Origin: Streptomyces sp. CB01635
Lineage (GTDB): Bacteria > Actinomycetota > Actinomycetes > Streptomycetales > Streptomycetaceae
Direction of reading: 5' to 3'
Assembly (NCBI RefSeq): GCF_002803065.1
Contig: NZ_NNBL01000020.1
Coordinates: forward strand, 62,001-126,000
DNA: 64,000 bases
The translations under genes and the position numbers were made by a program. Below the pieces are notes generated by a model. That model searched no databases. It saw nothing but the letters and a program-made list of their open reading frames with translations, and was not told the origin of the DNA. Below are positions 1-64,000 of this stretch, one piece after another; position 1 is the first letter of the stretch; the number at the start of each line of letters is the position of its first letter.

Positions 1-48
1 CCAGGCCCGGCGCCGCTCGTCGAGGCCATCGAGTTCTTGGGCGCTCAC
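1..48 (-). CDS. Partial gene, third in the Rieske operon (runs off left edge)
   Basis: Reading leftward, a frame opens at a GTG at 46-48 and stays open to the window edge (16 codons, VSAQELDGLDERRRAW). The GTG overlaps the stop of the preceding small ORF in the GTGA arrangement typical of translationally coupled Streptomyces genes. Too little is present to assign a family. As third gene behind a Rieske oxygenase it could be an electron-transfer partner or another pathway enzyme, but that is inference from position only. An ATG at 27-29 in another frame is a weaker alternative. Confidence 0.5.
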   Translation of the reverse strand, partial: MSAQELDGLDERRRAW

Positions 49-161
49 TGGTTCACCCGGTGGACCTGGGTCATGGTGGTCTGCGCGATGCGCCGCTTCA
101 CACGGGGGAGCGCCATGGCGACGGCGGCCCCGACCAGCAGCTTGAACAGGGTGCGGGCCAT
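45..161 (-). CDS. 38-aa membrane-anchor-like small protein coupled to the Rieske oxygenase
   Basis: The ATG lies two bases beyond the stop codon of the Rieske oxygenase (TGACCATGG) and the frame ends in a TGA that overlaps the GTG of the next gene, so it is coupled on both sides. The product begins MARTLFKLLVGAAVAMALP, a hydrophobic stretch (about residues 5-18), followed by the basic segment RVKRRIAQ and a short polar tail. This looks like one short membrane-inserting helix with a positive cytoplasmic end. I do not recognise a family. The tight packing argues that it is translated. It could also be a coupling leader for the next gene rather than a functional peptide. Confidence 0.6.
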   Translation of the reverse strand: MARTLFKLLVGAAVAMALPRVKRRIAQTTMTQVHRVNQ

Positions 162-163
162 GG

Positions 164-1396
164 TCAGGCCTCCTTCTGCCGAGTGAGGGATCCGGTGGCG
201 GCCAGCTTCTTGCCGTACTCGTCCTCGCTGAGATTGCGCCAGGCGGTGAGCGAGACATCGGGGCGGTAGAGCTTCTCCGGCGGCGCGTCGGTCACATCGA
301 CCATCCACGCGTCCTGACCGGAGAACTGGCCGTGGAACAGCCAGCGGATCGCCCCCAGGTACTTGCCGTAGAAGCGCAGTGTCTCCCAGCCCTGGGTGAA
401 GTTGACCATGACGCCGACATAGCGGTGGTTGTCGTCGTCGACCGGCACGTAGAACTCGTAGTGGATGAACTTCGGGTACGCGATCCGCAGCACGCCCGGC
501 ATCGACAGCGACGCGAAACCGGGGAAGTCCTGTGCCTCGATGACCGGGTCGACCGCGTCGGCGGCGCCGGTGTTGCCGATGTTGAAGGTCTCCTTCGGCG
601 GCTGCTTCTTCCACCAGCGCTTGTTGGACCAGTGGCCCACGCCCGGGAAGTCCGCCTCCCAGTGCACCTCGTCCTGCACCCGGAAGATCCACCGGTCCTT
701 GGGCACGATCCGGGTGATGTTCCACGTCGGCATCGGCTTGAAGAGGCGCCAAAGGGCGGTGCGGTGCAGGTACTTGGCGTGGCCTTCGTCGAACCCGTTC
801 TCGCAGGCGAACCGCCAGTTGCCGCCGCGCGGCTCGATCCGGCCGCCCATCACGAACGCGTTGTCGACCAGTTCCTCGGGCAGCTGCTCGTCGATCGGGT
901 GCGGCTCCTCGTCGGCGACGGGGATGTACACCCAGACCATGCCGAGGCGCTCCTCGACCTGGTACGTACGCACCCCCAGCTTGCCGGTGAGCCGGCAGCC
1001 GGGGCCGTCCGTGATGACCGCGGAAAGCTTGCCGGTGGGCAGGTCGAAGGTCCAGCCGTGGTAGGGGCAGCTGACCGTGCCGGGGAACTGCTGGTTGCCC
1101 TCGGACAACGGGACGCCGCGGTGCGGACAGCGGTTGTGCAGCGCGTACGCCGTGCCGTTGTCGCGGATCAGCGTGATCTTCTCGCCGCAGATCGTGAACG
1201 GCTCCGGGTCGTCGGTGATGTGGCTCGACCATGTCACCGGGTACCAGTAGCCGCGGAAGCCGGACGCCGCCTTGTCGTAGTGCGGCCACGAGGACCAGTC
1301 CTGGCGGCCCATCTTGTCGCCTGCCGCGCGCCGCGGGCGCGCCGGCGCGGCTGCTTCGGCTTTCCCGCGAGCCGGTGCTTCGTCGCTCGTCGTCAT
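164..1396 (-). CDS. Rieske [2Fe-2S] non-haem iron oxygenase, alpha subunit
   Basis: 410 aa, start ATG at 1396 behind an AGGAGG-like site. A Rieske domain occupies roughly residues 65-170: the cluster ligands are in CPHRG (Cys about 90, His about 92) and CPYHGW about 20 residues later. The catalytic domain carries the mononuclear iron motif FDEGHAKYLH (D-x2-H-x4-H). Such enzymes insert oxygen into aromatic or alicyclic rings, or O-demethylate, using electrons from a reductase or ferredoxin that is not visible here. The layout resembles KshA/VanA/CarA-type oxygenases without a beta subunit. It is divergent from a CoA ligase across a gap with two copies of the 17-bp site and heads an operon running off the left edge. 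The substrate is unknown. Confidence 0.9.
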   Translation of the reverse strand: MTTSDEAPARGKAEAAAPARPRRAAGDKMGRQDWSSWPHYDKAASGFRGYWYPVTWSSHITDDPEPFTICGEKITLIRDNGTAYALHNRCPHRGVPLSEGNQQFPGTVSCPYHGWTFDLPTGKLSAVITDGPGCRLTGKLGVRTYQVEERLGMVWVYIPVADEEPHPIDEQLPEELVDNAFVMGGRIEPRGGNWRFACENGFDEGHAKYLHRTALWRLFKPMPTWNITRIVPKDRWIFRVQDEVHWEADFPGVGHWSNKRWWKKQPPKETFNIGNTGAADAVDPVIEAQDFPGFASLSMPGVLRIAYPKFIHYEFYVPVDDDNHRYVGVMVNFTQGWETLRFYGKYLGAIRWLFHGQFSGQDAWMVDVTDAPPEKLYRPDVSLTAWRNLSEDEYGKKLAATGSLTRQKEA

Positions 1397-1479
1397 CCTG
1401 CCCTGGCCTCCTGCTCCGGTGCTCCTGTCGGTGTGCGGCACGAGCATCCGGCGCGGCACCCGATCCCGACTATGGGCCT

Positions 1480-1496
1480 GTTCCGGTGAACGGACC
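1480..1496. promoter_or_regulatory. 17-bp operator-like site A1
   Basis: GTTCCGGTGAACGGACC on the + strand (reverse complement GGTCCGTTCACCGGAAC) matches the consensus GGTCCGYTCASCGRACC found in five promoter gaps of this cluster. It sits between the divergent Rieske oxygenase and CoA ligase genes, about 90 bp and 80 bp from their start codons. Binding by the IclR protein at 10110-10901 is inferred, not shown. Confidence 0.55.
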
Positions 1497-1507
1497 GGTC
1501 CCCGCAC

Positions 1508-1524
1508 GGACCGGTCAGCGAACC
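1508..1524. promoter_or_regulatory. 17-bp operator-like site A2
   Basis: GGACCGGTCAGCGAACC, a second copy of the cluster's 17-bp near-palindrome, centred 28 bp from site A1 in the same divergent promoter gap. Paired sites would suit an IclR tetramer that controls both directions. Confidence 0.55.
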
Positions 1525-1566
1525 AGTGCTCTTGAACGCGGACTGGACGGCGGACACCATCCGCCC

Positions 1567-3057
1567 ATGAACGGCATGACGCTTCCCGGCCTCGTCGACG
1601 CTGCAGCCGACCGTTTCGGCGACCGGACCTTCCTGCGCATGGACTCCGTCCGGCGGACGTACGAGCAGACGCGGTCGGCCGCGGCCACGATGGCGGGCGC
1701 ACTCGCCGCGCGGGGCGTCCTCCCCGGCGACCGGGTGGCCGCGCTGATGTCCAACCGGGTGGAGCTGGTCGACCTCGTCCTCGGCTGTGCCTGGCTGGGC
1801 GCGGTCGTGGTGCCGCTGAACACGGCACTGCACGGGCGCCTGCTGCGGCATGCACTGAGCGTCGCTCAGCCACAATGCCTTTATGCGGAGGGGGAGTTGG
1901 CTGATCGGGTGGCGGAGGTCGGCTACACCGGGCGGGTGTGGACGGTCGGCGCGCGGGACGCGCCGGTGCCCTTCGCGGCGGCCGAGGCCGACGCATATCC
2001 GTCGCTGCCCGGGGACACCGCCGCGATTCTCTTCACCTCGGGCACCACCGGACCCTCGCGCGGTGTGCGCTGTCCGCAGGCCCAGTTCGTGTGGTGGGGG
2101 CGGAACGTCTCCGACGCGCTGCGGCTCGGCGCCGAAGACACGCTCTACACGTGCCTGCCGCTCTTCCACACGAACGCACTGAACTGCTTGGCGCAGGCCA
2201 TGACGGTGGGGGCGACGGTCGTCGTGGACGGGCGGTTCTCCGCCTCGCGGTACTGGGCACGGGTGGCGGCTGCCGATGCGACGTGCGTGTATCTGCTGGG
2301 GGCCATGGTGCCGATGCTGCTCGCGCAGGCGGCGGGCCCCGGGGACCGCGCGCATCGGGCGTGGCGGGCTCTCGCGCCCGCCACGCCGGGGGAGTTGTGG
2401 GTGCCGTTCCGGGAGCGGTTCGGGGTCGGGCTCGTGGACGGGTTCGGCTCGACCGAGACCAATCTCGTCATCGGGTACACCCCCGATGATGTTCGGCCCG
2501 GGTACATGGGGAAGGTGCGGGACGGCTTCGGGGCGCGGGTCGTCGACGCGGCGTCGGCCGCCGTGCCGGACGGCGCGCCCGGCGAGCTCATGGTGCGCGC
2601 CGAGCAATCCTTCGCCTTCGCCACCGGCTACGTGGGATGCGACGAGGAACCGCCGGGCGCCTGGCGGCGGACCGGGGACCGGGTGGTCCGGGAGCCCGAC
2701 GGCTGGTTCCGGTTCGTCGACCGCGTCAAGGACTGCATCCGGCGGCGCGGCGAGAACATCTCCTCGTACGAGGTCGAGGCCGCGGTCCTGGCGCATCCGG
2801 GGGTCGCGGCGGTGGCGGCGTTCCCGGTGGCCTCGGAACTCGCCGAGGACGAGGTGATGGTGGCCGTGGTGCCGGTGGACTCCGTCCTGGAGCCGGCGGA
2901 CGTGGTGCGGCACTGCGTGGCCGAGCTGCCGGGGTTCGCGGTGCCGCGGTTCGTGGATGTGGTGGGGGAGCTGCCACTGACGGAGACCGGGAAGGTGCGC
3001 AAGGGGGTCCTGCGGGAGCGGGGCGTGACCGGGGGGACGTTCGATCGGTTCGGGTGA
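1567..3057 (+). CDS. ATP-dependent acyl/aryl-CoA ligase (ANL superfamily)
   Basis: 496 aa; the ATG at 1567 is the first that gives a normal ANL N-terminus. It adenylates a carboxylic acid and transfers it to CoA. The P-loop-like motif TSGTTGPSRG starts near residue 157 (the usual PKG is PSRG here). The adenylate motif appears as GFGSTETN, the A8 hinge region as DRVKDCIRRRGENIS, and the A10 lysine in ETGKVRKG (Lys476). The closest general type is the crotonobetaine/carnitine or caiC-like ligases. It is transcribed away from the Rieske gene and probably activates the substrate or an early intermediate of the pathway. No strong Shine-Dalgarno site is seen. Confidence 0.88.
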   Translation: MNGMTLPGLVDAAADRFGDRTFLRMDSVRRTYEQTRSAAATMAGALAARGVLPGDRVAALMSNRVELVDLVLGCAWLGAVVVPLNTALHGRLLRHALSVAQPQCLYAEGELADRVAEVGYTGRVWTVGARDAPVPFAAAEADAYPSLPGDTAAILFTSGTTGPSRGVRCPQAQFVWWGRNVSDALRLGAEDTLYTCLPLFHTNALNCLAQAMTVGATVVVDGRFSASRYWARVAAADATCVYLLGAMVPMLLAQAAGPGDRAHRAWRALAPATPGELWVPFRERFGVGLVDGFGSTETNLVIGYTPDDVRPGYMGKVRDGFGARVVDAASAAVPDGAPGELMVRAEQSFAFATGYVGCDEEPPGAWRRTGDRVVREPDGWFRFVDRVKDCIRRRGENISSYEVEAAVLAHPGVAAVAAFPVASELAEDEVMVAVVPVDSVLEPADVVRHCVAELPGFAVPRFVDVVGELPLTETGKVRKGVLRERGVTGGTFDRFG

Positions 3058-3136
3058 GGGCTCGGGGGATCCGTTGCCGGGTGAGGCGGCGTCGTGGTTG
3101 TTCGCGCTCACGCGGCGGAGCCGCCCATCGACACAG

Positions 3137-3162
3137 CCCCGCGCCCCTGGCAGGGCGCGGGG
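3137..3162. terminator. Bidirectional hairpin terminator
   Basis: Perfect 10-bp stem CCCCGCGCCC / GGGCGCGGGG with a 6-base loop, placed between the convergent CoA ligase (+) and MDR oxidoreductase (-). There is no T-run, as is usual in this genus. Confidence 0.7.
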
Positions 3163-3175
3163 GAACCGGCTCCGA

Positions 3176-4123
3176 CTAGCTCGGCAGGGCGACTGCCCTG
3201 CCCCTCACACGGCCCGCCTTGAGCGCGTCCAGGGCCGAAGGGATGTCGTCCAGTGCGAACTTCTCGACCGCCAGGGTCAGTTCACCCTGCGACAGGCGGC
3301 GCACCAGGTCGGGCGACACCTCGCGGGCCCGGCGTTCCGCGCGGATCATGTTGACCGGCAGCAGCGCGACCTCGTCCAACAGCCAGCTCGGCAGGTCGAG
3401 TTCAGCCCGAGGGCCCGCCACGTACCCGATGACGACCGCGCGCCCGCCCTGCCGCACCCACCGGCTGCGGCCGAGCAGGCCCTCGCCGCCGAGGGTGTCG
3501 ACGAGGAGGGAGGCCGCGCGGTCCTTTCCGAGGGCCTCGGCGTCGGCGAGCTGCACCGCCTCGACTCCCTCGGGAACATCGGCCAGCTGATCGGCCCGGC
3601 CGACCACGCCGGTCACCCGCGCCCCCGCCGCGAGCGCCTGCTGCGCGACCATCGCGCCGACCGCGCCGGCCGCGCCGACGACGACGACCTCCTCGCCCTT
3701 CTCGACCCGTCCGACATCGTGCAGCGCCACGTACGCCGTCGTCGCGGGCACGAAGAAGCTCGCCGCCACGGCCGGTTCGAGGGGAGCCTCCAGCGGGGTG
3801 ACCGCCTTGCGGCGCACGCTGATCCGCTCCGTCCACGTACCGTCCCGCAGCATGCCGAGACCGGTGCCGCGCAGGACGACCTGGGTACCCGGCGCCAGGC
3901 CGGAGTCGGCATCGGCCTCCAGGACCGTGCCCGCGCCCTCGACCCCGCCGATGTAGGGCGGGGTCGGCTTCATCGCGAACTCGCCGGAGGCGATGGTAGC
4001 ATCGAGGTGACCGATGCCGCCCGCCTCCACCTGGACGAGCACCTCGCCCTCGCCGCGCACCGGCTCGGGCACCTCCTCGACGACCGGTGCCGCGCCCCAT
4101 GCGTGGATCCGTGCCGCGCGCAT
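3176..4123 (-). CDS. Quinone-oxidoreductase-type MDR protein (zinc-free), copy 1
   Basis: 315 aa. The ATG at 4123 overlaps the stop of the upstream hydrolase in a TGATG junction; a GTG one codon earlier is possible. Medium-chain dehydrogenase/reductase fold: GroES-like N-terminal half, then the NADPH-binding Rossmann segment VVVVGAAGAVGAMVAQQALAAG near residue 145. The cysteine ligands of zinc alcohol dehydrogenases are absent, which puts it with QOR/enoyl-reductase-like members. It is the last gene of the operon 5888-3176. A paralogue at 15288-16271 shares the segment LLPVNMI and similar ends, so the two probably act on related intermediates. The exact reaction is unknown. Confidence 0.82.
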   Translation of the reverse strand: MRAARIHAWGAAPVVEEVPEPVRGEGEVLVQVEAGGIGHLDATIASGEFAMKPTPPYIGGVEGAGTVLEADADSGLAPGTQVVLRGTGLGMLRDGTWTERISVRRKAVTPLEAPLEPAVAASFFVPATTAYVALHDVGRVEKGEEVVVVGAAGAVGAMVAQQALAAGARVTGVVGRADQLADVPEGVEAVQLADAEALGKDRAASLLVDTLGGEGLLGRSRWVRQGGRAVVIGYVAGPRAELDLPSWLLDEVALLPVNMIRAERRAREVSPDLVRRLSQGELTLAVEKFALDDIPSALDALKAGRVRGRAVALPS

Positions 4124-4977
4124 CACGCGGCCGCCTTGTGCAGGAAGTCGAGGCTGAGGGCGTTGAAGCGCTCGGCCTGCTCGTGCTGTGGCCAGTGACC
4201 GCAGTCGTCGAGCAGCTCCAACTGTGAGCCGGGGACGGCCTGGTGGATCGCGGTCGCCTCGGGTGTCTCACCGAACGGGTTCTGCCGGCCCCACACGACC
4301 AGCGTCGGCTGCGTGATCTGGGCCAGGTGCTCGGGGCGCAGCAGGTTGCGCTGACGGCGCTCCATGTCCTGGAGGGAGAGCAGGTTGTCGACGCCGGCCA
4401 CGAACTCAGGCGTGTGGTAGATCGCGTGCCGGACCTCGACCAGTTCCTCCGTGGCGTCCTCGTCGTCCGCCATCAGCAGCCGCATGCGCTTGCGGGTCAG
4501 CTCGATGTCGTCGTTCTCGACGGCGTTCCTGGTGCTGGTACGGATGCGGTTCATGACCTCGGGATTGGCCACCGTGCCACCGGAGCACAGGAGTTGGATG
4601 CTGCGGACGCGCTCGGGGTGGTCGAGGGCGGCGCGGGCGCCGACCCAGCCGCCGAGGGACTCGCCGACGATGTGGGCGCTGTCGATGCCGACCGCGTCGA
4701 AGTAGGCGATGAGATGGGCGACATAATCGGCGATCTCGTACGGGTGGTCGGGCTTGCCGGTGTAGCCGTGGCCGAGCATGTCGATGGCGTGCAGGTCGTA
4801 CGCGGCGTGCGCGGTGATGTTGCGCGCGAACGCCTCCAGGTGACCGCTCGTGCCGTGCAGGAAGACGACGGCCTGTGCGGCCGGGTCGCCCGCGCGCAGG
4901 GTGCGGGTGGGCACGCCGGCGGCATCGACGTACTCGACGCGGAACGGCGTCGGGCTGATCTCGGTCCAGATGGTCAC
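4123..4977 (-). CDS. Alpha/beta hydrolase, C-C or ester hydrolase type
   Basis: 284 aa from a GTG at 4977 preceded by GGAG. Alpha/beta-hydrolase signatures: oxyanion segment FLHGTSGH, nucleophile elbow GESLGG (Ser about 108), acid residue region WGRQNPF, and histidine segment DDCGHWPQHEQAERFN, a form common in meta-cleavage-product hydrolases and related carboxylesterases. It is second in an operon between another hydrolase (65 bp upstream) and the MDR gene (overlapping). It may hydrolyse a ring-cleavage product or a lactone/ester; the sequence does not decide this. Confidence 0.85.
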   Translation of the reverse strand: MTIWTEISPTPFRVEYVDAAGVPTRTLRAGDPAAQAVVFLHGTSGHLEAFARNITAHAAYDLHAIDMLGHGYTGKPDHPYEIADYVAHLIAYFDAVGIDSAHIVGESLGGWVGARAALDHPERVRSIQLLCSGGTVANPEVMNRIRTSTRNAVENDDIELTRKRMRLLMADDEDATEELVEVRHAIYHTPEFVAGVDNLLSLQDMERRQRNLLRPEHLAQITQPTLVVWGRQNPFGETPEATAIHQAVPGSQLELLDDCGHWPQHEQAERFNALSLDFLHKAAA

Positions 4978-5042
4978 GGGGGTTGCTCCGTTCGGGAGTT
5001 GAGCGGGAGAGAGAAGGGGGTGCGGTGCGGTGGTGTGGTGGG

Positions 5043-5888
5043 TCAGTGCGCGCGGAGGAAGCCGGAGACCACCGAGTGGTACGCCTCGGGACGCTCCTCC
5101 TGGAGGTGGTGCGAGGCGTGGTCCATCACATGGAGGCTTCCGCTCGGGACCATGCGCGCGAGCATCAGCGGGTAGTCCGGCGTGAGGAACGCGTCCTGCA
5201 TGCCCCACATGAACAGCGTCGGCGCCTGGATCCGGCCGAGCTCGTCGGTCAGGTCCTGCCAGTCGCCGCGCGGCGAGTCCGACATCGCGGCGAGCGCGCG
5301 CTCGCCCTCGTCGAGGCTCTGCTCGTAGCGCAGGGTGAGGGTCTCCTCGGGGAGTTTCTCGCCGTCGTACCACTCGAGCTTCGTGATCAGCTGCCGCATC
5401 TTCTCCCGGGTCGGGCCCTCGCCGCCGTAGTACACGTCGCGGGCGGTGCGGCCGCGGTGGCCGCTCTCCGGGAGCGGGGCGAGCGGCCCGTAGAAGACCG
5501 GCATGGAGCCCGTGATCACGAGGGAGCGGACCCGGTCCGGGAACTTCGCGGCCAGGTTGAGCGCGATGGTGCCGCCCCAGGAGTTGCACACGAAGTCGGC
5601 GCGGTCCACGCCGAGGGTGTCCAGGAGGCCGACCGTCTTGGCCGCGTGGTGATCCCACATCGGCCCCTCGATCCGGGACTTCTCCGACCGGCCGTACTGG
5701 TGGATGTCGACGAGCAGACAGCGCCGGTCGGCCGCGAACAGTGGGGCGACGGGTCCGAAGTCGCTCCACGCGGTGCACCCGGGGCCACCGCCGTGCAGGA
5801 AGACGGTGTCCGGTCCGGAGCCGAGGTCGTGGTAGTGGTAGCGGACCCCCGCGCCGTCCGCGTAGTGGCTCTCCGGTGCTGCTGACAT
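5043..5888 (-). CDS. Meta-cleavage-product-type alpha/beta hydrolase
   Basis: 281 aa. The N-terminal HGGGPGCTAWSDF matches the GGGPG oxyanion loop diagnostic of BphD/HsaD/MhpC-like hydrolases, which split vinylogous 1,5-diketones made by extradiol ring cleavage. The nucleophile region is VCNSWGG with Ser103; the first position of the usual G-x-S-x-G elbow is Cys instead of Gly. The C-terminal histidine lies in MDHASHHLQEE. It is first gene of the operon 5888-3176, with 17-bp site B about 80 bp upstream. With the mhpDFE-like genes at 20.8-23.6 kb it suggests a meta-cleavage route, though no extradiol dioxygenase is in the window. Confidence 0.85.
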   Translation of the reverse strand: MSAAPESHYADGAGVRYHYHDLGSGPDTVFLHGGGPGCTAWSDFGPVAPLFAADRRCLLVDIHQYGRSEKSRIEGPMWDHHAAKTVGLLDTLGVDRADFVCNSWGGTIALNLAAKFPDRVRSLVITGSMPVFYGPLAPLPESGHRGRTARDVYYGGEGPTREKMRQLITKLEWYDGEKLPEETLTLRYEQSLDEGERALAAMSDSPRGDWQDLTDELGRIQAPTLFMWGMQDAFLTPDYPLMLARMVPSGSLHVMDHASHHLQEERPEAYHSVVSGFLRAH

Positions 5889-5962
5889 GTGCGTCCTTCC
5901 CTACGTTGCCGGGTGCTGCGGGGTCGAGCCCATCACCGTGGCCGCCTTCGGCCCAGCGCCGT

Positions 5963-5979
5963 GGTCCGCTCAGCGAACC
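5963..5979. promoter_or_regulatory. 17-bp operator-like site B
   Basis: GGTCCGCTCAGCGAACC, close to the cluster consensus, centred about 83 bp upstream of the hydrolase start at 5888 and just beyond the SDR stop codon. It marks a separate promoter for the hydrolase-hydrolase-MDR operon. Confidence 0.55.
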
Positions 5980-5983
5980 GGGG

Positions 5984-6754
5984 TCACTGGGCGGTGTATC
6001 CGCCGTCGACGTGGACGACGGTGCCGGTCGTGAAGGCGGAGCCGGGCGCGAGCAGCGGGAGGACGGCGTGCGCGATGTCCTCGGGCCGGCCCCAGCGGCC
6101 GAGCGGGACCTTGGCGGTGAAAGCGGCGTCGGCGGCTTCGTCGGTGTCATCCGCGTTCATGGGGGTGCGGACCGGGCCGGGGGCCACGCAGTTGACGGTC
6201 ACTCCGGTGCCGGCGAGTTCGAGCGCGGCGCTACGGGTGAGGGAGGCGACCGCGCCCTTCGTGGCGGCGTATCCGGCCCGCTCGGGGGCGCCGGTCGAGC
6301 CGAGGACGGAGCCGACCGTGACGATCCGGCCGAAACCGGCGTCCAGCATGCCCGGCAGGACGGCGCGGATCGCCAGCCAGGTGCCGACGACGTTCGTCTC
6401 CAGTGCCGCGCGCAGTTCGGCGGTCGGCAGGTCCAGGACGGAGCCGCGGGCTAGGCGGCCCGCGCACGTGACGAGTCCGGTGACCGGGCCCCAGCGGTCG
6501 GCGGCCCGGGCGACGACCGCCGCGAGGGCGTCCGGGCCGGTGGTGTCCGCGACGACGGCCAGGTGCGGGCCGCCGGTGGCTTTCAGGCCGATCTCGGCGG
6601 CGTGGCAGCGGTCGGCCGTCCGCCCGATGACCACGGCGGGCCGGCCGCTGCGGGCGACGGCTTCCGCGACGGCGAGGCCGATGCCGCTGGTGCCGCCGGT
6701 GACGAGGACGGGGCCGGTGGTGGTCGTGGGGGAGGTGGACGTCGTGGGTGTCAT
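5984..6754 (-). CDS. Short-chain dehydrogenase/reductase
   Basis: 256 aa from the ATG at 6754; an in-frame start 25 codons earlier would run over operator-like site C and is disfavoured. Classical SDR: cofactor motif VTGGTSGIG near the N-terminus, active-site YAATK, and the proline-glycine segment APGPVRTPM. It oxidises a hydroxyl or reduces a keto group with NAD(P)(H). Site C lies about 50 bp upstream, so it has its own promoter between the hydratase and hydrolase operons. It is a plausible dehydrogenase step for a hydroxylated ring or a beta-hydroxyacyl intermediate. Confidence 0.88.
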
Positions 6755-6796
6755 ACGGTGAGGGTGCGCACTCACCGTCAACCGGCCAACGGAGTC

Positions 6797-6813
6797 GGTC
6801 CGTTGACCGGACC
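6797..6813. promoter_or_regulatory. 17-bp operator-like site C
   Basis: GGTCCGTTGACCGGACC, with outer arms GGTCCG and CGGACC forming a clean inverted repeat. It is centred 51 bp upstream of the SDR start and immediately behind the enoyl-CoA hydratase stop. Confidence 0.6.
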
Positions 6814-6825
6814 GCCCGCCGGGAG

Positions 6826-7608
6826 TCACCGGCCGGTGAACACCGCCTCCCGCTTGTCGAGGAACGCCTGGAGGCCCTCCGCCGCGTCGGCGGTCCGGGT
6901 CAGATCCGCCACGCCCTTCTCCTCGCGCGCCAGGGCCTGTTCGACCGGGAGCCCGTACCCCTCGTCCACGACCCGCTTCAGGAGCGCGATCGCGGCCGTC
7001 GGACGGGCGGCGAGCCGCTGGGCCTGCTCGGTGACGACGGCGTCGAAGTCGGCGGGCTCCGCCACGAGATCGACCAGGCCGAGTTCCAACGCCCGGCCCG
7101 GGGCGAGGCTTTCGCCTTCGATCATCAGCCGCTTCGCCAGATGCGGCCCCACGAGCCGCGGCAGCCGCTGGCTTCCGCCGGCCCCGGGGAAAAGGCCGAG
7201 CCTGATCTCCGGGAACCCGAACGTGGCGTCCGCGGACGTGATCCGCAGGTCGCAGGCGAGCGACAGCTCGGCACCGCCGCCGAGGGCATGCCCGTTGATC
7301 GCCGCGACCACCGGCTTCGGCGCCTGCTCGATGACCCGCTGGACATCGATCCAGCGGCGCATCTTCGCCTGGTTGCCGGCCGACAGGTCACGCATCACGG
7401 CGATGTCCGCGCCGGCGATGAAGAACCGGCCGGTGCCGGTGATGACGATGCAGCGGACCTCGGGGTCGGCCGCGAGGGGAGCGAGGACCGTGAGGAATTC
7501 CTCGATCATCGCCGGGTTCACGGCGTTCGCCTTCGGCCGGTCGACGCGGATCGTGGCCACCGCGCCGTCGTGGGTGACGTGGAGGACGGAGGGTGCCGTT
7601 GCCGTCAT
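6826..7608 (-). CDS. Enoyl-CoA hydratase/isomerase (crotonase family)
   Basis: 260 aa, start ATG at 7608. Crotonase signatures are intact: oxyanion loop [27 protein letters not shown] with Glu114, and [15 protein letters not shown] with Glu134. The two glutamates 20 residues apart are those that hydrate 2-enoyl-CoA, so hydratase activity is expected. It lies 93 bp behind the double CoA transferase and is probably cotranscribed with it, since no copy of the 17-bp site was found in that gap. It likely hydrates an unsaturated CoA ester during side-chain or ring-opened product degradation. Confidence 0.9.
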
Positions 7609-7701
7609 GGGGTGTTCTCCTGGGTCGTACGGTCTAGGGATTGGTCACGGGGAACCGGCCAGAGGGAGCCGGTCACGGCTTGTCCGCGGCGCTGGGCCGC
7701 G

Positions 7702-10029
7702 TCATTCCGTGACCCCGTCCGCCGCCAGCGCGTCAAGGCGCTCCTCGTCGAGGCCGAGCAGCTCCGTGAGGACCTCGCGGGTGTGCTGGCCGAGGAGCGG
7801 CGCGGGGGCGGTCAGCGCCCCGGGTGTCCCGGCGAGGCGCGGGACGATGCCCTCGTGCGGTACCGGCCCGGCGACGGGGTGCTCGAGTACGGGATAGAAG
7901 CCGCGGGCGGCGAGGTGTTCGTCGGCCTCGACCAGGTCCTGCCCGGTCGCGACGACGGCCGCGGGCACGCCCGCGCCCTGCAGCAGCGCCGCGAGGCGGT
8001 GCGCGTCGTGGCCCCGCGTCCAGGCGGCGAGCGCCGCGTCGATGTCGTCCTCGTGAACGCGACGTACCGCCAAGTCTCCGTCGGGGCAAGGGAGTTCGAT
8101 GAGGCCGGTCAATGCGCGCCAGTGTGCGTCGTCCGTCACGGCGACCGCCACCCACCGGTCGTCCCCAGCCGCCGGATACACCCCGTGCGGCACGGCGTGC
8201 GGCGACCGGTTGGGGTGCGCGCCGGTCCGCGGCTCCGGCAGCCCCGCCCCCAGAACCGGCTCCAGCGCGGCAGGCCCCATCGTCGCGGCCATCGCCTCCA
8301 GTTGTGACAGGTCTACGTGCCCGCCGCTGCCGCGCGCGATCAGGAACAGGGTGGCGAGGACGGCGGCGTTGGCCGCGACCATGTCGCCGAGCCCGAACGT
8401 GAGGCCCTGCGGCGGGCCGCCCGGGTCACGGGTCTCGCTGGACAGTCCGGACATGGCCGCCAGAGTGTCCGCGAACGTCACCGCCTTGCGCCACGGCCCG
8501 GTCTGCCCGACACCCGCCATCGACACCAGGATCACGTCCGGATTGAGTGCGCGCAGCGACGCGTGGTCCATGCCCCAGCGGGCCAGCACCCCCGGGCTGA
8601 AGTTCTCCACGACGACATCGCAGTGGGGCACCAATTCCCGCAGCAGACGCTGTCCTTCGCCGGTGCGCAGGTTCAGGGCGACGCTGCGCTTGTTGCGGTT
8701 GAAGTTGAGGAAGTAGCCACTGCCGTCGGGGTCGGTGCCCGGCCGCAGATGCATCGACGGGGCGAACCGCGTCGGGTCCTGCCGGTGCTTCGACTCGACC
8801 TTGACGATGTCCGCGCCGTGCTCGCCGAGCTGCTTGGTGACGTACGGTCCCGCAAGCACCCAGGTCAGGTCGAGGACCCGGATCCTTTCCAGGGCACGGG
8901 ACTTGGTGCCTTCGGAGCGCAGTCCGCGCGGTGCCGCCGACCGCCAGGGCCGCTCGGGCTGCTCAGGCCGCTCGGGCCGCGGTGCCTCGTGCAACGCGTC
9001 GAGCACGAGCGGGCGCGGCAGCGGGGTCCACGGGAAGCCGACGTTCTGCACGCCGCCCCGAGGCAGTGCGTCGCCGGTGACCGTGACGAGGGAACCTCGG
9101 TCGCGCAGCTGCGGGTTGTCCGTGAGCCGGTCCGGCGTCACCACCTCGGCCCAGGGCAGGGCGCGTGCCCGGGCCTCCTCTGCCAGCTCGGCGGCGGGCC
9201 ACTTCTTCGCGAACCGCTGTACCAATTCGTCGACATGGGGCCGCTGCCGCCAGCGGAACACGGCGTCGTTCCACCGCTCCTCGACCAGGTCCCCGGCCTC
9301 GCCGCGCTCCGCCATCCACGCCAGCAGATCGGTCCACATGCGGTTGCTGCCCGAGTAGCCACCGGCGACGTACCCGTCGGCAGCCTCGAAGATCCGATGG
9401 GCGACGTGCTCGTACACGCCGCCGTTGCGCACCGGGTGGCGCCCCGCGTGGATCCAGGCGAGGGCGCCGGTCTCCAGCGTGGCGGCGACGGCCTCCTGCA
9501 CGGAGACGTCGACCAGTTGAGGCGTACCGGCCACCACGCCGAGCAGCGCCCCGATCGCCGCGTGCGCCCCGGCCGTCTGCAGGGCCTGCTCGCGGGGCGG
9601 GGGCTTCGGCTGCCCGTCGGACCGGCCGCCCATCCACGTCATTCCGCCCGCCGAAGCGAGCACCAGATCGTTGCCGAGCCAGTCGCGCCGCGGCCCGGTC
9701 AGGCCGAACGGCGTCACCACCACATGCACCGCATGCGGCCACCGCGACGTACCGTCCTCGGCCCGTACCCCGCGCAGTCGCGCCGCGGGCCCGCTCTCCA
9801 GGACGACGTCGGCGCCCCGCGCCAGCTCGTCGAGTGCCGCGTCGTCAGGGACCCGCACCCAGCGCTTCCCGGCGTGCCAGTGGGCCCTGGCCGCGGCGTC
9901 CAGCTCCGCGCCGGACTCGATGCGTACGACATCGGCGCCCAGGCCCAAGAGCAACCGGGCGCCCTGGTAAGCCAGTTCATCGGTCAGATCGAGTACGCGC
10001 AGCGGCGACGGGTCTGCTGCTGTTCCCAC
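7702..10029 (-). CDS. Double-length family III CoA transferase (CaiB/BaiF-like tandem fusion)
   Basis: 775 aa, about twice the family length. The start is one of two adjacent GTG codons (10029 preferred: GGGGAGGAG lies 7 bases upstream). Two CoA-transferase III modules follow one another: residues about 10-370 begin PLRVLDLTDELAYQGARLLLG, and residues about 400-775 begin RIRVLDLTWVLAGPYVTKQLG. The second carries FGLGDMVAANAAV with the aspartate that forms the acyl anhydride. The aligned place in the first half (QTAGAHAAIGALL) has no Asp, so only one active site per chain seems complete. It probably activates an acid by CoA exchange, beside the ATP-dependent ligase at 1567. Confidence 0.88.
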   Translation of the reverse strand: MGTAADPSPLRVLDLTDELAYQGARLLLGLGADVVRIESGAELDAAARAHWHAGKRWVRVPDDAALDELARGADVVLESGPAARLRGVRAEDGTSRWPHAVHVVVTPFGLTGPRRDWLGNDLVLASAGGMTWMGGRSDGQPKPPPREQALQTAGAHAAIGALLGVVAGTPQLVDVSVQEAVAATLETGALAWIHAGRHPVRNGGVYEHVAHRIFEAADGYVAGGYSGSNRMWTDLLAWMAERGEAGDLVEERWNDAVFRWRQRPHVDELVQRFAKKWPAAELAEEARARALPWAEVVTPDRLTDNPQLRDRGSLVTVTGDALPRGGVQNVGFPWTPLPRPLVLDALHEAPRPERPEQPERPWRSAAPRGLRSEGTKSRALERIRVLDLTWVLAGPYVTKQLGEHGADIVKVESKHRQDPTRFAPSMHLRPGTDPDGSGYFLNFNRNKRSVALNLRTGEGQRLLRELVPHCDVVVENFSPGVLARWGMDHASLRALNPDVILVSMAGVGQTGPWRKAVTFADTLAAMSGLSSETRDPGGPPQGLTFGLGDMVAANAAVLATLFLIARGSGGHVDLSQLEAMAATMGPAALEPVLGAGLPEPRTGAHPNRSPHAVPHGVYPAAGDDRWVAVAVTDDAHWRALTGLIELPCPDGDLAVRRVHEDDIDAALAAWTRGHDAHRLAALLQGAGVPAAVVATGQDLVEADEHLAARGFYPVLEHPVAGPVPHEGIVPRLAGTPGALTAPAPLLGQHTREVLTELLGLDEERLDALAADGVTE

Positions 10030-10102
10030 CACGGCTCCTCCCCAACGTTGCGTGAGCGGAGCCTCACGATCACCTCCCGGGGGGCAGGGTGGCCACCGGC
10101 CT

Positions 10103-10119
10103 GTTCCGCTCAGTGAACT
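10103..10119. promoter_or_regulatory. 17-bp operator-like site D
   Basis: GTTCCGCTCAGTGAACT, a somewhat diverged copy of the cluster consensus. It overlaps the stop codon of the IclR gene and is centred about 82 bp upstream of the CoA transferase start. Confidence 0.5.
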
Positions 10120-10901
10120 CCCGGCATCGCGGCGGCCTCCAGCGCCCGGGTGATACGGGACGCCGTGGTGCGCAGCGCGGGCAGCAGCCGCTCGACGGAC
10201 ACCTCGGAGATCGGGGCCGTCGCCGACAGGGCCGCACACGTCGTCGCGCCCGGCCCCGCCACGGGCACCGCGAGAGAGGCATAGCCGGGCCGGACCTCAC
10301 CGACCTCATGGGCGTACCCCTGCTGCCGCACGATGAGCAACTGCCGCCTCAGTACGTCGGGGGAACGCACGGACTGCTCGGTGAGCATCGCGAGGTCCGC
10401 GCCGGCGGAGTACTCTCGCGCGCCCGTCACCGTGGCGAGCAGCACCTTCCCGGTGGCCGTGCACGACGCCGGCAGTCTGCCGCCGACCTGCGAATGCGTC
10501 AGCACGTTCGCCTCGCCGGCGATCTTCTCCAGGAACAGCACATGGGCGTCGTCGAGCACCGCGAGATGGATCGTGGCGCGGGTGCGGGTGAACAGATCGG
10601 TGAGCAGCGGGCGCGCGACGGACCGCAGCACCGCGGAGGCCGGCACCCGCTGCCCGAGATGGAAGAGCCGCATACCGAGCTGGTACGTCTCCTCGTGCCG
10701 GTCGAGCAGACCCCACCGCACCAACTCCTGCGCCAGCCGGTACGCCGACGCCTTCGGCACGCCCGAGCGGCGGCTCAGCTCACTCAGGCGCAGCCGCACC
10801 GCACCCGACTCGAAGGCGGCGAGCAGCAGCTGCGCCTTCCCGAGGACGGAGTTGGGCAGCAGGTCGCTCGTGGCGGTGTCCTGGTCGGCGTACGTCTCCA
10901 T
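10110..10901 (-). CDS. IclR-family transcriptional regulator, likely cluster regulator
   Basis: 263 aa from ATG at 10901. N-terminal winged helix (about residues 15-80): LGKAQLLLAAFESG, then LSELSRRSGVPKASAYRLAQELV as the helix-turn-helix. A C-terminal IclR effector domain follows, with GGRLPASCTATGKVLLA and the usual closing helices. IclR proteins bind palindromic promoter sites as dimers or tetramers and respond to aromatic or acid effectors. The gene sits in the middle of the catabolic cluster between the MFS importer and the CoA transferase, the best local candidate for binding the repeated 17-bp site. Its own upstream gap has different inverted repeats. Confidence 0.88.
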   Translation of the reverse strand: METYADQDTATSDLLPNSVLGKAQLLLAAFESGAVRLRLSELSRRSGVPKASAYRLAQELVRWGLLDRHEETYQLGMRLFHLGQRVPASAVLRSVARPLLTDLFTRTRATIHLAVLDDAHVLFLEKIAGEANVLTHSQVGGRLPASCTATGKVLLATVTGAREYSAGADLAMLTEQSVRSPDVLRRQLLIVRQQGYAHEVGEVRPGYASLAVPVAGPGATTCAALSATAPISEVSVERLLPALRTTASRITRALEAAAMPGVH

Positions 10902-10921
10902 CGGCGTCCTCTCGTCCTTCG

Positions 10922-10965
10922 AATGGCGGCAAATGCCATTTGAAGTGCAACAAGGCCGTGTTGCA
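10922..10965. promoter_or_regulatory. Two inverted repeats upstream of the IclR gene
   Basis: AATGGCGGCAAATGCCATT (10922-10940; 6-bp arms) and TGCAACAAGGCCGTGTTGCA (10946-10965; perfect 6-bp arms) lie 21-64 bp upstream of the IclR start. They are AT-richer than the surroundings and unlike the 17-bp site, so the regulator gene may be controlled differently from its targets. Confidence 0.45.
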
Positions 10966-10987
10966 TAGAGGGACCCCGGTGTAAAGA

Positions 10988-12322
10988 TCAGGCAACAGGT
11001 GTGGCGACGTCGTGCGCGGGCGCGACGGGTTCCGTCTCCTGTGCCCGGCCGACCCCGGCGAAGACCAGAGCCAGAGTCGTGATCAGCGCCATCCCGGCAG
11101 TGAGCAGGGCCACCGGCAGAAAGTGCCCGGTGGCGGCGAGCAGCGCCGTGGCGGCCACCGGGGACAGGCCACCGGCCACCGCGGAGGACAGCTCGTGGCC
11201 GATCGCCATCCCGGAGTAGCGGGTACGGGTGCTGAACAGCTCGGAGAAGTACGACGGCTGGACCCCGATCATCGCGGCGATGGCGATGTGCCCGACGATG
11301 AAGGCCAGGCACACCGCGGCCGTTTCCCCGGTGTCCATGAGCAGGAAAAAGGGGGCCGCCCAGACCATGATGCCGATGGCTCCGCCGAGATAGACGGGCC
11401 GCCTGCCCACCCGGTCGGAGAGCCTGCCGAAGACGACCATCATCACCGAGTCCACCAGCATCCCGGTGATTCCCGCCCACAGCAGCACGGTCGAGGAGAT
11501 CCCGATGTACGCCCCGTAGACGAGCGAGAACGACATGAAGATGTAGCTGGCGCCGCTGTCCGCGAAGCGCAGGGCCATGGCGAACAGGATCTGGCGCGGG
11601 TGACGCCGCAGCACCTCGCGCAGGGGCGAACGCGCCTCGTGCGTCTTCTTCTCCTCGAAGCCCGCCGTCTCACCGAGGTTGCGCCGGATGTACAGGCCCA
11701 CGACGAAGATCACGCCGCTGGCCAGGAACGGCAGCCGCCAGCCCCACGCGGTGAACGCCTCGCCGGTCGCCCGCTCGGCCAGCCATAGCGCCAGCGACGA
11801 CAGGACGAAGCCGAGTCCCATGCCGCACGAGCTGAACGAGGCGAGAAAACCGCGGCGGTTCGCCGGCACGTTCTCGGTGATGATCAGTACTCCGCCGCCC
11901 CACTCGCCGCCGGCCGCGGCGCCCTGCAGGATGCGAAGCAGTACCAGCAGCAGCGGCGAGAGGATGCCCGCAGTCGCGTACGACGGGAGCAGCCCCATGC
12001 AGAACGTGGCGCCGCCCATCAGGGAGATCGTCGACAGCAGCGCCGCCTTACGCCCCCGCCGGTCGCCGATGTGCCCGAACACCAGGCCACCGATGGGCCG
12101 CGCGGCGAAACCGACGGCATGCCCCGCCAGGGCCGCGATCGTGCCGAGCAGCGGGTTCCCGTCCGAAGGGAAGAAGACCGAGCCGAGAACCATCGCCGCG
12201 GCCGTGGTGTAGAGGAAGAAGTCGTACCACTCGAGCATGTTGCCGGCCACGGACGCGAGAACGACGCGTCGCACCGACGGCGGCTCGTCGGACGTGAACT
12301 GTTCAGTCGGCTGTTCAGTCAT
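10988..12322 (-). CDS. MFS transporter, metabolite:H+ symporter (MHS) type
   Basis: 444 aa with about 12 membrane helices. The N-terminus NMLEWYDFFLYTTAAAM and the loop FARPIGGLVFGHIGDRRGRK are characteristic of the MHS group (ShiA, ProP, KgtP, aromatic and dicarboxylic acid symporters); GRLSDRVGRRPVYL is the repeated motif in the second half. It is divergent from the ABC importer genes with 17-bp site E between them, and upstream of the IclR gene in the same direction. It likely imports the pathway's acid substrate across the cytoplasmic membrane by proton symport. The substrate cannot be read from sequence. Confidence 0.9.
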   Translation of the reverse strand: MTEQPTEQFTSDEPPSVRRVVLASVAGNMLEWYDFFLYTTAAAMVLGSVFFPSDGNPLLGTIAALAGHAVGFAARPIGGLVFGHIGDRRGRKAALLSTISLMGGATFCMGLLPSYATAGILSPLLLVLLRILQGAAAGGEWGGGVLIITENVPANRRGFLASFSSCGMGLGFVLSSLALWLAERATGEAFTAWGWRLPFLASGVIFVVGLYIRRNLGETAGFEEKKTHEARSPLREVLRRHPRQILFAMALRFADSGASYIFMSFSLVYGAYIGISSTVLLWAGITGMLVDSVMMVVFGRLSDRVGRRPVYLGGAIGIMVWAAPFFLLMDTGETAAVCLAFIVGHIAIAAMIGVQPSYFSELFSTRTRYSGMAIGHELSSAVAGGLSPVAATALLAATGHFLPVALLTAGMALITTLALVFAGVGRAQETEPVAPAHDVATPVA

Positions 12323-12449
12323 GCGAGGCTCCTTGCCGATCGTGCCCGGGGATCGACGGAGCGTACGAACGCCCGTCCGCCCGCTCAACCGGGGCGGTCC
12401 GCCAGGCGGGACGCCCGCCCCGGGGGCCGGACCTCCACCGCCGCGGTCC

Positions 12450-12466
12450 GGTCCGTTCAGCGGACC
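12450..12466. promoter_or_regulatory. 17-bp operator-like site E
   Basis: GGTCCGTTCAGCGGACC, the best match to the consensus, with symmetric GGTCCG/CGGACC arms. It lies in the divergent gap between the MFS importer (start 12322) and the ABC importer (start 12586), about 130 bp from each. Confidence 0.6.
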
Positions 12467-12585
12467 GCCGGCCGTGCGACGCGGCGCCCGGGGGCAGTAG
12501 CTTTCGCCGACTCGCGGGCCCGCACCCCATCCCCCTGCCTCTCTCAGCCGAAATCTGTCGCCACACGACCCGATCCGAGGTGCCC

Positions 12586-13587
12586 ATGCAGCCGGCGTCA
12601 CGTCCGAGATTCCCTCTGGCCCGTTCCGTCCCGATCGCCGCGGCCCTGTTCGTCCTGCCCGCCTGTACGGCGGGGACCGTCGATTCGGCGGGCGGCTCGG
12701 GAGGCGGCGCCCCCGGGCCTGTCGTCCGGATCGCCGTCGGCGTGGATGCCTCGTTCGCGCCCTTCTTCCTCGCCGATGCCGAGGGCCTGTGGGCAAAGCA
12801 CGGGGTCAACGTCGATGTCGTCCAGTTCGCGAAGGGCGGGGAGGGCGTCGACGCGCTCACCGCCGGGCAGGTGCAGCTGGCCGGCAACTCGGACACCACC
12901 ACCATCGGAGTCCTCGCCCAGAACCCGGACCTCAGGGCGCTGGCCGTGTACGAGAACTCGGGTGACTACCTCAAGGCCGTCCTCGGCCCGCACGTGAAGT
13001 CCCCGGCCCGGATAAGGAAGATGGCGGTCGTTCCGGGCCTCTCCGAACTCGCCGCCACCCGCTTCCTGGAGTCGCGGGGCATCGACCCCGCCACGGTCGA
13101 CCTCGTCACCGCCGACCCCGCAGAGATTCCGGCCCTCACGAAGAAGGGCGACATCGACGCGTACGTCCTGTGGGAGCCCTGGCCGGCCAAGGGAGAGGAA
13201 CTGGGTGCGCGTGTCGTGGCGACGACCGGGGACTACGGACTGTCGTACCAGCAGTGGCTGCTGGCCACCTCGCCCTGGCTGAAAGCCAACAGTGACACGG
13301 CGGCCAAGGTCGCCGCGGCCCTCACGGAGGCGACGAAGCAGGCCGAGCGCGACCCGGACGCCGCCGCCCGGGCCACCAAGGAGGCCGCGAAGGTGCCCAC
13401 CGAGCAGACCGTCAAGGCCATCAGGGAGATCGACTTCGGTGTCCGCGACTTCACCACCGCCGACCTGAAGGGCTATCGGAACACGGCCGAGTTCTACGCG
13501 AGCACCGGCAAGGTCAAAGCCGCACCGGACGTGAACCGGGCCGTACTCGGCGGCTGGCTGCCCGAGCACAGGAAGGAAGCCCGATGA
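12586..13587 (+). CDS. ABC importer substrate-binding lipoprotein (NMT1/TauA/SsuA-like)
   Basis: 333 aa from ATG at 12586 with CGAGG five bases upstream; a GTG two codons earlier abuts that site and is unlikely. A lipoprotein signal ends in LPAC, giving lipidated Cys27. The mature part is a periplasmic-binding-protein-like fold of the NMT1/SsuA type: VRIAVGVDASFAPFFLADAEGLW near the start, a typical opening of this family. It should capture the ligand outside the membrane and deliver it to the permease encoded two genes on. Homologues carry taurine, sulfonates, aromatic acids or thiamine precursors; in this context an aromatic or organic acid is a reasonable guess. Confidence 0.87.
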   Translation: MQPASRPRFPLARSVPIAAALFVLPACTAGTVDSAGGSGGGAPGPVVRIAVGVDASFAPFFLADAEGLWAKHGVNVDVVQFAKGGEGVDALTAGQVQLAGNSDTTTIGVLAQNPDLRALAVYENSGDYLKAVLGPHVKSPARIRKMAVVPGLSELAATRFLESRGIDPATVDLVTADPAEIPALTKKGDIDAYVLWEPWPAKGEELGARVVATTGDYGLSYQQWLLATSPWLKANSDTAAKVAAALTEATKQAERDPDAAARATKEAAKVPTEQTVKAIREIDFGVRDFTTADLKGYRNTAEFYASTGKVKAAPDVNRAVLGGWLPEHRKEAR

Positions 13588-14438
13588 CCAGGACGACCGA
13601 ACCCCAACAGCCCTCGAAAGAGGCGGAGCTGCTTGGCCACGGGCGTGGCGCCGCCCTGCATGCCGAAGGCGTCGGTATCCACTTCGACGCCTTCCAGGCC
13701 GTCCGCGGCATCGACCTCGACATCGCCGCCGGCGAGTTCCTCTGCCTGCTCGGTCCGAGCGGCTGCGGCAAGTCCACGCTCCTCTCGGCCATGGCGGGCT
13801 TCGTGCCGGTGAGCGAGGGCGCCCTCACGGTGGACGGTGCGCCGATCACCGGCCCCGGACCCGAACTCGGCATGGTCTTCCAGAGCAGCGAGGCCCTCTT
13901 CGACTGGGCCACCGTGCGCCAGAACGTCGCCTTCGGCCCGCGCATGCGCGGCCGCTCCCGCACCGAACAGGCCCGCCTGGCAGACGAGTTCCTCGCACTG
14001 GTAGGCCTGCGGCACTGCGCGGACCGGTTCCCCGGGCAGCTCAGCGGCGGAATGCGGCAGCGCGTCCAGATCGCGCGTGTCCTCGCGAACGAGCCACAAG
14101 TCGTCCTCATGGACGAGCCGTTCGGCGCGCTGGACGCCCAGACCCGGCAGGTGCTCCAGCAGGAGACGGACCGCATCTGGCGCTCGTCCGGCTGCACCGT
14201 CGTCTTCGTCACCCATGACATCGACGAGGCGATCCTGCTCGCCGACCGGGTCGCTGTCATGACCGCGGGACCCGCGGCCGCCATCAAGTCCGTGTACGAG
14301 GTGGACCTGCCGCGCCCCCGCGACGAGACCGAACCGGCCGCGATCGAGCTACGCCGACAACTGCGCGACGACATCGGCGAAGAGGTCCGCAAGGCCCTGC
14401 GCGACCAGGGCCTCGACCCCGAGGAGGCAACCCGATGA
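13584..14438 (+). CDS. ABC importer ATPase (TauB/SsuB-like)
   Basis: 284 aa, start ATG overlapping the preceding stop by ATGA. All nucleotide-binding motifs are present: Walker A GPSGCGKST near residue 57, Q-loop in GMVFQSSEALFDW, signature LSGGMRQR, Walker B VVLMDEP and the switch histidine in VTHDID. It powers the importer formed with the flanking lipoprotein and permease. The 4-base overlaps on both sides show a single transcript with coupled translation. Confidence 0.92.
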   Translation: MTRTTEPQQPSKEAELLGHGRGAALHAEGVGIHFDAFQAVRGIDLDIAAGEFLCLLGPSGCGKSTLLSAMAGFVPVSEGALTVDGAPITGPGPELGMVFQSSEALFDWATVRQNVAFGPRMRGRSRTEQARLADEFLALVGLRHCADRFPGQLSGGMRQRVQIARVLANEPQVVLMDEPFGALDAQTRQVLQQETDRIWRSSGCTVVFVTHDIDEAILLADRVAVMTAGPAAAIKSVYEVDLPRPRDETEPAAIELRRQLRDDIGEEVRKALRDQGLDPEEATR

Positions 14439-15262
14439 CCCTCACCGCAGCCGACCCGAAGGCGCCCCCGCGCCGCACCACGGCCGGCACCACGGCCCGT
14501 CCCGGCGTACGCGGCCTGCGCACCCTCGCCGTCTACACCCTCTCCGTCCTCGTCGGCCTCGGCATCTGGCAGCTCCTCGCCATGAAGTACGGCTCGTCGC
14601 TGCTCGCCTCACCCGCGCAGACGCTGTCGGCCGCGAAGGAACTCGCCCGCGACGGCACACTGTTCAACTCCGTCGTCGCCTCCAGCCGCCGCATCCTGAT
14701 CGGCTGGGGCCTCGGCATCCTGGTCGGTGCGCCGATCGGCCTGCTCGTCGGCCAGATCCGGATCGTCCGTCAACTCCTGGAGCCCTACATCGAGTTCTTC
14801 CGCTTCATCCCGCCGGTCGCGTTCGTGACCCTGGCCGTGGTGTGGCTGGGCATCGGGGAGTCGTCGAAGGTCGTGCTGATCTTCTACACGGCCGTCTTCA
14901 TCGTCACGCTCAACACCAGCACGGGCGTCATGGCCGTGAACGAGTCCAAGCTGCGCGCCGCCGCCAGCCTGGGCGCGAGCCGCCGGCAGATCCTGCAGCG
15001 GGTCGTGCTGCCCTCGACCGTCCCGTACATCGTCACCGGCGCCCGGCTCGCGATGGGCAACAGCTTCCTCACCATCGTCTCGGCCGAGATCGTCGCCTCC
15101 CAGGTGGGCCTCGGCTCGCTGATCTGGACCTCACGCAACTACGGACGCATCGACTGGGTCTTCGTCGGCATCATCACCCTCGGCGTCCTCGGGTTCGTGT
15201 ACGACCGGGTGCTGCGGCTGGTAGCGGTACGTGTACTGCGCAGGTACGGGGCTAAGGTATGA
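14435..15262 (+). CDS. ABC importer permease (TauC/SsuC-like)
   Basis: 275 aa, ATGA overlap with the ATPase gene. About six membrane helices; the EAA loop that contacts the ATPase reads ESKLRAAASLGASRRQILQRVVLPSTV, as expected for binding-protein-dependent permeases. A variable, Thr/Pro-rich N-terminal tail of about 25 residues precedes the first helix. It forms the channel of the importer. An MDR oxidoreductase gene follows 25 bp later in the same direction, so importer and enzyme are probably cotranscribed. Confidence 0.9.
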   Translation: MTLTAADPKAPPRRTTAGTTARPGVRGLRTLAVYTLSVLVGLGIWQLLAMKYGSSLLASPAQTLSAAKELARDGTLFNSVVASSRRILIGWGLGILVGAPIGLLVGQIRIVRQLLEPYIEFFRFIPPVAFVTLAVVWLGIGESSKVVLIFYTAVFIVTLNTSTGVMAVNESKLRAAASLGASRRQILQRVVLPSTVPYIVTGARLAMGNSFLTIVSAEIVASQVGLGSLIWTSRNYGRIDWVFVGIITLGVLGFVYDRVLRLVAVRVLRRYGAKV

Positions 15263-15287
15263 GGCGCGGGGAGAACGGAGACAATGA

Positions 15288-16271
15288 GTGAGCACGATCG
15301 ATTCCGCCTCGCAGGCCCTCGTTCCGGAGGAGTCGCGGGCCCTTGTCCTGGAGGAGTTCGGGACCCTGCCGCGGCTGGTCGAGCGGCCGGTCCCCGCGCC
15401 GCGGCCCAGCCACACACTGGTCCGAACCCGGGCGGCGACCGTCGCGCATCTGGACCTGAACATCCTCGACGGACAGTTCGGCATCCTGCCCGAACTGCCG
15501 TTCGTGCCCGGCACTCAGGGCAGCGGCACCGTTCTCGCCTCTGCCGTGTACCCAGAGGGCGCGCTCGTCCGGGTCCGTGGCGAGGGGATCGGACTCAGTC
15601 GTGACGGAGCCTGGGCGGAGCATCTGCTGGTGCCTGACACCGCCGTCGAGGTGATGCCCGAGGGCACCGATCCGGTCCTGGCCGCCATCTACTTCTCACC
15701 GGTCGGGACCGCCTTCGCCGCCGTGCACCCCATCGCCCAAGTGCAGTCGGGTGAGCGGGTGTTGGTGACCGGGGCGTCCGGCGCGGTCGGCGCCCTGGTG
15801 GTGCAGCTCGCCGCCCGGGCCGGCGCCGAGGTGATCGGCGTGGTCGGCCGCCCGGCCAAGCTGGGACAGGTGCCCGCCTCCGCCAAGCCGGTCCTCGCCG
15901 CCGACCTCTGCGCGGAAGTGATTGGCGGCCCGGTCGACGTGCTCATCGACACCGTCGGCGGTGCGGTGCTGCGCGACGCGCTCACCCTGGTCCGTCCGCG
16001 CGGCCGCGCCGCCCTCCTCGGCTACACCGCGGGCCGCGAACTCAGCCTGGATCTGGCCGACTTCTTCCTCGCCGATGTCACCTTGCTCCCGGTGAACATG
16101 ATCAGCCGCGGCAAGGAGGTCGCCCCCGACGTCGTACGCCTCCTGCCCGACCTGGCGTCCGGCGAGTTGTCGCTCCCGCACGAGCGGTACGGCATCGAGG
16201 AGCTGCCGGAAGCGGTCGCGCGGCTGCGCACCGGTGCGGCGGTCGGCCGCGTGGTGCTCGACCTGGGCTAG
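15288..16271 (+). CDS. Quinone-oxidoreductase-type MDR protein (zinc-free), copy 2
   Basis: 327 aa from the GTG at 15288 (GGAG eight bases upstream); an ATG four bases earlier is in a different frame. GroES-like N-terminal domain, then the cofactor segment VLVTGASGAVGALVVQLAARAG, and no zinc ligands. It is a paralogue of the protein encoded at 3176-4123: both contain VVGRP/VVGRA after the Rossmann fold and LLPVNMI followed by EVxPDxVRLL-like sequence. It closes the importer operon and the first catabolic region. It likely reduces an enone or enoyl intermediate; the substrate is unknown. Confidence 0.85.
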   Translation: MSTIDSASQALVPEESRALVLEEFGTLPRLVERPVPAPRPSHTLVRTRAATVAHLDLNILDGQFGILPELPFVPGTQGSGTVLASAVYPEGALVRVRGEGIGLSRDGAWAEHLLVPDTAVEVMPEGTDPVLAAIYFSPVGTAFAAVHPIAQVQSGERVLVTGASGAVGALVVQLAARAGAEVIGVVGRPAKLGQVPASAKPVLAADLCAEVIGGPVDVLIDTVGGAVLRDALTLVRPRGRAALLGYTAGRELSLDLADFFLADVTLLPVNMISRGKEVAPDVVRLLPDLASGELSLPHERYGIEELPEAVARLRTGAAVGRVVLDLG

Positions 16272-16385
16272 GGGAGGGCAACTCCTCGAATGCCGACTGG
16301 ATCGCCCCGTCACGCTCATCTAAGAAAAATTTGATGAGGCCCAAGACCATTGTGGTGACGTCAAAGGCTTGTTAAGTTCCCGTCC

Positions 16386-16964
16386 ATGTCCAACGATCAG
16401 TCCGGCCCAGGCTTCGCCGCCGGTATAGGCGCCCGGCTGCGCCGCCGCAGACGGGCCCTCCATCTGACGCTCAAAGCCGTGGCGGAGCAGGCCGGGCTCA
16501 CCGAGGGGTATCTCTCGCAGGTCGAGCGCGACCAGGTCAACGCGAGCGTGCGCACACTGCAACGACTGTGCGACGTACTGAAGCTGAGTGTCGGCGACCT
16601 CTTCGAGCAGGGCGGCTCGGCCGCGAGCCCGGTGCTGCGGTTCCGTGACGCGCACGGCATGTCGTTCGGCGACGGCGCCACGAAGATCAAGCTGACCCCC
16701 GGCTCCTTCGACCACCTCGAAGTGCTCCTCGGCCACTTCGCCCCGGGCGGCTCCACCGGTGTGGAGCCGTACACCCACGGCAGCTCCGAGGAGATCCTTC
16801 TCGTGCTGTCCGGTGAGGTGGAGGTGTGGGTCCGCGACCAGCACCACCGGCTCCGTGCCCTCGACTCGGTCCATTACCTCAGCAGTGATCCGCACCGCGT
16901 CGTCGAGATGACGGGCGTGGACGAGGCCAGGGTCCTGTGGGCGATGGCGCCCCCCACCTACTGA
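16386..16964 (+). CDS. XRE-HTH / cupin transcriptional regulator
   Basis: 192 aa. An XRE helix-turn-helix spans about residues 12-70 (IGARLRRRRRALHLTLKAVAEQ, then LTEGYLSQVERDQVNASVRTL). A C-terminal cupin barrel follows, with a sensor-type core around HGSSEEILLVLSGEVEVWV. This architecture (PuuR, SinR-cupin-like) usually controls amine, amino-acid or peptide catabolism, the cupin sensing the ligand. No Shine-Dalgarno site precedes the ATG, so the message may be leaderless. It lies 36 bp upstream of an FAD oxidoreductase and is probably cotranscribed with it and the POT transporter. Confidence 0.88.
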   Translation: MSNDQSGPGFAAGIGARLRRRRRALHLTLKAVAEQAGLTEGYLSQVERDQVNASVRTLQRLCDVLKLSVGDLFEQGGSAASPVLRFRDAHGMSFGDGATKIKLTPGSFDHLEVLLGHFAPGGSTGVEPYTHGSSEEILLVLSGEVEVWVRDQHHRLRALDSVHYLSSDPHRVVEMTGVDEARVLWAMAPPTY

Positions 16965-17000
16965 GCACCCAATCCCCCCGCGCCCAGCTGGAGTTGTCGC

Positions 17001-18446
17001 ATGACCGTGTACCGCAACGGTGAGATATCGCATTGGATACAGGCGTCCCGCGCCGCCACGGACGAGCCCTCGGGTCCGCCTGCGCGCCGGGACGCCGCAC
17101 TGCCCGACGAGGAGCAGGACCTCGCGATCGTCGGCGGTGGTCTGACCGGGCTCTGGGCGGCGTACCACGCGATCCTTCAGCAGCCGACGGCGAAGATCAC
17201 CGTGATCGAGGCCGAGGAGGTCGGTTACGGGGCCTCCGGGCGCAACGGCGGCTGGCTCTCCCCGCTCATCCCCGGCAACCGTGCCGTGTACGCCAAGGCC
17301 GCGCGCCGGCGCGGACAGGACGGTGCGGCCGCGATCGCCGCGTTCCAGCGGGAGATGGACGGCGCCGTCGACGACACGCTGGCCATCCTCGACAAGGAAG
17401 GCATCCAGGCCGACCAGCGGCGCGGCGGCCATCTGCGGGTGGCGACAACTCCCGCCGCGCTGAAGCGACTTGAAGGTACCTACACCGCGGATCTCGCCGC
17501 CGGATACCGTGCCGAGGACCTCGAACTCCTCGACGCCGACGCCGTCAAGCGGCGCATCGCCATCGGGCCCGCGCTCGGCGGCCTGCTCACCCGCACCACG
17601 GCCCGCGTCGACCCCGCCAAGCTGGTCCACGGCCTCGCGGCGGTCGTCGAGGCCAAGGGCGTCCGGATCTGCGAGAACACACGGGCCTCGCGCATCGCGG
17701 CGGGCGCCGTCGCCACCTCGCGCGGAACCGTGCGCGCCAAGACCGTGCTGAGCTGCCTGGAGGCGTACTCCGGCCAGGTCGAGGGCGATGTCCCCGGGCT
17801 CGGCGGGCGGGACGTGATTCCCGTCAACTCCTCGATGGTCGTGACCAATCAGCTGTCCGCCGAGGCGTGGGAGCGGATCGGCTGGCAGGAGCGCGAGTGC
17901 CTGGGCGACGCCGCCCACACCTTCGTCTACGCCCAGCGCACCGCCGACGACCGCATCGCCATCGGCGGCCGCGGCACGCCGTACGCCTTCAACTCCGGTA
18001 CCCCGGGAACCGGCGCCGTCGACGCCCGCACCGTGCGCACCCTCGCCGAACGGCTCCAACTCTTTTTCCCCGACGTGCAGTTCACGGTTGAGCACGCCTG
18101 GCGGGGCGCCATCGGTGTGACCCGCGACTGGTGCGCCGGCGTCTACTTCGACCCGGCCACCCGCGTCGGCGTCGTCCGCGGCTTCGCCGGACACGGCGTG
18201 ACCGCCACGCAGCTCGCCGCCCGCACACTGCTCGACCGGGCCGCCGGCCTGGACACCGAGCTGACCCGGCTGCCGTGGAACGACCACGACTCTGGACGCT
18301 GGGAGCCCGAACCCCTGCGCTGGATCGGCGTCCACGGCATGTACCGGCTGTTCGGCGTCGCCGACCGCTGGGAGGAGAGCCGGCACTCACAGAACACCTC
18401 GCTCATCGCCCGTTTCGGCTCCCGACTGGCAGGACTCAGCGAATGA
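17001..18446 (+). CDS. FAD-dependent oxidoreductase of the DAO family (PuuB-like)
   Basis: 481 aa. The dinucleotide-binding motif LAIVGGGLTGLWAAYHA (Gly45-Gly50) is followed by the acidic end of beta-2 in VIEAEEVGYGASGRNGGWLSP, a hallmark of D-amino-acid-oxidase-fold enzymes such as gamma-glutamylputrescine oxidase and sarcosine or glycine oxidases. The C-terminal AWRGAIGVTRDWCAGVYFD and VRGFAGHGVTATQLAARTL complete the FAD site. It oxidises a C-N bond to an imine, with oxygen as likely acceptor. Placed between an HTH-cupin regulator and a POT transporter (4-base overlap), it probably handles an imported amine or peptide derivative. Confidence 0.87.
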   Translation: MTVYRNGEISHWIQASRAATDEPSGPPARRDAALPDEEQDLAIVGGGLTGLWAAYHAILQQPTAKITVIEAEEVGYGASGRNGGWLSPLIPGNRAVYAKAARRRGQDGAAAIAAFQREMDGAVDDTLAILDKEGIQADQRRGGHLRVATTPAALKRLEGTYTADLAAGYRAEDLELLDADAVKRRIAIGPALGGLLTRTTARVDPAKLVHGLAAVVEAKGVRICENTRASRIAAGAVATSRGTVRAKTVLSCLEAYSGQVEGDVPGLGGRDVIPVNSSMVVTNQLSAEAWERIGWQERECLGDAAHTFVYAQRTADDRIAIGGRGTPYAFNSGTPGTGAVDARTVRTLAERLQLFFPDVQFTVEHAWRGAIGVTRDWCAGVYFDPATRVGVVRGFAGHGVTATQLAARTLLDRAAGLDTELTRLPWNDHDSGRWEPEPLRWIGVHGMYRLFGVADRWEESRHSQNTSLIARFGSRLAGLSE

Positions 18447-19954
18447 GAACCCCAACGACACCGACCACGACACCGGCATCGCAGCAGCCGTCCGGGACGC
18501 CCGCCACGACACCGCCCGCGGGAGACTTCCGGCGAGGTCTGTGGAGCATGGCCTTCACGGAACTGTGGGAGCGCTATTCGTTCTACGGGCTCCAGGGCAT
18601 CCTCTCGTTCTATCTGCTGTACGAGGTGGGCGAGGGCGGCCTGGCCCTCGACCCGGCCCTCGCCTCCGGCATCGTCGGCGCATACGGCGGCGCGGTCTAT
18701 CTGTCGCAGATCCTCGGCGCCTGGCTCGGCGACCGGCTCGTCAGCCCCCAGAAGATGGTCCTGTACGGGGCCGTCGTCATCACCGCGGGGCATGTCGTGC
18801 TCGCCTCCGCCCCCGGCCTCGCGGGTCTCGGCTCCGGCCTCGTCCTCATCGTGCTCGGCACCGGCGCACTCAAGACGAACATCACGTCGATCGTCGGCTT
18901 CGTCCTCGACCAGCACACGGACGACCGCTACCGAGACGCCGGATTCTCGTACTTCTACATGGCCATCAACATCGGCGCGGTGGTCGGCCCGCTCACCACC
19001 GGGCTCGCCCAGAACGAGCTCGGTTTCCACTTCGGATTCGGGCTCGCGGCCATCGGCATGGCCGGGGCGCTCATCCAGTACGTCGTGTCGATGAACCGGC
19101 TCCCCGAGCGCGCCAAGACAGTCAACAATCCGCTGCCGGCGGGGCGCCGACCGCTCATCGCCGTAGTGGCTCTCGCCTGCATCGCGGTCGTGGGCGGCGC
19201 CGTCGCCACCGGTCTGCTGCGGGCGGGGAACCTGTCCACCGTGGTCACGATCACCGCGCTGGTGGCCGCGGCCGCGTACTTCCTCACGATGACGACGTCG
19301 TCGGAGGTCACCCGCGACGAGCGCCGGCGCATCCTCGGCTATCTGCCGCTGTTCCTCGCCTCGGGTGTCTACTTCGGCTTCCTGTTCCAGAAGTTCACGG
19401 CCATCTCGATCCTGATCACCGAGCGGATCGATCTGCACATAGGCGGCTGGACGTTCCCCGTCGCCTGGATCACCACCGTCAGCCCCCTGGCGGCGGTCCT
19501 CATCACCCCGCTCATCGCCCGGTTGTGGAAGCGCCTCGGGGAGCGCCAGCCGGGCCCGGTGACCAAGGTCGCCATCGGACTGACCCAGATCGGCTGCGCC
19601 TATCTCTTCCTGCTGATCATCTCCGAGGCCACCGGCGACGCGGTGATCCCGCTGTTCCTCATCCTGCTGTTCATGATGGCCGCCGGATCTTCGGAGGTGT
19701 TCATCGGGCCGATCGGCCTGTCACTGGCCACCCGGATCGGACCCGAGAAGTTCCGCTCGCAGATGGTCGGCCTGAACTTCCTCACGCTCGCGCTGGGTTC
19801 GTCGCTCGCGGGGCTCCTCGGGCAGCTGTTCACCGTGATCGACAACGCCTCGTACTTCACCGTCACCGCCGTGTGCGGGATCGGCATCGGTCTGATCCTG
19901 TTCGCCGTACGCAAGCCGGTGGGGAGACTGCTGGAATCGGGGCTCGGGAGCTGA
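18443..19954 (+). CDS. POT-family (PTR2) proton-coupled peptide transporter
   Basis: 503 aa, ATGA overlap with the oxidoreductase. The POT motif ELWERYSFYGLQGILSFYLLY (E-x-x-E-R variant, residues about 40-60) and the PTR2 signature SYFYMAINIGAVVGP are present, with 12 or more predicted membrane helices and a Thr/Pro-rich N-terminus. The family imports di- and tripeptides, and in some members nitrate or modified peptides, with protons. Coupling to an amine-oxidase-type enzyme suggests that the cargo is its substrate. The gene ends 15 bp from the convergent IclR gene. Confidence 0.9.
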   Translation: MRTPTTPTTTPASQQPSGTPATTPPAGDFRRGLWSMAFTELWERYSFYGLQGILSFYLLYEVGEGGLALDPALASGIVGAYGGAVYLSQILGAWLGDRLVSPQKMVLYGAVVITAGHVVLASAPGLAGLGSGLVLIVLGTGALKTNITSIVGFVLDQHTDDRYRDAGFSYFYMAINIGAVVGPLTTGLAQNELGFHFGFGLAAIGMAGALIQYVVSMNRLPERAKTVNNPLPAGRRPLIAVVALACIAVVGGAVATGLLRAGNLSTVVTITALVAAAAYFLTMTTSSEVTRDERRRILGYLPLFLASGVYFGFLFQKFTAISILITERIDLHIGGWTFPVAWITTVSPLAAVLITPLIARLWKRLGERQPGPVTKVAIGLTQIGCAYLFLLIISEATGDAVIPLFLILLFMMAAGSSEVFIGPIGLSLATRIGPEKFRSQMVGLNFLTLALGSSLAGLLGQLFTVIDNASYFTVTAVCGIGIGLILFAVRKPVGRLLESGLGS

Positions 19955-19969
19955 ACCGAACCGCTCGGC

Positions 19970-20692
19970 TCACATCCCCCTGCGCAGCACGCGCGACAGG
20001 CCCAGCGCCGACGTCCGTACCGCGGGCGCCAGTTGGGCCGGCCGGAACCGGGTCCGCGGCACCGCCACCGAGAGGGCGGCGACCGCGGTCCCGCCCGCGA
20101 ACACCGGGGCCGCGATACAGCTGACGTCCTGCGCGGCCTCCCGCTCCTCATAGGCGAGACCCGCGACCTGGACCTTCTCCAGGGACGTCCGCAGCCGCTC
20201 CGGGTCCGTGATCGAGTACGGGGTGAGGCTCGGCAGCGGCCGGGCGAGAACCTCGTCCAACAGCTCGGCGCCGGAGAAGGCCAACAGCGCCTTGCCCACG
20301 CCCGTACACGTCAGCGGCAGGCCGCCGCCGATCCTGGAGGGGAGCCACGGCGCGTCATGGCCGTGGATGCGCTCCAGGTAGACCACTTCGAGGCCCTCGC
20401 GCACCCCGAGATGCACGGTCTCGTGCGTGGCCTCGAAGAGGTCCTGGAGGAAGGGCAGCGCGGTCTCCCGCAGATCGCGCCTGCGCGGCACCAGCGACCC
20501 GAACTCGAAGAGCTTCGCGCCGAGTTGGTAGTGCGCGCCCGAGCGCTCCAGCCAGCCGAGTCGCACCAGGTCCGCGGTGAGCCGGTGCGCGGTCGGCTTG
20601 GTGAGGCCGGTCCGCTCCACGAGTTCCGAGAGACGGTACGGGCCCCCGTCGGGAAGGAAGGTCTCCAGTATCTGGGCTGATTTGTCCAGCAT
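19970..20692 (-). CDS. IclR-family regulator of the hydratase-dehydrogenase-aldolase operon
   Basis: 240 aa from the ATG at 20692, which has GAGGGCGGG just upstream; a GTG nine codons earlier is possible but would overlap the palindrome. Winged helix at about 1-70 (LSELVERTGLTKPTAHRLTADLV), then the IclR effector domain (IGGGLPLTCTGVGKALLAFSG). It is divergent from the three-gene terminal meta-cleavage operon, and a perfect 17-bp palindrome sits 24 bp upstream of its start. Autoregulation and control of that operon are expected. It resembles the IclR protein at 10110-10901 in architecture, with distinct sequence. Confidence 0.88.
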   Translation of the reverse strand: MLDKSAQILETFLPDGGPYRLSELVERTGLTKPTAHRLTADLVRLGWLERSGAHYQLGAKLFEFGSLVPRRRDLRETALPFLQDLFEATHETVHLGVREGLEVVYLERIHGHDAPWLPSRIGGGLPLTCTGVGKALLAFSGAELLDEVLARPLPSLTPYSITDPERLRTSLEKVQVAGLAYEEREAAQDVSCIAAPVFAGGTAVAALSVAVPRTRFRPAQLAPAVRTSALGLSRVLRRGM

Positions 20693-20707
20693 GTTCCCGC
20701 CCTCGCT

Positions 20708-20724
20708 GTTCCGTGTCACGGAAC
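20708..20724. promoter_or_regulatory. Perfect 17-bp palindrome between IclR gene and mhpD-like gene
   Basis: GTTCCGTGTCACGGAAC: eight-base arms around a central T. It has the same length and the same TCCG...CGGA core as the six sites at 1480-12466. Its position between divergent promoters suits an IclR operator for both directions. Confidence 0.65.
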
Positions 20725-20826
20725 AAACCTTGCTCCTGAGTGGGCCTGCTGTCTATACCGGAGGCAACACCGGGAGCCGCGAGCAGCCCCGGAACCCTTT
20801 CCGTTCCGTCCTTCTGGAGGTCGCCC

Positions 20827-21663
20827 ATGTCGTCAGCCGTCCCCCCGGGCGAGGACGCCCCGCCGACCGTGGTCAAGGCGGCGGACGCGCTGGCCGAGGC
20901 CACTCGCACCCGGGTCGCCACCCCGCCGGTGCGCCCGCTGTTCGACGAGGGTGATCTGGAGGCGGCGTATGCCGTGCAGCGGTTGAACGTTCAGCGCGGC
21001 CTGGCCGCGGGGCGCCGCCTCGTCGGCCGCAAGATCGGCCTCACCTCCCCGGCGGTCCAGAGCCAACTCGGCGTGGACCAGCCGGACTTCGGCGCCCTGT
21101 TCGCCGACATGGAGGTGCCGCAGGGCGGCGAGGTGCCCGCCGGCCGACTGCTGCAGCCGAAGGTGGAGGCCGAGGTCGTCCTGGTCCTGGGCCGCGACCT
21201 GCCGCACCGGCAATGCACCGTCGCCGACGTGCTGCGCGCGGTCGACTTCGCGCTGCCCGCCCTGGAGATCGTCGACAGCCGCATCGCCGACTGGGACATC
21301 TCCCTCGTCGACACCGTCGCCGACAACGCCTCCTGCGGCCTGTACGTCCTGGGCGGCACGCCCGTACCGCTCACGGGCATCGACCTGCGCGCCGTGGAGA
21401 TGACCATGACCCGCGGCGGCGAGACCGTCTCGCGCGGCACAGGCGCCGACTGCCTCGGCAGCCCGCTCGTCGCGGCGGCCTGGCTCGCCTCGACCCTCGC
21501 CGAACGCGGCGATCCACTGCGGGCGGGAGATGTCGTCCTGACCGGAGCACTCGGCCCGATGGTGCCCGCCGCCGCGGGCGACGTGTTCGACGCGACCATC
21601 ACCGGCCTCGGCTCCGTCCAGGTCACCTTCGCGACAGAGGGAACAGAGGGAGCGGACAAGTGA
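20827..21663 (+). CDS. mhpD: 2-hydroxypenta-2,4-dienoate hydratase (2-keto-4-pentenoate hydratase)
   Basis: 278 aa from ATG at 20827 with GGAGG six bases upstream; an earlier in-frame ATG lacks such a site. Fumarylacetoacetase-like fold of the MhpD/DmpE/HsaE group: [23 protein letters not shown], then [16 protein letters not shown] with the metal-binding glutamates and [12 protein letters not shown]. It adds water to 2-hydroxypentadienoate, giving 4-hydroxy-2-oxovalerate. It is first of three genes joined by 4-base overlaps whose products turn that compound into pyruvate and acetyl-CoA. The symbol follows the E. coli name; the substrate may carry a longer side chain. Confidence 0.88.
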
Positions 21664-22613
21664 GCAACGGTACGAAGACGAAGGTCGCAGTCATCGGCTC
21701 CGGCAACATCGGCACCGATCTCATGATCAAGATCCTGCGCCTCTCCGAGACCCTGGAGATCGCCGCGCTGGCGGGCATCGACCCGGACTCCGACGGCCTG
21801 GCACGCGCCCGCCGCCTGAAGGTGGCCACGACGCACGAGGGCGTCGAAGGCCTCGTGAAAATGCCGGAGTTCGCGGACGTGGAGATCGTCTTCGACGCGA
21901 CCTCGGCCGGCGCCCACCGCCACCACGAGGAGGTGCTGCGCCCGCTGGGCCGCACCCTCGTCGACCTGACCCCGGCCGCCGTCGGCCCCTACGTCGTCCC
22001 GCCCGTCAACGGCGACGCCCACCTCGACGCGCCGAACGTCAACATGGTCACCTGTGGCGGCCAGGCCACCATCCCGGTCGTCGCCGCAGTCAACGCGGTC
22101 ACCCCGGTCCACTACGGAGAGATCGTCGCCTCCATCTCCTCCCGCTCCGCGGGCCCCGGCACCCGCGCGAACATCGACGAGTTCACCGAGACCACCTCCT
22201 CGGCCATAGAACAGGTCGGCGGCGCGGCCCGCGGCAAAGCGATCATCGTCCTCAATCCGGCCGAACCCCCGCTGATCATGCGGGACACGGTGCACTGTCT
22301 GGTCTCCGCCTGCTCCACCGAAGCGGTCACCGCGTCCATCGAGGATATGGTCGCCCGCGTCCAGGCGTACGTCCCCGGCTACCGCCTCAAGCAGCAGGTC
22401 CAGTACGACGCGGTACGCCCCGGCGATGCCCTGCACGACCTCGTCCCCACCGGGACCGGCGAGGCGCTGAAGGTCTCCGTCTTCCTGGAGGTCGAGGGTG
22501 CCGCCCACTATCTGCCGGCCTACGCGGGGAACCTCGACATCATGACCTCGGCCGCGCTGCGCACCGCCGAGCGCATGGCCGCCCACCGCGCCATGGAGGT
22601 GGCCGCCCGATGA
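21660..22613 (+). CDS. mhpF: Acetaldehyde (acylating) dehydrogenase
   Basis: 317 aa, GTG start overlapping the mhpD stop (GTGA). Rossmann motif [13 protein letters not shown] at the N-terminus, catalytic Cys132 in [13 protein letters not shown] (the same position as in DmpF), and the C-terminal dimer/aldolase-contact region. It converts acetaldehyde or propionaldehyde, CoA and NAD+ into acyl-CoA. It normally forms a channelling complex with the aldolase encoded by the next gene, which starts within its last codons. Confidence 0.95.
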
Positions 22614-23638
22614 GCGCCAAGAGCCTGTACGTTCAGGACGTCACCCTGCGGGACGGCATGCACGCCATCCGCCACCGCTACACCGTCGAGCAGGCCGCCG
22701 CCATCGCCGGCGCACTCGACGCCGCCGGGGTCGCCGCCATCGAGATCTCCCACGGCGACGGATTGGCCGGCTCCAGCGTCAACTACGGCGTCGGCGCGCA
22801 CACCGACTGGGAGTGGATCGAAGCGGTCGTCGGCGCGACGAAGAAGGCCGTCCCGACCACCCTCCTCCTCCCCGGCATCGGCACCATCCAGGACCTCAAG
22901 CAGGCGCACGCGCTCGGCATCCGTTCGGTACGCGTCGCGACCCACTGCACCGAGGCCGATGTCGCCGCCCAACACATCGCCGCGGCACGGGAGTTGGGCA
23001 TGGACGTCGCCGGGTTCCTGATGATGTCCCACATGTCCGAGCCTGCCGACCTGGCCCGCCAGGCGAAGCTGATGGAGTCCTACGGCGCGCACTGCGTGTA
23101 CGTCACCGACTCCGGCGGCCGCCTGACGATGGACGGCGTACGCAGCCGCTTCCGCGCCTACCGCGACGTACTGGACCCGGCGACCGAACTGGGCATCCAC
23201 GCCCACCACAACCTCGCGCTCGGCGTCGCCAACACGGTCGTCGCCGTCGAGGAGGGCGTCACCCGCGTCGACGCCTCCCTTGCGGGGCAGGGCGCGGGCG
23301 CCGGCAACTGCCCGCTCGAAGCCTTCATCGCGGTCGCGGACCTGCAGGGCTGGAAGCACGGCTGTGACCTCTTCCCGCTGATGGACGCCGCCGACGATCT
23401 CGTACGTCCCCTGCAGGACCGTGAGGTCCGGGTGGACCGGGAGACGCTGAGCCTCGGCTACGCGGGCGTGTACTCCAGCTTCCTGCGCCACGCGGAGGCG
23501 GCGGCCACGCGCTACGGCCTGGACACCCGCACGATCCTGGTCGAGGTCGGCCGGCGCGGGATGGTCGGCGGCCAGGAGGACATGATCACTGACATCGCCC
23601 TGGACCTGGTCGGCGGGCGGGAGAACGCATCGCCCTGA
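22610..23638 (+). CDS. mhpE: 4-hydroxy-2-oxovalerate aldolase
   Basis: 342 aa, ATGA overlap with mhpF. HMGL-like TIM barrel: [11 protein letters not shown] supplies Arg14, Asp15 and His18, and [14 protein letters not shown] supplies the metal-binding histidines. A C-terminal communication domain follows, with the conserved region [12 protein letters not shown]. It cleaves 4-hydroxy-2-oxoacids to pyruvate and an aldehyde, which passes to the dehydrogenase partner. It ends the operon; a strong hairpin follows 12 bp later. Confidence 0.95.
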
Positions 23639-23650
23639 GCCCTGACGCGG

Positions 23651-23693
23651 CTCTTGGAGGGGGCCCGCGGGCCCAGTGGGCCCCCTCCAAGAG
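23651..23693. terminator. Strong hairpin terminator after the aldolase gene
   Basis: Perfect 16-bp arms CTCTTGGAGGGGGCCC and GGGCCCCCTCCAAGAG with an 11-base loop, 12 bp beyond the aldolase stop. It separates the catabolic region from the degraded segment that follows. Confidence 0.8.
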
Positions 23694-23699
23694 GCTGAA

Positions 23700-24285
23700 T
23701 GTTCGTCTCCCTGCGGGGCGCCTTCGGCGCGAAGGGTGCGGCGGACGGCATCGCGGGAGACCGTGCCGACGGAGCCGTCGACGGTCTCGCCGTCAAGAGC
23801 ATCCGGCTTGGGTCCCGGCCTCTGCTTGCCGTACGGGAGCCCTGCGCCACGTTCCGCACGCGGTACGGCCTCCTCTGATGCTGGTCAGGGTGAGCGTGAT
23901 GTCCGTGCCACACCTGCAGCGGTAGCGCCACCGGTCGGTGGTCTCCCCGGATAAGGCTCCAACGGCTCGAACCCGGCGGCGCGCGCCTCCGCGGCGGCTG
24001 TCGCGGGATCGGTTCGGCCACCGGATCGGCGGCGCACTTCTTGCAGCCGGTCGTTCCCGACCGGACGGAGGACGGGCGCGTCGCGACTTCGTTCCCGCAG
24101 GAACAGCGGCAGCGCCAACGGTCCGTGGTCCGGCCGGGGTACGGCTCCAGTGGTTCGAACCCGGCCGCTCGCACTTCGGCGGACGCACGCTCGTCGGTTG
24201 CCGAGTTGAGGGCACAGAACCGGCAGGATGCGCTGGCGACGGCGTTGCGGCTGGACGGCACGGAGCGGGCGCACCTGTCAGGCAC
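23700..24285 (-). pseudogene. Remnant of a tandem treble-clef zinc-finger protein
   Basis: On the minus strand two copies of a repeat beginning [13 protein letters not shown] can be read, each followed by DRWRxRCxCG and a distal cysteine pair or its remains (GCKKC; TACGT). Copy 1 (about 24033-24180) and copy 2 (about 23850-24000) are in different frames, and copy 2 is itself split after YPG, where a base is missing before ETTDRW. Upstream CRFCALN is the tail of a further repeat. Such repeats occur in Streptomyces accessory proteins of unknown role. The frame breaks show a decayed gene. A helical stretch after copy 2 (about 23700-23800) lies in yet another frame and is unassigned. Confidence 0.65.
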
Positions 24286-24385
24286 GGGCGTGCACCTCCC
24301 TCCATGAATCCGGTGTACCGGGCGAGGTAGCTGAGGTCCTTCGTGTGTCGTGGGGCGGCGCCCGGGCCTGATGCGTAGGGCGTGG

Positions 24386-24980
24386 TCAGCACCGCAGCAG
24401 GTCTGCGGCGGCGAGGTTGAATACGCCGTCGTGCCATGTCAGGCCGCGCAGATCGCGGACGACGACGGTGGCGTCGGTGGCCAGTCCGCGCTGTCCGACT
24501 CCGATGACGGTGGCGCCTGCCGCGGCTCCGGCCTTCGCGCCCGCGGTGCTGTCCTCGAAGACAACAGTCCGCGCCGAATCCGCCGGTCAGTTCGCGGATA
24601 GTGTCGATCGCATCGGTCTCCCGAGAGTTGACCGTGTGTGTGGCGCCCAGGGCGGTGGCCGTCGCGAGCTTCCGGTCGTCGAGGTCCACGGCGATGATCT
24701 TTCCTGCTCCGGCGAGCGTGCACCGGCCACGGCCGCATCGCCGACGCCACCGCAGCCGATGACGGCGACGGAGTCACCGCGGCTGACCTCGCCGATGTTG
24801 AGGGCGGCTCCGAGCCAGGCCATCACACCGCAGCCGAGCAAGCCGGCCGCGGCAGCGGAGGCGGCGGGGTCGACTTTGGTGCATTGTCCGGCGGCCACGA
24901 GCGTCTTCTCCGCGAACGCGCCGATGCCGAGGGCGGGGCTGAGCTCAGTGCCGTCGGTGAGGGTCATCTTCTGCCTCCGC
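24386..24980 (-). pseudogene. Chimeric remnant: zinc-type MDR dehydrogenase fused to a HAD phosphatase tail
   Basis: Minus strand from about 24980: [20 protein letters not shown] and [20 protein letters not shown], then [11 protein letters not shown], match the middle of S-(hydroxymethyl)mycothiol/alcohol dehydrogenases; the N-terminal catalytic part is missing. A one-base loss near 24710 shifts the frame to [20 protein letters not shown]. After ELTGGFGAD (codon near 24568) the sequence passes directly to [20 protein letters not shown], motif III of a HAD-type phosphoglucomutase-like phosphatase, and ends at a stop at 24386. Two unrelated gene pieces are therefore joined, probably by deletion. 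No intact product is possible. Confidence 0.7.
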
Positions 24981-25209
24981 AACCGGGAACTCGTCCACCG
25001 CCGCCTCGCGCGGGCCGGGGACAAGCGCATCCGCCTTTTGCCGAGCAGCCAGGGCCTCGGCCGGCTCCGTGCGGACGATCACCGCGCTCCAACACCGCCT
25101 CCGCCTCGCCGAGTTCAGCAAGAACGCGCTCCGCCTCCACGCGAAGCTCATACACCCGCACTCGGGCAGCCGCTTCGCGCCGCTCCAACAGACCCATCAC
25201 CGATGTCAC
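24945..25209 (-). pseudogene. Remnant of a coiled-coil accessory protein
   Basis: From a GTG at 25209 the minus strand reads VTSVMGLLERREAAARVRV followed by a heptad-rich segment EAERVLAELGEAEAVLER. After a frame slip it continues as [20 protein letters not shown] to a stop at 24945. Charged coiled-coil proteins of this kind often accompany Streptomyces insertion elements. Its 3' end runs into the dehydrogenase remnant (bases about 24965-24980 are read by both). The frame break and fusion mark it as broken. Confidence 0.5.
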
Positions 25210-25299
25210 CGGTCATCTCCACATCGCGAGAACGACCTGATCGCCCGCCCCGAAGCGACACCGAAACCATGCCTGAGCAGCGGAAACTCAACGATCACG

Positions 25300-25460
25300 T
25301 CCGTGAGGACAACGGCCTCTGAAATGCCTGCCGACTGCGTTTGTGATGAGTCCCTTCCCGTACGCCTTCCGGGCAGCCTTGCCCGACCCGACGCAGGACC
25401 TGCAGTTGACGTTTGTTCAGCTGCTGCGGCACGTATTTCCTCTCGCATCGGAAGTGCCCG
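25300..25460 (-). pseudogene. Fragment of a winged-helix-like conserved hypothetical protein
   Basis: The minus strand reads QLNKRQLQVLRRVGQGCPEG followed by a short basic stretch, resembling the start of a recurrent Streptomyces hypothetical family (LTERQLEVLRWIAxGCPDGV-like, recalled from memory). The frame opens in poor context and is lost within about 50 codons, so only a fragment remains. The bases between it and the phosphatase gene (25461-25584) hold nothing I recognise. Confidence 0.4.
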
Positions 25461-25584
25461 ATGGCACGTTCCCGGAGAGGGGCCGGCACCAAGCCTGGAT
25501 CAGCTCCTGGACCAGTCGTTTCGGTACCAGACCGCCGCCGCCAACGGATGCCTGTTGGCGGTTATCACCTCCTGCTGCATCGGA

Positions 25585-27705
25585 TCAGCGGGGACGTCGT
25601 TCATCCTCTGGCGCGAACGACAGGCTGCGGGCGATCAGCAGGGCGACGTCGTCGTGGTCGTCGGGCAGTCGGAGGTCGTGCAGGAGCCGGTCGCAGGTTT
25701 CTTCCAGCGGGCAGTCGAGTGCTTCCAGGACGCGCAGGAGCGTGTCGAGGCGCTCGTCGATGGGGTGGTGGCGGGTTTCGACCAGTCCGTCGGTGTAGAG
25801 GATCAGCTGGTCACCCGGGTCGAGGCAGAGAGTGGTGGTCTCGAACGGGACGCCACCCACGCCGAGTGGGGTACCGGTGGGCAGGTCGAGCAGCTGGGGA
25901 TGCTTGCCGTCGCGGATGAGGACGGGGGGCAGGTGGCCGGCGTTGGCGATGTGGCACTCCCCACGGCGGGGGTCGTAGGCGGCGTAGAGGCAGGTGGCGA
26001 TGTATGGCTCCAGTCCGGAGGTGATCGTGTCGAGCTGTTGGAGGACGCGGGTGGGGTCGAGGTCCAGGCCGGCGAAGGCGGCGGTCGCGGTGCGCAGACG
26101 GCCCATGGTCGCGGCGGCGTCGATACCGCTGCCCATGACGTCGCCCACGACGAGGGCCGTCCGGTCGCCGCCCAGGGGGAGGACGTCGTACCAGTCGCCG
26201 CCGATTTCGTAGGCCGCCTGTGCGGGCTGGTACCGGGAGGCGACCTGCAGGCCGGGCAGGTGGGGTGGATGGTGGGGGAGCAGGCTGCGCTGCAGGGTCT
26301 CGGCGGCGTTGCGCACGCTCTGGTGGGCACGGGCGTTGTCGATGCACACCGCGGTGCGGGAGGCCAGTTCGGCGGCGATGGCGAGGTCGTCCTCGTCGAA
26401 GGGCCGTGGGTCGCGGGCGCGGGTCAGCCCCAGGAAGCCAAGGACGGTGGCGCGGGCAATGAGTGGGACGGCCATGTAGGAGTGCACTCCGGCGCGGGCC
26501 AGCAGCGTTGCGGCGTGGTCGTCCCGGGCGATGGATGTCAGGTCGTTTCCGTCGGCGTGGGGGATCAAGATGGGTCGACCGGTGCGCACACAGCGGGTGG
26601 CCACACGGTTGTCTTCGTACGCGGCGATGTGCCCGGGCGGATCGGCGGCTTGGAGGGCCTCGGTGGGGTGGGAGGCCTTGAGCGCGAGGGCACGGAAGAA
26701 TGCGGGACCGGCGGTGGTGCGAGGCCGGTGCTCGTCGATGACGGAGTCGAGCACGTCGACGGAGACCACGTCGGCGAGTTCGGGAACGGTGACGTCGGCC
26801 AGCTCCCGGGCGGTCTGTGCGATGTCCAGGGTGGTGCCGATGCGGGCGGAGCCGTCGGCGATCACGGCCAGGCGCCGCCGCGTCGCGGTCGCCTCCTGGG
26901 CCGATTGGTAACGCTCGGTGACGTCTGTGACGAGTTCGGCCACCCCGAGCACGCGGCCCTGGGTGTCTTCCAGCCGGTAGGCCGAGATCGCCCAGGCGTG
27001 CAGGCGCGGTGCCTCGTCGGCCGGGCTGTGGCCGACGATGGTGGACTGGTCGATCAGGGGCATCCCGGTGTCGAGGACCTGCCGCATCGCGGCCTCGGGC
27101 GTTTCGAACTTCGCAGCCGTCATGATCTCGCGGTAGTGGCGACCGAGGTGGTCTTTCGCGGGGACGCCGTGCATCCGCTCCAGCGCGGGGTTGACTGCCA
27201 GGTACCGCAGGTCGGAGTCGAGGATGGCGATTCCGATGGGGGACTGGGAGATCAGCCGGGTGGAGAGGGCTACGTCCCGCTCCACCTCGCGCAGTGTGGG
27301 CGCGTCGGTGCCCAGTCCAAGGGCGTAGAAGTCGCCGCGGTCGTCCAGGAGCCGCATGTTGCGCAGCTCCACCAGCCGTGTGCCGCCGTCCTTTCGACGG
27401 GCGGGGAACGTGCCACCCCAGCTCCGGCCCGACTCCATGACCTCGGCGAACTTCTTGAGCACCCAATCACAGTCCTCCTCGGGGACGAGTAGCTGTGCGG
27501 CGTGCTGCCCGAGCGCTTCCTCGGCGGTGTAGCCGTACAGCTCCTCGGCCTGCGGACTCCACAGGACGACCCGTCCCTCGGCGTCCAGCAGCACGGCCGC
27601 CACTCCCAGAAGGTTCATCAACCCACTCGGCTGTGATGGTTCGTCGCTCGCTCGGCCGCTGAACACCTCGCCGATGTCCGGGGGAGGCCACTCGGCTTCG
27701 CTCAT
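25585..27705 (-). CDS. PAS-PAS-GAF-SpoIIE (PP2C) phosphatase, RsbU-like
   Basis: 706 aa from ATG at 27705 (GGAG eight bases upstream). Domains in order: PAS (about 30-140, LLGVAAVLLDAEGRVVLWSP), PAS (about 150-270, ISQSPIGIAILDSDLRYLAV), GAF (about 290-450) and a SpoIIE-type PP2C domain (about 470-695). The phosphatase residues are intact: GGDWYDV (Asp504), VVGDVMGSG, LILYTDGLVE and the closing DHDDVALL. It should dephosphorylate an anti-sigma-factor antagonist in response to signals sensed by PAS/GAF. No antagonist or sigma-factor gene is adjacent, so it acts on distant partners. It is cytoplasmic, with no membrane segments. Confidence 0.9.
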   Translation of the reverse strand: MSEAEWPPPDIGEVFSGRASDEPSQPSGLMNLLGVAAVLLDAEGRVVLWSPQAEELYGYTAEEALGQHAAQLLVPEEDCDWVLKKFAEVMESGRSWGGTFPARRKDGGTRLVELRNMRLLDDRGDFYALGLGTDAPTLREVERDVALSTRLISQSPIGIAILDSDLRYLAVNPALERMHGVPAKDHLGRHYREIMTAAKFETPEAAMRQVLDTGMPLIDQSTIVGHSPADEAPRLHAWAISAYRLEDTQGRVLGVAELVTDVTERYQSAQEATATRRRLAVIADGSARIGTTLDIAQTARELADVTVPELADVVSVDVLDSVIDEHRPRTTAGPAFFRALALKASHPTEALQAADPPGHIAAYEDNRVATRCVRTGRPILIPHADGNDLTSIARDDHAATLLARAGVHSYMAVPLIARATVLGFLGLTRARDPRPFDEDDLAIAAELASRTAVCIDNARAHQSVRNAAETLQRSLLPHHPPHLPGLQVASRYQPAQAAYEIGGDWYDVLPLGGDRTALVVGDVMGSGIDAAATMGRLRTATAAFAGLDLDPTRVLQQLDTITSGLEPYIATCLYAAYDPRRGECHIANAGHLPPVLIRDGKHPQLLDLPTGTPLGVGGVPFETTTLCLDPGDQLILYTDGLVETRHHPIDERLDTLLRVLEALDCPLEETCDRLLHDLRLPDDHDDVALLIARSLSFAPEDERRPR

Positions 27706-28018
27706 TGCAGGCACTCCTTCTGCCCGCCGACGCCACATGAGCCACCCCTCGGACTGGGGCGCGGCCTGTTTGCGCCTGCTGGCGGCTTCGACTTCCATGG
27801 TCACCCAGACCACCGGAGAACACACCCCATTCGCGTGGCGCGGGCCTGTACGGGAAGGGTGGTGTCCGGCAGGCCGCCGTTGGCACAGGCGGCACGCTCG
27901 GGCGCCTATCTTCGTGGGACCGTAGGGCTGACCGGTGGCTGAGGGCGCTGTGCAGGAGAGGGGCATCGCCCCGAATGCGACGGCGAGCGCGAGGACGGGC
28001 TGCCTCGCAGTTCTCCCG
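27706..28018. other. Non-coding gap between the two SpoIIE-type genes
   Basis: 313 bp. No convincing coding frame, hairpin or repeated site was found. It presumably contains the promoter of the downstream phosphatase gene (starts at 27705). Confidence 0.5.
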
Positions 28019-30307
28019 CTACTCCGGCTCTGCAGCCACCGTGCCCTGTTGCGCCCACACTGTCTTGCCCTGGACGTGGTAACGGACGCCCCAGGCGTCG
28101 GTGATGCTGGCGACGATGAACAGGCCGCGGCCCCCTTCATCGATCGCGCGGGCATGCTTGAGGTGCGGGACGCTTGTCCCCGCGTCACGGATCTCGCAGG
28201 TCAGACGGTCGTCGAGGATGAGCCGCAGGCGGTACGGCGGGGCGCCGTACCGGACTGCGTTGGCGACCAGTTCACTGACGATGAGTTCGGTGGTGAACGC
28301 TGACTCTTCGCTGATCTTCCAAGCGGCGAGTTGTCTGCGTGCGGCCTTTCGGGCCGCTGGGACGGCCGCCAGATCCTCGGCCAGTGCAACCGTCAGCACT
28401 CTGTCCGGGGGCAGACCTCGAGCACGCGCCAGCAGCAGCATCTTCTCCGTGTCGTGGCGGTCTCGCAGCGCGTAGGAGAGTGTGTCGCAGACTTCGGTCA
28501 GGGGCAGCGTCGCTCCTTCCCGCAGCAGTACACGCAGCGTCGGCGAGGTCTCCAACAGGTCCTCATTGCCGACCGCAAGCGTGCTGCCTGCCGGCATCGT
28601 GATCTCAGTGGCAGGAAAAGGGGCGTGATCGGTGCCGGCGAGCACCGGACCTCCCGGAGTCGTCACCGTCGCCGACTCGCCGTCAGGAAGGACGAGATAC
28701 GGCTCCGAGAGTCCCGCGCGAACGAGCGTGCACGTGTGGTCGACCGAGTCGTAGATCGCGATCAGGCACGCAGCCGTGAGCGGTTCACTGTTCAGGGGGT
28801 CTCCCGCCGGCAGCGCTGCCCGTTCCGTGGCCAGTCGCTCGGCGGTGTCGCTCAGCCGTGCCATCAGTTCCTGCGGCTCCAAGTCGAGTGCGGCCAGCGC
28901 GTGGATGACGGTCCTGAGCTGTCCCATGGTGGTAGCAGTCGCCACGCCTCGTCCGGCCACGTCTCCGAGCACCAACGCGACTCGGCCGCCCGCCAGTTCG
29001 ATCGTGTCGAACCATGCGCCTCCGCCACCCGGACCGGGGATGTGCATCGTGGCCACGTCCACCGTGGACGGAACCGGCGACTTCTGCGGCAGGAGCTGAC
29101 GCTTCACGGTTGCTGCGATGGTCCGTTCCCGCGTGTAACGCCGTGCGTTGTCGATACACAGCGCCGCGTGCGCGCAGACATCCGTCGTCAGCGTGACGTC
29201 GTGCTCGTCAAAGGGCTCCTCGTCCCCGTGCCGATAGAAGCTGACCACGCCCAGAGCTTCGCCGCGCACGGTAAGAGGGGCGACGATCAGGGAGTGCGCA
29301 TCTGACCGCACGATGGAGTTCGCCCGCGCCGGATCCGCCGACAGCCAGGGACTGTCTTCGGCCACACTGAGAAGCCGCGGACGCAGGTCGTTGAGGACTC
29401 GTGAGAACGGTGTGCCGTCCGGGAGCCGACGAACGTCGCCCACCGCGTGTGCCGACACCAGCCCTTTGAATGCAGCGCGCCGCAAGGGCACGTCGTAGGC
29501 CACCGGAGCCAACGGCGGCTCCTGCCCCCGGAACACGTCCTCGATGACCTCGACCACCACAATGCCTGAGAACGTCGGCACGACAGCCTCGACCAACTCC
29601 TGGCACACGGACATGACGTCGAGTCGGTCCCCGACGGTTGTGCGGACCCGCTCCAAGACCTTCAACCGGCGCAACGTCCGCTCGCGGTCCGTCACGTCCA
29701 TGGCCGAGGCGACCAGGCACTGAGTCCGGCCGTCACGTCCTTCGACGCGGACGTACGACAGGGAGTAGACCACGGGACGACTGGTGCCCTCCGCTCCTGC
29801 GGACCGCACGACACGCTGCAGCGCCGGCTCACCGCTCGCAAGAACCAGCCGCGCCACCGCACGCTCGTTCGCTGGATCCTCAAGCCCGAGCGTCGAAGCG
29901 AAATCCGGGCCGGCCTGGGTCTCCTTCACGGCCGGCTGTGCCTCGGGCGTACGGGCCCGGGACCTGACGATACGCAGGTCGCAGTCCAGAACGTACAAGT
30001 CCATGGGTGCGTCAGCGAACAACGCCTGCAAGACCGCGATGTCCCGCTCGGTTGAACCAGAGCCTTCTGCTGCGCTTACCTCCCAGGTCAGCGAACCACC
30101 GGAGAGCGCGGGTCGTACCGACACCTCCCCCAGAGCCGCCAGTGCCGCCACGACCTCGGACGCAGGGGAGCCCGGCCGTACCAGGCCGGCCACAGTGCGC
30201 CCCTCGGCATCCGCCCGGGACCAGCCGAGCAGTTCTCGGGCCTGGGCAGACCACTCGAGAATTCGCCCATCATCGGCGATACGCATGAGGACTGCACTGG
30301 CCGGCAT
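28019..30307 (-). CDS. PAS-GAF-SpoIIE-like protein with C-terminal HATPase; phosphatase part degenerate
   Basis: 762 aa from ATG at 30307 (GGAGG six bases upstream). Order: PAS-like region (1-100), PAS (about 95-210), GAF (about 230-390), SpoIIE-like domain (about 400-620), HATPase_c_2 (about 640-760). The ATPase keeps SELVANAVRYG, IRDAGTSVP and EGGRGLFIV, as in RsbW-type anti-sigma kinases. The phosphatase core deviates: the GGDW motif reads GGAWFD (Ala431), the TDGLVE site reads NEDLLE, and the final DDVALL reads HDTEKMLLL; only VLGDVAGRG is normal. It probably acts as a kinase/anti-sigma module with a sensory pseudophosphatase. It lies directly upstream of the intact phosphatase gene. Confidence 0.88.
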   Translation of the reverse strand: MPASAVLMRIADDGRILEWSAQARELLGWSRADAEGRTVAGLVRPGSPASEVVAALAALGEVSVRPALSGGSLTWEVSAAEGSGSTERDIAVLQALFADAPMDLYVLDCDLRIVRSRARTPEAQPAVKETQAGPDFASTLGLEDPANERAVARLVLASGEPALQRVVRSAGAEGTSRPVVYSLSYVRVEGRDGRTQCLVASAMDVTDRERTLRRLKVLERVRTTVGDRLDVMSVCQELVEAVVPTFSGIVVVEVIEDVFRGQEPPLAPVAYDVPLRRAAFKGLVSAHAVGDVRRLPDGTPFSRVLNDLRPRLLSVAEDSPWLSADPARANSIVRSDAHSLIVAPLTVRGEALGVVSFYRHGDEEPFDEHDVTLTTDVCAHAALCIDNARRYTRERTIAATVKRQLLPQKSPVPSTVDVATMHIPGPGGGGAWFDTIELAGGRVALVLGDVAGRGVATATTMGQLRTVIHALAALDLEPQELMARLSDTAERLATERAALPAGDPLNSEPLTAACLIAIYDSVDHTCTLVRAGLSEPYLVLPDGESATVTTPGGPVLAGTDHAPFPATEITMPAGSTLAVGNEDLLETSPTLRVLLREGATLPLTEVCDTLSYALRDRHDTEKMLLLARARGLPPDRVLTVALAEDLAAVPAARKAARRQLAAWKISEESAFTTELIVSELVANAVRYGAPPYRLRLILDDRLTCEIRDAGTSVPHLKHARAIDEGGRGLFIVASITDAWGVRYHVQGKTVWAQQGTVAAEPE

Positions 30308-30649
30308 GGCACACCTCCGCTTCGGCACGCACATACGCGCCACTTCCATAGTGATGTGCGGAGGCGCGCTGCTCACCTCGGTCGGCCACCGCACGGAGAG
30401 ATGCCGTCGAATGGCGCGCGTCACGAAGAGTCGCCGAGCAGATGCGCAAGGTTCGGGCGGGCTGCTGACGCCGAGGCAGTCCCTCGGGCGGGGCCGGCAC
30501 GTGGCGTACCCGCGTGAGCTCGGCCCGCTGGGATGAGTGGGGTGTGCAAGCCGGACTGAGCACAGCGGGGCGATGCAGCCTGTCCATGCCGACCTCAATC
30601 AACTTCATCCGGCCGACGCGGTGATCCATCTCGGGGAGCGGATTCCGCC
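30308..30649. other. Intergenic stretch without recognised gene
   Basis: About 340 bp upstream of the HATPase-containing gene. Several open frames exist on both strands, but none shows family features or a good start. The promoter of the gene starting at 30307 should lie here. Confidence 0.45.
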
Positions 30650-30990
30650 GAGGGCACGGCGGACGTCGGCCGCGCAGCGGCGGAGGCACTGCGGGACGGC
30701 GTGCGGCCCCACCCCTATGCGCACACCGGCGGGGTGTGGGCGTACGGCGACGCCGACGGGGTCGTCGACGAGAACGCCCCGCTGAATCCGCCGCGCATCA
30801 CTGCCTGGCTGGTGGAGAACGAGAAGCGTGTGCTGTCCCTGGGTCGCCGAGGGTCCGTCGATCTCTCACCGCCGCCGACCTCGCCCGCCGCACCGTCAGC
30901 GAGGGGTACGGCGTCTGTCTGACGTACAACCTCGTCGGCGCCGATCGCGGCGCCGACGTCTCCGTGTTCACCAGGCGCGGTCACACGTCA
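30650..30990 (+). pseudogene. Remnant of an NAD-dependent epimerase/dehydratase-like gene
   Basis: The + strand encodes HTGGVWAYGDADGVVDENAP followed by PPRITAWLVENEKRVLSLG, the mid-region of NmrA/epimerase-type atypical SDRs. The glycine-rich N-terminus is absent and homology stops after about 60 codons, where the frame becomes low-complexity. A second short piece (GYGVCLTYN...DVSVFTRRG) is in another frame. No functional protein is likely. Confidence 0.5.
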
Positions 30991-31100
30991 TGGCCACGTC
31001 GATAGTGCGGGCGCAGTGAGAGGCAGGGGTGGGCGTCGGCGATGAGTTCCCGGGTCGTACCGGGTCTACGGGACAGCCTCCGCCGACGAGAGGACCGATC

Positions 31101-31709
31101 ATGCCCACCGCCGAGACCCCGCGGAACCCCGATGCCGCCTCGCCGATCACCGACACCGAACGGCAGACCGCATCGGGCAAGGTGCTCTGGCACTTCACGA
31201 TGTCGCTGGACGGCTTCGTGGCGGGGCCGGGTCATTCCATGGACTGGATGACAGGCTTCTCGTCCCGGCCCGGCCTTGTCGAGGAGTACGCGCAGACGAC
31301 CGGCGCCGTGCTGGGAGGCCGGGACGGCTGGGACGCCTACCCCGACGCGAGTGCGACCTACGGCGGCCACTGGCAGGGGCCCGTGTTCGTCCTCACCCAC
31401 CGTCCCGAGGACCTGAAGCCCGCCGACGGCGTGACGTTCCTCAACTGCGATGTGGCCGAGGCGGTCCGGATCGCTCTGGACGCGGCCGGGGGCAAGAACC
31501 TTGAGGTCCTGTCACCCTCGATCGGCCGTCAGCTCCTGGAGCGCGGGCTCATCGACGAGATCGACCTGCACATCGCGCCGGTCCTGCTCGGCGACGGGAT
31601 CCGCCTGTTCGACAACCCGGGAGGCTCGCCGGTCCGACTCGGTCTTGTCAACGGCAGCGACCCGTCGCTCGTGGTGAACGTGCGCTACCGCCCGGCCTCC
31701 GCCGGTTGA
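31101..31709 (+). CDS. Dihydrofolate-reductase-fold protein (RibD C-terminal type)
   Basis: 202 aa from ATG at 31101 with GAGAGG upstream. After a polar N-terminal tail of about 25 residues the DHFR/RibD core begins: VLWHFTMSLDGFVAGPGHSMDWM, then AVLGGRDGWDAYP, FVLTHRPEDLKPADGVTF and IGRQLLERGLIDEIDLHIAPVLLGDG. This family contains pyrimidine reductases and many stand-alone reductases of unknown substrate. It is a single gene between an epimerase remnant and a membrane protein gene. Function beyond NADPH-dependent reductase is not predictable. Confidence 0.85.
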   Translation: MPTAETPRNPDAASPITDTERQTASGKVLWHFTMSLDGFVAGPGHSMDWMTGFSSRPGLVEEYAQTTGAVLGGRDGWDAYPDASATYGGHWQGPVFVLTHRPEDLKPADGVTFLNCDVAEAVRIALDAAGGKNLEVLSPSIGRQLLERGLIDEIDLHIAPVLLGDGIRLFDNPGGSPVRLGLVNGSDPSLVVNVRYRPASAG

Positions 31710-31819
31710 ACCGCCGGCATCGATACCGCCGCCGCATCGTCCGGTAGGGGTCCGCCGGGACGCGGCGCCTCTATTCTGTTGCCGCTCGTGTTCCATCAGT
31801 CACACCTCGGGGGAAACAC

Positions 31820-32782
31820 ATGAACGCCTGGAATCCGGGCGGGCAGCCGCCCTACGACCCGCAGGCAGGGCACCGGCCCCGGCCCGGCCCGTACCCGCCG
31901 CCTCAGGGCCCGTACCCGCCACAGCCGCCCAACGGCGGTTACCCGCCGCAGATCCCGCACCCGTACGGGCCCCCTCCCAACGGGCCGCACCCGTATCCGC
32001 CGCACCCCGGCCCGCCGCCCGCCCCTGGCCCCTTCCAGCGGCTGCGGCAGAAGGTCGGCCCCATCCACACCGCGCGCCGGGTGTTCAAGCCGTCCCGCTC
32101 CGGCATCGTCGACGACGCCCTGGTCGCCCGTGTCCAGAAGATCCGCACCCTGGTCGGTCTGGGCGCGGTGGTGTGGGTGTCGATGTCCTACAAGCTCGCC
32201 AACTCGGTGAGCGACGTCGTCAGTGACCGGGGGGACCAGGCCTGGCTCAGCGTCCTGATGCTGTCCGTGACGTTCCCCGTCGCCGTGGGAGTACTGCTCG
32301 CCCTCGCCGCTCCCTCGGCCCGCCGCGAGCTGCTGCGCCGGGCCGCCAAGTCGTTCGGCGCGATGGTGTCCATCGTGGCGGCGGTGGGCGTGTTCCCGGC
32401 GATCATGCTCACCGGCTTCATGGAGGGCAGGTTCGCCACCAACCCGGTGATGGCCGTCGTCACGTACTCCGTCCTCGTGCTGACCTTTGTGTGGGTGGTG
32501 CCGTTCATCTTCTGGGGCATCGGCCTGGCGCTCGTGTACGTGTTCCGCACCGCGGACATCCACGAGACCGTGCCGCCGCTGCTGGCCATGACGCTGGTCT
32601 GGGAGATGACGCTCGTCGACCTGTTCACCGGCGCCTACGCGGGTGTGCCGGGCCCGCTCCGGGTGCTGCTCATGCTCGGGGCCCCCGCCTCGGTGACCGC
32701 CGTCGGCCTGTGGGAACTGCACCGCCTGCGTGCCCACTTCGGCATCGGGGTCCGCGACATGCTGATGCGGCAAGCGGGTTAG
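31820..32782 (+). CDS. Proline-rich multi-pass membrane protein
   Basis: 320 aa. The first 75 residues are a Pro/Gly/Tyr-rich cytoplasmic tail (repeated PPQGPYPPQPP-like runs). About six hydrophobic helices follow, including LVGLGAVVWVSMSYKLA, WLSVLMLSVTFPVAVGVLLAL and WVVPFIFWGIGLALVYVF, and a short basic tail. No catalytic motif or known domain is evident. Such proline-rich-tailed membrane proteins are common in actinomycetes and mostly uncharacterised. It stands alone, with 72 bp before the acetyltransferase gene. Confidence 0.75.
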   Translation: MNAWNPGGQPPYDPQAGHRPRPGPYPPPQGPYPPQPPNGGYPPQIPHPYGPPPNGPHPYPPHPGPPPAPGPFQRLRQKVGPIHTARRVFKPSRSGIVDDALVARVQKIRTLVGLGAVVWVSMSYKLANSVSDVVSDRGDQAWLSVLMLSVTFPVAVGVLLALAAPSARRELLRRAAKSFGAMVSIVAAVGVFPAIMLTGFMEGRFATNPVMAVVTYSVLVLTFVWVVPFIFWGIGLALVYVFRTADIHETVPPLLAMTLVWEMTLVDLFTGAYAGVPGPLRVLLMLGAPASVTAVGLWELHRLRAHFGIGVRDMLMRQAG

Positions 32783-32823
32783 CCGGGCCGAGCGCCCTGC
32801 GCTCGGTGACTCGCCGATCGCGA

Positions 32824-32853
32824 GCGTACGTTCTCGAGTGTACGATCGTACGC
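32824..32853. promoter_or_regulatory. Inverted repeat before the acetyltransferase-TetR operon
   Basis: Arms GCGTACG (32824-32830) and CGTACGC (32847-32853), with a perfect 12-bp palindrome GTACGATCGTAC at 32840-32851 inside. It directly abuts the ATG of the acetyltransferase gene, so binding would block initiation. The TetR protein encoded 600 bp downstream is the obvious candidate. Confidence 0.5.
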
Positions 32854-33438
32854 ATGACAACGACGGACTCCTTCGCCGACGACCCGCGCACGAACCTGGA
32901 GCGCATGCTCGCGGGTGACCTCTACATCGCCGACGATCCGGAGATCGCCCGGCGTCAGCGGAGGGCGATGCAGCTGGCGGCCCGCTACCAGGCCGCCTTC
33001 GTCGTGGATGCCGACAAGGCCCGGCCGATTCTGGCCGACCTGCTCGACTCCGTGGGGGAGGGCGTCGAGGTGCGGCCGCCGCTGTTCGTCGACTACGGCA
33101 GCAACATCGCCATCGGCGCCCGCACCTTCGTCAATTACCACCTCACCGCGCTCGACGTCGCCCGGATCGCCATCGGCGAGGACTGCCAGATCGGCCCCAA
33201 CGTCCAACTCCTCACCCCCACCCACCCGGTGGAGCCGCAGCCCCGCCGCGACAAGCTGGAAGCCGCGCTGCCCATCACCATCGGCGACAACGTCTGGCTC
33301 GGCGGCGGGGTCATCGTGTGTCCCGGGGTGACCATCGGGGACAACTCCGTCATCGGCGCCGGCGCCGTCGTCACCAAGGACATCCCGGCGAACGTCGTCG
33401 CCGTGGGCAACCCCGCCCGCCCCGTCCGCACCCTCTGA
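32854..33438 (+). CDS. Maltose/galactoside O-acetyltransferase-like protein (hexapeptide repeat)
   Basis: 194 aa. N-terminal Maa domain (TNLERMLAGDLYIADDPEIA), then a left-handed beta-helix of hexapeptide repeats: NIAIGARTFVNYHLTALDVARI, the catalytic-histidine region LLTPTHPVEP, and IGDNVWLGGGVIVCPGVTIG. It closes with the typical VVAVGNPARPVRTL. It transfers acetyl from acetyl-CoA to a sugar hydroxyl, probably as a trimer. It precedes a TetR gene by 11 bp and both follow the palindrome at 32824-32853. Confidence 0.9.
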   Translation: MTTTDSFADDPRTNLERMLAGDLYIADDPEIARRQRRAMQLAARYQAAFVVDADKARPILADLLDSVGEGVEVRPPLFVDYGSNIAIGARTFVNYHLTALDVARIAIGEDCQIGPNVQLLTPTHPVEPQPRRDKLEAALPITIGDNVWLGGGVIVCPGVTIGDNSVIGAGAVVTKDIPANVVAVGNPARPVRTL

Positions 33439-33449
33439 CCGGCGCACCC

Positions 33450-33992
33450 ATGGCCACCGGACGCACGGACCCGCAGCGCCGCGAGCGCATCCTCGCCGCC
33501 ACCCTCGACCACATCGCCGAAGAGGGCGTCGCCGGGGTCTCCCACCGCAAGATCGCCGTGCGAGCCGACGTGCCGCTCGGCTCGATGACCTACCACTTCG
33601 CAGGCATCGACGACCTGTTGCGCGAGGCCTTCAAACGGTTCGCCGACCAGATCGTCGCCGTGTTCGAGCGGCACCTGGCCGACGCCGGCACCCCCGAGCG
33701 GGCCCGGGAAGCCGTCACCGACCTCATCCACGCGCTCTCCGAAGGGCCGCGCCGCGATCTCGTCCTCACCCACGAGCTGTACGCCCTCGCCGCCCGCCGC
33801 GACGAGTACCGCGAACTCACCCACGCCTGGACGGCCCGCAGCCGCGACCTCCTGGAGCGGCATTTCGACGCGGACACCGCCCGCCAACTGGACGCGCTGA
33901 TGGAGGGGTTGGTCCTGCACCGTTCCCTCGACACGGCCCCGCAGGGCCGCGAACTGACGCGGGCGGCCGTGCGGCGCCTGACCTCCGGCTGA
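33450..33992 (+). CDS. TetR-family regulator
   Basis: 180 aa. N-terminal TetR helix-turn-helix (RRERILAATLDHIAEEGVAG, then ISH-type recognition in VSHRKIAVRADVPLGSMTYHF) and an all-helical ligand domain. The YHFAGIDDLLREAF segment is typical. It is cotranscribed with the acetyltransferase gene 11 bp upstream and likely autoregulates both through the palindrome overlapping their start region. A hairpin terminator follows at 34030-34069. Confidence 0.85.
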   Translation: MATGRTDPQRRERILAATLDHIAEEGVAGVSHRKIAVRADVPLGSMTYHFAGIDDLLREAFKRFADQIVAVFERHLADAGTPERAREAVTDLIHALSEGPRRDLVLTHELYALAARRDEYRELTHAWTARSRDLLERHFDADTARQLDALMEGLVLHRSLDTAPQGRELTRAAVRRLTSG

Positions 33993-34029
33993 TCTCCGTC
34001 CGGCGTTCGGCGCGTGGCCGGCCCTGAGC

Positions 34030-34069
34030 AGCCCGTGGGGTGCGGACCTGACCCCGTACCCCACGGGCT
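34030..34069. terminator. Hairpin terminator after the TetR gene
   Basis: 12-bp perfect arms AGCCCGTGGGGT and ACCCCACGGGCT with a 16-base loop, 38 bp beyond the TetR stop and 79 bp before the next start on the same strand. Confidence 0.7.
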
Positions 34070-34147
34070 CCCATCCGTCGGCCTGCGCACTAGGGTCTGA
34101 TCGCCACCGCCAGGACACGGTGGCGTTGGACGAGGAGGGTGGCCGCG

Positions 34148-35314
34148 ATGACGCAGCAGTTCGGTGATTACCAGCACGAGATCTACTTCAACGCGCTCGG
34201 GGGCATCGTCCCCGAGCTGCCCATGGCCTTCGCGGAGTTGGAGCAGCGGGCCGGCGAGGCGCTCGCGCCGTCCGTGTGGTCGTACGTCGCGGGTGGCGCG
34301 GGCGACGAGTTCACCCAGCGAGAGAACGTCACCGCCTTCGAACAGTGGGGGCTCGTTCCGCGCATGTTCGTCGGGGCGAGCCGGCGGGACCTGACCGTCG
34401 ACCTCTTCGGACTCAAGCTCGACAGCCCGCTGTTCATGTGCCCCATCGGCGTGATCGGGCTCTGCGGGCAGGACGGGCACGGGGACCTCGCGACGGCGCG
34501 GGCCGCCGCGCGCACGGGAGTTCCGATGGTGGCCTCCACCCTGTCCGCGGACCCCATGGAGGACGTGGCCAAGGAGTTCGGCGAGACCCCCGGCTTCTTC
34601 CAGCTCTACACGCCGACCGACCGCGACCTCGCCGAGAGCCTCGTCAGCCGCGCCGAGGCGGCGGGCTTCAAGGGGATCGTCGTCACCATGGACACCTGGG
34701 TCACCGGGTGGCGGCCCCGCGACCTGACCACCGGCAACTTCCCCCAGCTGCGCGGCCACTGCCTCAGCAACTACACCTCGGACCCGGTCTTCCGCTCCCG
34801 GCTCCCGCAGGGTCGCGCCGATGACACGCAGGCCGTCGTCATGCAGTTCGCGAGCGTCTTCGGCAACCCCCTGACGTGGGACGACCTCCCCTGGCTGCGC
34901 TCGCTCACCAACCTGCCGCTCATCGTCAAGGGCCTGTGCCACCCCGAGGACGTACGACGGGCCAAGGACGGCGGCGTCGACGGGATCTACTGCTCCAACC
35001 ACGGCGGGCGGCAGGCCAACGGAGGCCTCGCCGCCATCGACGCCCTGCCCGAGGTGGTGGAGGCCGCCGACGGTCTGCCCGTGCTGTTCGACTCGGGGGT
35101 GCGCTCCGGAGCCGATGTGGTCAAAGCGCTCGCCCTCGGCGCGACGGCGGTCGGCATCGGCCGCCCCTACGCCTACGGCCTCGCCCTCGGCGGCGTCGAC
35201 GGCATCGTCCACGTGCTGCGGTCCCTGCTCGCGGAGACCGACCTGATCATGGCCGTCGACGGCTATCCGACGCTCGCCGACCTCACTCCGCAGGCGCTGC
35301 GTCGCCGGCGCTGA
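34148..35314 (+). CDS. FMN-dependent alpha-hydroxy-acid dehydrogenase (lactate 2-monooxygenase-like)
   Basis: 388 aa from ATG at 34148 (GAGGAGG nine bases upstream; a GTG three codons earlier is too close to that site). FMN-binding TIM barrel of the L-lactate oxidase/dehydrogenase group: SVWSYVAGGAGDEFT near residue 40, GVIGLCGQDGHGDLA, FFQLYTPTDRDL, VVTMDTWVTGWRPRDL. The active-site YCSNHGGRQ supplies catalytic His285 and a substrate-binding Arg; FDSGVRSGADV binds the phosphate. It oxidises a 2-hydroxyacid such as lactate. Its last 32 bp overlap the convergent YihY gene. Confidence 0.9.
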   Translation: MTQQFGDYQHEIYFNALGGIVPELPMAFAELEQRAGEALAPSVWSYVAGGAGDEFTQRENVTAFEQWGLVPRMFVGASRRDLTVDLFGLKLDSPLFMCPIGVIGLCGQDGHGDLATARAAARTGVPMVASTLSADPMEDVAKEFGETPGFFQLYTPTDRDLAESLVSRAEAAGFKGIVVTMDTWVTGWRPRDLTTGNFPQLRGHCLSNYTSDPVFRSRLPQGRADDTQAVVMQFASVFGNPLTWDDLPWLRSLTNLPLIVKGLCHPEDVRRAKDGGVDGIYCSNHGGRQANGGLAAIDALPEVVEAADGLPVLFDSGVRSGADVVKALALGATAVGIGRPYAYGLALGGVDGIVHVLRSLLAETDLIMAVDGYPTLADLTPQALRRRR

Positions 35315-36272
35315 CCTCGGGCGCGTGGGGCGCGGTCCGGTCCAGTTCGACGCCGAACTGGGCCCCGGCCAGCAGCGCCAGATTCGACACCCACAGCCAG
35401 ACGAGGAACACGACGCCCCCCGCCAGGGAGCCGTAGAGCCTGCTGTAGGTGCCGAGCTGCGAGGCGTAGAACGTGAAGCCGGCCGACGCGACGAGCCAGA
35501 TCAGCGCGGCCAGCAGACCACCCGGCAGGCCGTGCCGCCACCCTCGGGCGGCGGGCGGCCCCGAGCGGAACAGGACCAGGACGAGCAGCGCCACCAGGCA
35601 CAGCAGGGCAGGCCACTTGAGGAAGTTCCAGGCCGCGGCGACCGTGTCGCCGAGTCCGAGCCAGTGCCCGAGGGACTGGGCGAGGGATCCGCTGAGCACG
35701 AGGGCGAGCGCGCTGGCCACGAGGAGCGCGAGCAGGGTGCAGGCGGTCAGCAGGATGCGGTGGGCCTTGCGCCACACGGGCCTTGTGTCGCGGACGCCGT
35801 GCAGCGTGTGGAGGGCCCGGCGGAACACGGCCGAGTAACTGGACGCCGACCACAGGGCGCTGACTGCGCCTGCGATCGTCACGGTGAGCGCGGCGGACCG
35901 CTCGTGTGCCATGTGGCGGAGCGACTCGTGCAGGGCGGCGCCCGACTCGGCGGGCGCCCAGGCCGTCACATGCGTGATCAGGGCGTCCGTCGTCGCCGGG
36001 CTGACCAGGCCGATGAGCGAGGCGGTCACGAGCATGGCGGGCAGCAGGGCGAGGATCGCGTAGTACGTCAGCGCCGCGGCCCAGTCCGACACGTCGTCGT
36101 TCCACATCGACACCGGCGTGCGACGCAGCGCCGCCCACAGCCGGCGCCAGGACATCGACTCGGCGCCCGGCACGTGGCTGTGGCCGTGGTCGTTGTCGCC
36201 TTCGTCGGCGGAGCCGGACGTGGCGGAGGAGGGGGCGGTTCGGGTGACCTGGGCCGTCGGCCGGGTTCCCAA
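35283..36272 (-). CDS. YihY/virulence factor BrkB-family membrane protein
   Basis: Up to 329 aa. The outermost start is a TTG at 36272 with no clear ribosome site; an ATG at 36155 (MSWRRLW) would give about 290 aa and remove only a polar tail, so the start is uncertain. Six membrane helices form the YihY/BrkB fold, with the conserved DWAAALTYYAILALLPAMLV, SSYSAVFRRALHTLHGVRDTR, and YSRLYGSLAGGVVFLVWLWVSN. The function of the family is not settled (proposed envelope or transport roles). The 3' end overlaps the lactate-oxidase-like gene by 32 bp in convergent orientation. Confidence 0.85.
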   Translation of the reverse strand: MGTRPTAQVTRTAPSSATSGSADEGDNDHGHSHVPGAESMSWRRLWAALRRTPVSMWNDDVSDWAAALTYYAILALLPAMLVTASLIGLVSPATTDALITHVTAWAPAESGAALHESLRHMAHERSAALTVTIAGAVSALWSASSYSAVFRRALHTLHGVRDTRPVWRKAHRILLTACTLLALLVASALALVLSGSLAQSLGHWLGLGDTVAAAWNFLKWPALLCLVALLVLVLFRSGPPAARGWRHGLPGGLLAALIWLVASAGFTFYASQLGTYSRLYGSLAGGVVFLVWLWVSNLALLAGAQFGVELDRTAPHAPEVSAGDAAPAE

Positions 36273-36391
36273 GGCGTGCTCGTCTCGGTCGGAGGGCGCC
36301 CGACAGGCCTCGGCGGGAGTACCGGCGTATGCGGGACGTGGCCCGCGATCATCTCATCGCCGGCCCCGCGGCCTGTCGGGGGAGTCGTGGA

Positions 36392-36976
36392 TCAGGGGCG
36401 TACGGGAATGTTCCGCGCGGCCCAGTCGGCGAGGACGCGTGCGCAGTCGGCAACCGTCTCGCGCCATGTCCTGGCCGCCCCGTCGCCCGCCTCGTCGCTG
36501 ACGTGCTTGACGATGCGCAGCGGAACACCGGCCTGCTGGGCGGCGGACGCGAGTGCGTAGCCCTCCATGTCGACGAGCGGTGCGTGCGCGGCGAGACGGG
36601 CGCGGGCCGCCTCGTCGGAGATGAAGGAGTCGCCGGTCGCGAGGACGGGCCCGCCGTGGTCGGGCAGGTCGATCGGCGCACCGTAGATCTCGCCCGTCAG
36701 GGAGGCGAGCACGGCGTTGTCGAGGTCGTGCTGGATCACGGAGCCGATGACGTGGGTGCCCGTCCAGCCGGGGCGCAGCGCGCCCGCCGTGCCCAGGTTC
36801 ACGATGCCCGAGGGGTGCGGGCCGCGGGCCAGGACGGTGGCGAGCGCGGTCGCCGCGTTGACCTTGCCCATCCCGGTGAGCAGGACGGGGAGATCCGTGT
36901 CGAGGAACTGCGCCTCTTCCTTCACGGCCAGCACGAGCAGGGGGCGGCCGGCGGTGATCTCACCTATGAGTTCCAT
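36392..36976 (-). CDS. Nucleosidase / phosphorylase-fold protein (MTAN-like)
   Basis: 194 aa from ATG at 36976. It has the phosphorylase/nucleosidase superfamily core: LLVLAVKEEAQFLDTDLPVLLTG, GKVNAATALATVLARG, GIVNLGTAGALRPG, and VDMEGYALASAAQQAGVPLR, whose Glu binds the ribose and whose neighbouring region resembles 5'-methylthioadenosine/S-adenosylhomocysteine nucleosidases. Near the end, KHVSDEAGDGA supplies the catalytic Asp. It likely cleaves the N-glycosidic bond of a purine nucleoside by-product. It is shorter than E. coli Pfs (about 230 aa). It is a single gene. Confidence 0.8.
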   Translation of the reverse strand: MELIGEITAGRPLLVLAVKEEAQFLDTDLPVLLTGMGKVNAATALATVLARGPHPSGIVNLGTAGALRPGWTGTHVIGSVIQHDLDNAVLASLTGEIYGAPIDLPDHGGPVLATGDSFISDEAARARLAAHAPLVDMEGYALASAAQQAGVPLRIVKHVSDEAGDGAARTWRETVADCARVLADWAARNIPVRP

Positions 36977-37034
36977 GCCGCAAAGGTAGCTCCGGGCCGG
37001 TCGCCCACTCGCAGCCGGGGCATGGCACACCAGG

Positions 37035-37592
37035 TCAGCGGCCGCGCACCGCGCCGCGTGCCACAGGGGTGAGGAGCACCCCGATCGTGAGTCCGACAGC
37101 GAGACAGACGGCAGCCGTGCCCACCTTCGTCACCATGGCCACCGACGTGGTGAAGGTCAGCAGCACCACGACGAGTGTCGCCAGCGTGACGATCCAGGAG
37201 AAGAACCGCCCGGGCTGCGGTGTGCCCAGGCACAGGAGATGCAGCAGCAGCGTCGCGACGAGAGCCGCGACGGCGGCGCCGCCCGCGAGCATTCCGGTGG
37301 ACGCGTCCCCCATCGCGCCGTCGCGCTCAGGCGCGAACACGGCGACGCCGAGGACACCGCGGACGAGGAGCACACCGGCCACGGCGGTCAGCGCGGCGAC
37401 GAGCGCGGTCATCAGGCCGCCGGACCAGATCCTGCGGGCGTCGACGCGCGGCTGCGGGGGCGGAGGCGGCGCACTGTCGGCGTACGGCCCGTACGCCGTG
37501 TAGGTGGGGTGCGCCGGGTCGGGCCCGTACGGCTGATGCGGATCCTGCCCGTAGCCGGGGTCTTGGCCATAGGGCGTATGCGGTGTCTCCAT
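37035..37592 (-). CDS. Small four-helix membrane protein (DUF6069-like)
   Basis: 185 aa from ATG at 37592. A Tyr/Gly/Pro/Asp-rich tail of about 55 residues precedes four hydrophobic helices, including LMTALVAALTAVAGVLLVRGVLG, TGMLAGGAAVAALVATLLLHLL and VGTAAVCLAVGLTIGVLLTPVA. The layout matches the DUF6069 group of actinomycete membrane proteins; the family name is from memory and unverified. No enzymatic motif. It lies on its own between the nucleosidase and a TetR gene. Confidence 0.65.
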   Translation of the reverse strand: METPHTPYGQDPGYGQDPHQPYGPDPAHPTYTAYGPYADSAPPPPPQPRVDARRIWSGGLMTALVAALTAVAGVLLVRGVLGVAVFAPERDGAMGDASTGMLAGGAAVAALVATLLLHLLCLGTPQPGRFFSWIVTLATLVVVLLTFTTSVAMVTKVGTAAVCLAVGLTIGVLLTPVARGAVRGR

Positions 37593-37699
37593 GAGGATCT
37601 TCCCCCTCCGTCCGGACGCTTGGCTCAAGCCAACACAGAGGCGAGTGCATGGCGCGAGCGGGCGTGGGCCGAATGGACGGGCCGGAGGAACCCGTGGGG

Positions 37700-38338
37700 T
37701 CAGGGCTTAGCTCCGGCGCGGGGCGTGAGGCCGAGCAGCCGCAGGTACATCGCCGTCAGATCGGCGACCGCCCGGTCCCGGTAGCCCGGGTCGGCGGCCA
37801 CGGCCCGTGCGAAGCCCGCGACCATGCCGGCCGCGGCGGTGGCCACGGACTCCGGCGAACCGGCCGGCTCGGCGAGGCCCTGGCGCACCAGACCGGCGAT
37901 GTAGCGCGCGGTGCGTCCGCGGGGGCGGTCGTTGATCTCGTCGCGGAGCACGCGCATCGCCGGATCCGTGAGTGACTGGTGTTCGAGCACGGTCAGGAAC
38001 GCGAGGTTGTCCACGTAGGCGTCCAGGAACGCCGCGTTGGTCCGCTCGGCGAGCAGATACGGGTCCTCGGCCTCTGGGGCCGCCGCTTCCTGGGCCGCCA
38101 GGAAGCGGTCCCGCAGATCGGCGGCGAGCACGGCGAAGACGTCCTGCTTGGAGGCGAAGTAGACATAGAACGTGGCGCGGCCGACGTCGGACTCCGCCGT
38201 GATGTCGGCGATCGTCGTGCGCGCATAGCCGCGCTGCTCGAAGACCGTGCGGGCCGCCGTGAGCAGTCGGGCCCGCGTGGCGCTGTCCTGGCGGTCCAGC
38301 TTGTCGCGCACGGTCCAGGATTTTCTCGCGATCGGCAT
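37700..38338 (-). CDS. TetR-family regulator divergent from the acyl-CoA carboxylase
   Basis: 212 aa. TetR helix-turn-helix at about residues 20-66 (SATRARLLTAARTVFEQRGY, TTIADITAESDVGRATFYVYF), then a ligand-binding region. It is divergent from the single-chain carboxylase gene, and two 16-bp inverted repeats lie 19-74 bp upstream of its start, strongly suggesting autoregulation and control of the carboxylase-ligase operon. Likely effectors would be acyl-CoAs, by analogy with other TetR regulators of fatty-acid genes; this is inference. Confidence 0.87.
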   Translation of the reverse strand: MPIARKSWTVRDKLDRQDSATRARLLTAARTVFEQRGYARTTIADITAESDVGRATFYVYFASKQDVFAVLAADLRDRFLAAQEAAAPEAEDPYLLAERTNAAFLDAYVDNLAFLTVLEHQSLTDPAMRVLRDEINDRPRGRTARYIAGLVRQGLAEPAGSPESVATAAAGMVAGFARAVAADPGYRDRAVADLTAMYLRLLGLTPRAGAKP

Positions 38339-38356
38339 GGCCCCAGCTTATTGACG

Positions 38357-38412
38357 TTGACGACGGCGTCAACGCAGACTGGGCGCGCCATTGAGGTTGA
38401 CACCAGCGTCAA
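38357..38412. promoter_or_regulatory. Two TetR-type operators, 40 bp apart
   Basis: TTGACGACGGCGTCAA (38357-38372) and TTGACACCAGCGTCAA (38397-38412), both TTGAC-N6-GTCAA, exactly 40 bp apart start to start, hence on the same helix face. They lie just upstream of the divergent TetR gene and about 150-200 bp from the carboxylase start. Confidence 0.7.
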
Positions 38413-38460
38413 TGCGCTGGCGCGTCGGTACGTCCGGCACGCCCCGAAGCCGTGTCACGT

Positions 38461-38524
38461 ACAGCCCAAGCAGAGCCATGTACAGCCCGAAGCACTCACT
38501 ACAGCCCGAAGCCGTCACGTACAG
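38461..38524. repeat. Three imperfect 19-21-bp tandem repeats in the carboxylase leader
   Basis: Units beginning ACAGCCC(A/G)AGC start at 38461, 38482 and 38501, and a fourth partial unit (ACAG) at 38521. The motif CACGTACAG also occurs at both ends (38456-38464 and 38516-38524). They end 36 bp before the carboxylase ATG. They could be transcription-factor sites or a leader structure; I cannot tell. Confidence 0.6.
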
Positions 38525-38560
38525 AAGGCCCCCGTTCCGGGCCCGTGGAGGAGACGTCCG

Positions 38561-41500
38561 ATGACACGTGTGCTGATCGCCAACCGGGGCGAGATCGCCG
38601 TCCGGATCCACCGCGCGGCATCGGCGCTCGGCCTGCGGACCGTGGCGGTGCACTCCGCGGACGACCGCTCGGCGGCCCATGTGCGGCTCGCCGACGAGGC
38701 CCACCTGCTCAAGGGCGAAGGCGTAGCCGCCTATCTCGACGCGCGTCAGATCGTGGAGATCGCCGGGCGCGCGGGATGCGACCTGGTCCACCCCGGCTAC
38801 GGGTTCCTCAGCGAGAACGCCGACTTCGCGACGGCGTGTGCCGAGGCGGGGCTGACCTTCGTGGGGCCCACCCCCGAACTCCTCGCTCTCTTCGGCGACA
38901 AGGCGAGCTCACGGGCGCTCGCCGTCCGGCACGGCGTCCCCGTCCTCGCGGCGACCGGCGCATCGACCTCGCTCGCGCAGGCCACGGAGTTCCTCGCCGG
39001 CGTGCGCGACGGCGTCATGGTGAAGGCGGTCGCCGGGGGAGGCGGCCGCGGCATGCGCGCGGTGCACGACGCGTCGGACCTCGCCTGGGCGTACGAGCGC
39101 TGCCGCTCCGAAGCCGAGCGGGCCTTCGGCAACGGTGATGTGTACGTCGAGCAACTCCTGCCCCGCGCCAAGCACATCGAGATCCAAGTCGTCGGGGACG
39201 GCACCGGACAGGTGACCCATCTGTGGGACCGGGAGTGCTCGGTCCAGCGCCGCAACCAGAAGCTGATCGAGGTCGCGCCCAGCCCGTGGCTCCCCGCGCG
39301 CACGCGTGACCTGCTGATCGAGGCCGCGGTGACGATGGCTTCGGCGACCCGGTATCTCGGCCTCGGCACCTTCGAGTTCCTCGTCGACGCGGACGACCCG
39401 GACGCCTACTACTTCATCGAGACCAATCCGCGCCTCCAGGTCGAGCACACCATCACCGAGGAACTCGCCGGCGTGGACCTGGTGGCCACCCAACTGCGCC
39501 TCGCCCAGGGCAGGTCGCTGGCCGAACTCGGCCTCCTCCAGGAGGAAATCCCGCAGCCGCGCGGCTTCGCGATCCAGACGCGCGTCAACCTCGAAGAGCT
39601 GTCCGCGGACGGCACGGCCCGCGCCTCGCAGGGCACGCTGACCGCCTTCGAGGCACCCGGCGGCCCCGGCGTGCGCGTGGACACCCACGGCCGCGCGGGC
39701 CTGGAGATCAAGGGCTCGTACGACTCCCTCGTCGCCAAGGTGATCACTCGTACGGTCCGCGGCGACTTCGCCGACGCGGCGGGGCGGGCGGCCGGGGCGC
39801 TCGCCGAGTTCACGCTCTCCGGCGTCCCCTCGAACATCCCGCTGCTGCGTGCCGTTCTGCGCCACGAGGCCTTCCGGGACGGCACGGTGACGACCGCCTT
39901 CGTCAACGAACACCTCGACAAGCTCGTACCGGGCGCCACCGCCTCTCAGGAGAGCCACGGCTCGGTCCTCACCGCCCTCTCCGCGGGCAGCGTCGTCGAC
40001 GTCTGTGTGGAGCCGGGCGCCGAGGTGGCGGCCGGTGCGCCACTCGTCGTCCTCGAGGCGATGAAGATGGAACACGTCCTGACCGCGCCCCGCGGCGGAA
40101 TCGTGCGCGAGGTCCGCGCGAGCGTCGGGGACGTCGTCCCGGCCGGTGCCGAACTCGTCGTCTTCGCACCTTCGCAGGGTGAGGACGGCGTCGACGAGGC
40201 GGCGGCCGACGTCGATCTCGACGTGATCAGGCCGGACCTCGCCGAGGTCGTCGAGCGCCACCGCATCGGCCTCGACGAGGCCAGGCCCCAGGCCGTCGAG
40301 CGCCGCAGGCGCACCGGCCACCGGACCGCACGCGAGAACCTCGCCGACCTCTGCGATCCGGGCAGCTTCACCGAGTACGGCGCCCTGGCCATCGCCGCGC
40401 AGCGCCGCCGCAGGACCCTCGAGGACCTGATCGCCAACACCCCGGCCGACGGGATCGTCACCGGTGTCGCCCAGGTCAACGGCGCGCAGTTCGGCGACCG
40501 GCGAAGCCAGTGCGCCGTCCTCGCGTACGACTACACCGTCCTCGCCGGCACACAGGGGATGCTCAACCACAAGAAGACCGACCGCATGCTCGAACTCGCC
40601 GAGCGGCAGCAGATCCCGGTCGTGCTCTTCGCCGAGGGCGGCGGCGGACGTCCCGGCGACACCGACATGATGGCCGTCGCCGGACTCGACGTCCCCACCT
40701 TCGCCACCCTGGCCAGGCTCAGCGGGCAGGTGCCGACGGTCGGCATCGTCGCCGGGCGCTGCTTCGCGGGCAACGCCGCGCTCCTCGGCTGCTGCGACGT
40801 CGTCATCGCGACCCCCGACGCCACGGTCGGCATGAGCGGCCCCGCGATGATCGAGGCGGGCGGCCTCGGGCAGTTCCTGCCCGAGGAGGTCGGACCGATG
40901 CCGGTCCAGGTACCGAACGGAGTCGTCGACATCCTGGTCGACGACGAGGCCGGGGCCGTGGCGGTCGCCAAGCAGTATCTCTCCTATTTCCAGGGCGACT
41001 TGAGCGACTGGGGCTGTGCGGACCAGCGCCTCCTGCGGCACGTCGTCCCCGAGAACCGGCTGCGCGCGTACGACGTACGTGAGGCGGTCACGCTCCTCGC
41101 CGACACCGGCTCGGTCCTGGAACTGCGCCGCGAGTTCGGCGTCGGCGTCATCACCGCGCTCGTACGGGTCGAGGGGCGGCCGATGGGCCTGGTCGCCAAC
41201 AACCCTCAGCACCTCGGCGGCGCCATCGACAGCGACGCAGCCGACAAGATGGCACGCTTCCTGCAACTCTGCGACGCCCACGGCCTGCCCGTGGTCACCC
41301 TGTGCGACACCCCGGGGTTCATGGTCGGCCCGGACGCCGAGAAGACCGCGACCGTACGGCACTTCAGCCGGCTCTTCGTCGCGGGAGCCCACCTCGGCGT
41401 CCCGGTCTTCTCCGCCGTGCTGCGCAAGGGCTACGGTCTCGGCGCGATGGCGATGACCGGCGGCGGCTTCCGCGCCCCCACGGCGATGGTCTCCTGGCCC

Positions 41501-41806
41501 ACCGGCGAGATCGGCCCGATGGGCCTGGAAGGCGCCGTCCGGCTCGGCTACCGCCGCGAACTCGAGGCCATCGCCGACCCGCAGGAGCGACAGGCCACGT
41601 ACGAGGCCCTGCTCGCGGAGCAGTACGAGCAGGGCAAGGCGCTCAACGCGGGGACGACCTTCGAGGTCGACGACGTGATCGACCCGGCCGACACCCGCCG
41701 CTGGATCACCACGACGTTCGCCCAGCACCCCACGCATCCGGATTCGTATCCGCACCCGCGTACGCCCGAGGGGCGCACCCGCGGTCGATTCATCGACACG
41801 TGGTGA
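38561..41806 (+). CDS. Single-chain multidomain acyl-CoA carboxylase (BC-BCCP-CT; LCC type)
   Basis: 1081 aa from ATG at 38561 behind GGAGGAG. Biotin carboxylase (1-450) starts VLIANRGEIAVRIHRAA and has the ATP-grasp loop AGGGGRGM near 159 and ETNPRLQVEH. The biotin carrier (about 470-540) has EAMKMEH with biotinylated Lys502. A full-length carboxyltransferase (about 570-1081) ends with LCDTPGFMVGPDAEK and RKGYGLGAMAMTGG. One chain thus carries what subunits AccA and AccD do separately; this matches the single-chain long-chain acyl-CoA carboxylases of mycobacteria. It makes a malonyl-type product from acyl-CoA and is probably cotranscribed with the acyl-CoA ligase 57 bp downstream. Confidence 0.93.
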   Translation: MTRVLIANRGEIAVRIHRAASALGLRTVAVHSADDRSAAHVRLADEAHLLKGEGVAAYLDARQIVEIAGRAGCDLVHPGYGFLSENADFATACAEAGLTFVGPTPELLALFGDKASSRALAVRHGVPVLAATGASTSLAQATEFLAGVRDGVMVKAVAGGGGRGMRAVHDASDLAWAYERCRSEAERAFGNGDVYVEQLLPRAKHIEIQVVGDGTGQVTHLWDRECSVQRRNQKLIEVAPSPWLPARTRDLLIEAAVTMASATRYLGLGTFEFLVDADDPDAYYFIETNPRLQVEHTITEELAGVDLVATQLRLAQGRSLAELGLLQEEIPQPRGFAIQTRVNLEELSADGTARASQGTLTAFEAPGGPGVRVDTHGRAGLEIKGSYDSLVAKVITRTVRGDFADAAGRAAGALAEFTLSGVPSNIPLLRAVLRHEAFRDGTVTTAFVNEHLDKLVPGATASQESHGSVLTALSAGSVVDVCVEPGAEVAAGAPLVVLEAMKMEHVLTAPRGGIVREVRASVGDVVPAGAELVVFAPSQGEDGVDEAAADVDLDVIRPDLAEVVERHRIGLDEARPQAVERRRRTGHRTARENLADLCDPGSFTEYGALAIAAQRRRRTLEDLIANTPADGIVTGVAQVNGAQFGDRRSQCAVLAYDYTVLAGTQGMLNHKKTDRMLELAERQQIPVVLFAEGGGGRPGDTDMMAVAGLDVPTFATLARLSGQVPTVGIVAGRCFAGNAALLGCCDVVIATPDATVGMSGPAMIEAGGLGQFLPEEVGPMPVQVPNGVVDILVDDEAGAVAVAKQYLSYFQGDLSDWGCADQRLLRHVVPENRLRAYDVREAVTLLADTGSVLELRREFGVGVITALVRVEGRPMGLVANNPQHLGGAIDSDAADKMARFLQLCDAHGLPVVTLCDTPGFMVGPDAEKTATVRHFSRLFVAGAHLGVPVFSAVLRKGYGLGAMAMTGGGFRAPTAMVSWPTGEIGPMGLEGAVRLGYRRELEAIADPQERQATYEALLAEQYEQGKALNAGTTFEVDDVIDPADTRRWITTTFAQHPTHPDSYPHPRTPEGRTRGRFIDTW

Positions 41807-41863
41807 CGCCGGTGCGGTGAAGGTCCGGGTAGGTCAGGTCGGGACAACAAACCGAGGAGCCGC

Positions 41864-43561
41864 ATGAAGATCGAGGAGTATCTTGAGGATCTGCGTGCCC
41901 GTCAGGCCCGCGTCCGCCCGCACGGCACACCGTCCGACGTCGTGTACCCGCTCGGCGAGATCTCTGTGCCGGATCATGTGGCGCACTGGGCGCGGCTGCG
42001 CCCCGACCGGGCCGCGGTCGTCTTCGAGGGCCGCACCGTCACCTACCGCGAACTCGACGAGCTGAGCCGCCGGGTGGCGGGACGGCTCGCCTCCGAGGGC
42101 GTCGGCGCGGGCGACCGGGTCGCCGTCCACCTGCCCAACTGCCCCCAGTTCCTGGTCGCCTTCCTCGCCGTGCTGCGCCTCGGCGCGGTGCACGTGCCGG
42201 TCAACCCGATGTTCCAGGGCGCCGAACTCGCCTACGAACTGGCGGACTGCGGCGCCGAGACCGTCATCACCCTGGACACCTCACTCCCGCTGCTCGCCTC
42301 CGTACGCCAACAGACGGCCGTACGAAGGGTGTTCGTCACCTCGCTCACCGAGATGGCCCACTCCGCGACCGCCCCGGACGCCGTGGCGATCGAGGGGCTC
42401 GCGGTCCACACGTGGGCACAGGCCGTCGCCCACAAGCCGGTCGACGGGGCCCCCGCCGACCTCGACGCCCTGGCGGCCCTGAACTACACCGGCGGCACGT
42501 CCGGGCTTCCCAAGGGCTGCATGCACACCCAGCGGCACATGATCTACACCATCGCCACCAGCGCAGGGGCCACCCGCCAGAAGGCCGACGGCGAGGTGGT
42601 GGTCCTGTGCTACATCCCGGTCTTCTGGATCGCGGGCGAGGACCTGGGAATCCTCAACCCCCTGATGCTGGGCGGGACCTCGGTCCTCATGCCCCGTTGG
42701 GACCCTGCGCGCGTCCTGCGGGCGATCGACGGGCACAAGGTCACCACCATGGTCGGCACCGTGGAGAACTACCTCGAACTTCTCGACCGGACCGACTTCG
42801 CCACGTACGACCTGAGTTCCCTCGTCGACCCGCTCTGCACCTCGTTCATCCGCAAGCTCGACGTCGGCGTCCGGCGGCGCTGGGAGGCGGCCGCGGGAGC
42901 GCACTCGGTCCTGCGCGAGGCCGCGTACGGCATGACCGAGACGCACACCATCGACGTGACGCCCTACGGGTTCCAGGGCGGGGACGAGGATCTGCACGCC
43001 GAACCCGTCTTCTGCGGACTGCCCATGCCCGGCACGGACATCGCCGTGATGTCGCCCCTGACCGGTGAGCCGCTGCCGCTCGGCGAGGCCGGCGAGATCG
43101 TCGTCCGCAGCCCTTCGGTGACGACCGGCTACTGGAACAAGCCGGACGCCACGGAACGCCAACTGCGCGACGGCTGGCTGCACACGGGCGACAACGGGCG
43201 GATCAACGAGGACGGTTGTCTGCACTACCTCGGCCGCGACAAGGACCTCATCAAGGTGAAGGGCATGAGCGTCTTCCCCGCGGAGGTCGAGATGCTGCTG
43301 TGCCGCCACCCCGACGTACACACGGCCGCCGTGGTCCCCGCCGCCGACCCGACGAAGGGCCAGATCCCGGTGGCCTTCGTGACACTTCGTCAAAAGGGCG
43401 CAGTGGAGGCCTCGGTGCTACGGGACTGGGCCCGCGAGAGCATGGCGCCGTACAAGGTTCCCCTCGTGGAGATAGTCGACGAGATGCCGATGACGACGAC
43501 CATGAAGATCCGGAAGGTGGATCTGACGGCCCGCGCGCAGCAGCTCGCCGACGGGCGCTGA
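41864..43561 (+). CDS. Acyl-CoA ligase next to the acyl-CoA carboxylase
   Basis: 565 aa with GAGGAG upstream of the ATG. ANL ligase: phosphate-binding loop YTGGTSGLPKG, adenylate motif AYGMTETHTID, LHTGDNGRINEDGCL hinge region with DKDLIKVKGMSV, and the A10 lysine in TTTMKIRKVDL. It forms acyl-CoA from a free acid, ATP and CoA, and so can supply the carboxylase encoded 57 bp upstream. The chain length of the acid is not evident. It converges on a TetR gene 20 bp beyond its stop. Confidence 0.9.
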   Translation: MKIEEYLEDLRARQARVRPHGTPSDVVYPLGEISVPDHVAHWARLRPDRAAVVFEGRTVTYRELDELSRRVAGRLASEGVGAGDRVAVHLPNCPQFLVAFLAVLRLGAVHVPVNPMFQGAELAYELADCGAETVITLDTSLPLLASVRQQTAVRRVFVTSLTEMAHSATAPDAVAIEGLAVHTWAQAVAHKPVDGAPADLDALAALNYTGGTSGLPKGCMHTQRHMIYTIATSAGATRQKADGEVVVLCYIPVFWIAGEDLGILNPLMLGGTSVLMPRWDPARVLRAIDGHKVTTMVGTVENYLELLDRTDFATYDLSSLVDPLCTSFIRKLDVGVRRRWEAAAGAHSVLREAAYGMTETHTIDVTPYGFQGGDEDLHAEPVFCGLPMPGTDIAVMSPLTGEPLPLGEAGEIVVRSPSVTTGYWNKPDATERQLRDGWLHTGDNGRINEDGCLHYLGRDKDLIKVKGMSVFPAEVEMLLCRHPDVHTAAVVPAADPTKGQIPVAFVTLRQKGAVEASVLRDWARESMAPYKVPLVEIVDEMPMTTTMKIRKVDLTARAQQLADGR

Positions 43562-43581
43562 AGGCCGTGTCGACGCGCGCC

Positions 43582-44214
43582 TCAGGTCTTCGGCATGAGC
43601 GTGTGCAGCAGGTCGACGCACTGCCGGAGATCCGGCTCGGGCGATGCGTGGTCGCCGGCCGCGCCCAGTGACCACTGCTCCAGGGCGGTGCGGGTCACGG
43701 CGAGCGCGATGCCGGTGAGAAGGCGGGGCCGGGGGTCGGCCGGAGGGGCGGCCATCCGCTCGGCCACCGCCTCCCTCACCTGTTCCTCGAAGGCGTCGAA
43801 CCGCGCGTGCAGCGCCGCCCGCAGCTCCGGGTGCCGGTCGGCGATCCGGAAGGTGGCCTGGACGAGTTCACGGTCGGGTACGACGTCGTCCGTGATGTGC
43901 GCGGACAGAACGTCGAGCAGTTCGGTGAGCGTGGCCCGCGGAGCCGGGTCGCCGTGCGTGAGACGCAGGTGGAGCGCGTCCGGCAGCGGCGGCGGGCTGA
44001 TGGTGAGCGCGGATTCCTTGCTCGGGAAGTAGTTGAAGAACGTGCGCTGGGAGATCCCGGCGGCGGCACTGATCATGTCGACCGTCACCCCGGCCAGGCC
44101 GTGCCCCTCGACGAGCCGTACCGCGGCCGCGTGGATCGCGTGTTCGGTCTCGCGGCGGCGCCTCGCGCGAAGACCCTCGCCTGCAGCGGACGACGTACGG
44201 GCCGGACTGGGCAT
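43582..44214 (-). CDS. TetR-family regulator
   Basis: 210 aa from ATG at 44214; a frame extending 20 codons further upstream has no support. TetR helix-turn-helix in RRRRETEHAIHAAAVRLVEG and VDMISAAAGISQRTFFNYFPSKESA, the N-Y-F form being common among efflux and acyl-gene repressors. Convergent with the ligase gene, so it need not control it. The target is unknown. No clear palindrome was seen in its 99-bp upstream gap. Confidence 0.83.
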   Translation of the reverse strand: MPSPARTSSAAGEGLRARRRRETEHAIHAAAVRLVEGHGLAGVTVDMISAAAGISQRTFFNYFPSKESALTISPPPLPDALHLRLTHGDPAPRATLTELLDVLSAHITDDVVPDRELVQATFRIADRHPELRAALHARFDAFEEQVREAVAERMAAPPADPRPRLLTGIALAVTRTALEQWSLGAAGDHASPEPDLRQCVDLLHTLMPKT

Positions 44215-44313
44215 GGCGACAGTCTCGCAGGTCGCACAACGCGCCCGTACAAGGGCCCGGCAGGCCGTGACCACCCCGGGCCGGAACCGGGTCGCAGGCG
44301 GGTGGGAACCGGG

Positions 44314-44826
44314 TCAGAAGTAGCCCCTCCCGCCGTCGAGAAGCTCACGGATCGCGTCGAGGTGACCGGCGTGCCGGGCCGTCTCCTCGATCATGTGCAG
44401 GAGGATCCACCGCAGATTCGCGGCCCCCGCGCGGAAGTCGGGGTGCCGGCCCGCCTGGTCGAGGGAATGCGCTGCGGTGATCTCGTTCGACCGGGCGTAC
44501 TGGCGCGCGTACTCGCCGAGGAGCTGGTCGAGGGGGACGTCGTCGACCAGCATGTCGGCGTCCTCCGGCCCGTCGTCGAACTGGGGGCCCTCGGCCGCGC
44601 CGCCCATCAGCATGACCTCGAACCAGCAGTGCTCGACCCACCGCAGATGCGACACGACCCCGGCCAGGGTCATGGCGGGGGACGCGGGGAGTACGGACCG
44701 ATGGGCGTCCTTCTCGGACACGCCCTCACACTTCCACTCGACGATGGCGCGCTGCATGTCCAGCCAGGCGACCAGCTGTGTTCGCTCGTCGGCGTCGTAG
44801 GCAGGGCGTATACGAGGAAGAGTCAT
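44314..44826 (-). CDS. DinB/DUF664-family metalloprotein
   Basis: 170 aa. Four-helix DinB fold of the DUF664 subgroup: TQLVAWLDMQRAIVEWKCEGVSE, then MTLAGVVSHLRWVEHCWFE and the C-terminal ILLHMIEETARHAGHLDAIRELLDG. The histidines of SHLRWVEH and ARHAGHLD are the usual metal-site positions. Members include mycothiol- or bacillithiol-dependent S-transferases. It is a single gene upstream of the TetR gene and may be cotranscribed with it (99 bp gap). Confidence 0.85.
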   Translation of the reverse strand: MTLPRIRPAYDADERTQLVAWLDMQRAIVEWKCEGVSEKDAHRSVLPASPAMTLAGVVSHLRWVEHCWFEVMLMGGAAEGPQFDDGPEDADMLVDDVPLDQLLGEYARQYARSNEITAAHSLDQAGRHPDFRAGAANLRWILLHMIEETARHAGHLDAIRELLDGGRGYF

Positions 44827-44895
44827 GGGCGGGGACGCTACTGGTCCCGGCGCACCCGGCGCACGGGAATTTCCCGTGGGCGGATCCGGGCCGCC

Positions 44896-45570
44896 TCATG
44901 CCGCGGGGCGCGTCGCACGTTCCTTGGCGGCCGGGACCGAGGCGGGACGAGGCTCGGGGTGCTGCTCAGGGTGGGGCTCGGGATGGACCTGGGGCCGCGG
45001 TTCGGGACGGCCCTGCGGGCGAGGCGAGGCCGGCGCCGTGAGGGCCGGAGGAGCGGCCGCGGGATCGGCGGCGGGGGTGAAGGACGGGCCGGGCAGGCGT
45101 ATCCGTCGCGGGGTGGCTATGACGTGGCAGTGCGGGGCGCCGAGGCGCTCGCCGAGCCGGCGCGCGTCCCTCGGCAGGTCGCGCCGCCAGGCCATGGCGA
45201 CGACGGGCGCAAGGAGCGTCAGGGCGCCCGCGAGGCGGCACTGCACCGTGAGGCGCAGCAGGGTGCCGCGGCGGCGCGGGGAGAGCGTGAACGAGTACAG
45301 CGGCGTCTGGGCGCCGAGTGGGTTCCACATCCGGTCGCCGCGGAAGACGAGGTGCTCGCCCGGGACGTACGCCACGCACTGGAGCAGCTGGTCCCGGTGG
45401 CGCCCCGGAAAGCGGTAGACATGAACCACGCCCGGACCTGCAGGCTCTGCGCTCTCGGCGACGGTGTCGACACCCGAGAACCAGAGTTCGAGATTCCGTG
45501 CGTCGGAGAGGAAGTCGTACACCTCAGTGACGGATCGGCCTATGTGGACGTCCACGGAAATCTCTGGCAT
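44896..45570 (-). CDS. SRPBCC-fold protein with Pro/Glu/His-rich tail
   Basis: 224 aa from ATG at 45570 (GGGGAGG seven bases upstream). Residues 1-150 form a START/polyketide-cyclase-like SRPBCC domain (EISVDVHIGRSVTEVYDFLS, NLELWFSGVDTV). The last 50 residues are low-complexity, with repeated PEPRP/HPEPHPEQ units that are probably disordered. The domain binds a hydrophobic ligand or acts as a coenzyme-Q-binding type protein; no catalytic residues stand out. It lies 69 bp upstream of the DinB gene in the same direction. Confidence 0.75.
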   Translation of the reverse strand: MPEISVDVHIGRSVTEVYDFLSDARNLELWFSGVDTVAESAEPAGPGVVHVYRFPGRHRDQLLQCVAYVPGEHLVFRGDRMWNPLGAQTPLYSFTLSPRRRGTLLRLTVQCRLAGALTLLAPVVAMAWRRDLPRDARRLGERLGAPHCHVIATPRRIRLPGPSFTPAADPAAAPPALTAPASPRPQGRPEPRPQVHPEPHPEQHPEPRPASVPAAKERATRPAA

Positions 45571-45845
45571 CACGCACCTCCCCGGCGCCCGTCCGGTCGT
45601 CGGCGCGGTTGCCGACGGGTACGCACCCCACGGGCTCTACCTTCCAAACGTGCGTGCGGATCGGCTCCACGACATCTCGGGTTAGCCCGAACGGGTGATG
45701 GGGCACGCACGTACAGTGGTCGCCTGCCCGGGACGGGGCCCGCCATGCGGCTCAGGGCGGCCCGGGGTGTGAGGGGGGTGCGGGGGAGGTGTGAGGGGCC
45801 GGGGCCGGGCCGCCACCAATCCGGGGACCCGGCGCCGAGCGTGTT
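45571..45845. other. Non-coding gap downstream of the CoA ligase
   Basis: About 275 bp, strongly G-rich on the + strand (runs of GGGGGG and GGGGCCGG) between 45760 and 45820. No gene or clear hairpin was recognised. It should hold the promoter of the SRPBCC gene. Confidence 0.45.
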
Positions 45846-45858
45846 GAACGTTCGTTAA
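45846..45858. promoter_or_regulatory. GAACGTTCGTTAA site at the 3' end of the ligase gene
   Basis: GAACGTTCGTTAA overlaps the TAA stop of the CoA ligase. A 12/13 match (GAACATTCGTTAA) lies upstream of the same gene at 47586-47598. Such AT-rich 13-mers are rare in this composition. It may be a second binding site of the neighbouring TetR protein or chance. Confidence 0.35.
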
Positions 45859-47543
45859 ATCTGCGGCTGGTGTGCCCGCCGCAGCTCCGCCTTCAGGACC
45901 TTCCCCGCGGCCGAGGTGGGCAGCGCCTCCAGGAACCGCACCTCGCGCACCCGCTGGTACGGAGCGACGCGGGCGGACACGTGCGCCATCAGCTCCTCCG
46001 CGAGCGCCGGGCCGGGGGCCGGCGAGGCATCCGGGCGCGCCACGACGTACGCCGCCGGTATCTCGCCCGCGTCCGCCGCCGGCACCCCGATCACCGAGAC
46101 CTGCGCGACCGCCGGATGCCCGCTGAGGATCTCCTCCAGCTGGCCGGGATAGACGTTGTATCCCTTGTAGATCAGCATGTCCTTGGCGCGGCCCACGATG
46201 TAGACATGACCGCGCTCGTCGCACCGCGCCAGGTCGCCCGTGCGCAGCCAGCCGTCGACGAACTGCTCTGCCGTCAGCTCGGGATGGCCGAGGTAGCCCG
46301 CTGTGATCTGCGGGCCGCGGGCCCACAGCTCGCCCGTCTCGCCGTCGGGCACGCAGCTCCCGGTCTGCACGAGATCGCGGATCTCGACCTCGGTGTCGAA
46401 GACGGGCAGGCCGACCGATCCGATCGGCACCGGGTCATCGGGGTCGACGATCCCCGACGTGACTCCCATGGTGGCCTCGGTCAGCCCGTACCCCTCCACG
46501 ACGCACGCCTGCGGGAACAGTGTCCCCAGGGCACGAAGTGTCGTCGTATCGATGGGCGCCGCACCCGAGTTGACCACGCGGACCGCGGGGAGCGCACGGC
46601 CCTGTGCGGCGGGGGCGGCGAGCAGGGCGTGGAAGAGCGCGGGGGACCCGGCGATCTGGGTGGCTCCGAACTTCTCGGCCAGTTCGAGGAACCGCTCGGG
46701 GTCGAAACGTCCGGCGAGGACGCTCGTCAGCCCGGCGAGCACGCCGATCGACTGGCCGACCAGGCCCATGGCGTGGAAGAACGGCGCGACGGCGACCGAG
46801 ACGCCCTGCCCCGGAGGGTTGGTGTACTCGGTGGCGGCCTCGGGAACCGGATCGAGGAAGATGCCCCCGTCGGGGTCCACCGCGGGCACGGCGGCCGCGC
46901 GCCAGCAGGTGAACTGGAGGCAGTTCGCCACGACCTGGCGGTGCAGCACCTGGACCGCCTTCGAACGCCCCGTGGTGCCGCCCGTGAAGGACAGGTGGGC
47001 GACCGCGTCGGGCGTGACGCGTGGGCCGGGCTCGGGGGCCGCCGCGAGCAGGTCGGCGAGAGGCACGGTGCCGTCGAGGTGTGCCGGATCGCCGGGCGCG
47101 ACGGCCGACGGTGGTACGAGGGCCAGCAGTTCGAGCCCTTCGGTGCCGGCCGCGAGGAGCGCCGGTGCTGTCGCCGGATGCGTCACGGCCGCCCGGGCCC
47201 CCGCCTCGTCCAGCTGTGCGCGCAGGGCCGTCGGGGGCAGGGTCGGGTTGATGGGCGCCACGATCGCGCCGGCCAGCAGGATCCCGTAGTAAGTGACCGG
47301 GAACCAGAGGGAGTTGGGCTGGTGCAGTGCCACCACATCGCCCTCGGCGATGCCGCGCTCACGCAGCCCCCGCGCGAAGCTGAGCGCCTGGTGGTGGAGT
47401 TCCGCGAAGGTCAGCGTGTCGTCGCCGTCGCGCAGGGCGACGCGGTCGGGGTATCTCCTGGCCGAACCGGCGAGGATGTCCCCGACGGACGCCTCGGGGT
47501 AGGAGAGGCGGGCCGGCATGCCCTTCGGGTGGCGACGGATCAC
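45855..47543 (-). CDS. Acyl-CoA ligase divergent from a TetR gene
   Basis: 562 aa from GTG at 47543 (GGGAG six bases upstream). ANL ligase motifs: SFTGGTTGRSKAVQ, the adenylate motif EGYGLTEATMGVT, LRTGDLARCDERGHVY, RAKDMLIYKGYNVYPGQLEE, and the A10 lysine in PTSAAGKVLKAEL. The general type is long-chain or aryl acyl-CoA synthetase. It is divergent from the TetR gene at 47659, with a candidate operator between. It probably activates an acid whose CoA ester or free form is the TetR ligand. It is not adjacent to other beta-oxidation genes. Confidence 0.9.
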   Translation of the reverse strand: MIRRHPKGMPARLSYPEASVGDILAGSARRYPDRVALRDGDDTLTFAELHHQALSFARGLRERGIAEGDVVALHQPNSLWFPVTYYGILLAGAIVAPINPTLPPTALRAQLDEAGARAAVTHPATAPALLAAGTEGLELLALVPPSAVAPGDPAHLDGTVPLADLLAAAPEPGPRVTPDAVAHLSFTGGTTGRSKAVQVLHRQVVANCLQFTCWRAAAVPAVDPDGGIFLDPVPEAATEYTNPPGQGVSVAVAPFFHAMGLVGQSIGVLAGLTSVLAGRFDPERFLELAEKFGATQIAGSPALFHALLAAPAAQGRALPAVRVVNSGAAPIDTTTLRALGTLFPQACVVEGYGLTEATMGVTSGIVDPDDPVPIGSVGLPVFDTEVEIRDLVQTGSCVPDGETGELWARGPQITAGYLGHPELTAEQFVDGWLRTGDLARCDERGHVYIVGRAKDMLIYKGYNVYPGQLEEILSGHPAVAQVSVIGVPAADAGEIPAAYVVARPDASPAPGPALAEELMAHVSARVAPYQRVREVRFLEALPTSAAGKVLKAELRRAHQPQI

Positions 47544-47585
47544 GCGGCAACTCCCTTGTCGACGAGTGCGACGGGCGTGCAGTCA

Positions 47586-47598
47586 GAACATTCGTTAA
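47586..47598. promoter_or_regulatory. GAACATTCGTTAA site in the ligase/TetR divergent promoter
   Basis: GAACATTCGTTAA lies 43 bp from the ligase start and 61 bp from the TetR start, with a near-identical copy at 45846-45858. AT-rich against a GC-rich background, it is a good candidate operator or promoter element. Confidence 0.5.
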
Positions 47599-47658
47599 GC
47601 TACGGTCCCCGTCGGCAGGTGTCCAGACGCCGGGACAGGAGCAGGAGATCGGAGAGCT

Positions 47659-48270
47659 GTGTCCACTCGACCCGCAGGCCACAAGGCCATCGTCGAGGCT
47701 GCCCGGCAGGAGTTCTCCGAGCGCGGCTACGGGACCACCTCGATCCGCGACATCGCCCAGCGCGCCGGGGTGAGCCTGTCTGCCCTGTACTACTACTACA
47801 AGGGCAAGCAGGACTTGCTGGTCGCCATCCTCGACGACGGTCTCGACGCCTACTTCGGTGCGTGCGACGAGGCGTTGGAGGCGGCGGGCGACGATCCGGC
47901 CGAACAGCTGGAGGCGCTCGTCGCGGCGACCGTGCGGTTCCGTACGGAACACCCCGTGAAGAGCAGCATCGTGCTGACCGAGGGGCGCAGCCTGGAGCCC
48001 GAGCACCTGGCGCGCTACCGGAAGAACGAGGCGCGCGGCAGCCGGCAGTTCCGCGACGTCGTCGAGCTGGGCGTTGAGCAGGGCATCTTCCTCACCCGCT
48101 ACCCGGACGACGCCCGGCGCGCGGTGATCGCCATGTGCAACGCCATCGGGGAGTGGTACCAGTCCGAGGGACCCGTATCCGTGGACGAGTTGGTGGAGCG
48201 GTACGTGGCCCTGGCGCTGACCGTGGTCGAGTACCGCCCGCGCGCGGTACGCCGGCCCGCGCGTGCCTGA
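47659..48270 (+). CDS. TetR-family regulator (divergent from acyl-CoA ligase)
   Basis: 203 aa from GTG at 47659 with GGAG upstream. TetR helix-turn-helix: GHKAIVEAARQEFSERGYGT, SIRDIAQRAGVSLSALYYYY, then KGKQDLLVAILDDGL. The ligand domain resembles the TetR_C_33/KstR2-like acyl-CoA-responsive group, though that is only a resemblance. The divergent layout with a ligase and the shared site at 47586-47598 suggest local repression released by an acyl-CoA. Confidence 0.86.
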   Translation: MSTRPAGHKAIVEAARQEFSERGYGTTSIRDIAQRAGVSLSALYYYYKGKQDLLVAILDDGLDAYFGACDEALEAAGDDPAEQLEALVAATVRFRTEHPVKSSIVLTEGRSLEPEHLARYRKNEARGSRQFRDVVELGVEQGIFLTRYPDDARRAVIAMCNAIGEWYQSEGPVSVDELVERYVALALTVVEYRPRAVRRPARA

Positions 48271-48283
48271 CATCGAAACCGCG

Positions 48284-49582
48284 TCACCCCGCAGGGGCGG
48301 CCGTCACATGCGGAGATCCGTCGTCGTCCAGGAACTCGATCACCGCGAGAGCGATGAGCGCGCAGAGAGCGATCCACACGATGACGACGCCCGTCGGACG
48401 GTCCCACACCAGCATGATCACGGCCGACACGGCGACGACCGTCCAGTTGAGCCACGTCTTCGCCCGGTGCACCCACGCCCCCACCGGCCCGCCGGTGAGG
48501 CCCGCCGCGTCGCGCACCGCGCCGATGCCGCCGCGCCACATGGCCTTGACCCGGGTCGCCGCACGGCCGTCGCCGCTCAGCCAGGCCGCGAGCGCCACCA
48601 CGATGCCGACGGTGATCAGCATGCGCACCGTCGTCCGCAGGAACCGCACGAGCGCGTCGTAAACGGCGCCGGCGGCCGGCTGCGACACCTCGGAGGGCAG
48701 CCCGTCGAGATAGAAGGCGCGGAAGACCCACAGGCCGATGCCGAGGATCGCGGCGCCCACCGCGATCGCGATCCCGGCCGCCACCAGCGCGCGCCGCTTG
48801 CGGACGGCCAGGAGGACGGCGCAGGCGGCGAGGACCAGGGTGATGACGGGCAGCCAGACCCCCATGAGCTGGAGCAGCCGGAAGCCCTTCTTGATCTTGC
48901 CGATGGAGTCGGATGTCATGACCGTGAAGTCGGTGTGCACCTCGGGGATCTTTGAGGCGACCCCGAGGCCGCGGTCGACGAGCCGCTGCTTCGCCTCGTC
49001 GATGACGGGCGCCAGGTCGATCGTCACCGCGTCGTTCGTGAGCTTGACGGCGCCGCCGCCGCTCCCGGTCAGCGCCTTGTCGACCGCCGTGTGCACGCGC
49101 CGGTTGAGGCCGGTCCACAGCTTCTCGAACGAGTCGCTCGACACGAACTTCTGGACGATGTTGTGCACAAAGCCGCTGAGTCCGCTGGTGAGCGGGCCGC
49201 TCAGCCTGCCCAGTGCCTTTTCGAGCCTCGGCCGGTCGGCGGGTGCCACGTCGCTGAGGAGCGCCTTGAGATCGATGTTCTCCATGACGACGTTCGTGAC
49301 ACGGTTCGTGACAGCCGCCTGCACATCGGGATCGGAAGCGAGCGGCTCCATCGTCGCCACATAGCGATCGGTGTCTCCGACGATGTCGCTGGCCCATGTC
49401 GCGACCGCGCTGAGCGGCGTCAGGATCGCCACGAGGACGATCAGCAGGCCGGCGAAGAACGAGCGCAGATGGTGCCGGGGCCGGGCCGGCGCCGCGGCCT
49501 CCAGCTGAGCGACCCGGGCGCGCAGCGCCGTCATGTCGTCGCTGGTGTCCGCCGGGGGACGGTCGTCACGGTCCGGTGTCAT
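48284..49582 (-). CDS. Multi-pass membrane protein of unknown function
   Basis: 432 aa from ATG at 49582; upstream in-frame ATGs at 49600 and 49657 are alternatives and none has a clear ribosome site. A short coiled N-terminus (MTALRARVAQLEAA) leads into one helix (LRSFFAGLLIVLVAILTPLS). An extracytoplasmic domain of about 180 residues follows (VGDTDRYVATMEPLASDPDV), then four or five C-terminal helices. The DTDRYVATVxPLAxDPxVQ motif recurs in actinomycete membrane proteins that lack a known role. It converges on the TetR gene with a 13-bp gap. Confidence 0.75.
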   Translation of the reverse strand: MTPDRDDRPPADTSDDMTALRARVAQLEAAAPARPRHHLRSFFAGLLIVLVAILTPLSAVATWASDIVGDTDRYVATMEPLASDPDVQAAVTNRVTNVVMENIDLKALLSDVAPADRPRLEKALGRLSGPLTSGLSGFVHNIVQKFVSSDSFEKLWTGLNRRVHTAVDKALTGSGGGAVKLTNDAVTIDLAPVIDEAKQRLVDRGLGVASKIPEVHTDFTVMTSDSIGKIKKGFRLLQLMGVWLPVITLVLAACAVLLAVRKRRALVAAGIAIAVGAAILGIGLWVFRAFYLDGLPSEVSQPAAGAVYDALVRFLRTTVRMLITVGIVVALAAWLSGDGRAATRVKAMWRGGIGAVRDAAGLTGGPVGAWVHRAKTWLNWTVVAVSAVIMLVWDRPTGVVIVWIALCALIALAVIEFLDDDGSPHVTAAPAG

Positions 49583-49669
49583 GTACTCATGGGATGGCAT
49601 GCGGTGGCCGAGGGCCCGCTGGACTAGTGCGTATGGGCGGCCACCGCACTCCGTCACCCGTCACCCCTG

Positions 49670-51493
49670 TCACGGAGTGACGATCGCGAAGTCCGGATCG
49701 TTCTCGTCGAGGACCGAGAGCAGGGTGTCGAGGGCGCCCAGGTCGCCCGAGTGATAGACGCCGTGGAGACCCTTCCCGGCCAGCAGGGTGAGGAGTTGGG
49801 GCTTCGTCAGCGTGAGGGAGAGGTCCGCGCTGTCGGCGGGCCGGGTCGTACGGGTGTGGACCAGGACCCCGTTGTGCAGCGTCATGCGGTACATCTCGCC
49901 CAGGTCCGACAGATGCCAGTGCAGGGTGAGCGAGTGGTCCCACGCCCTCGGCCCGTCGACCCGGACCGCGAGCGAGTCGAAGAGCTGCTCGATGTTCAGC
50001 GCGTCGCCCATGTTGCCGCCGCCGATGCTGGTCGCCCTGACCTCGCCGCGCAGCTCCTGGGCGCCGGTGAGGTAGCAGTTGCGCCAGGTCGCGCACTCCG
50101 CGCCGTGCGCGAGCCGCTCGAAGGTCTCCGCGAGCAGCTCCTTGGCGTCAGCGCTGTCCGGCGCGGCGAACACGGCGTGCCTCAGGAGCTGGGCGGCGAA
50201 CCGCAGATCGCCCTCCTCCAGGTACGTACGCGCCTTGCCGAGCACCGCTTCGAGCCCGCCCATGCAGTCGACGTAGCGTTCGGCGGTCTCGGTGGGCGGG
50301 TGCTCCCACAGGGATGCGGGATTGCCGTCGTACCAGCCCATGTAACGCTGGTAGATGGCCTTCACGTTGTGGCTGACGGAGCCGTAGTAGCCGCGCGCGT
50401 GCCAGGCCGCGGAGAGCGCGGGCGGCAGCTCGATCAGCTCGGCGATCTCCGCCCCCGTGTATCCCTGGTTGAGCAGGCGCAGCGTCTGGTCGTGCAGATA
50501 CGCGTACACGTCGCGCTGCTCGGCGAGGAACGACCTGATGCGGTCCGAGCCCCAGGTCGGCCAGTGGTGCGAGGCGAACAGGACGTCCGCGTCGTGGCCG
50601 AAGAGCTCGATGGCCTCGTTGAGGTAGCGGGCCCAGATCCGGGCGTCGCGGACCACTGCGCCGCGCAGGGTCAGGATGTTGTGCAGGTTGTGCGTGGCGT
50701 TCTCGGCCATGCACAGGGCGCGCCGCTGCGGCAGCAGGAAGTTCATCTCCGACGGCGCCTCGGTGCCCGGGGTCATCTGGAAGCGGAACACGACGCCGTC
50801 GAGGGTCAGTTCCTGTCCTGTGTGCCGGACCTCGACCGTGGGCGCCATCAGCCCCGCGGTGCCGGTGGACGCGGTGAAGCCGAGCCCCATGCCCACGAGA
50901 CCCTCGGGCCCGCGCTCCAGGTTGGCGCCCGTGTAGTAGGTGCCGCGGCGCAGCATCGCCGCACCCGCGTACACGTTCTCCGCGACGGAATGCTCCATGA
51001 AACCCTGTGGAGCGATCACGGGTACGTCGTCGTCGGCTCCGATGACGCCGAGCACACCGCCGAAGTGGTCGAGGTGGGAGTGGGTGAACACGACGGCGGC
51101 GACGGGCCGTTCGCCGCGCTGCGACCGGTAGAGCTCCAGCGCGGCGGCCGCCGTCTCCGCGGAGGCGAGCGGGTCGACGACCACGACACCGTGGTCGCCC
51201 TCGATCAGCGTCATGTTGGAGAGGTCGAACCCGCGTACCTGGAAGACGCCCTCGGTCACCTCGAACAGGCCTGCCCGCGCGCACAGTTGGGACTGCCGCC
51301 ACAGGTTCGGGTGCGCGGTGTCGGGACAGTCCTCGTCGAGGAACGCCGTGTCGTCGAAGTTCCACACGACACGACCGTCCTCGGCCGTGACCGTCGAGGA
51401 GAGCGGCGGAGAGACAAGGCCCCGGTCCGCCTCCTCGAAGTCGGACCGGTCGGCGAAGTCGGGGGCGGAGTCGGGGGTGTCGGAGGTGGTCAC
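49670..51493 (-). CDS. Alkyl sulfatase, metallo-beta-lactamase type (BDS1/SdsA-like)
   Basis: 607 aa from GTG at 51493 (GGGAG upstream); longer in-frame starts lack support. N-terminal metallo-beta-lactamase domain with FTHSHLDHFGGVLG as zinc motif, GYYGSVSHNVKAIYQRYMGWYDGNP and the alkylsulfatase dimerisation region, then a C-terminal SCP2-like lipid-binding domain (about 490-607). These enzymes hydrolyse linear primary alkyl sulfates such as SDS to alcohol and sulfate. No signal peptide is seen, so it should act in the cytoplasm, which requires uptake of the ester. Confidence 0.92.
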   Translation of the reverse strand: MTTSDTPDSAPDFADRSDFEEADRGLVSPPLSSTVTAEDGRVVWNFDDTAFLDEDCPDTAHPNLWRQSQLCARAGLFEVTEGVFQVRGFDLSNMTLIEGDHGVVVVDPLASAETAAAALELYRSQRGERPVAAVVFTHSHLDHFGGVLGVIGADDDVPVIAPQGFMEHSVAENVYAGAAMLRRGTYYTGANLERGPEGLVGMGLGFTASTGTAGLMAPTVEVRHTGQELTLDGVVFRFQMTPGTEAPSEMNFLLPQRRALCMAENATHNLHNILTLRGAVVRDARIWARYLNEAIELFGHDADVLFASHHWPTWGSDRIRSFLAEQRDVYAYLHDQTLRLLNQGYTGAEIAELIELPPALSAAWHARGYYGSVSHNVKAIYQRYMGWYDGNPASLWEHPPTETAERYVDCMGGLEAVLGKARTYLEEGDLRFAAQLLRHAVFAAPDSADAKELLAETFERLAHGAECATWRNCYLTGAQELRGEVRATSIGGGNMGDALNIEQLFDSLAVRVDGPRAWDHSLTLHWHLSDLGEMYRMTLHNGVLVHTRTTRPADSADLSLTLTKPQLLTLLAGKGLHGVYHSGDLGALDTLLSVLDENDPDFAIVTP

Positions 51494-51727
51494 TTCGGTC
51501 TCCCAAGGATGGTGTCGGCGGCGCGCTTCAGTGCCGGAGGACGCGCGCAGGAACAGCGCCACCACCTGCGCCATGTGCTCGATCTCGGAGGGTCCACGCT
51601 CTCGTCCGGGGCGTGGACCAGGCACTGCGGTTCCTCCACGCCCATCAGGAGCCGTACACCGCCATGGCCGGAGCGGCCCGCGGACTCGCCACCGACGCGG
51701 TCGTCATCAGCGCCGGCGTGCCCCACT
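51494..51727. other. Gap with a possible gene remnant
   Basis: No intact gene. On the + strand a frame ending at a stop at 51741-51743 contains ALVRGVDQALRFLHAHQEPY followed by ARGLATDAVVISAGVPHFTA, which has a protein-like composition but no start signal and no family I recognise. It may be the 3' remnant of a lost gene. Confidence 0.35.
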
Positions 51728-51805
51728 TCACGGCGGCGCCGTGACCGGTGCCGCCGCCCTCGTCCGCGGTCCCGGTTCGTCGGACGGGACATCCATGGTG
51801 GTCAT
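51728..51805 (-). CDS. 25-codon ORF with a strong ribosome-binding site
   Basis: ATG at 51805 preceded by GGGAGGG at a good distance; the frame (starting MTTMDVPSDEPGPRTRAAAP) ends after 25 codons. It sits between the DUF488 gene and the alkylsulfatase gene on the same strand. It could be a leader peptide, a truncated gene or a chance frame. The product has no hydrophobic segment. Confidence 0.35.
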   Translation of the reverse strand: MTTMDVPSDEPGPRTRAAAPVTAPP

Positions 51806-51931
51806 ACGGGCCCTCCCAGGTCGCGTCGTTGCACAAAATTGGCATAGCTTGTGCCGTTTCGCACCTGCTGTCGGGTCGGCCCGTACGCACGAGGGGTGCG
51901 GCGGGACCCGATCCGCGCCGTCCCCGGACGG

Positions 51932-52315
51932 TCAGCTCTCGGTCAGATGCCGCACCAGCACCGGCACATGGCTGTGTTCGATGTCCTTGACCGAGGTGAC
52001 CAGCGTGACCGTGCCCGTACGGGCCATCGCGCGCAGCTTGTCCGTCAGCTCCACGCGGTCCGGCTCCGCGAGCTCGTCGCGGTAGCGGCGCTCGAACTCC
52101 TGGAAGCGGGATGTGCGGTCCTCGTGGTACCAGGAGCGCAGCGCGGAGGACGGTGTCAGGTCCTTCATCCACGCCTGGACGTCGGCCCGTTCTTTGGAGA
52201 CGCCGCGCGGCCACAGGCGGTCCACCAGGACCCGGGTTCCGTCGTCCGCCGAGGGCGGATCGTAGACCCGGCGGACGCGGAAGTGCGGTTCGGAGCTCTT
52301 GGAGCGTTCTGTCAT
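51932..52315 (-). CDS. DUF488-family protein
   Basis: 127 aa. DUF488 core: VRRVYDPPSADDGTRVLVDRLWPRGVSKE, then KDLTPSSALRSWYHEDRTSRFQEFERRYRDEL and LVTSVKDIEHSHVPVLVRHL. In most actinomycete members the R-V-Y-D, DRLWPRG and W-(Y/F)-H segments are conserved, as here. The biochemical role is unknown; family members are often near stress or redox genes. It is divergent from the HdeD-like gene. Confidence 0.88.
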   Translation of the reverse strand: MTERSKSSEPHFRVRRVYDPPSADDGTRVLVDRLWPRGVSKERADVQAWMKDLTPSSALRSWYHEDRTSRFQEFERRYRDELAEPDRVELTDKLRAMARTGTVTLVTSVKDIEHSHVPVLVRHLTES

Positions 52316-52452
52316 GGCCCAATTGTGCGGAGTTTCCCGGCGTCGTGTCCGCGGTTGTCCGCCGCTCCGGTGACGGCCCCCGGATGCCGGAGGCGTACGT
52401 CGTTCGCCTCACCCGAGTGGCGGGCGCGCCGACGTCGTGTGAACAGTCGGAC

Positions 52453-53085
52453 ATGACGCACGCACCGCACGAACCCCGAACCCCGGCGGCCGAAGAGACC
52501 CGCGAGGAGCGCACTTCCCCGCCCGAGGGTCCCCTCGGGCGCCTGGCTCAATCCGCCTGGCAAGTAGTGCTCCTGGCAGGCATAGCCGCCCTGATCCTGG
52601 GCGTACTGGTCCTGGTCTGGCCCGGGGCGTCCCTGTTCGCCGCCGGAGTGCTCTTCGGCGTGTATCTCCTGGTCACCGGCGTATTCCAGCTGGTGGCCGC
52701 GTTCGGCACGCATGTCACCACCGGGCTGCGCGTGATGGCCTTCATCAGCGGCGCGGTGTCGATCCTGCTCGGCCTGTTCTGCTTCCGCGGGGCGACGCAG
52801 TCGATCCTGCTGCTCGCGCTGTGGATCGGTATCGGCTGGCTGTTCCGCGGCATCACCCAGACCGTCGCGGCCGTCTCCGACGAGGCGATGCCGGCGCGCG
52901 GCTGGCAGATCTTCCTCGGCGTCGTGAGCGCGCTGGCCGGTGTGGTCCTGATCGTCTCGCCGTTCGAGTCCGTCGCCGTACTCACCCTGGTCGGCGGCTG
53001 CTGGCTGCTGGCGGTCGGCGTCGTGGAGATCGTCACGGCGTTCCAGCTGCGGAGCAAGGCGAAGCGGATTCCGCACGGGGTGTGA
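52453..53085 (+). CDS. HdeD-like (DUF308) membrane protein
   Basis: 210 aa. A charged N-terminal tail (about 35 residues) is followed by six hydrophobic helices arranged as three hairpins: WQVVLLAGIAALILGVLVLVWP, ASLFAAGVLFGVYLLVTGVFQL and, near the end, VAVLTLVGGCWLLAVGVVEIVTAF, the repeated DUF308 pattern. The E. coli prototype contributes to acid resistance at high density; here a general stress-related membrane role is a guess. It is a single gene ending at a bidirectional hairpin. Confidence 0.87.
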   Translation: MTHAPHEPRTPAAEETREERTSPPEGPLGRLAQSAWQVVLLAGIAALILGVLVLVWPGASLFAAGVLFGVYLLVTGVFQLVAAFGTHVTTGLRVMAFISGAVSILLGLFCFRGATQSILLLALWIGIGWLFRGITQTVAAVSDEAMPARGWQIFLGVVSALAGVVLIVSPFESVAVLTLVGGCWLLAVGVVEIVTAFQLRSKAKRIPHGV

Positions 53086-53110
53086 CGGGGGTCCTGAAGG
53101 CCGGTACGCG

Positions 53111-53144
53111 CGCGCCGGGCGCCCACATCGGGACGCCCGGCGCG
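53111..53144. terminator. Bidirectional hairpin terminator
   Basis: 11-bp arms CGCGCCGGGCG and CGCCCGGCGCG with a 12-base loop, between the convergent HdeD-like (+) and ABC-2-like permease (-) genes. Confidence 0.7.
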
Positions 53145-53168
53145 ACGGCTCCGGTCTGTCGGTGACGG

Positions 53169-54317
53169 TCACACCGCGACCGTCTCCTCCATCTCTTCCT
53201 CTGCCGCCTCTTCCGCTGCTGCCTCTTCTTCTGCTGCCGCCGTGGAGCGGGCAGGCGCCTGAGTCACGCTGTGCGTGACGTGCTGCCGGGGCTCGACCTC
53301 GACGGCACCGCGCCGCCGCTCCGTGAGCGCGGCAAGCCCCGTCAAGGCCAGGCCGACGACGAGCCAGACAGCCAGTGTCCACACGTTCCTGGCCAGGTCG
53401 TGGCTGCCGAAGTAGAGCAGGCTGCGCGAGCCCTCGACAAAGCCGGCACCGTTCCAGAAGGCGTGCAGGGTGCCGAAGAAGCCGTTCTGCAGCTCGGGCC
53501 GGTAGAGGCCGCCGGAGCTGGTGAAGTTCAGCATCACGAACAACACCATGAGCGCGAGCGTCGTCCACCGCTTCAGGAACGTGTGCAGACCCACGCCGAT
53601 GAACAGAATGCCCGCCGAGTAGAGCCAGGACATGGCCCACATGCCCCACAGGCCGTGGTGGGCCAGGTGGAACACGGGTCCCGCGAGAGCCGCTCCGACG
53701 AGGCCGACCACGCCGGACACACCGACCACGAGCGCGGCCCGCGTCCGCATCGACAGGGCGGACCCCGCCGCGCCGATCACGGCCACCGACGCGTACGAGC
53801 CGATGCTCAGCGCCACCAGCAGGAAGAACAGCCCCTGACCCGTCGGGTCGTCCGAGACGGTCGGGGTCACGTCCGTCACCTTGAGCGGCACGCCCTGCTG
53901 CGTGGCGACGGGGGTGAAGATCTTCTCGGCGGTGATCGCGCTCATGTCGGACCCGGCGGTGGCGACGATCAGCTCGGGGGACTTCGCGCTCAGGACGTAC
54001 GCGCCGTCGATGTCACGGGACTGAAGCTGCTCCACGGCCGCCGGGCGGCTGTCGAGCGTACGGACGTCGAGCGCGTCGCCGGCCTTGTCCTTCACCGTCT
54101 GGGCGAAGACCTTCGCCTCGGGCCCCGCCCCGACGACCGCCACCGGCAGATGGTGCGGCTCGGGCGCCACGAAGGCCCCCATGTACGCGAGCCCCATGCC
54201 CAGGCACATCAGCAGCGGGGTGATGAGGTGGGTCAGCACATGGCGCAGCGCCGGATTCCGCACGCCGTGCACGGCGCCCGCGGACTCGGAGCGATGTGCC
54301 TTGTGATCGGCGGGCAT
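53169..54317 (-). CDS. YhgE/Pip-like ABC-2-type membrane protein
   Basis: 382 aa from ATG at 54317 (GGAGG seven bases upstream). One N-terminal helix (VLTHLITPLLMCLGMGLAYMG) precedes an extracytoplasmic domain of about 140 residues. Five more helices follow, in the ABC-2 permease/YhgE arrangement (LFFLLVALSIGSYASVAVIG, MWAMSWLYSAGILFIGVGLH, FVMLNFTSSGGLY). The C-terminus ends in an unusual run of Glu and Ala (EEEAAAEEAAEEEMEE). No ATPase partner is adjacent. TACAAC repeats precede the gene. The function is unknown. Confidence 0.8.
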   Translation of the reverse strand: MPADHKAHRSESAGAVHGVRNPALRHVLTHLITPLLMCLGMGLAYMGAFVAPEPHHLPVAVVGAGPEAKVFAQTVKDKAGDALDVRTLDSRPAAVEQLQSRDIDGAYVLSAKSPELIVATAGSDMSAITAEKIFTPVATQQGVPLKVTDVTPTVSDDPTGQGLFFLLVALSIGSYASVAVIGAAGSALSMRTRAALVVGVSGVVGLVGAALAGPVFHLAHHGLWGMWAMSWLYSAGILFIGVGLHTFLKRWTTLALMVLFVMLNFTSSGGLYRPELQNGFFGTLHAFWNGAGFVEGSRSLLYFGSHDLARNVWTLAVWLVVGLALTGLAALTERRRGAVEVEPRQHVTHSVTQAPARSTAAAEEEAAAEEAAEEEMEETVAV

Positions 54318-54349
54318 GGGCAGGACCTCCAGCTGGTTGGGTTGGTGTT

Positions 54350-54377
54350 TACAACCTTTCACGTTGTACTCTACAAC
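54350..54377. promoter_or_regulatory. TACAAC repeats upstream of the YhgE-like gene
   Basis: TACAAC (54350-54355), its reverse complement GTTGTA (54363-54368) and TACAAC again (54372-54377): an inverted repeat with 7-base spacer plus a direct copy, in an AT-rich patch 33-60 bp upstream of the start. A TetR- or MarR-type operator is plausible, but no regulator gene is adjacent. Confidence 0.5.
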
Positions 54378-54453
54378 TATCTCGGCGGGATGGGGTACGG
54401 GGGAGGGTGTGACGATGGCCACCGCGGCCCCGCGGCGGCCACCGCATGTGCCG

Positions 54454-55344
54454 TCAGCCCTGCTGGAGCTCGAGCTGGTACTCGTACGTCCGATGCGTCG
54501 GCAGGTAGCCGAGTCCGTCGTTCACGGCGCGCATGTGCGTGTTGCTGTCGGCGGTGTCCGTGAGCAGGCCCCCGAGCTTCGGGTGGCGGCCGCGGGCGCG
54601 GAGAACGGCCTCGGCCTTCATCCAGCGCGCGAGGCCGTGGCCGCGGTGCTCGGGCAGCACGCCCGTGCCGTAGTGCTGTCCGTCGCCCGTGCCGTCGCCG
54701 GGGACGACGAGCTCGGTGAACCCCACGACGGTGCCGTCGGAGGCGTCGACCGCCACGACCGTGTCGAGGTGTTCGCCGCGTTCCTCGACCGCCTTGGCCA
54801 CCGCACGGACGCGGTCCACGTCCCACGCGACCGTCCCGTAGTCGGTGTCGTCCATGGGCATGTCGTCCATGGCGCGACGCGACGCGGCGAACGTCGCGGC
54901 CAGGTGGTCCGGAACCGTCCCTTCCCAGGAGACGAGCCGGTATCCGGGGTGCTCCGCGCGCGCCGTCCGAGTGAGGGCCGGGACGTCCGCTTCCGCGAGC
55001 GGGAGTCGCGCGTACGTCAGGTTCAGCACCCGGCGGAACCCTCGCGCGGCCAGGAACAGGTCCGCGGGTGAGCCGTCGTCGGCCGGGGCGGTGAGCGAGC
55101 GCCGCCCGTCGTCCTTCGCGGCCGTCACCGCCGCGTCGAGGAGCCGGGTGCCGGCGCCGCGACGCCGTTCCGCGGGATGGACCTGGAGGGCCAGCTGGGC
55201 GAGATGCCGCTGCCCGTCCCGGTCGATGAGCCGCAGGAACGCGGACCCGACCGGGTTTCCGTCGGTGTCGGACGCCAGCCAGGCGAGGCGGCGGCCGTCC
55301 GGGCCGCCGGACGGATCGGTCAGCGGTGTCAGGTTCAGCGACAA
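54454..55344 (-). CDS. GNAT acetyltransferase, two-domain
   Basis: 296 aa from a TTG at 55344, chosen because AAGGAG lies six bases upstream and no other start fits. Two GNAT modules: residues 1-140, with LALQVHPAERRRGAGTRLLDAA as acetyl-CoA loop, and residues about 150-296, with GTGVLPEHRGHGLARWMKAE. Tandem GNATs of this length occur among mycothiol-synthase-like and antibiotic-modifying enzymes; the acceptor is unknown. It is a single gene. Confidence 0.87.
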   Translation of the reverse strand: MSLNLTPLTDPSGGPDGRRLAWLASDTDGNPVGSAFLRLIDRDGQRHLAQLALQVHPAERRRGAGTRLLDAAVTAAKDDGRRSLTAPADDGSPADLFLAARGFRRVLNLTYARLPLAEADVPALTRTARAEHPGYRLVSWEGTVPDHLAATFAASRRAMDDMPMDDTDYGTVAWDVDRVRAVAKAVEERGEHLDTVVAVDASDGTVVGFTELVVPGDGTGDGQHYGTGVLPEHRGHGLARWMKAEAVLRARGRHPKLGGLLTDTADSNTHMRAVNDGLGYLPTHRTYEYQLELQQG

Positions 55345-55539
55345 GAGGGCTCCTTGTACAGGGAGTTGAGGACGCGGCTGAACCTAACCACGGGCGCGCG
55401 CCCCCGCAAAGGGATTGACCGCGCGGTCCCCCGGAGCCGGAACCGTCCGCCCGCGCCCATTCCTTATTTCTGAAACGAGTTCTACTGTGTGCGCCGTCAG
55501 GACCGGGACCCGGTGTACCAGCGACCGCCAGGAGGGGCC

Positions 55540-56730
55540 GTGCACCTCGAATACACGCCCGAGCAACAGCAGTTGCGCGCGGAGCTGCGCGCCTACTTCG
55601 CGGAGCTGGTGCCCGACAACGCGTACGCCCGCTACGAGGATCCGGCCGCGCAGAAGCGGTTCTACCGCGAGACGGTGCGCCGGCTCGGCACCGACGGATG
55701 GCTCGGCGTCGGGTGGCCGAAGGAGTACGGCGGGCGCGGCCTGACGCCCATGGAACAGTTCATCTTCTTCGACGAGGCCGCGCAGGCGGGCGTGCCCCTG
55801 CCGCTCATGGCGCTCAACACCGTCGGCCCCACGATCATGCAGTACGGCAGCGACGAGCAGAAGGCGTACTTCCTGCCGAGGATCCTCTCCGGAGAGCTCG
55901 ACTTCGCCATCGGCTACAGCGAGCCCGACGCGGGCACCGACCTCGCCGCGCTCAAGACGCGGGCGGTGCGCGACGGGGACGAGGCAACCGGCCACTACAC
56001 GGTGAACGGGCAGAAGATCTGGACGACCAACGGCGACACGGCCGACTGGGTGTGGCTCGCCGTGCGCACCGACCCGGACGCCCCGCCGCACAAGGGCATC
56101 ACCATGCTCCTGGTGCCGACGTCGGACCCCGGCTACTCCTGCACCATCATCAACACCCTTGCCTCGCACGACACCACGGCCAGCTACTACGAGAACATCC
56201 GGGTTCCCGTCAGCCGCCGCGTCGGTGAGGAGAACAAGGGTTGGCGCCTCATCACCAACCAGCTCAACCACGAGCGCGTGACGCTCGCCGCCCACGGCAC
56301 CATGGCGATCCGCGCGCTGCGCGACGTGCAGCGCTGGGCCATGGACACCAAGCTCGCCGACGGGCGCCGCGTCATCGACCTCGGCTGGGTGCGCAAGCGC
56401 CTCGCCCAGACGCACACCCGGCTCGACGCGATGAAACTCCTCAACTGGCAGATGGTGAACGCCGTCCAGGAAGGCAGCCTCACCCCGCAGGACGCCTCCG
56501 CCGTAAAGGTGTACGGCTCCGAGGCGCGCCGCGAGGCGTACGCCTGGCTGATGGAGGTCGTCGCCGCGGCGGGAGCGCTCAAGGAGGGCTCGGCGGGCGC
56601 CGTCCTGCACGGCGAACTCGAACGCGGCTACCGATCAGCCGTGATCTTCACGTTCGGCGGCGGCAACAACGAGATCCAGCGCGAGATCATCTCCTGGATA
56701 GGCCTGGGCATGCCCCGCGTCCGCCGCTGA
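55540..56730 (+). CDS. Acyl-CoA dehydrogenase
   Basis: 396 aa from GTG at 55540 with GGAGGGG upstream; a longer frame starting at 55489 is unsupported. Acyl-CoA dehydrogenase fold: N-terminal helical domain (QQQLRAELRAYFAELVPDNA), the flavin loop AIGYSEPDAGTDLAALKTRA and GQKIWTTNGDTADWVWLAVR, and the C-terminal FTFGGGNNEIQREIISWIGLG. It introduces an alpha,beta double bond into an acyl-CoA with FAD. It stands alone, convergent with an SDR gene. The sequence is of the FadE type seen with branched or steroid-derived acyl chains, without certainty. Confidence 0.9.
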   Translation: MHLEYTPEQQQLRAELRAYFAELVPDNAYARYEDPAAQKRFYRETVRRLGTDGWLGVGWPKEYGGRGLTPMEQFIFFDEAAQAGVPLPLMALNTVGPTIMQYGSDEQKAYFLPRILSGELDFAIGYSEPDAGTDLAALKTRAVRDGDEATGHYTVNGQKIWTTNGDTADWVWLAVRTDPDAPPHKGITMLLVPTSDPGYSCTIINTLASHDTTASYYENIRVPVSRRVGEENKGWRLITNQLNHERVTLAAHGTMAIRALRDVQRWAMDTKLADGRRVIDLGWVRKRLAQTHTRLDAMKLLNWQMVNAVQEGSLTPQDASAVKVYGSEARREAYAWLMEVVAAAGALKEGSAGAVLHGELERGYRSAVIFTFGGGNNEIQREIISWIGLGMPRVRR

Positions 56731-56763
56731 GGCGCCTTTTCGTACGGTCGTTGGGACGCGGGG

Positions 56764-57462
56764 TCAGCCGAGCTGCCCGGACGGCCGCATGGTGATGTGG
56801 TTGATGTCCACGCCCGCGGGCTGGTTGACGGCGAAGACGATCGTGTCCGCGATGTGTTCGGCGGTCATCGCCGGCGCCGCCTCGGGGGTGCCGCCGCGCT
56901 GGTCCCAGAACGGGGTGTCCACCACCCCGGGGGCGATGACGGTCACGCCGACCCCGTCCTTGCCGACCAGCAGCCGGGTGTTCTCGGCCAGCGCGTGCGC
57001 GGCCCACTTGGTGACCGAGTACAGGTTGCCGGGCGTGTTGCGCACCCCCGCGACCGAACCGATGATCACGATCCGGCCCTTGGACGCCCTGAGGTGCGGC
57101 AGGGTCTCCCGCACCAGCAGGGCCGGGCCCAGGACGTTGGTGAGGACCATGGCGCGCATGTCCTCGGGGGCGTGGCTCTCCAGGTTGCCGGGCAGTGAGA
57201 AACCGGCGTTGGCGATGACGTTGTCCAGCCGGTCCCACGCGTCCACCACGTGGCGCACGGCGGAGGCGACGTCGTGTTCGTCGCTGGTGTCGCCTGGGAT
57301 CGTCAGCAGCCGCTCGCCCGCTGCGGCCGAAGCGGCGAAGGCGGCGAGCTTGTCCGCGTCACGTCCGGTGACGGCCACGCGGTGGCCCTGCTTGAGCAGG
57401 GCGCGGGCGGTGGCGGCGCCGATTCCGGTCGAGCCACCGGTGATCAGCGTGACGGGTTCCAT
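56764..57462 (-). CDS. Short-chain dehydrogenase/reductase
   Basis: 232 aa. Classical SDR: LITGGSTGIGAATARALLKQG at the N-terminus, NAGFSLPGN, catalytic Ser in IIGSVAG, and YSVTKWAAHALAE with the YxxxK pair, then VIAPGVVDTPFWDQRGG. It is an NAD(P)-dependent alcohol dehydrogenase or ketoreductase of unknown substrate. It converges on the acyl-CoA dehydrogenase gene (33-bp gap) and follows the mannosyltransferase gene on the same strand (127 bp). Confidence 0.88.
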   Translation of the reverse strand: MEPVTLITGGSTGIGAATARALLKQGHRVAVTGRDADKLAAFAASAAAGERLLTIPGDTSDEHDVASAVRHVVDAWDRLDNVIANAGFSLPGNLESHAPEDMRAMVLTNVLGPALLVRETLPHLRASKGRIVIIGSVAGVRNTPGNLYSVTKWAAHALAENTRLLVGKDGVGVTVIAPGVVDTPFWDQRGGTPEAAPAMTAEHIADTIVFAVNQPAGVDINHITMRPSGQLG

Positions 57463-57589
57463 GTGACGGCCTCCTGCGTGGTGTGGCCATCGGGGATCCG
57501 CCGGGATCCTGGACGTCGATGAACGCGTGGTGGCGCGTGAGGTCGACCGGCTCCGGGCCCCGGTTCCCCGGAACGCCCGCACTATAACT

Positions 57590-59050
57590 TCAGGGGAACC
57601 GCAGAGGCTCTCCGTAACTGGGCCGGGGGGAAGGCTGCAGCCCTGCGTCACGGGCTCGCTGAGACGTCCATGCCGCCCACAGCAGGATGGCCGAGATCCC
57701 CAGGACGGCGCCGACCACATCCGGGACGGTGGGCCCCCGGCCCGACGGAAACACCATGAGAACCACAACGACGACCGCCGTCTTGACCCGGGTGTCCGCC
57801 AGCGGGCGCCATGCGACGGTGGCCAGGGGCACCGCACCCCACAGCAGGTACCAGCCTTGCACGGCTGGAGCACACACCACCAAAGCCAACAACCCCAGGG
57901 CCGCGGCGCGTTCGGCGCCGAGGCGAGGAGCGCGTGCCAGGAAGTACAAGGCGCCGCAGGCCCCTGCCAAGGTGCCGATCGTACGCATCACTGTCACCGG
58001 GTCCGGCGTGGTGTCCCAGCCGGCTTCGGTCCCGATCCACCTCAGCAGCCGCCCGACGTCCGTGGCCACCGACATCGGCGTGTACGAGTGGGCCGGCGTG
58101 CGGATCGTATGGAGCCAACCCCAGCCCAGCCCGCTGAGCGTCACTGTCAGCACCAGCGTCCCGACGGCCGCGAGGAGGATCCCCGCCGCGCGGCCCAAGC
58201 GTCGCCACCGGCCCGTCTGACCGGCGACTGCCACCAGGGCGGCGCACCCCAACGCCACCGCGGCCGGGGCCTTCACCAACGCGGCGCACGTCAGCGCGAC
58301 AACGCCCAGAACCCATCGTCCCGACCGGCACGCCACAAGACCGGTCATCATCAAGCCGAGCATCAGCGCCTCGTTGTGCGCCCCGCCCACCAGGTGGGCC
58401 AGCACCAGCGGATTCAACGACGCTGCCCACCAGGCGCCTGAGCCGTCGCCGCCCGACCGGGTCGCGAGCCACTGAACCGACCAGGCCAGCAGGGCGAGCC
58501 CCGCGAGCGCGGCCACCCGATGGAGCACGACAGCGGCGACCACATGGTGTTCGCCGGTCACGAAGACCACGGCCCGACTCACAAGAACGGACAGGGGGCC
58601 GTACGGAGCCGGCGCGTCCCGCCACACTTCGGGGACATTTGCTGCGAGATGCCCGCCGAGTGCCGAGGGCCCGACTTCGTACACGTTCCAGGAGCGCCCG
58701 GCCAGTGCGCCCTGGGCCACGTAGCTGTAGATGTCCATGCTGAACAGCGCCGGCGCCGGGAGCAGAGGCAGCGCCCAGCCGCCCAGCGTGAGCCACTGGC
58801 GCCGTCTGCTCATCACCGCGCCGGCCCGCAGCAGCGTGCCCAACTGCCACCAGGACCAGAGCAGCAGACTGAGTCCCGCATACGCCGCCGTCGCACCGAT
58901 CAGCGCGAGGGCGGGTCCCGGGGCTCCCCAGATCCCGTCCGGCACGCCGCGCGGCAGCGCGCCGGCGCCCCAGGCACCGCATGAGAGCAACGCAGAACCC
59001 CACATGCCGCGCTGTGCCCAGACCCGAATACCGCTATCCGCCGCTCTCAT
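57590..59050 (-). CDS. Polyprenol-phosphomannose-dependent mannosyltransferase, MptB-like (GT87-type)
   Basis: 486 aa from ATG at 59050; a GTG two codons upstream is an alternative. About 12-13 membrane helices. The first extracytoplasmic loop contains SMDIYSYVAQGALAGRSWNVYE, the acidic catalytic-loop motif of GT-C glycosyltransferases of the MptB/MptA group, and WRDAPAPYGPLSVLVSRAV and LVGGAHNEALMLGLM follow as conserved segments. Such enzymes add alpha-mannose units to lipoglycans from polyprenyl-phosphomannose on the outer membrane face. No other lipoglycan gene is adjacent. Confidence 0.87.
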   Translation of the reverse strand: MRAADSGIRVWAQRGMWGSALLSCGAWGAGALPRGVPDGIWGAPGPALALIGATAAYAGLSLLLWSWWQLGTLLRAGAVMSRRRQWLTLGGWALPLLPAPALFSMDIYSYVAQGALAGRSWNVYEVGPSALGGHLAANVPEVWRDAPAPYGPLSVLVSRAVVFVTGEHHVVAAVVLHRVAALAGLALLAWSVQWLATRSGGDGSGAWWAASLNPLVLAHLVGGAHNEALMLGLMMTGLVACRSGRWVLGVVALTCAALVKAPAAVALGCAALVAVAGQTGRWRRLGRAAGILLAAVGTLVLTVTLSGLGWGWLHTIRTPAHSYTPMSVATDVGRLLRWIGTEAGWDTTPDPVTVMRTIGTLAGACGALYFLARAPRLGAERAAALGLLALVVCAPAVQGWYLLWGAVPLATVAWRPLADTRVKTAVVVVVLMVFPSGRGPTVPDVVGAVLGISAILLWAAWTSQRARDAGLQPSPRPSYGEPLRFP

Positions 59051-59281
59051 TCGCACGAAGGTAGAGCGCTTTCCGGATCACCGCACCAGCTCTGCCCCAA
59101 TGAACGGCAAACGCCGGATGTCACCTGTGTCTGCGGCCGGGATGGGTTCATGGTCACAGCTTGGATCATGCGCCGCTGCCGAGTCCACGGGCGTGCCCAC
59201 GATGTGGACATGCGGAGGGGTGAATTCCGGCCGGTGCATACGATCCGACGGTACGTCCTCGCACCACACCGGAAGGCGCTC

Positions 59282-60766
59282 GTGAGTTCCACCTCCCCCC
59301 TGTCCACCAGCACATCTCCGGTGACGCCGTCGGGCACGGTACTGATCCGCTCCGCGGCCGACGTCTCCGATCTCGTCAACTCGGGCACGGCGCGGGGCCG
59401 GCACGCCAAGATGATCGTGATCATCGCGCTCGGCGGCATCTTCCTCGACGCGTACGACCTGAGCTCCCTGGCCTACGGGCTGCCCGACATCACCCGGCAG
59501 TTCGGCCTCAGCTCCACCATGGCCGGCACGGTCACCGCCTCGATCAGCGTCGGTTCGCTCCTCGGCGCCCTCGTCGGCGGCTGGCTCGTCGACCGGATCG
59601 GCCGCTACCGCGTCTTCATGGCCAACATGCTCTTCTTCGTCGCCACCGCGCTGGTGTGCGCGGTCGCGCAGGACGTGTGGACGCTGATCGCCGCGCGCTT
59701 CGTGATGGGCATCGGCGTCGGCATGGACATCCCGGTCGCGATCGCGTTCCTCGCCGAGTTCTCCCGGCTGCACGGCAAGGGCAGCAAGGGCTCTCGCACG
59801 GCCGCCTGGTCACCCGCCTGGTACACCGCGACCAGCGGCTGCTACCTCGTGATCATGGTGCTGTACTTCGTCCTGCCGGACGCCCAGTTGGGCTGGCTGT
59901 GGCGGTTCACCGTCGGCTTCGGCGCGGTCCCCGCGCTGCTGGTACTGCTGCTGCGCCGGCGCTACATGAACGAGTCCCCGACCTGGGCCGCCGACCAGGG
60001 CGACCTGGAAGGCGCGGCGAAGATCCTGCGGCAGTCGTACGGCGTGGACGCGCGCGTCGCCGACGACGCGCCCAAGACGGCGCCCCGCCCGCCCCGCACC
60101 GGCCTCGGCGCGTACGCGCGGCTCTTCGCCCCGCCGTACCGCACGCGCACGATCCAGTCGGTGGCGGTCGGTCTTGCGGAGACCTTCGGCTACAACGCGG
60201 TCGCGTTCGGACTGCCGATCATCATCGCCACGCTGATGACCCAGGGCCCGCTCACCACGATCGCGTCCTCCTTCGCCCTGAACCTCGTCTTCGCCCTGAC
60301 CGGCGGGCTGCTCGGCATCCGCTGGGCGTCGACCCGCGGCGCCTGGCCGATGATGACGCTGGGCTTCGCGATCCAGTTCGTCGCCATCACGGTGCTCGGC
60401 CTCATCGGGGATCCGTCCGGGACGGCCGTCGTGACGGCGGGCATCCTGATGCTCGGCGCGTTCATGTTCGCGCAGGGCTTCGGCCCCGGCGCACACATCA
60501 TGAGCTACGCCTCGCTGGGCTTCCCGACGTCGATGCGCGGTGTCAGTATCGGCTTCAACCAGGCCGTACTGCGCCTGGGTTCGACCTTGACCCTCTTCTT
60601 CTTCCCCATCCTCAGCACCGGCCTCGGCACCCACGTCTACTGGGTCATCCTCGCCGCCCCCGTCCTCGGCCTGACGGCCCTACTGGCGAAGCGCTGGGAG
60701 CCGATCGGCTTCGACGCGGACGCGGAGGAACGGAGCCGGTCCGGGCTGACGGCATCCAAGGCCTGA
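59282..60766 (+). CDS. MFS transporter (sugar/aromatic-acid symporter type)
   Basis: 494 aa from GTG at 59282 (GGAAGG five bases upstream). Twelve predicted helices; FLDAYDLSSLAYGLPDITRQFG in helix 1 and GGWLVDRIGRYRVF in the loop 2-3 motif place it in the sugar/organic-acid symporter branch, and the second half has the repeated RWASTRGAW loop. The cargo is unknown. It is divergent from the mannosyltransferase gene across a 231-bp gap in which no operator was recognised. Confidence 0.88.
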   Translation: MSSTSPLSTSTSPVTPSGTVLIRSAADVSDLVNSGTARGRHAKMIVIIALGGIFLDAYDLSSLAYGLPDITRQFGLSSTMAGTVTASISVGSLLGALVGGWLVDRIGRYRVFMANMLFFVATALVCAVAQDVWTLIAARFVMGIGVGMDIPVAIAFLAEFSRLHGKGSKGSRTAAWSPAWYTATSGCYLVIMVLYFVLPDAQLGWLWRFTVGFGAVPALLVLLLRRRYMNESPTWAADQGDLEGAAKILRQSYGVDARVADDAPKTAPRPPRTGLGAYARLFAPPYRTRTIQSVAVGLAETFGYNAVAFGLPIIIATLMTQGPLTTIASSFALNLVFALTGGLLGIRWASTRGAWPMMTLGFAIQFVAITVLGLIGDPSGTAVVTAGILMLGAFMFAQGFGPGAHIMSYASLGFPTSMRGVSIGFNQAVLRLGSTLTLFFFPILSTGLGTHVYWVILAAPVLGLTALLAKRWEPIGFDADAEERSRSGLTASKA

Positions 60767-60777
60767 AGGACCGAACA

Positions 60778-60816
60778 CCTGTGCCCCGACCGACAACACG
60801 TCGCTCGGGGCACAGG
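60778..60816. terminator. Bidirectional hairpin terminator
   Basis: 12-bp perfect arms CCTGTGCCCCGA and TCGGGGCACAGG with a 15-base loop, in the 70-bp gap between the convergent MFS and hypothetical genes. Confidence 0.75.
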
Positions 60817-60836
60817 CGTTCAGGCGGCGCGAGTGC

Positions 60837-61199
60837 CTACTGGCCCTCGTCGCACATGCCTTCCTCCAGTTCGGAGATCGGCCGGTCGCCGGAGGCGACG
60901 CAGATCCACTGCGTGGGTTCCTCGGCGTACGCCCAGCTGCGGGGGTCGGTGAGGAGCTCGGTCAGCTCCTCACCGGTGACCTCCTGGCCCGCGCCGTACG
61001 CGGGCCACTCGTCCGACCGGAACACCCGGATGAACCCCAGGGGCTGCCAGCAGGCGATGAGCCGGGCGAAGCGCGGAATGTGTTTCTTCCACTCCTCCTC
61101 GTCCTCGCCCTGTGTCCAGTCGGCGAGCACGGCCCAGAGGTCGGAGGCCTCTCCACCGTTGACGTAGAGGCAGTATTCGTCGTCGGCCCAGTCCTTCAC
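60837..61199 (-). CDS. Acidic hypothetical protein
   Basis: 120 aa from GTG at 61199 with GGAG seven bases upstream (GTG AAG GAC TGG). The product is acidic and tryptophan-rich (DLWAVLADWTQGEDEEEWKK, FIRVFRSDEWPAYGAG), soluble, without signal peptide or membrane segment. I do not recognise a family. Such small acidic proteins sometimes act as immunity or regulatory partners, but nothing next to it supports that here. Confidence 0.7.
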   Translation of the reverse strand: MKDWADDEYCLYVNGGEASDLWAVLADWTQGEDEEEWKKHIPRFARLIACWQPLGFIRVFRSDEWPAYGAGQEVTGEELTELLTDPRSWAYAEEPTQWICVASGDRPISELEEGMCDEGQ

Positions 61200-61380
61200 G
61201 GAAAGCTCCTCATCCCAGCCGCTCGACCACCCATCGGCCCTCCTCGAAGGAGGCATCGGATTCCCGCCCGGCCGCCGCGCCGTCGACCGGTGCGCCAACC
61301 CGCCGTAGCGTTGTACCAAAGCGCCGAGCAGAGATCCTCGATCGCACTGGGCACCGCTGATTCGGGAGAGGGGCGATGGT

Positions 61381-62337
61381 GTGGAGGGCACAGGAGTGGA
61401 AGAGGGGCGGGGTGACCCGGGGCTCTTCGGGCCCGGTTCGGTCACCTGGCAGCTGCACGCGGATCCGATGATGTGGGTCGCCGGTGTGCGTGCGCTCTAC
61501 TTTCAGGCGCTCTTGCCGCGTGCCGTGCGGGGCGTCATGCAGAACTCGGACTTCCGGAAGGATGCCTGGGGGCGGCTGATGCGGACGGCCGGGTTCGTCG
61601 GTACGACCACGTACGGGACCACTGAGGCCGCCGAGCGTGCCGGTGCCCGCGTGCGGAAGATCCACAGCCATCTCAAGGTCACCGACCCCGGCACCGGTGA
61701 GCGGTACGGCGTCGATGAGCCGGAGCTGCTCCTGTGGGTGCACTGCGCAGAGATCGACTCCTACCTCCACGTCGCGCGCCGCTCCGGGTTCCGGCTCACC
61801 GACGCGCAGGCCGACCAGTACATCTCCGAACACCGCACCAGCGCCCGGCTGGTGGGCCTCGACCCCGCCGACGTGCCCGGCGACCGGGCCCAACTCGCCG
61901 CGTACTTCGAGGAGATGAGACCCCTTCTCGCCGCGGGTCCGGAGGCCCAGGATGTCGACGACTTCCTGCGCAGACCGCCCGTCCACCCGCTGCTGATCCC
62001 GGCGCGCGCGACGCTCTGGAGGCGCGTGTCGCATCTGGCGTACGCCTCTCTGCCGCCGTACGCCCACGAGTTGTACGGCAGGCAGGCCCCGGCACCGACC
62101 GCCGTGACCCGAGGGCTGCGGTTCACCGGCACCGTCCTGCGCTGCGTTCCCGCACGTGTGCGCTGGCAGCTCCCGCCGAAACACATCCTGCGCGCCATGT
62201 CACGACTCGGCCCCGGCAGCCGCCCGGCACCGTACAAAATCGGGAGTCGGACGGCCATACTGGACAGGCCGGGGAGGGCGCAGCGAGGCGACGGGGGCGA
62301 CAGCACGAGATGCCGGAGTCGGGGGAGACCAGGCTGA
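61381..62337 (+). CDS. DUF2236 oxygenase-like protein (MpaB/latex-clearing family)
   Basis: 318 aa from GTG at 61381; a GTG at 61396 is an alternative. DUF2236 core: GLFGPGSVTWQLHADPMMWV, then LYFQALLPRAVRGVM, LLLWVHCAEIDSYLHVARR and a late basic region. The conserved arginine/histidine positions of the family (haem-linked in the Lcp rubber oxygenases) appear in HADPMMW and LWVHCAEIDSYL. The physiological substrate is unknown. The last 28 bp overlap the start of the kinase gene in another frame, so the two are translationally linked. Confidence 0.82.
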   Translation: MEGTGVEEGRGDPGLFGPGSVTWQLHADPMMWVAGVRALYFQALLPRAVRGVMQNSDFRKDAWGRLMRTAGFVGTTTYGTTEAAERAGARVRKIHSHLKVTDPGTGERYGVDEPELLLWVHCAEIDSYLHVARRSGFRLTDAQADQYISEHRTSARLVGLDPADVPGDRAQLAAYFEEMRPLLAAGPEAQDVDDFLRRPPVHPLLIPARATLWRRVSHLAYASLPPYAHELYGRQAPAPTAVTRGLRFTGTVLRCVPARVRWQLPPKHILRAMSRLGPGSRPAPYKIGSRTAILDRPGRAQRGDGGDSTRCRSRGRPG

Positions 62338-64000
62338 TCCAGGGCCGGTACCGGCTGCTCGATCTCATCGGGCGGGGCGGTATGGGCGAAGTGTGGCGCG
62401 CCAGGGACGAGTCGCTCGGGCGCAGAGTCGCGGTCAAGTGCCTCAAGCCGATGGGGCCGCAGCACGACCAGTCCTTCACCCGGGTCCTGCGGGAGCGCTT
62501 CCGCAGGGAGGCCCGGGTGGCGGCCGCCCTCCAGCATCGCGGGGTGACCGTCGTCCACGACTTCGGCGAGCACGAAGGCGTGCTGTACCTCGTGATGGAG
62601 CTTCTGGAGGGCAAGAACCTCAGCCAGCTCCTGGAGGACAACAAGCAGCACCCGTTACCCGTCGCCGACATCGTCGAGATCGCCGGCCAGGTCTCGTCCG
62701 CGCTCGCCTACACGCATGAACAGGGCATCGTCCACCGTGACTTGAAGCCCGCGAACATCATGCGGCTCGCCGACGGCACGGTGAAGATCTGCGACTTCGG
62801 CATCGCGCGCCTCGGCCACGACATCGGCTTCACCTCACGCCTCACCGGCACCGGCATCGCGATGGGCACCCCGCACTACATGTCGCCCGAGCAGATCGGC
62901 GGCGACCATGTCGACCAGCGCAGCGACCTGTACTCGTTCGGCTGCGTGCTCTACGAGATCGCGACCGGGGCGCCGCCGTTCGACCTGGAGGACGCCTGGG
63001 CCGTCCTCGTCGGGCACCGCGACACCGTGCCCGAACCGCCCCGGAGGCACCGGGCCGAGCTCCCCGGCTTCCTGGACCGGATCATCGTCGACCTCCTCGC
63101 GAAGGACCCGGACGAACGGCCGCGGGACGCCCGCGAACTGGCCCGCCGGATCGGTGACGGCCGTTCCCGGTCCGGATATGTGCCGACGGGTTCGACAACC
63201 CCCTTACGCCAGACCGCGGTTGAGCCACAGCAGCCGCTTTCCCGTGAACCGCGGCTGCCGTCCTGGACGCGCGGCATGACGACGGGCCACAAGGCGGCCG
63301 GGCCGCCCCTGCTGCGCGGCACGCCGCCCGACGCGGCAGCGGGGCTGGCCGGGGAGTGGATCGCGCGCCCCGAGTCGCGGCGCGGGGAGCAGCCCGTGCG
63401 CACGGAACGCCCCACGCCGGCACCGGAGTCGGTCGCCCATCTCGCAGCCCGGCACAACGCGGGCCTGAGCCTCGGCCGGCTCGGGCGCTGGGAGGAGGCC
63501 GGCGAGGTCCACCGCGCCGTCGCGGCGGAGCGCGAGCACGTCCTCGGCCCCGACCACCCCGAGACGCTCGCCAGCCGCTACGAGGTCGCCTTCACGCTCA
63601 GCCGCACCGGCCGCCCCGCCGACGCCCTGCGCGAGTACCGCCGCGTCACCGAGGGGTGCGAGCGGGTCCTCGGCCCCGAGCACCCCGAAACGCTCGGCGC
63701 CCGGCAGGAAATGGCTTACGTCCTGGGCCAGTTGGGGCGCCACTTCGACGCGCACCAGGTGTACACATCGGTGCTCGCGGCGCGTGAGCGGGCCATGGGA
63801 CCCGACCATCCGGACACCCTGCGCTGCCGCCACAACCTCGCGTACAACCTCAGCCGGCTCGGGCGACTCGAGGACTCGTACCGCATGGCGCGTGAGGTCG
63901 CCTCGGCGCGCGCCCGCGTCCTCGGCGCCAGCCATCCGGACACGCTCGTCACGCGCTACGAAGTTGCTTACGCACTGGGTCAGTTGGGGCGCTGGACCGA
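62310..64000 (+). CDS. Ser/Thr protein kinase with C-terminal TPR array (runs off right edge)
   Basis: At least 563 aa, open to the window end. Hanks-type kinase (about 12-275): glycine loop IGRGGMGEVWRA, Lys43 in VAVKCLKP, HRDLKPAN with Asp144, DFG at 162-164, and GTPHYMSPEQIGG. A linker of about 100 residues leads to at least four 42-residue kinesin-light-chain-type TPRs, each with a G(P/A)xHP(E/D)TL motif. There is no membrane helix before the edge, so it appears soluble. Two TTA leucine codons (62655-62657 and 63204-63206) make bldA-dependent translation likely. The ATG at 62310 lies within the DUF2236 gene's 3' end. Confidence 0.92.
   Translation, partial: MPESGETRLIQGRYRLLDLIGRGGMGEVWRARDESLGRRVAVKCLKPMGPQHDQSFTRVLRERFRREARVAAALQHRGVTVVHDFGEHEGVLYLVMELLEGKNLSQLLEDNKQHPLPVADIVEIAGQVSSALAYTHEQGIVHRDLKPANIMRLADGTVKICDFGIARLGHDIGFTSRLTGTGIAMGTPHYMSPEQIGGDHVDQRSDLYSFGCVLYEIATGAPPFDLEDAWAVLVGHRDTVPEPPRRHRAELPGFLDRIIVDLLAKDPDERPRDARELARRIGDGRSRSGYVPTGSTTPLRQTAVEPQQPLSREPRLPSWTRGMTTGHKAAGPPLLRGTPPDAAAGLAGEWIARPESRRGEQPVRTERPTPAPESVAHLAARHNAGLSLGRLGRWEEAGEVHRAVAAEREHVLGPDHPETLASRYEVAFTLSRTGRPADALREYRRVTEGCERVLGPEHPETLGARQEMAYVLGQLGRHFDAHQVYTSVLAARERAMGPDHPDTLRCRHNLAYNLSRLGRLEDSYRMAREVASARARVLGASHPDTLVTRYEVAYALGQLGRWT

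Follow-up and report, generated by a model that had tools for sequence, protein, structure and literature searches.

In Streptomyces, TTA codons are often taken as a sign of developmental control, and the present case shows that this reading calls for a test on orthologues: comparing them separates a conserved target of the bldA tRNA, e.g., adpA, from a gene carrying TTA at nearly the background rate. According to the excerpted text of PMC4255298, the adpA gene harbors a TTA codon in all streptomycetes analysed; a few adpA genes lacking TTA are already in print (PMC8653842, in excerpt, citing a 2018 paper), and in S. coelicolor the codon occupies nt 673–675 of adpA (PMC10327506, in excerpt). 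The latter paper also gives 51–505 TTA-containing ORFs per Streptomyces genome (mean 177), 92% of them with a single TTA and most of them poorly conserved.

The consequences of TTA for gene expression are described in several papers, cited here in excerpt. In S. ghanaensis without bldA, the moeE5 reporter (two UUA codons) was silent and the adpA reporter was weakly active (PMC3814723). For UUA, no higher proneness to error than for the other Leu codons is predicted, though bldA mutants do express some TTA genes (PMC4932002). Functional bldA tRNA is present early in growth, as judged by an actII-ORF4 fusion (PMC11836424), and mutations in 21 TTA genes of S. coelicolor had no evident effect (PMC2000904, with reference to another paper).

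The gene considered here lies at the end of the window (the whole analysed stretch of DNA, 64,000 nucleotides from Streptomyces sp. CB01635). An earlier note on this DNA ascribed to it two in-frame TTA codons and, on these grounds, a probable restriction of its product to development or secondary metabolism. The relevant features are the following:

61381..62337, + strand: DUF2236 / MPAB_Lcp_cat oxygenase-like gene (Pfam PF09995, E 1.9e-61)
62310..64000, + strand: gene of a Ser/Thr protein kinase that has TPR repeats in its C-terminal part (752 aa; it continues for 568 bases past the window, to C13:126568)
62655..62657, + strand: TTA codon 116 (Leu) in the kinase domain, followed by CCC (sequence read; orthologue alignment)
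63204..63206, + strand: TTA codon 299 (Leu) in the linker between the kinase domain and the TPR region, followed by CGC (sequence read; orthologue alignment)

The kinase ORF starts with the ATG at 62310 and proceeds in frame beyond the window to a TGA in contig C13, codons 116 and 299 being the sole TTA codons of the 752-codon gene. Both are in frame in the sequence and in the ORF translation, and the domain placement given in the earlier note is equally borne out: within the 563 kinase residues encoded in the window, Pfam delimits a Pkinase domain at 14–272 (E 1.6e-49), harboring Leu116, and TPR_12/TPR_10 repeats starting from residue ~379, with codon 299 in the linker between them. The glycine loop, VAVK, HRDLKPAN and DFG, which we take to be the usual catalytic motifs of kinases, are readable in the translation. 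A Met occurs at about the kinase start, directly ahead of the residues that align with GETRLIQGRYRLLDLIG, in the 29 listed rows of the orthologue alignment; hence, both TTA codons reside inside the real gene, downstream of its start and within the limits common to the orthologues. The codon usage is otherwise typical and well adapted (third-position GC 0.92), the remaining Leu codons being represented by 73 CTC/CTG, 4 TTG, 2 CTT and no CTA.

The assignment of the kinase to several described families was tried and rejected on the NCBIfam cut-offs: PknB/Stk1 PASTA kinases (NF033483, 308.1 vs. 450 bits), AfsK (NF053615, 104.8 vs. 1300 bits) and the TPR protein of the FxSxx-COOH system (NF040586, 233.1 vs. 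300 bits, with the best stretch in the TPR part). The region 62310–63350 also scored against the PADLOC PD-T4-6 models with E down to 1e-95. A role in defence was discarded as well: the 25 listed of the 34 PADLOC rows match the N-terminal kinase region, mostly by PD-T4-6 models, and these scores probably stem from generic Hanks-kinase similarity rather than from a defence system. A narrow literature search returned no paper joining Streptomyces Ser/Thr protein kinases with a TTA codon.

The genome possesses the setting expected for a bldA-dependent gene. Typing of all ten long tRNAs (≥82 bases) among the 67 tRNA matches in the draft assembly revealed a single tRNA-Leu(UAA) with the anticodon taa (G000:C18:39074-39159); no second copy similar to it was found, the next best matches (74% identity) being two tRNA-Leu(gag) genes. 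This set of ten (L042–L051) includes tRNA-Leu genes with the anticodons taa, tag, cag and, in two copies, gag; a tRNA-Leu with caa was not found among them, which may reflect a search miss or an assembly gap. The adpA gene of the same genome (L190, named by its AdpA features, a DJ-1/PfpI match and the agreement of the TTA position) has TTA as codon 225, i.e., at nt 673–675. Three features of bldA-dependent TTA genes were thereby found for the kinase, namely the in-frame TTA codons, the single tRNA-Leu(UAA) and the rarity of TTA (see below). Since in-frame TTA codons coexist here with one bldA-type tRNA-Leu(UAA), the full-length kinase of this strain can fairly be predicted, from sequence, to need the bldA tRNA. 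In S. clavuligerus, the base following TTA is said to be tied to mistranslation (Trepanier et al. 2002). This base is C after both TTA codons of the kinase and after that of the own-genome adpA, so it has no discriminating value here.

The expectation for TTA by chance was derived from a sample of 20 × 20 kb (400 kb) of the own genome, where background ORFs were simple GC-frame calls (some of them false or over-long, with some genes missed) and the first 60 codons of each ORF were masked, which dropped 7 of the 17 TTA codons. After codon 60, TTA accounted for 10/9520 Leu codons, bearing out the assertion that TTA is rare in the source organism. With its 81 Leu codons, the kinase is expected at this rate to contain 0.085 TTA codons (81 × 0.00105) and has two, P(≥1) being 0.08 and P(≥2) 0.0034. 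The latter value rises to 0.007 at the unmasked own-genome rate (17/11003 Leu codons) and to 0.021 when the unmasked rate is taken from the regions flanking the 80 orthologue loci, where TTA made up 88/32120 Leu codons and 81/806 ORFs held it. None of the 290 ORFs in the own-genome sample had two or more TTA codons. About 9 genes with at least two TTA are expected by chance per genome (8700 genes assumed), and the published mean of 177 TTA ORFs, 92% of them with a single one (PMC10327506, in excerpt), translates into ~14 such genes per genome. The TTA pair in the kinase is uncommon, yet unremarkable.

The absence of a further in-frame TTA from the window genes checked in the earlier note holds within the calling employed, i.e., 44 ORFs covering 86% of the window as found by a heuristic GC-frame caller, plus the DUF2236 gene, which this caller missed and which has no TTA. 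The sole further called ORF with TTA (37979–41806, codon 124) was rejected as a second TTA gene: its first carboxylase domain begins at residues ~194–197, some 70 codons after the TTA, hence the codon is probably located upstream of the true start. A looser scan of the window yielded 6 more TTA ORFs, each lying by 63–100% under called genes and therefore probably representing shadow ORFs. An ORF downstream of the kinase (L011 10900, codon 32) was also dismissed as a TTA gene, its TTA being positioned just ahead of the ATG of the FAD protein.

The earlier note had proposed a comparison of codons in orthologues, and it is this comparison that turns against its conclusion. The orthologue set was limited to the 80 best-ranking among at least 582 related stretches (74–84% identity, nearly all full-length), 79 of them titled Streptomyces, which fits a Streptomyces source, and one 'Actinobacteria bacterium OV320'; two members truncated by contig ends (L088 and L100) were retained, and TTA codons in upstream extensions preceding the start of the window kinase were left uncounted (L059, L065, L067, L097, L103, L105, L114, L118, L119, L124). 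Among these best 80 of 582, codon 116 specifies Leu in 79 and is represented by CTG (67), CTC (9), CTT (1), TTG (1), TTC (1, Phe) and TTA (1), the sole TTA belonging to S. phyllanthi (L079); the closest relatives in this set (L052, L053 and L057, 84% identity) have CTG. At codon 299, TTA occurs in none of the 80, the column is gapped in 59, and Leu is present in five, always as CTG. A TTA anywhere in the gene was encountered in 6/80, one in each: at position 743 in L054, 374 in L060, 116 in L079, 749 in L092, 743 in L095 and 98 in L100.

In total, 6 of the 6786 Leu codons of the orthologues are TTA vs. 7.1 expected from the masked own-genome rate and 18.6 from the unmasked flank rate, on which the kinase family is TTA-poor. 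On the kinase tree, the seven TTA-bearing rows require 6 changes (shuffle mean 6.8, with 83/500 shuffles as low), and the members of the only TTA-bearing sister pair, L095/L100, have their TTA codons at different positions. A further 18 loci from 17 same-genus genomes, possibly overlapping in species with the 80 and including some shorter or more distant copies, gave no TTA at codon 116 in the 17 cases where it was readable (all but L147); the TTA of L141 falls at position ~775, whereby it lies past the end of the 752-codon kinase gene studied here. Conserved developmental gating of the kinase family was thus rejected: neither site is conserved, the TTA-bearing rows need nearly as many changes on the tree as shuffled ones, and TTA is not enriched. 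As a side observation, one genome (G005) harbors two relatives of the kinase on one contig of ~7.2 Mb, L143 near 7.23 Mb and L149 near 0.21 Mb. In the matched parts, their identity to the query is 73% and 78%, respectively, hence neither is a plain terminal-repeat copy of the other.

The adpA gene served as the positive control. Its set comprised 79 genomes of the same genus, among them the one that contains the window (of 81 genomes, two lacked a match, two extra matches in G065 were unused, and L226, from another genus and without TTA, was left out). TTA was found at codon 225 in 63 of the genomes, elsewhere in the gene in 3, and was absent in 13. A TTA is thus present in 66/79 adpA genes vs. 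6/80 kinase genes (Fisher P = 4e-24, for two different genome sets), the kinase keeping it in 1/80 at codon 116 and 0/80 at codon 299. Since the control was positive, the comparison is capable of picking up a conserved bldA codon, and the kinase has none.

The same control brought about an observation on adpA itself. In three genes, the codon appears to have moved, to codon 137 in L202 (G024) and L218 (G006) and to codon 245 in L242 (G075), in L190 numbering, and these genes occupy separate places on the adpA tree. An extra or other TTA was recorded in 3/16 genomes without TTA225 vs. 0/63 with it (Fisher P = 0.007 by genomes); for ~8 loss events, as estimated by eye from the adpA tree, P = 0.001 for TTA elsewhere, and background alone would give 0.67 in the 16 TTA225-less genes, with P(≥3) = 0.03. 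A single clade comprises 9 of the 13 TTA-free adpA genes (L223 and L268–L275, from G012, G094, G058, G087, G070, G054, G055, G090 and G062). Matches to tRNA-Leu(UAA) of 92–99% identity (by match only) were obtained in 8/8 genomes checked, including genomes with the moved TTA (G024, G006) and with no TTA (G019, G012); the match in G012, a member of the TTA-free clade, was a tRNA-Leu(UAA)-like one with 92% identity. The ratio of 3/16 to 0/63 suggests that selection in adpA may act on the presence of TTA rather than on its position. No description of such relocation was found in the excerpted literature on adpA and TTA, although the cited 2018 paper may contain one; the relocation may be of more interest than the TTA codons of the kinase.

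The surroundings of the kinase gene were also compared. The end of the DUF2236 gene and the start of the kinase gene share 28 bases, which makes co-transcription plausible, the DUF2236 gene being a possible co-transcribed partner of the kinase gene. In the best 80 of 582 orthologue loci, a DUF2236 gene was found upstream of the kinase, on the same strand and no more than 3 kb away, in at least 69. The downstream FAD oxidoreductase has a relative, likewise on the same strand and with a median start 2.4 kb after that of the kinase, in at least 76. Nitronate monooxygenase, a beta-lactamase-family gene and acyl-CoA dehydrogenase were detected in at least 55, 47 and 36 of these loci, respectively. 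All these counts are lower bounds as contig ends cut some of the loci (at least 1.2 kb of upstream sequence is available in 76/80). Seven of the nine neighbours examined belong to Pfam families (GNAT, acyl-CoA dehydrogenase, MFS, DUF2236, FAD oxidoreductase, beta-lactamase family, nitronate monooxygenase), and no family was assigned to the other two. The nine neighbours look metabolic or have no family, and Pfam disclosed no recognised developmental or antibiotic gene among them.

Between the acyl-CoA dehydrogenase and DUF2236 genes, the window contains a segment (57590–61445) with the ORFs 57590–59056 (−), 59150–60766 (+, MFS transporter) and 60837–61445 (−); none of the three gave a tblastn match in any of the 80 orthologue loci, which suggests that the segment was inserted locally in this strain. 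Regarding the position on the chromosome, the kinase is situated within 11% of one end in the four records with the title or size of a chromosome (L053, L086, L113 and L121); in the five single-contig genomes with a match, the latter is within 9% of an end in G005, G009 and G013, at ~21% in G012 and near the middle in G007. TTA genes favour chromosome arms (PMC10327506, in excerpt).

Taken together with the adpA control, the orthologue data make it likely that the TTA codons of the kinase are lineage-specific, near-neutral gains and not a conserved developmental switch of the kinase family. The gene encodes a Ser/Thr kinase of the Hanks type, extended by a TPR tail, and has orthologues in many Streptomyces species. 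In the lineage of this strain, two of its codons would have turned into TTA, one at a conserved Leu mostly encoded by CTG or CTC in the orthologues and the other, a second gain, in a fast-changing linker. Such recent, presumably near-neutral changes may lower the level of the kinase when the bldA tRNA is scarce, so that the dependence on bldA would be confined, at most, to the level of the strain. Of the bldA reading as a whole, the bldA-type tRNA, the rarity of TTA and the TTA of adpA stood, and the developmental restriction did not: the codons are poorly kept in comparison with adpA and the neighbours are metabolic or lack a family.

Several points speak against near-neutrality. Two TTA gains in one gene have a P of 0.003 to 0.02 depending on the background, signal transduction genes are TTA-enriched in 126/213 species (PMC10327506, in excerpt), and the position of TTA116 is common to L079, which is located elsewhere on the tree; the near absence of TTA from the orthologues may, moreover, be compatible with a recent adaptation in this species. 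The strongest rival, which takes up the reading of the earlier note, is that selection in this lineage favoured the TTA codons as a means of placing the kinase under bldA, so that it would act only in late growth, in development or in secondary metabolism. The genome does possess the bldA-type tRNA and an intact TTA in adpA, the two TTA codons contrast with 0.085 expected and with an otherwise well-adapted codon usage, and a reporter with two UUA codons is silent without bldA (PMC3814723, in excerpt). At the same time, neither site is conserved, the family displays no enrichment in TTA, and no recognised developmental or antibiotic gene was spotted among the nine neighbours tested, so we regard selection as unlikely. 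If the kinase is truly bldA-gated here, it would exemplify a rapid rewiring of phosphorylation signalling. In a bolder version, this one lineage would have recruited a conserved kinase into the bldA regulon very recently and adaptively, and the linker TTA would give rise to a kinase domain devoid of the TPR region when the bldA tRNA is scarce; this seems to us very unlikely.

A role for codon 299 as a translation pause in the linker, allowing the kinase domain to fold before the TPR region is made, is hardly credible. The codon does lie between the kinase domain (14–272) and the TPR region (~379 on), and rare codons in interdomain linkers were contemplated for adpA (PMC7875965, in excerpt); however, TTA299 has no counterpart in the 80 orthologues, 59 of which have a gap in this column, and codon 116 would be left unexplained. 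Least credible of all is that one or both TTA codons stem from an error in sequencing or assembly: the source is a single draft assembly of 61 contigs, but the frame is intact, Leu116 is the residue of 79/80 orthologues, and it would be improbable for two independent errors in the same gene both to create TTA.

Returning to the near-neutral gain of TTA and to the known systems, the kinase resembles adpA in having an in-frame TTA in an interdomain region (for adpA, PMC4255298, in excerpt), in a genome equipped with tRNA-Leu(UAA) and with C following the codon. It differs from adpA in conservation, TTA225 being found in 63/79 genomes vs. 1/80 and 0/80 for the TTA codons 116 and 299 of the kinase. 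In terms of kinase families, its kinase domain is closest by sequence to the solved PknB (1mru, E 8e-55, the best of the 60 matches listed of 2787), whereas the PknB/Stk1 PASTA kinases differ from it as a whole: the window kinase features a TPR tail and no PASTA match (Pfam, first 563 residues). In its architecture of a kinase domain plus TPR, it is like the bacterial kinase–TPR fusions reported from S. avermitilis and others (PMC1262709, in excerpt). In the conservation of its codons and in its affiliation with signal transduction, the kinase is similar to the lineage-specific TTA genes of Streptomyces with poorly conserved TTA (PMC10327506 and PMC4255298, in excerpt); 92% of TTA ORFs harbor a single TTA (PMC10327506, in excerpt), whereas the kinase has two.
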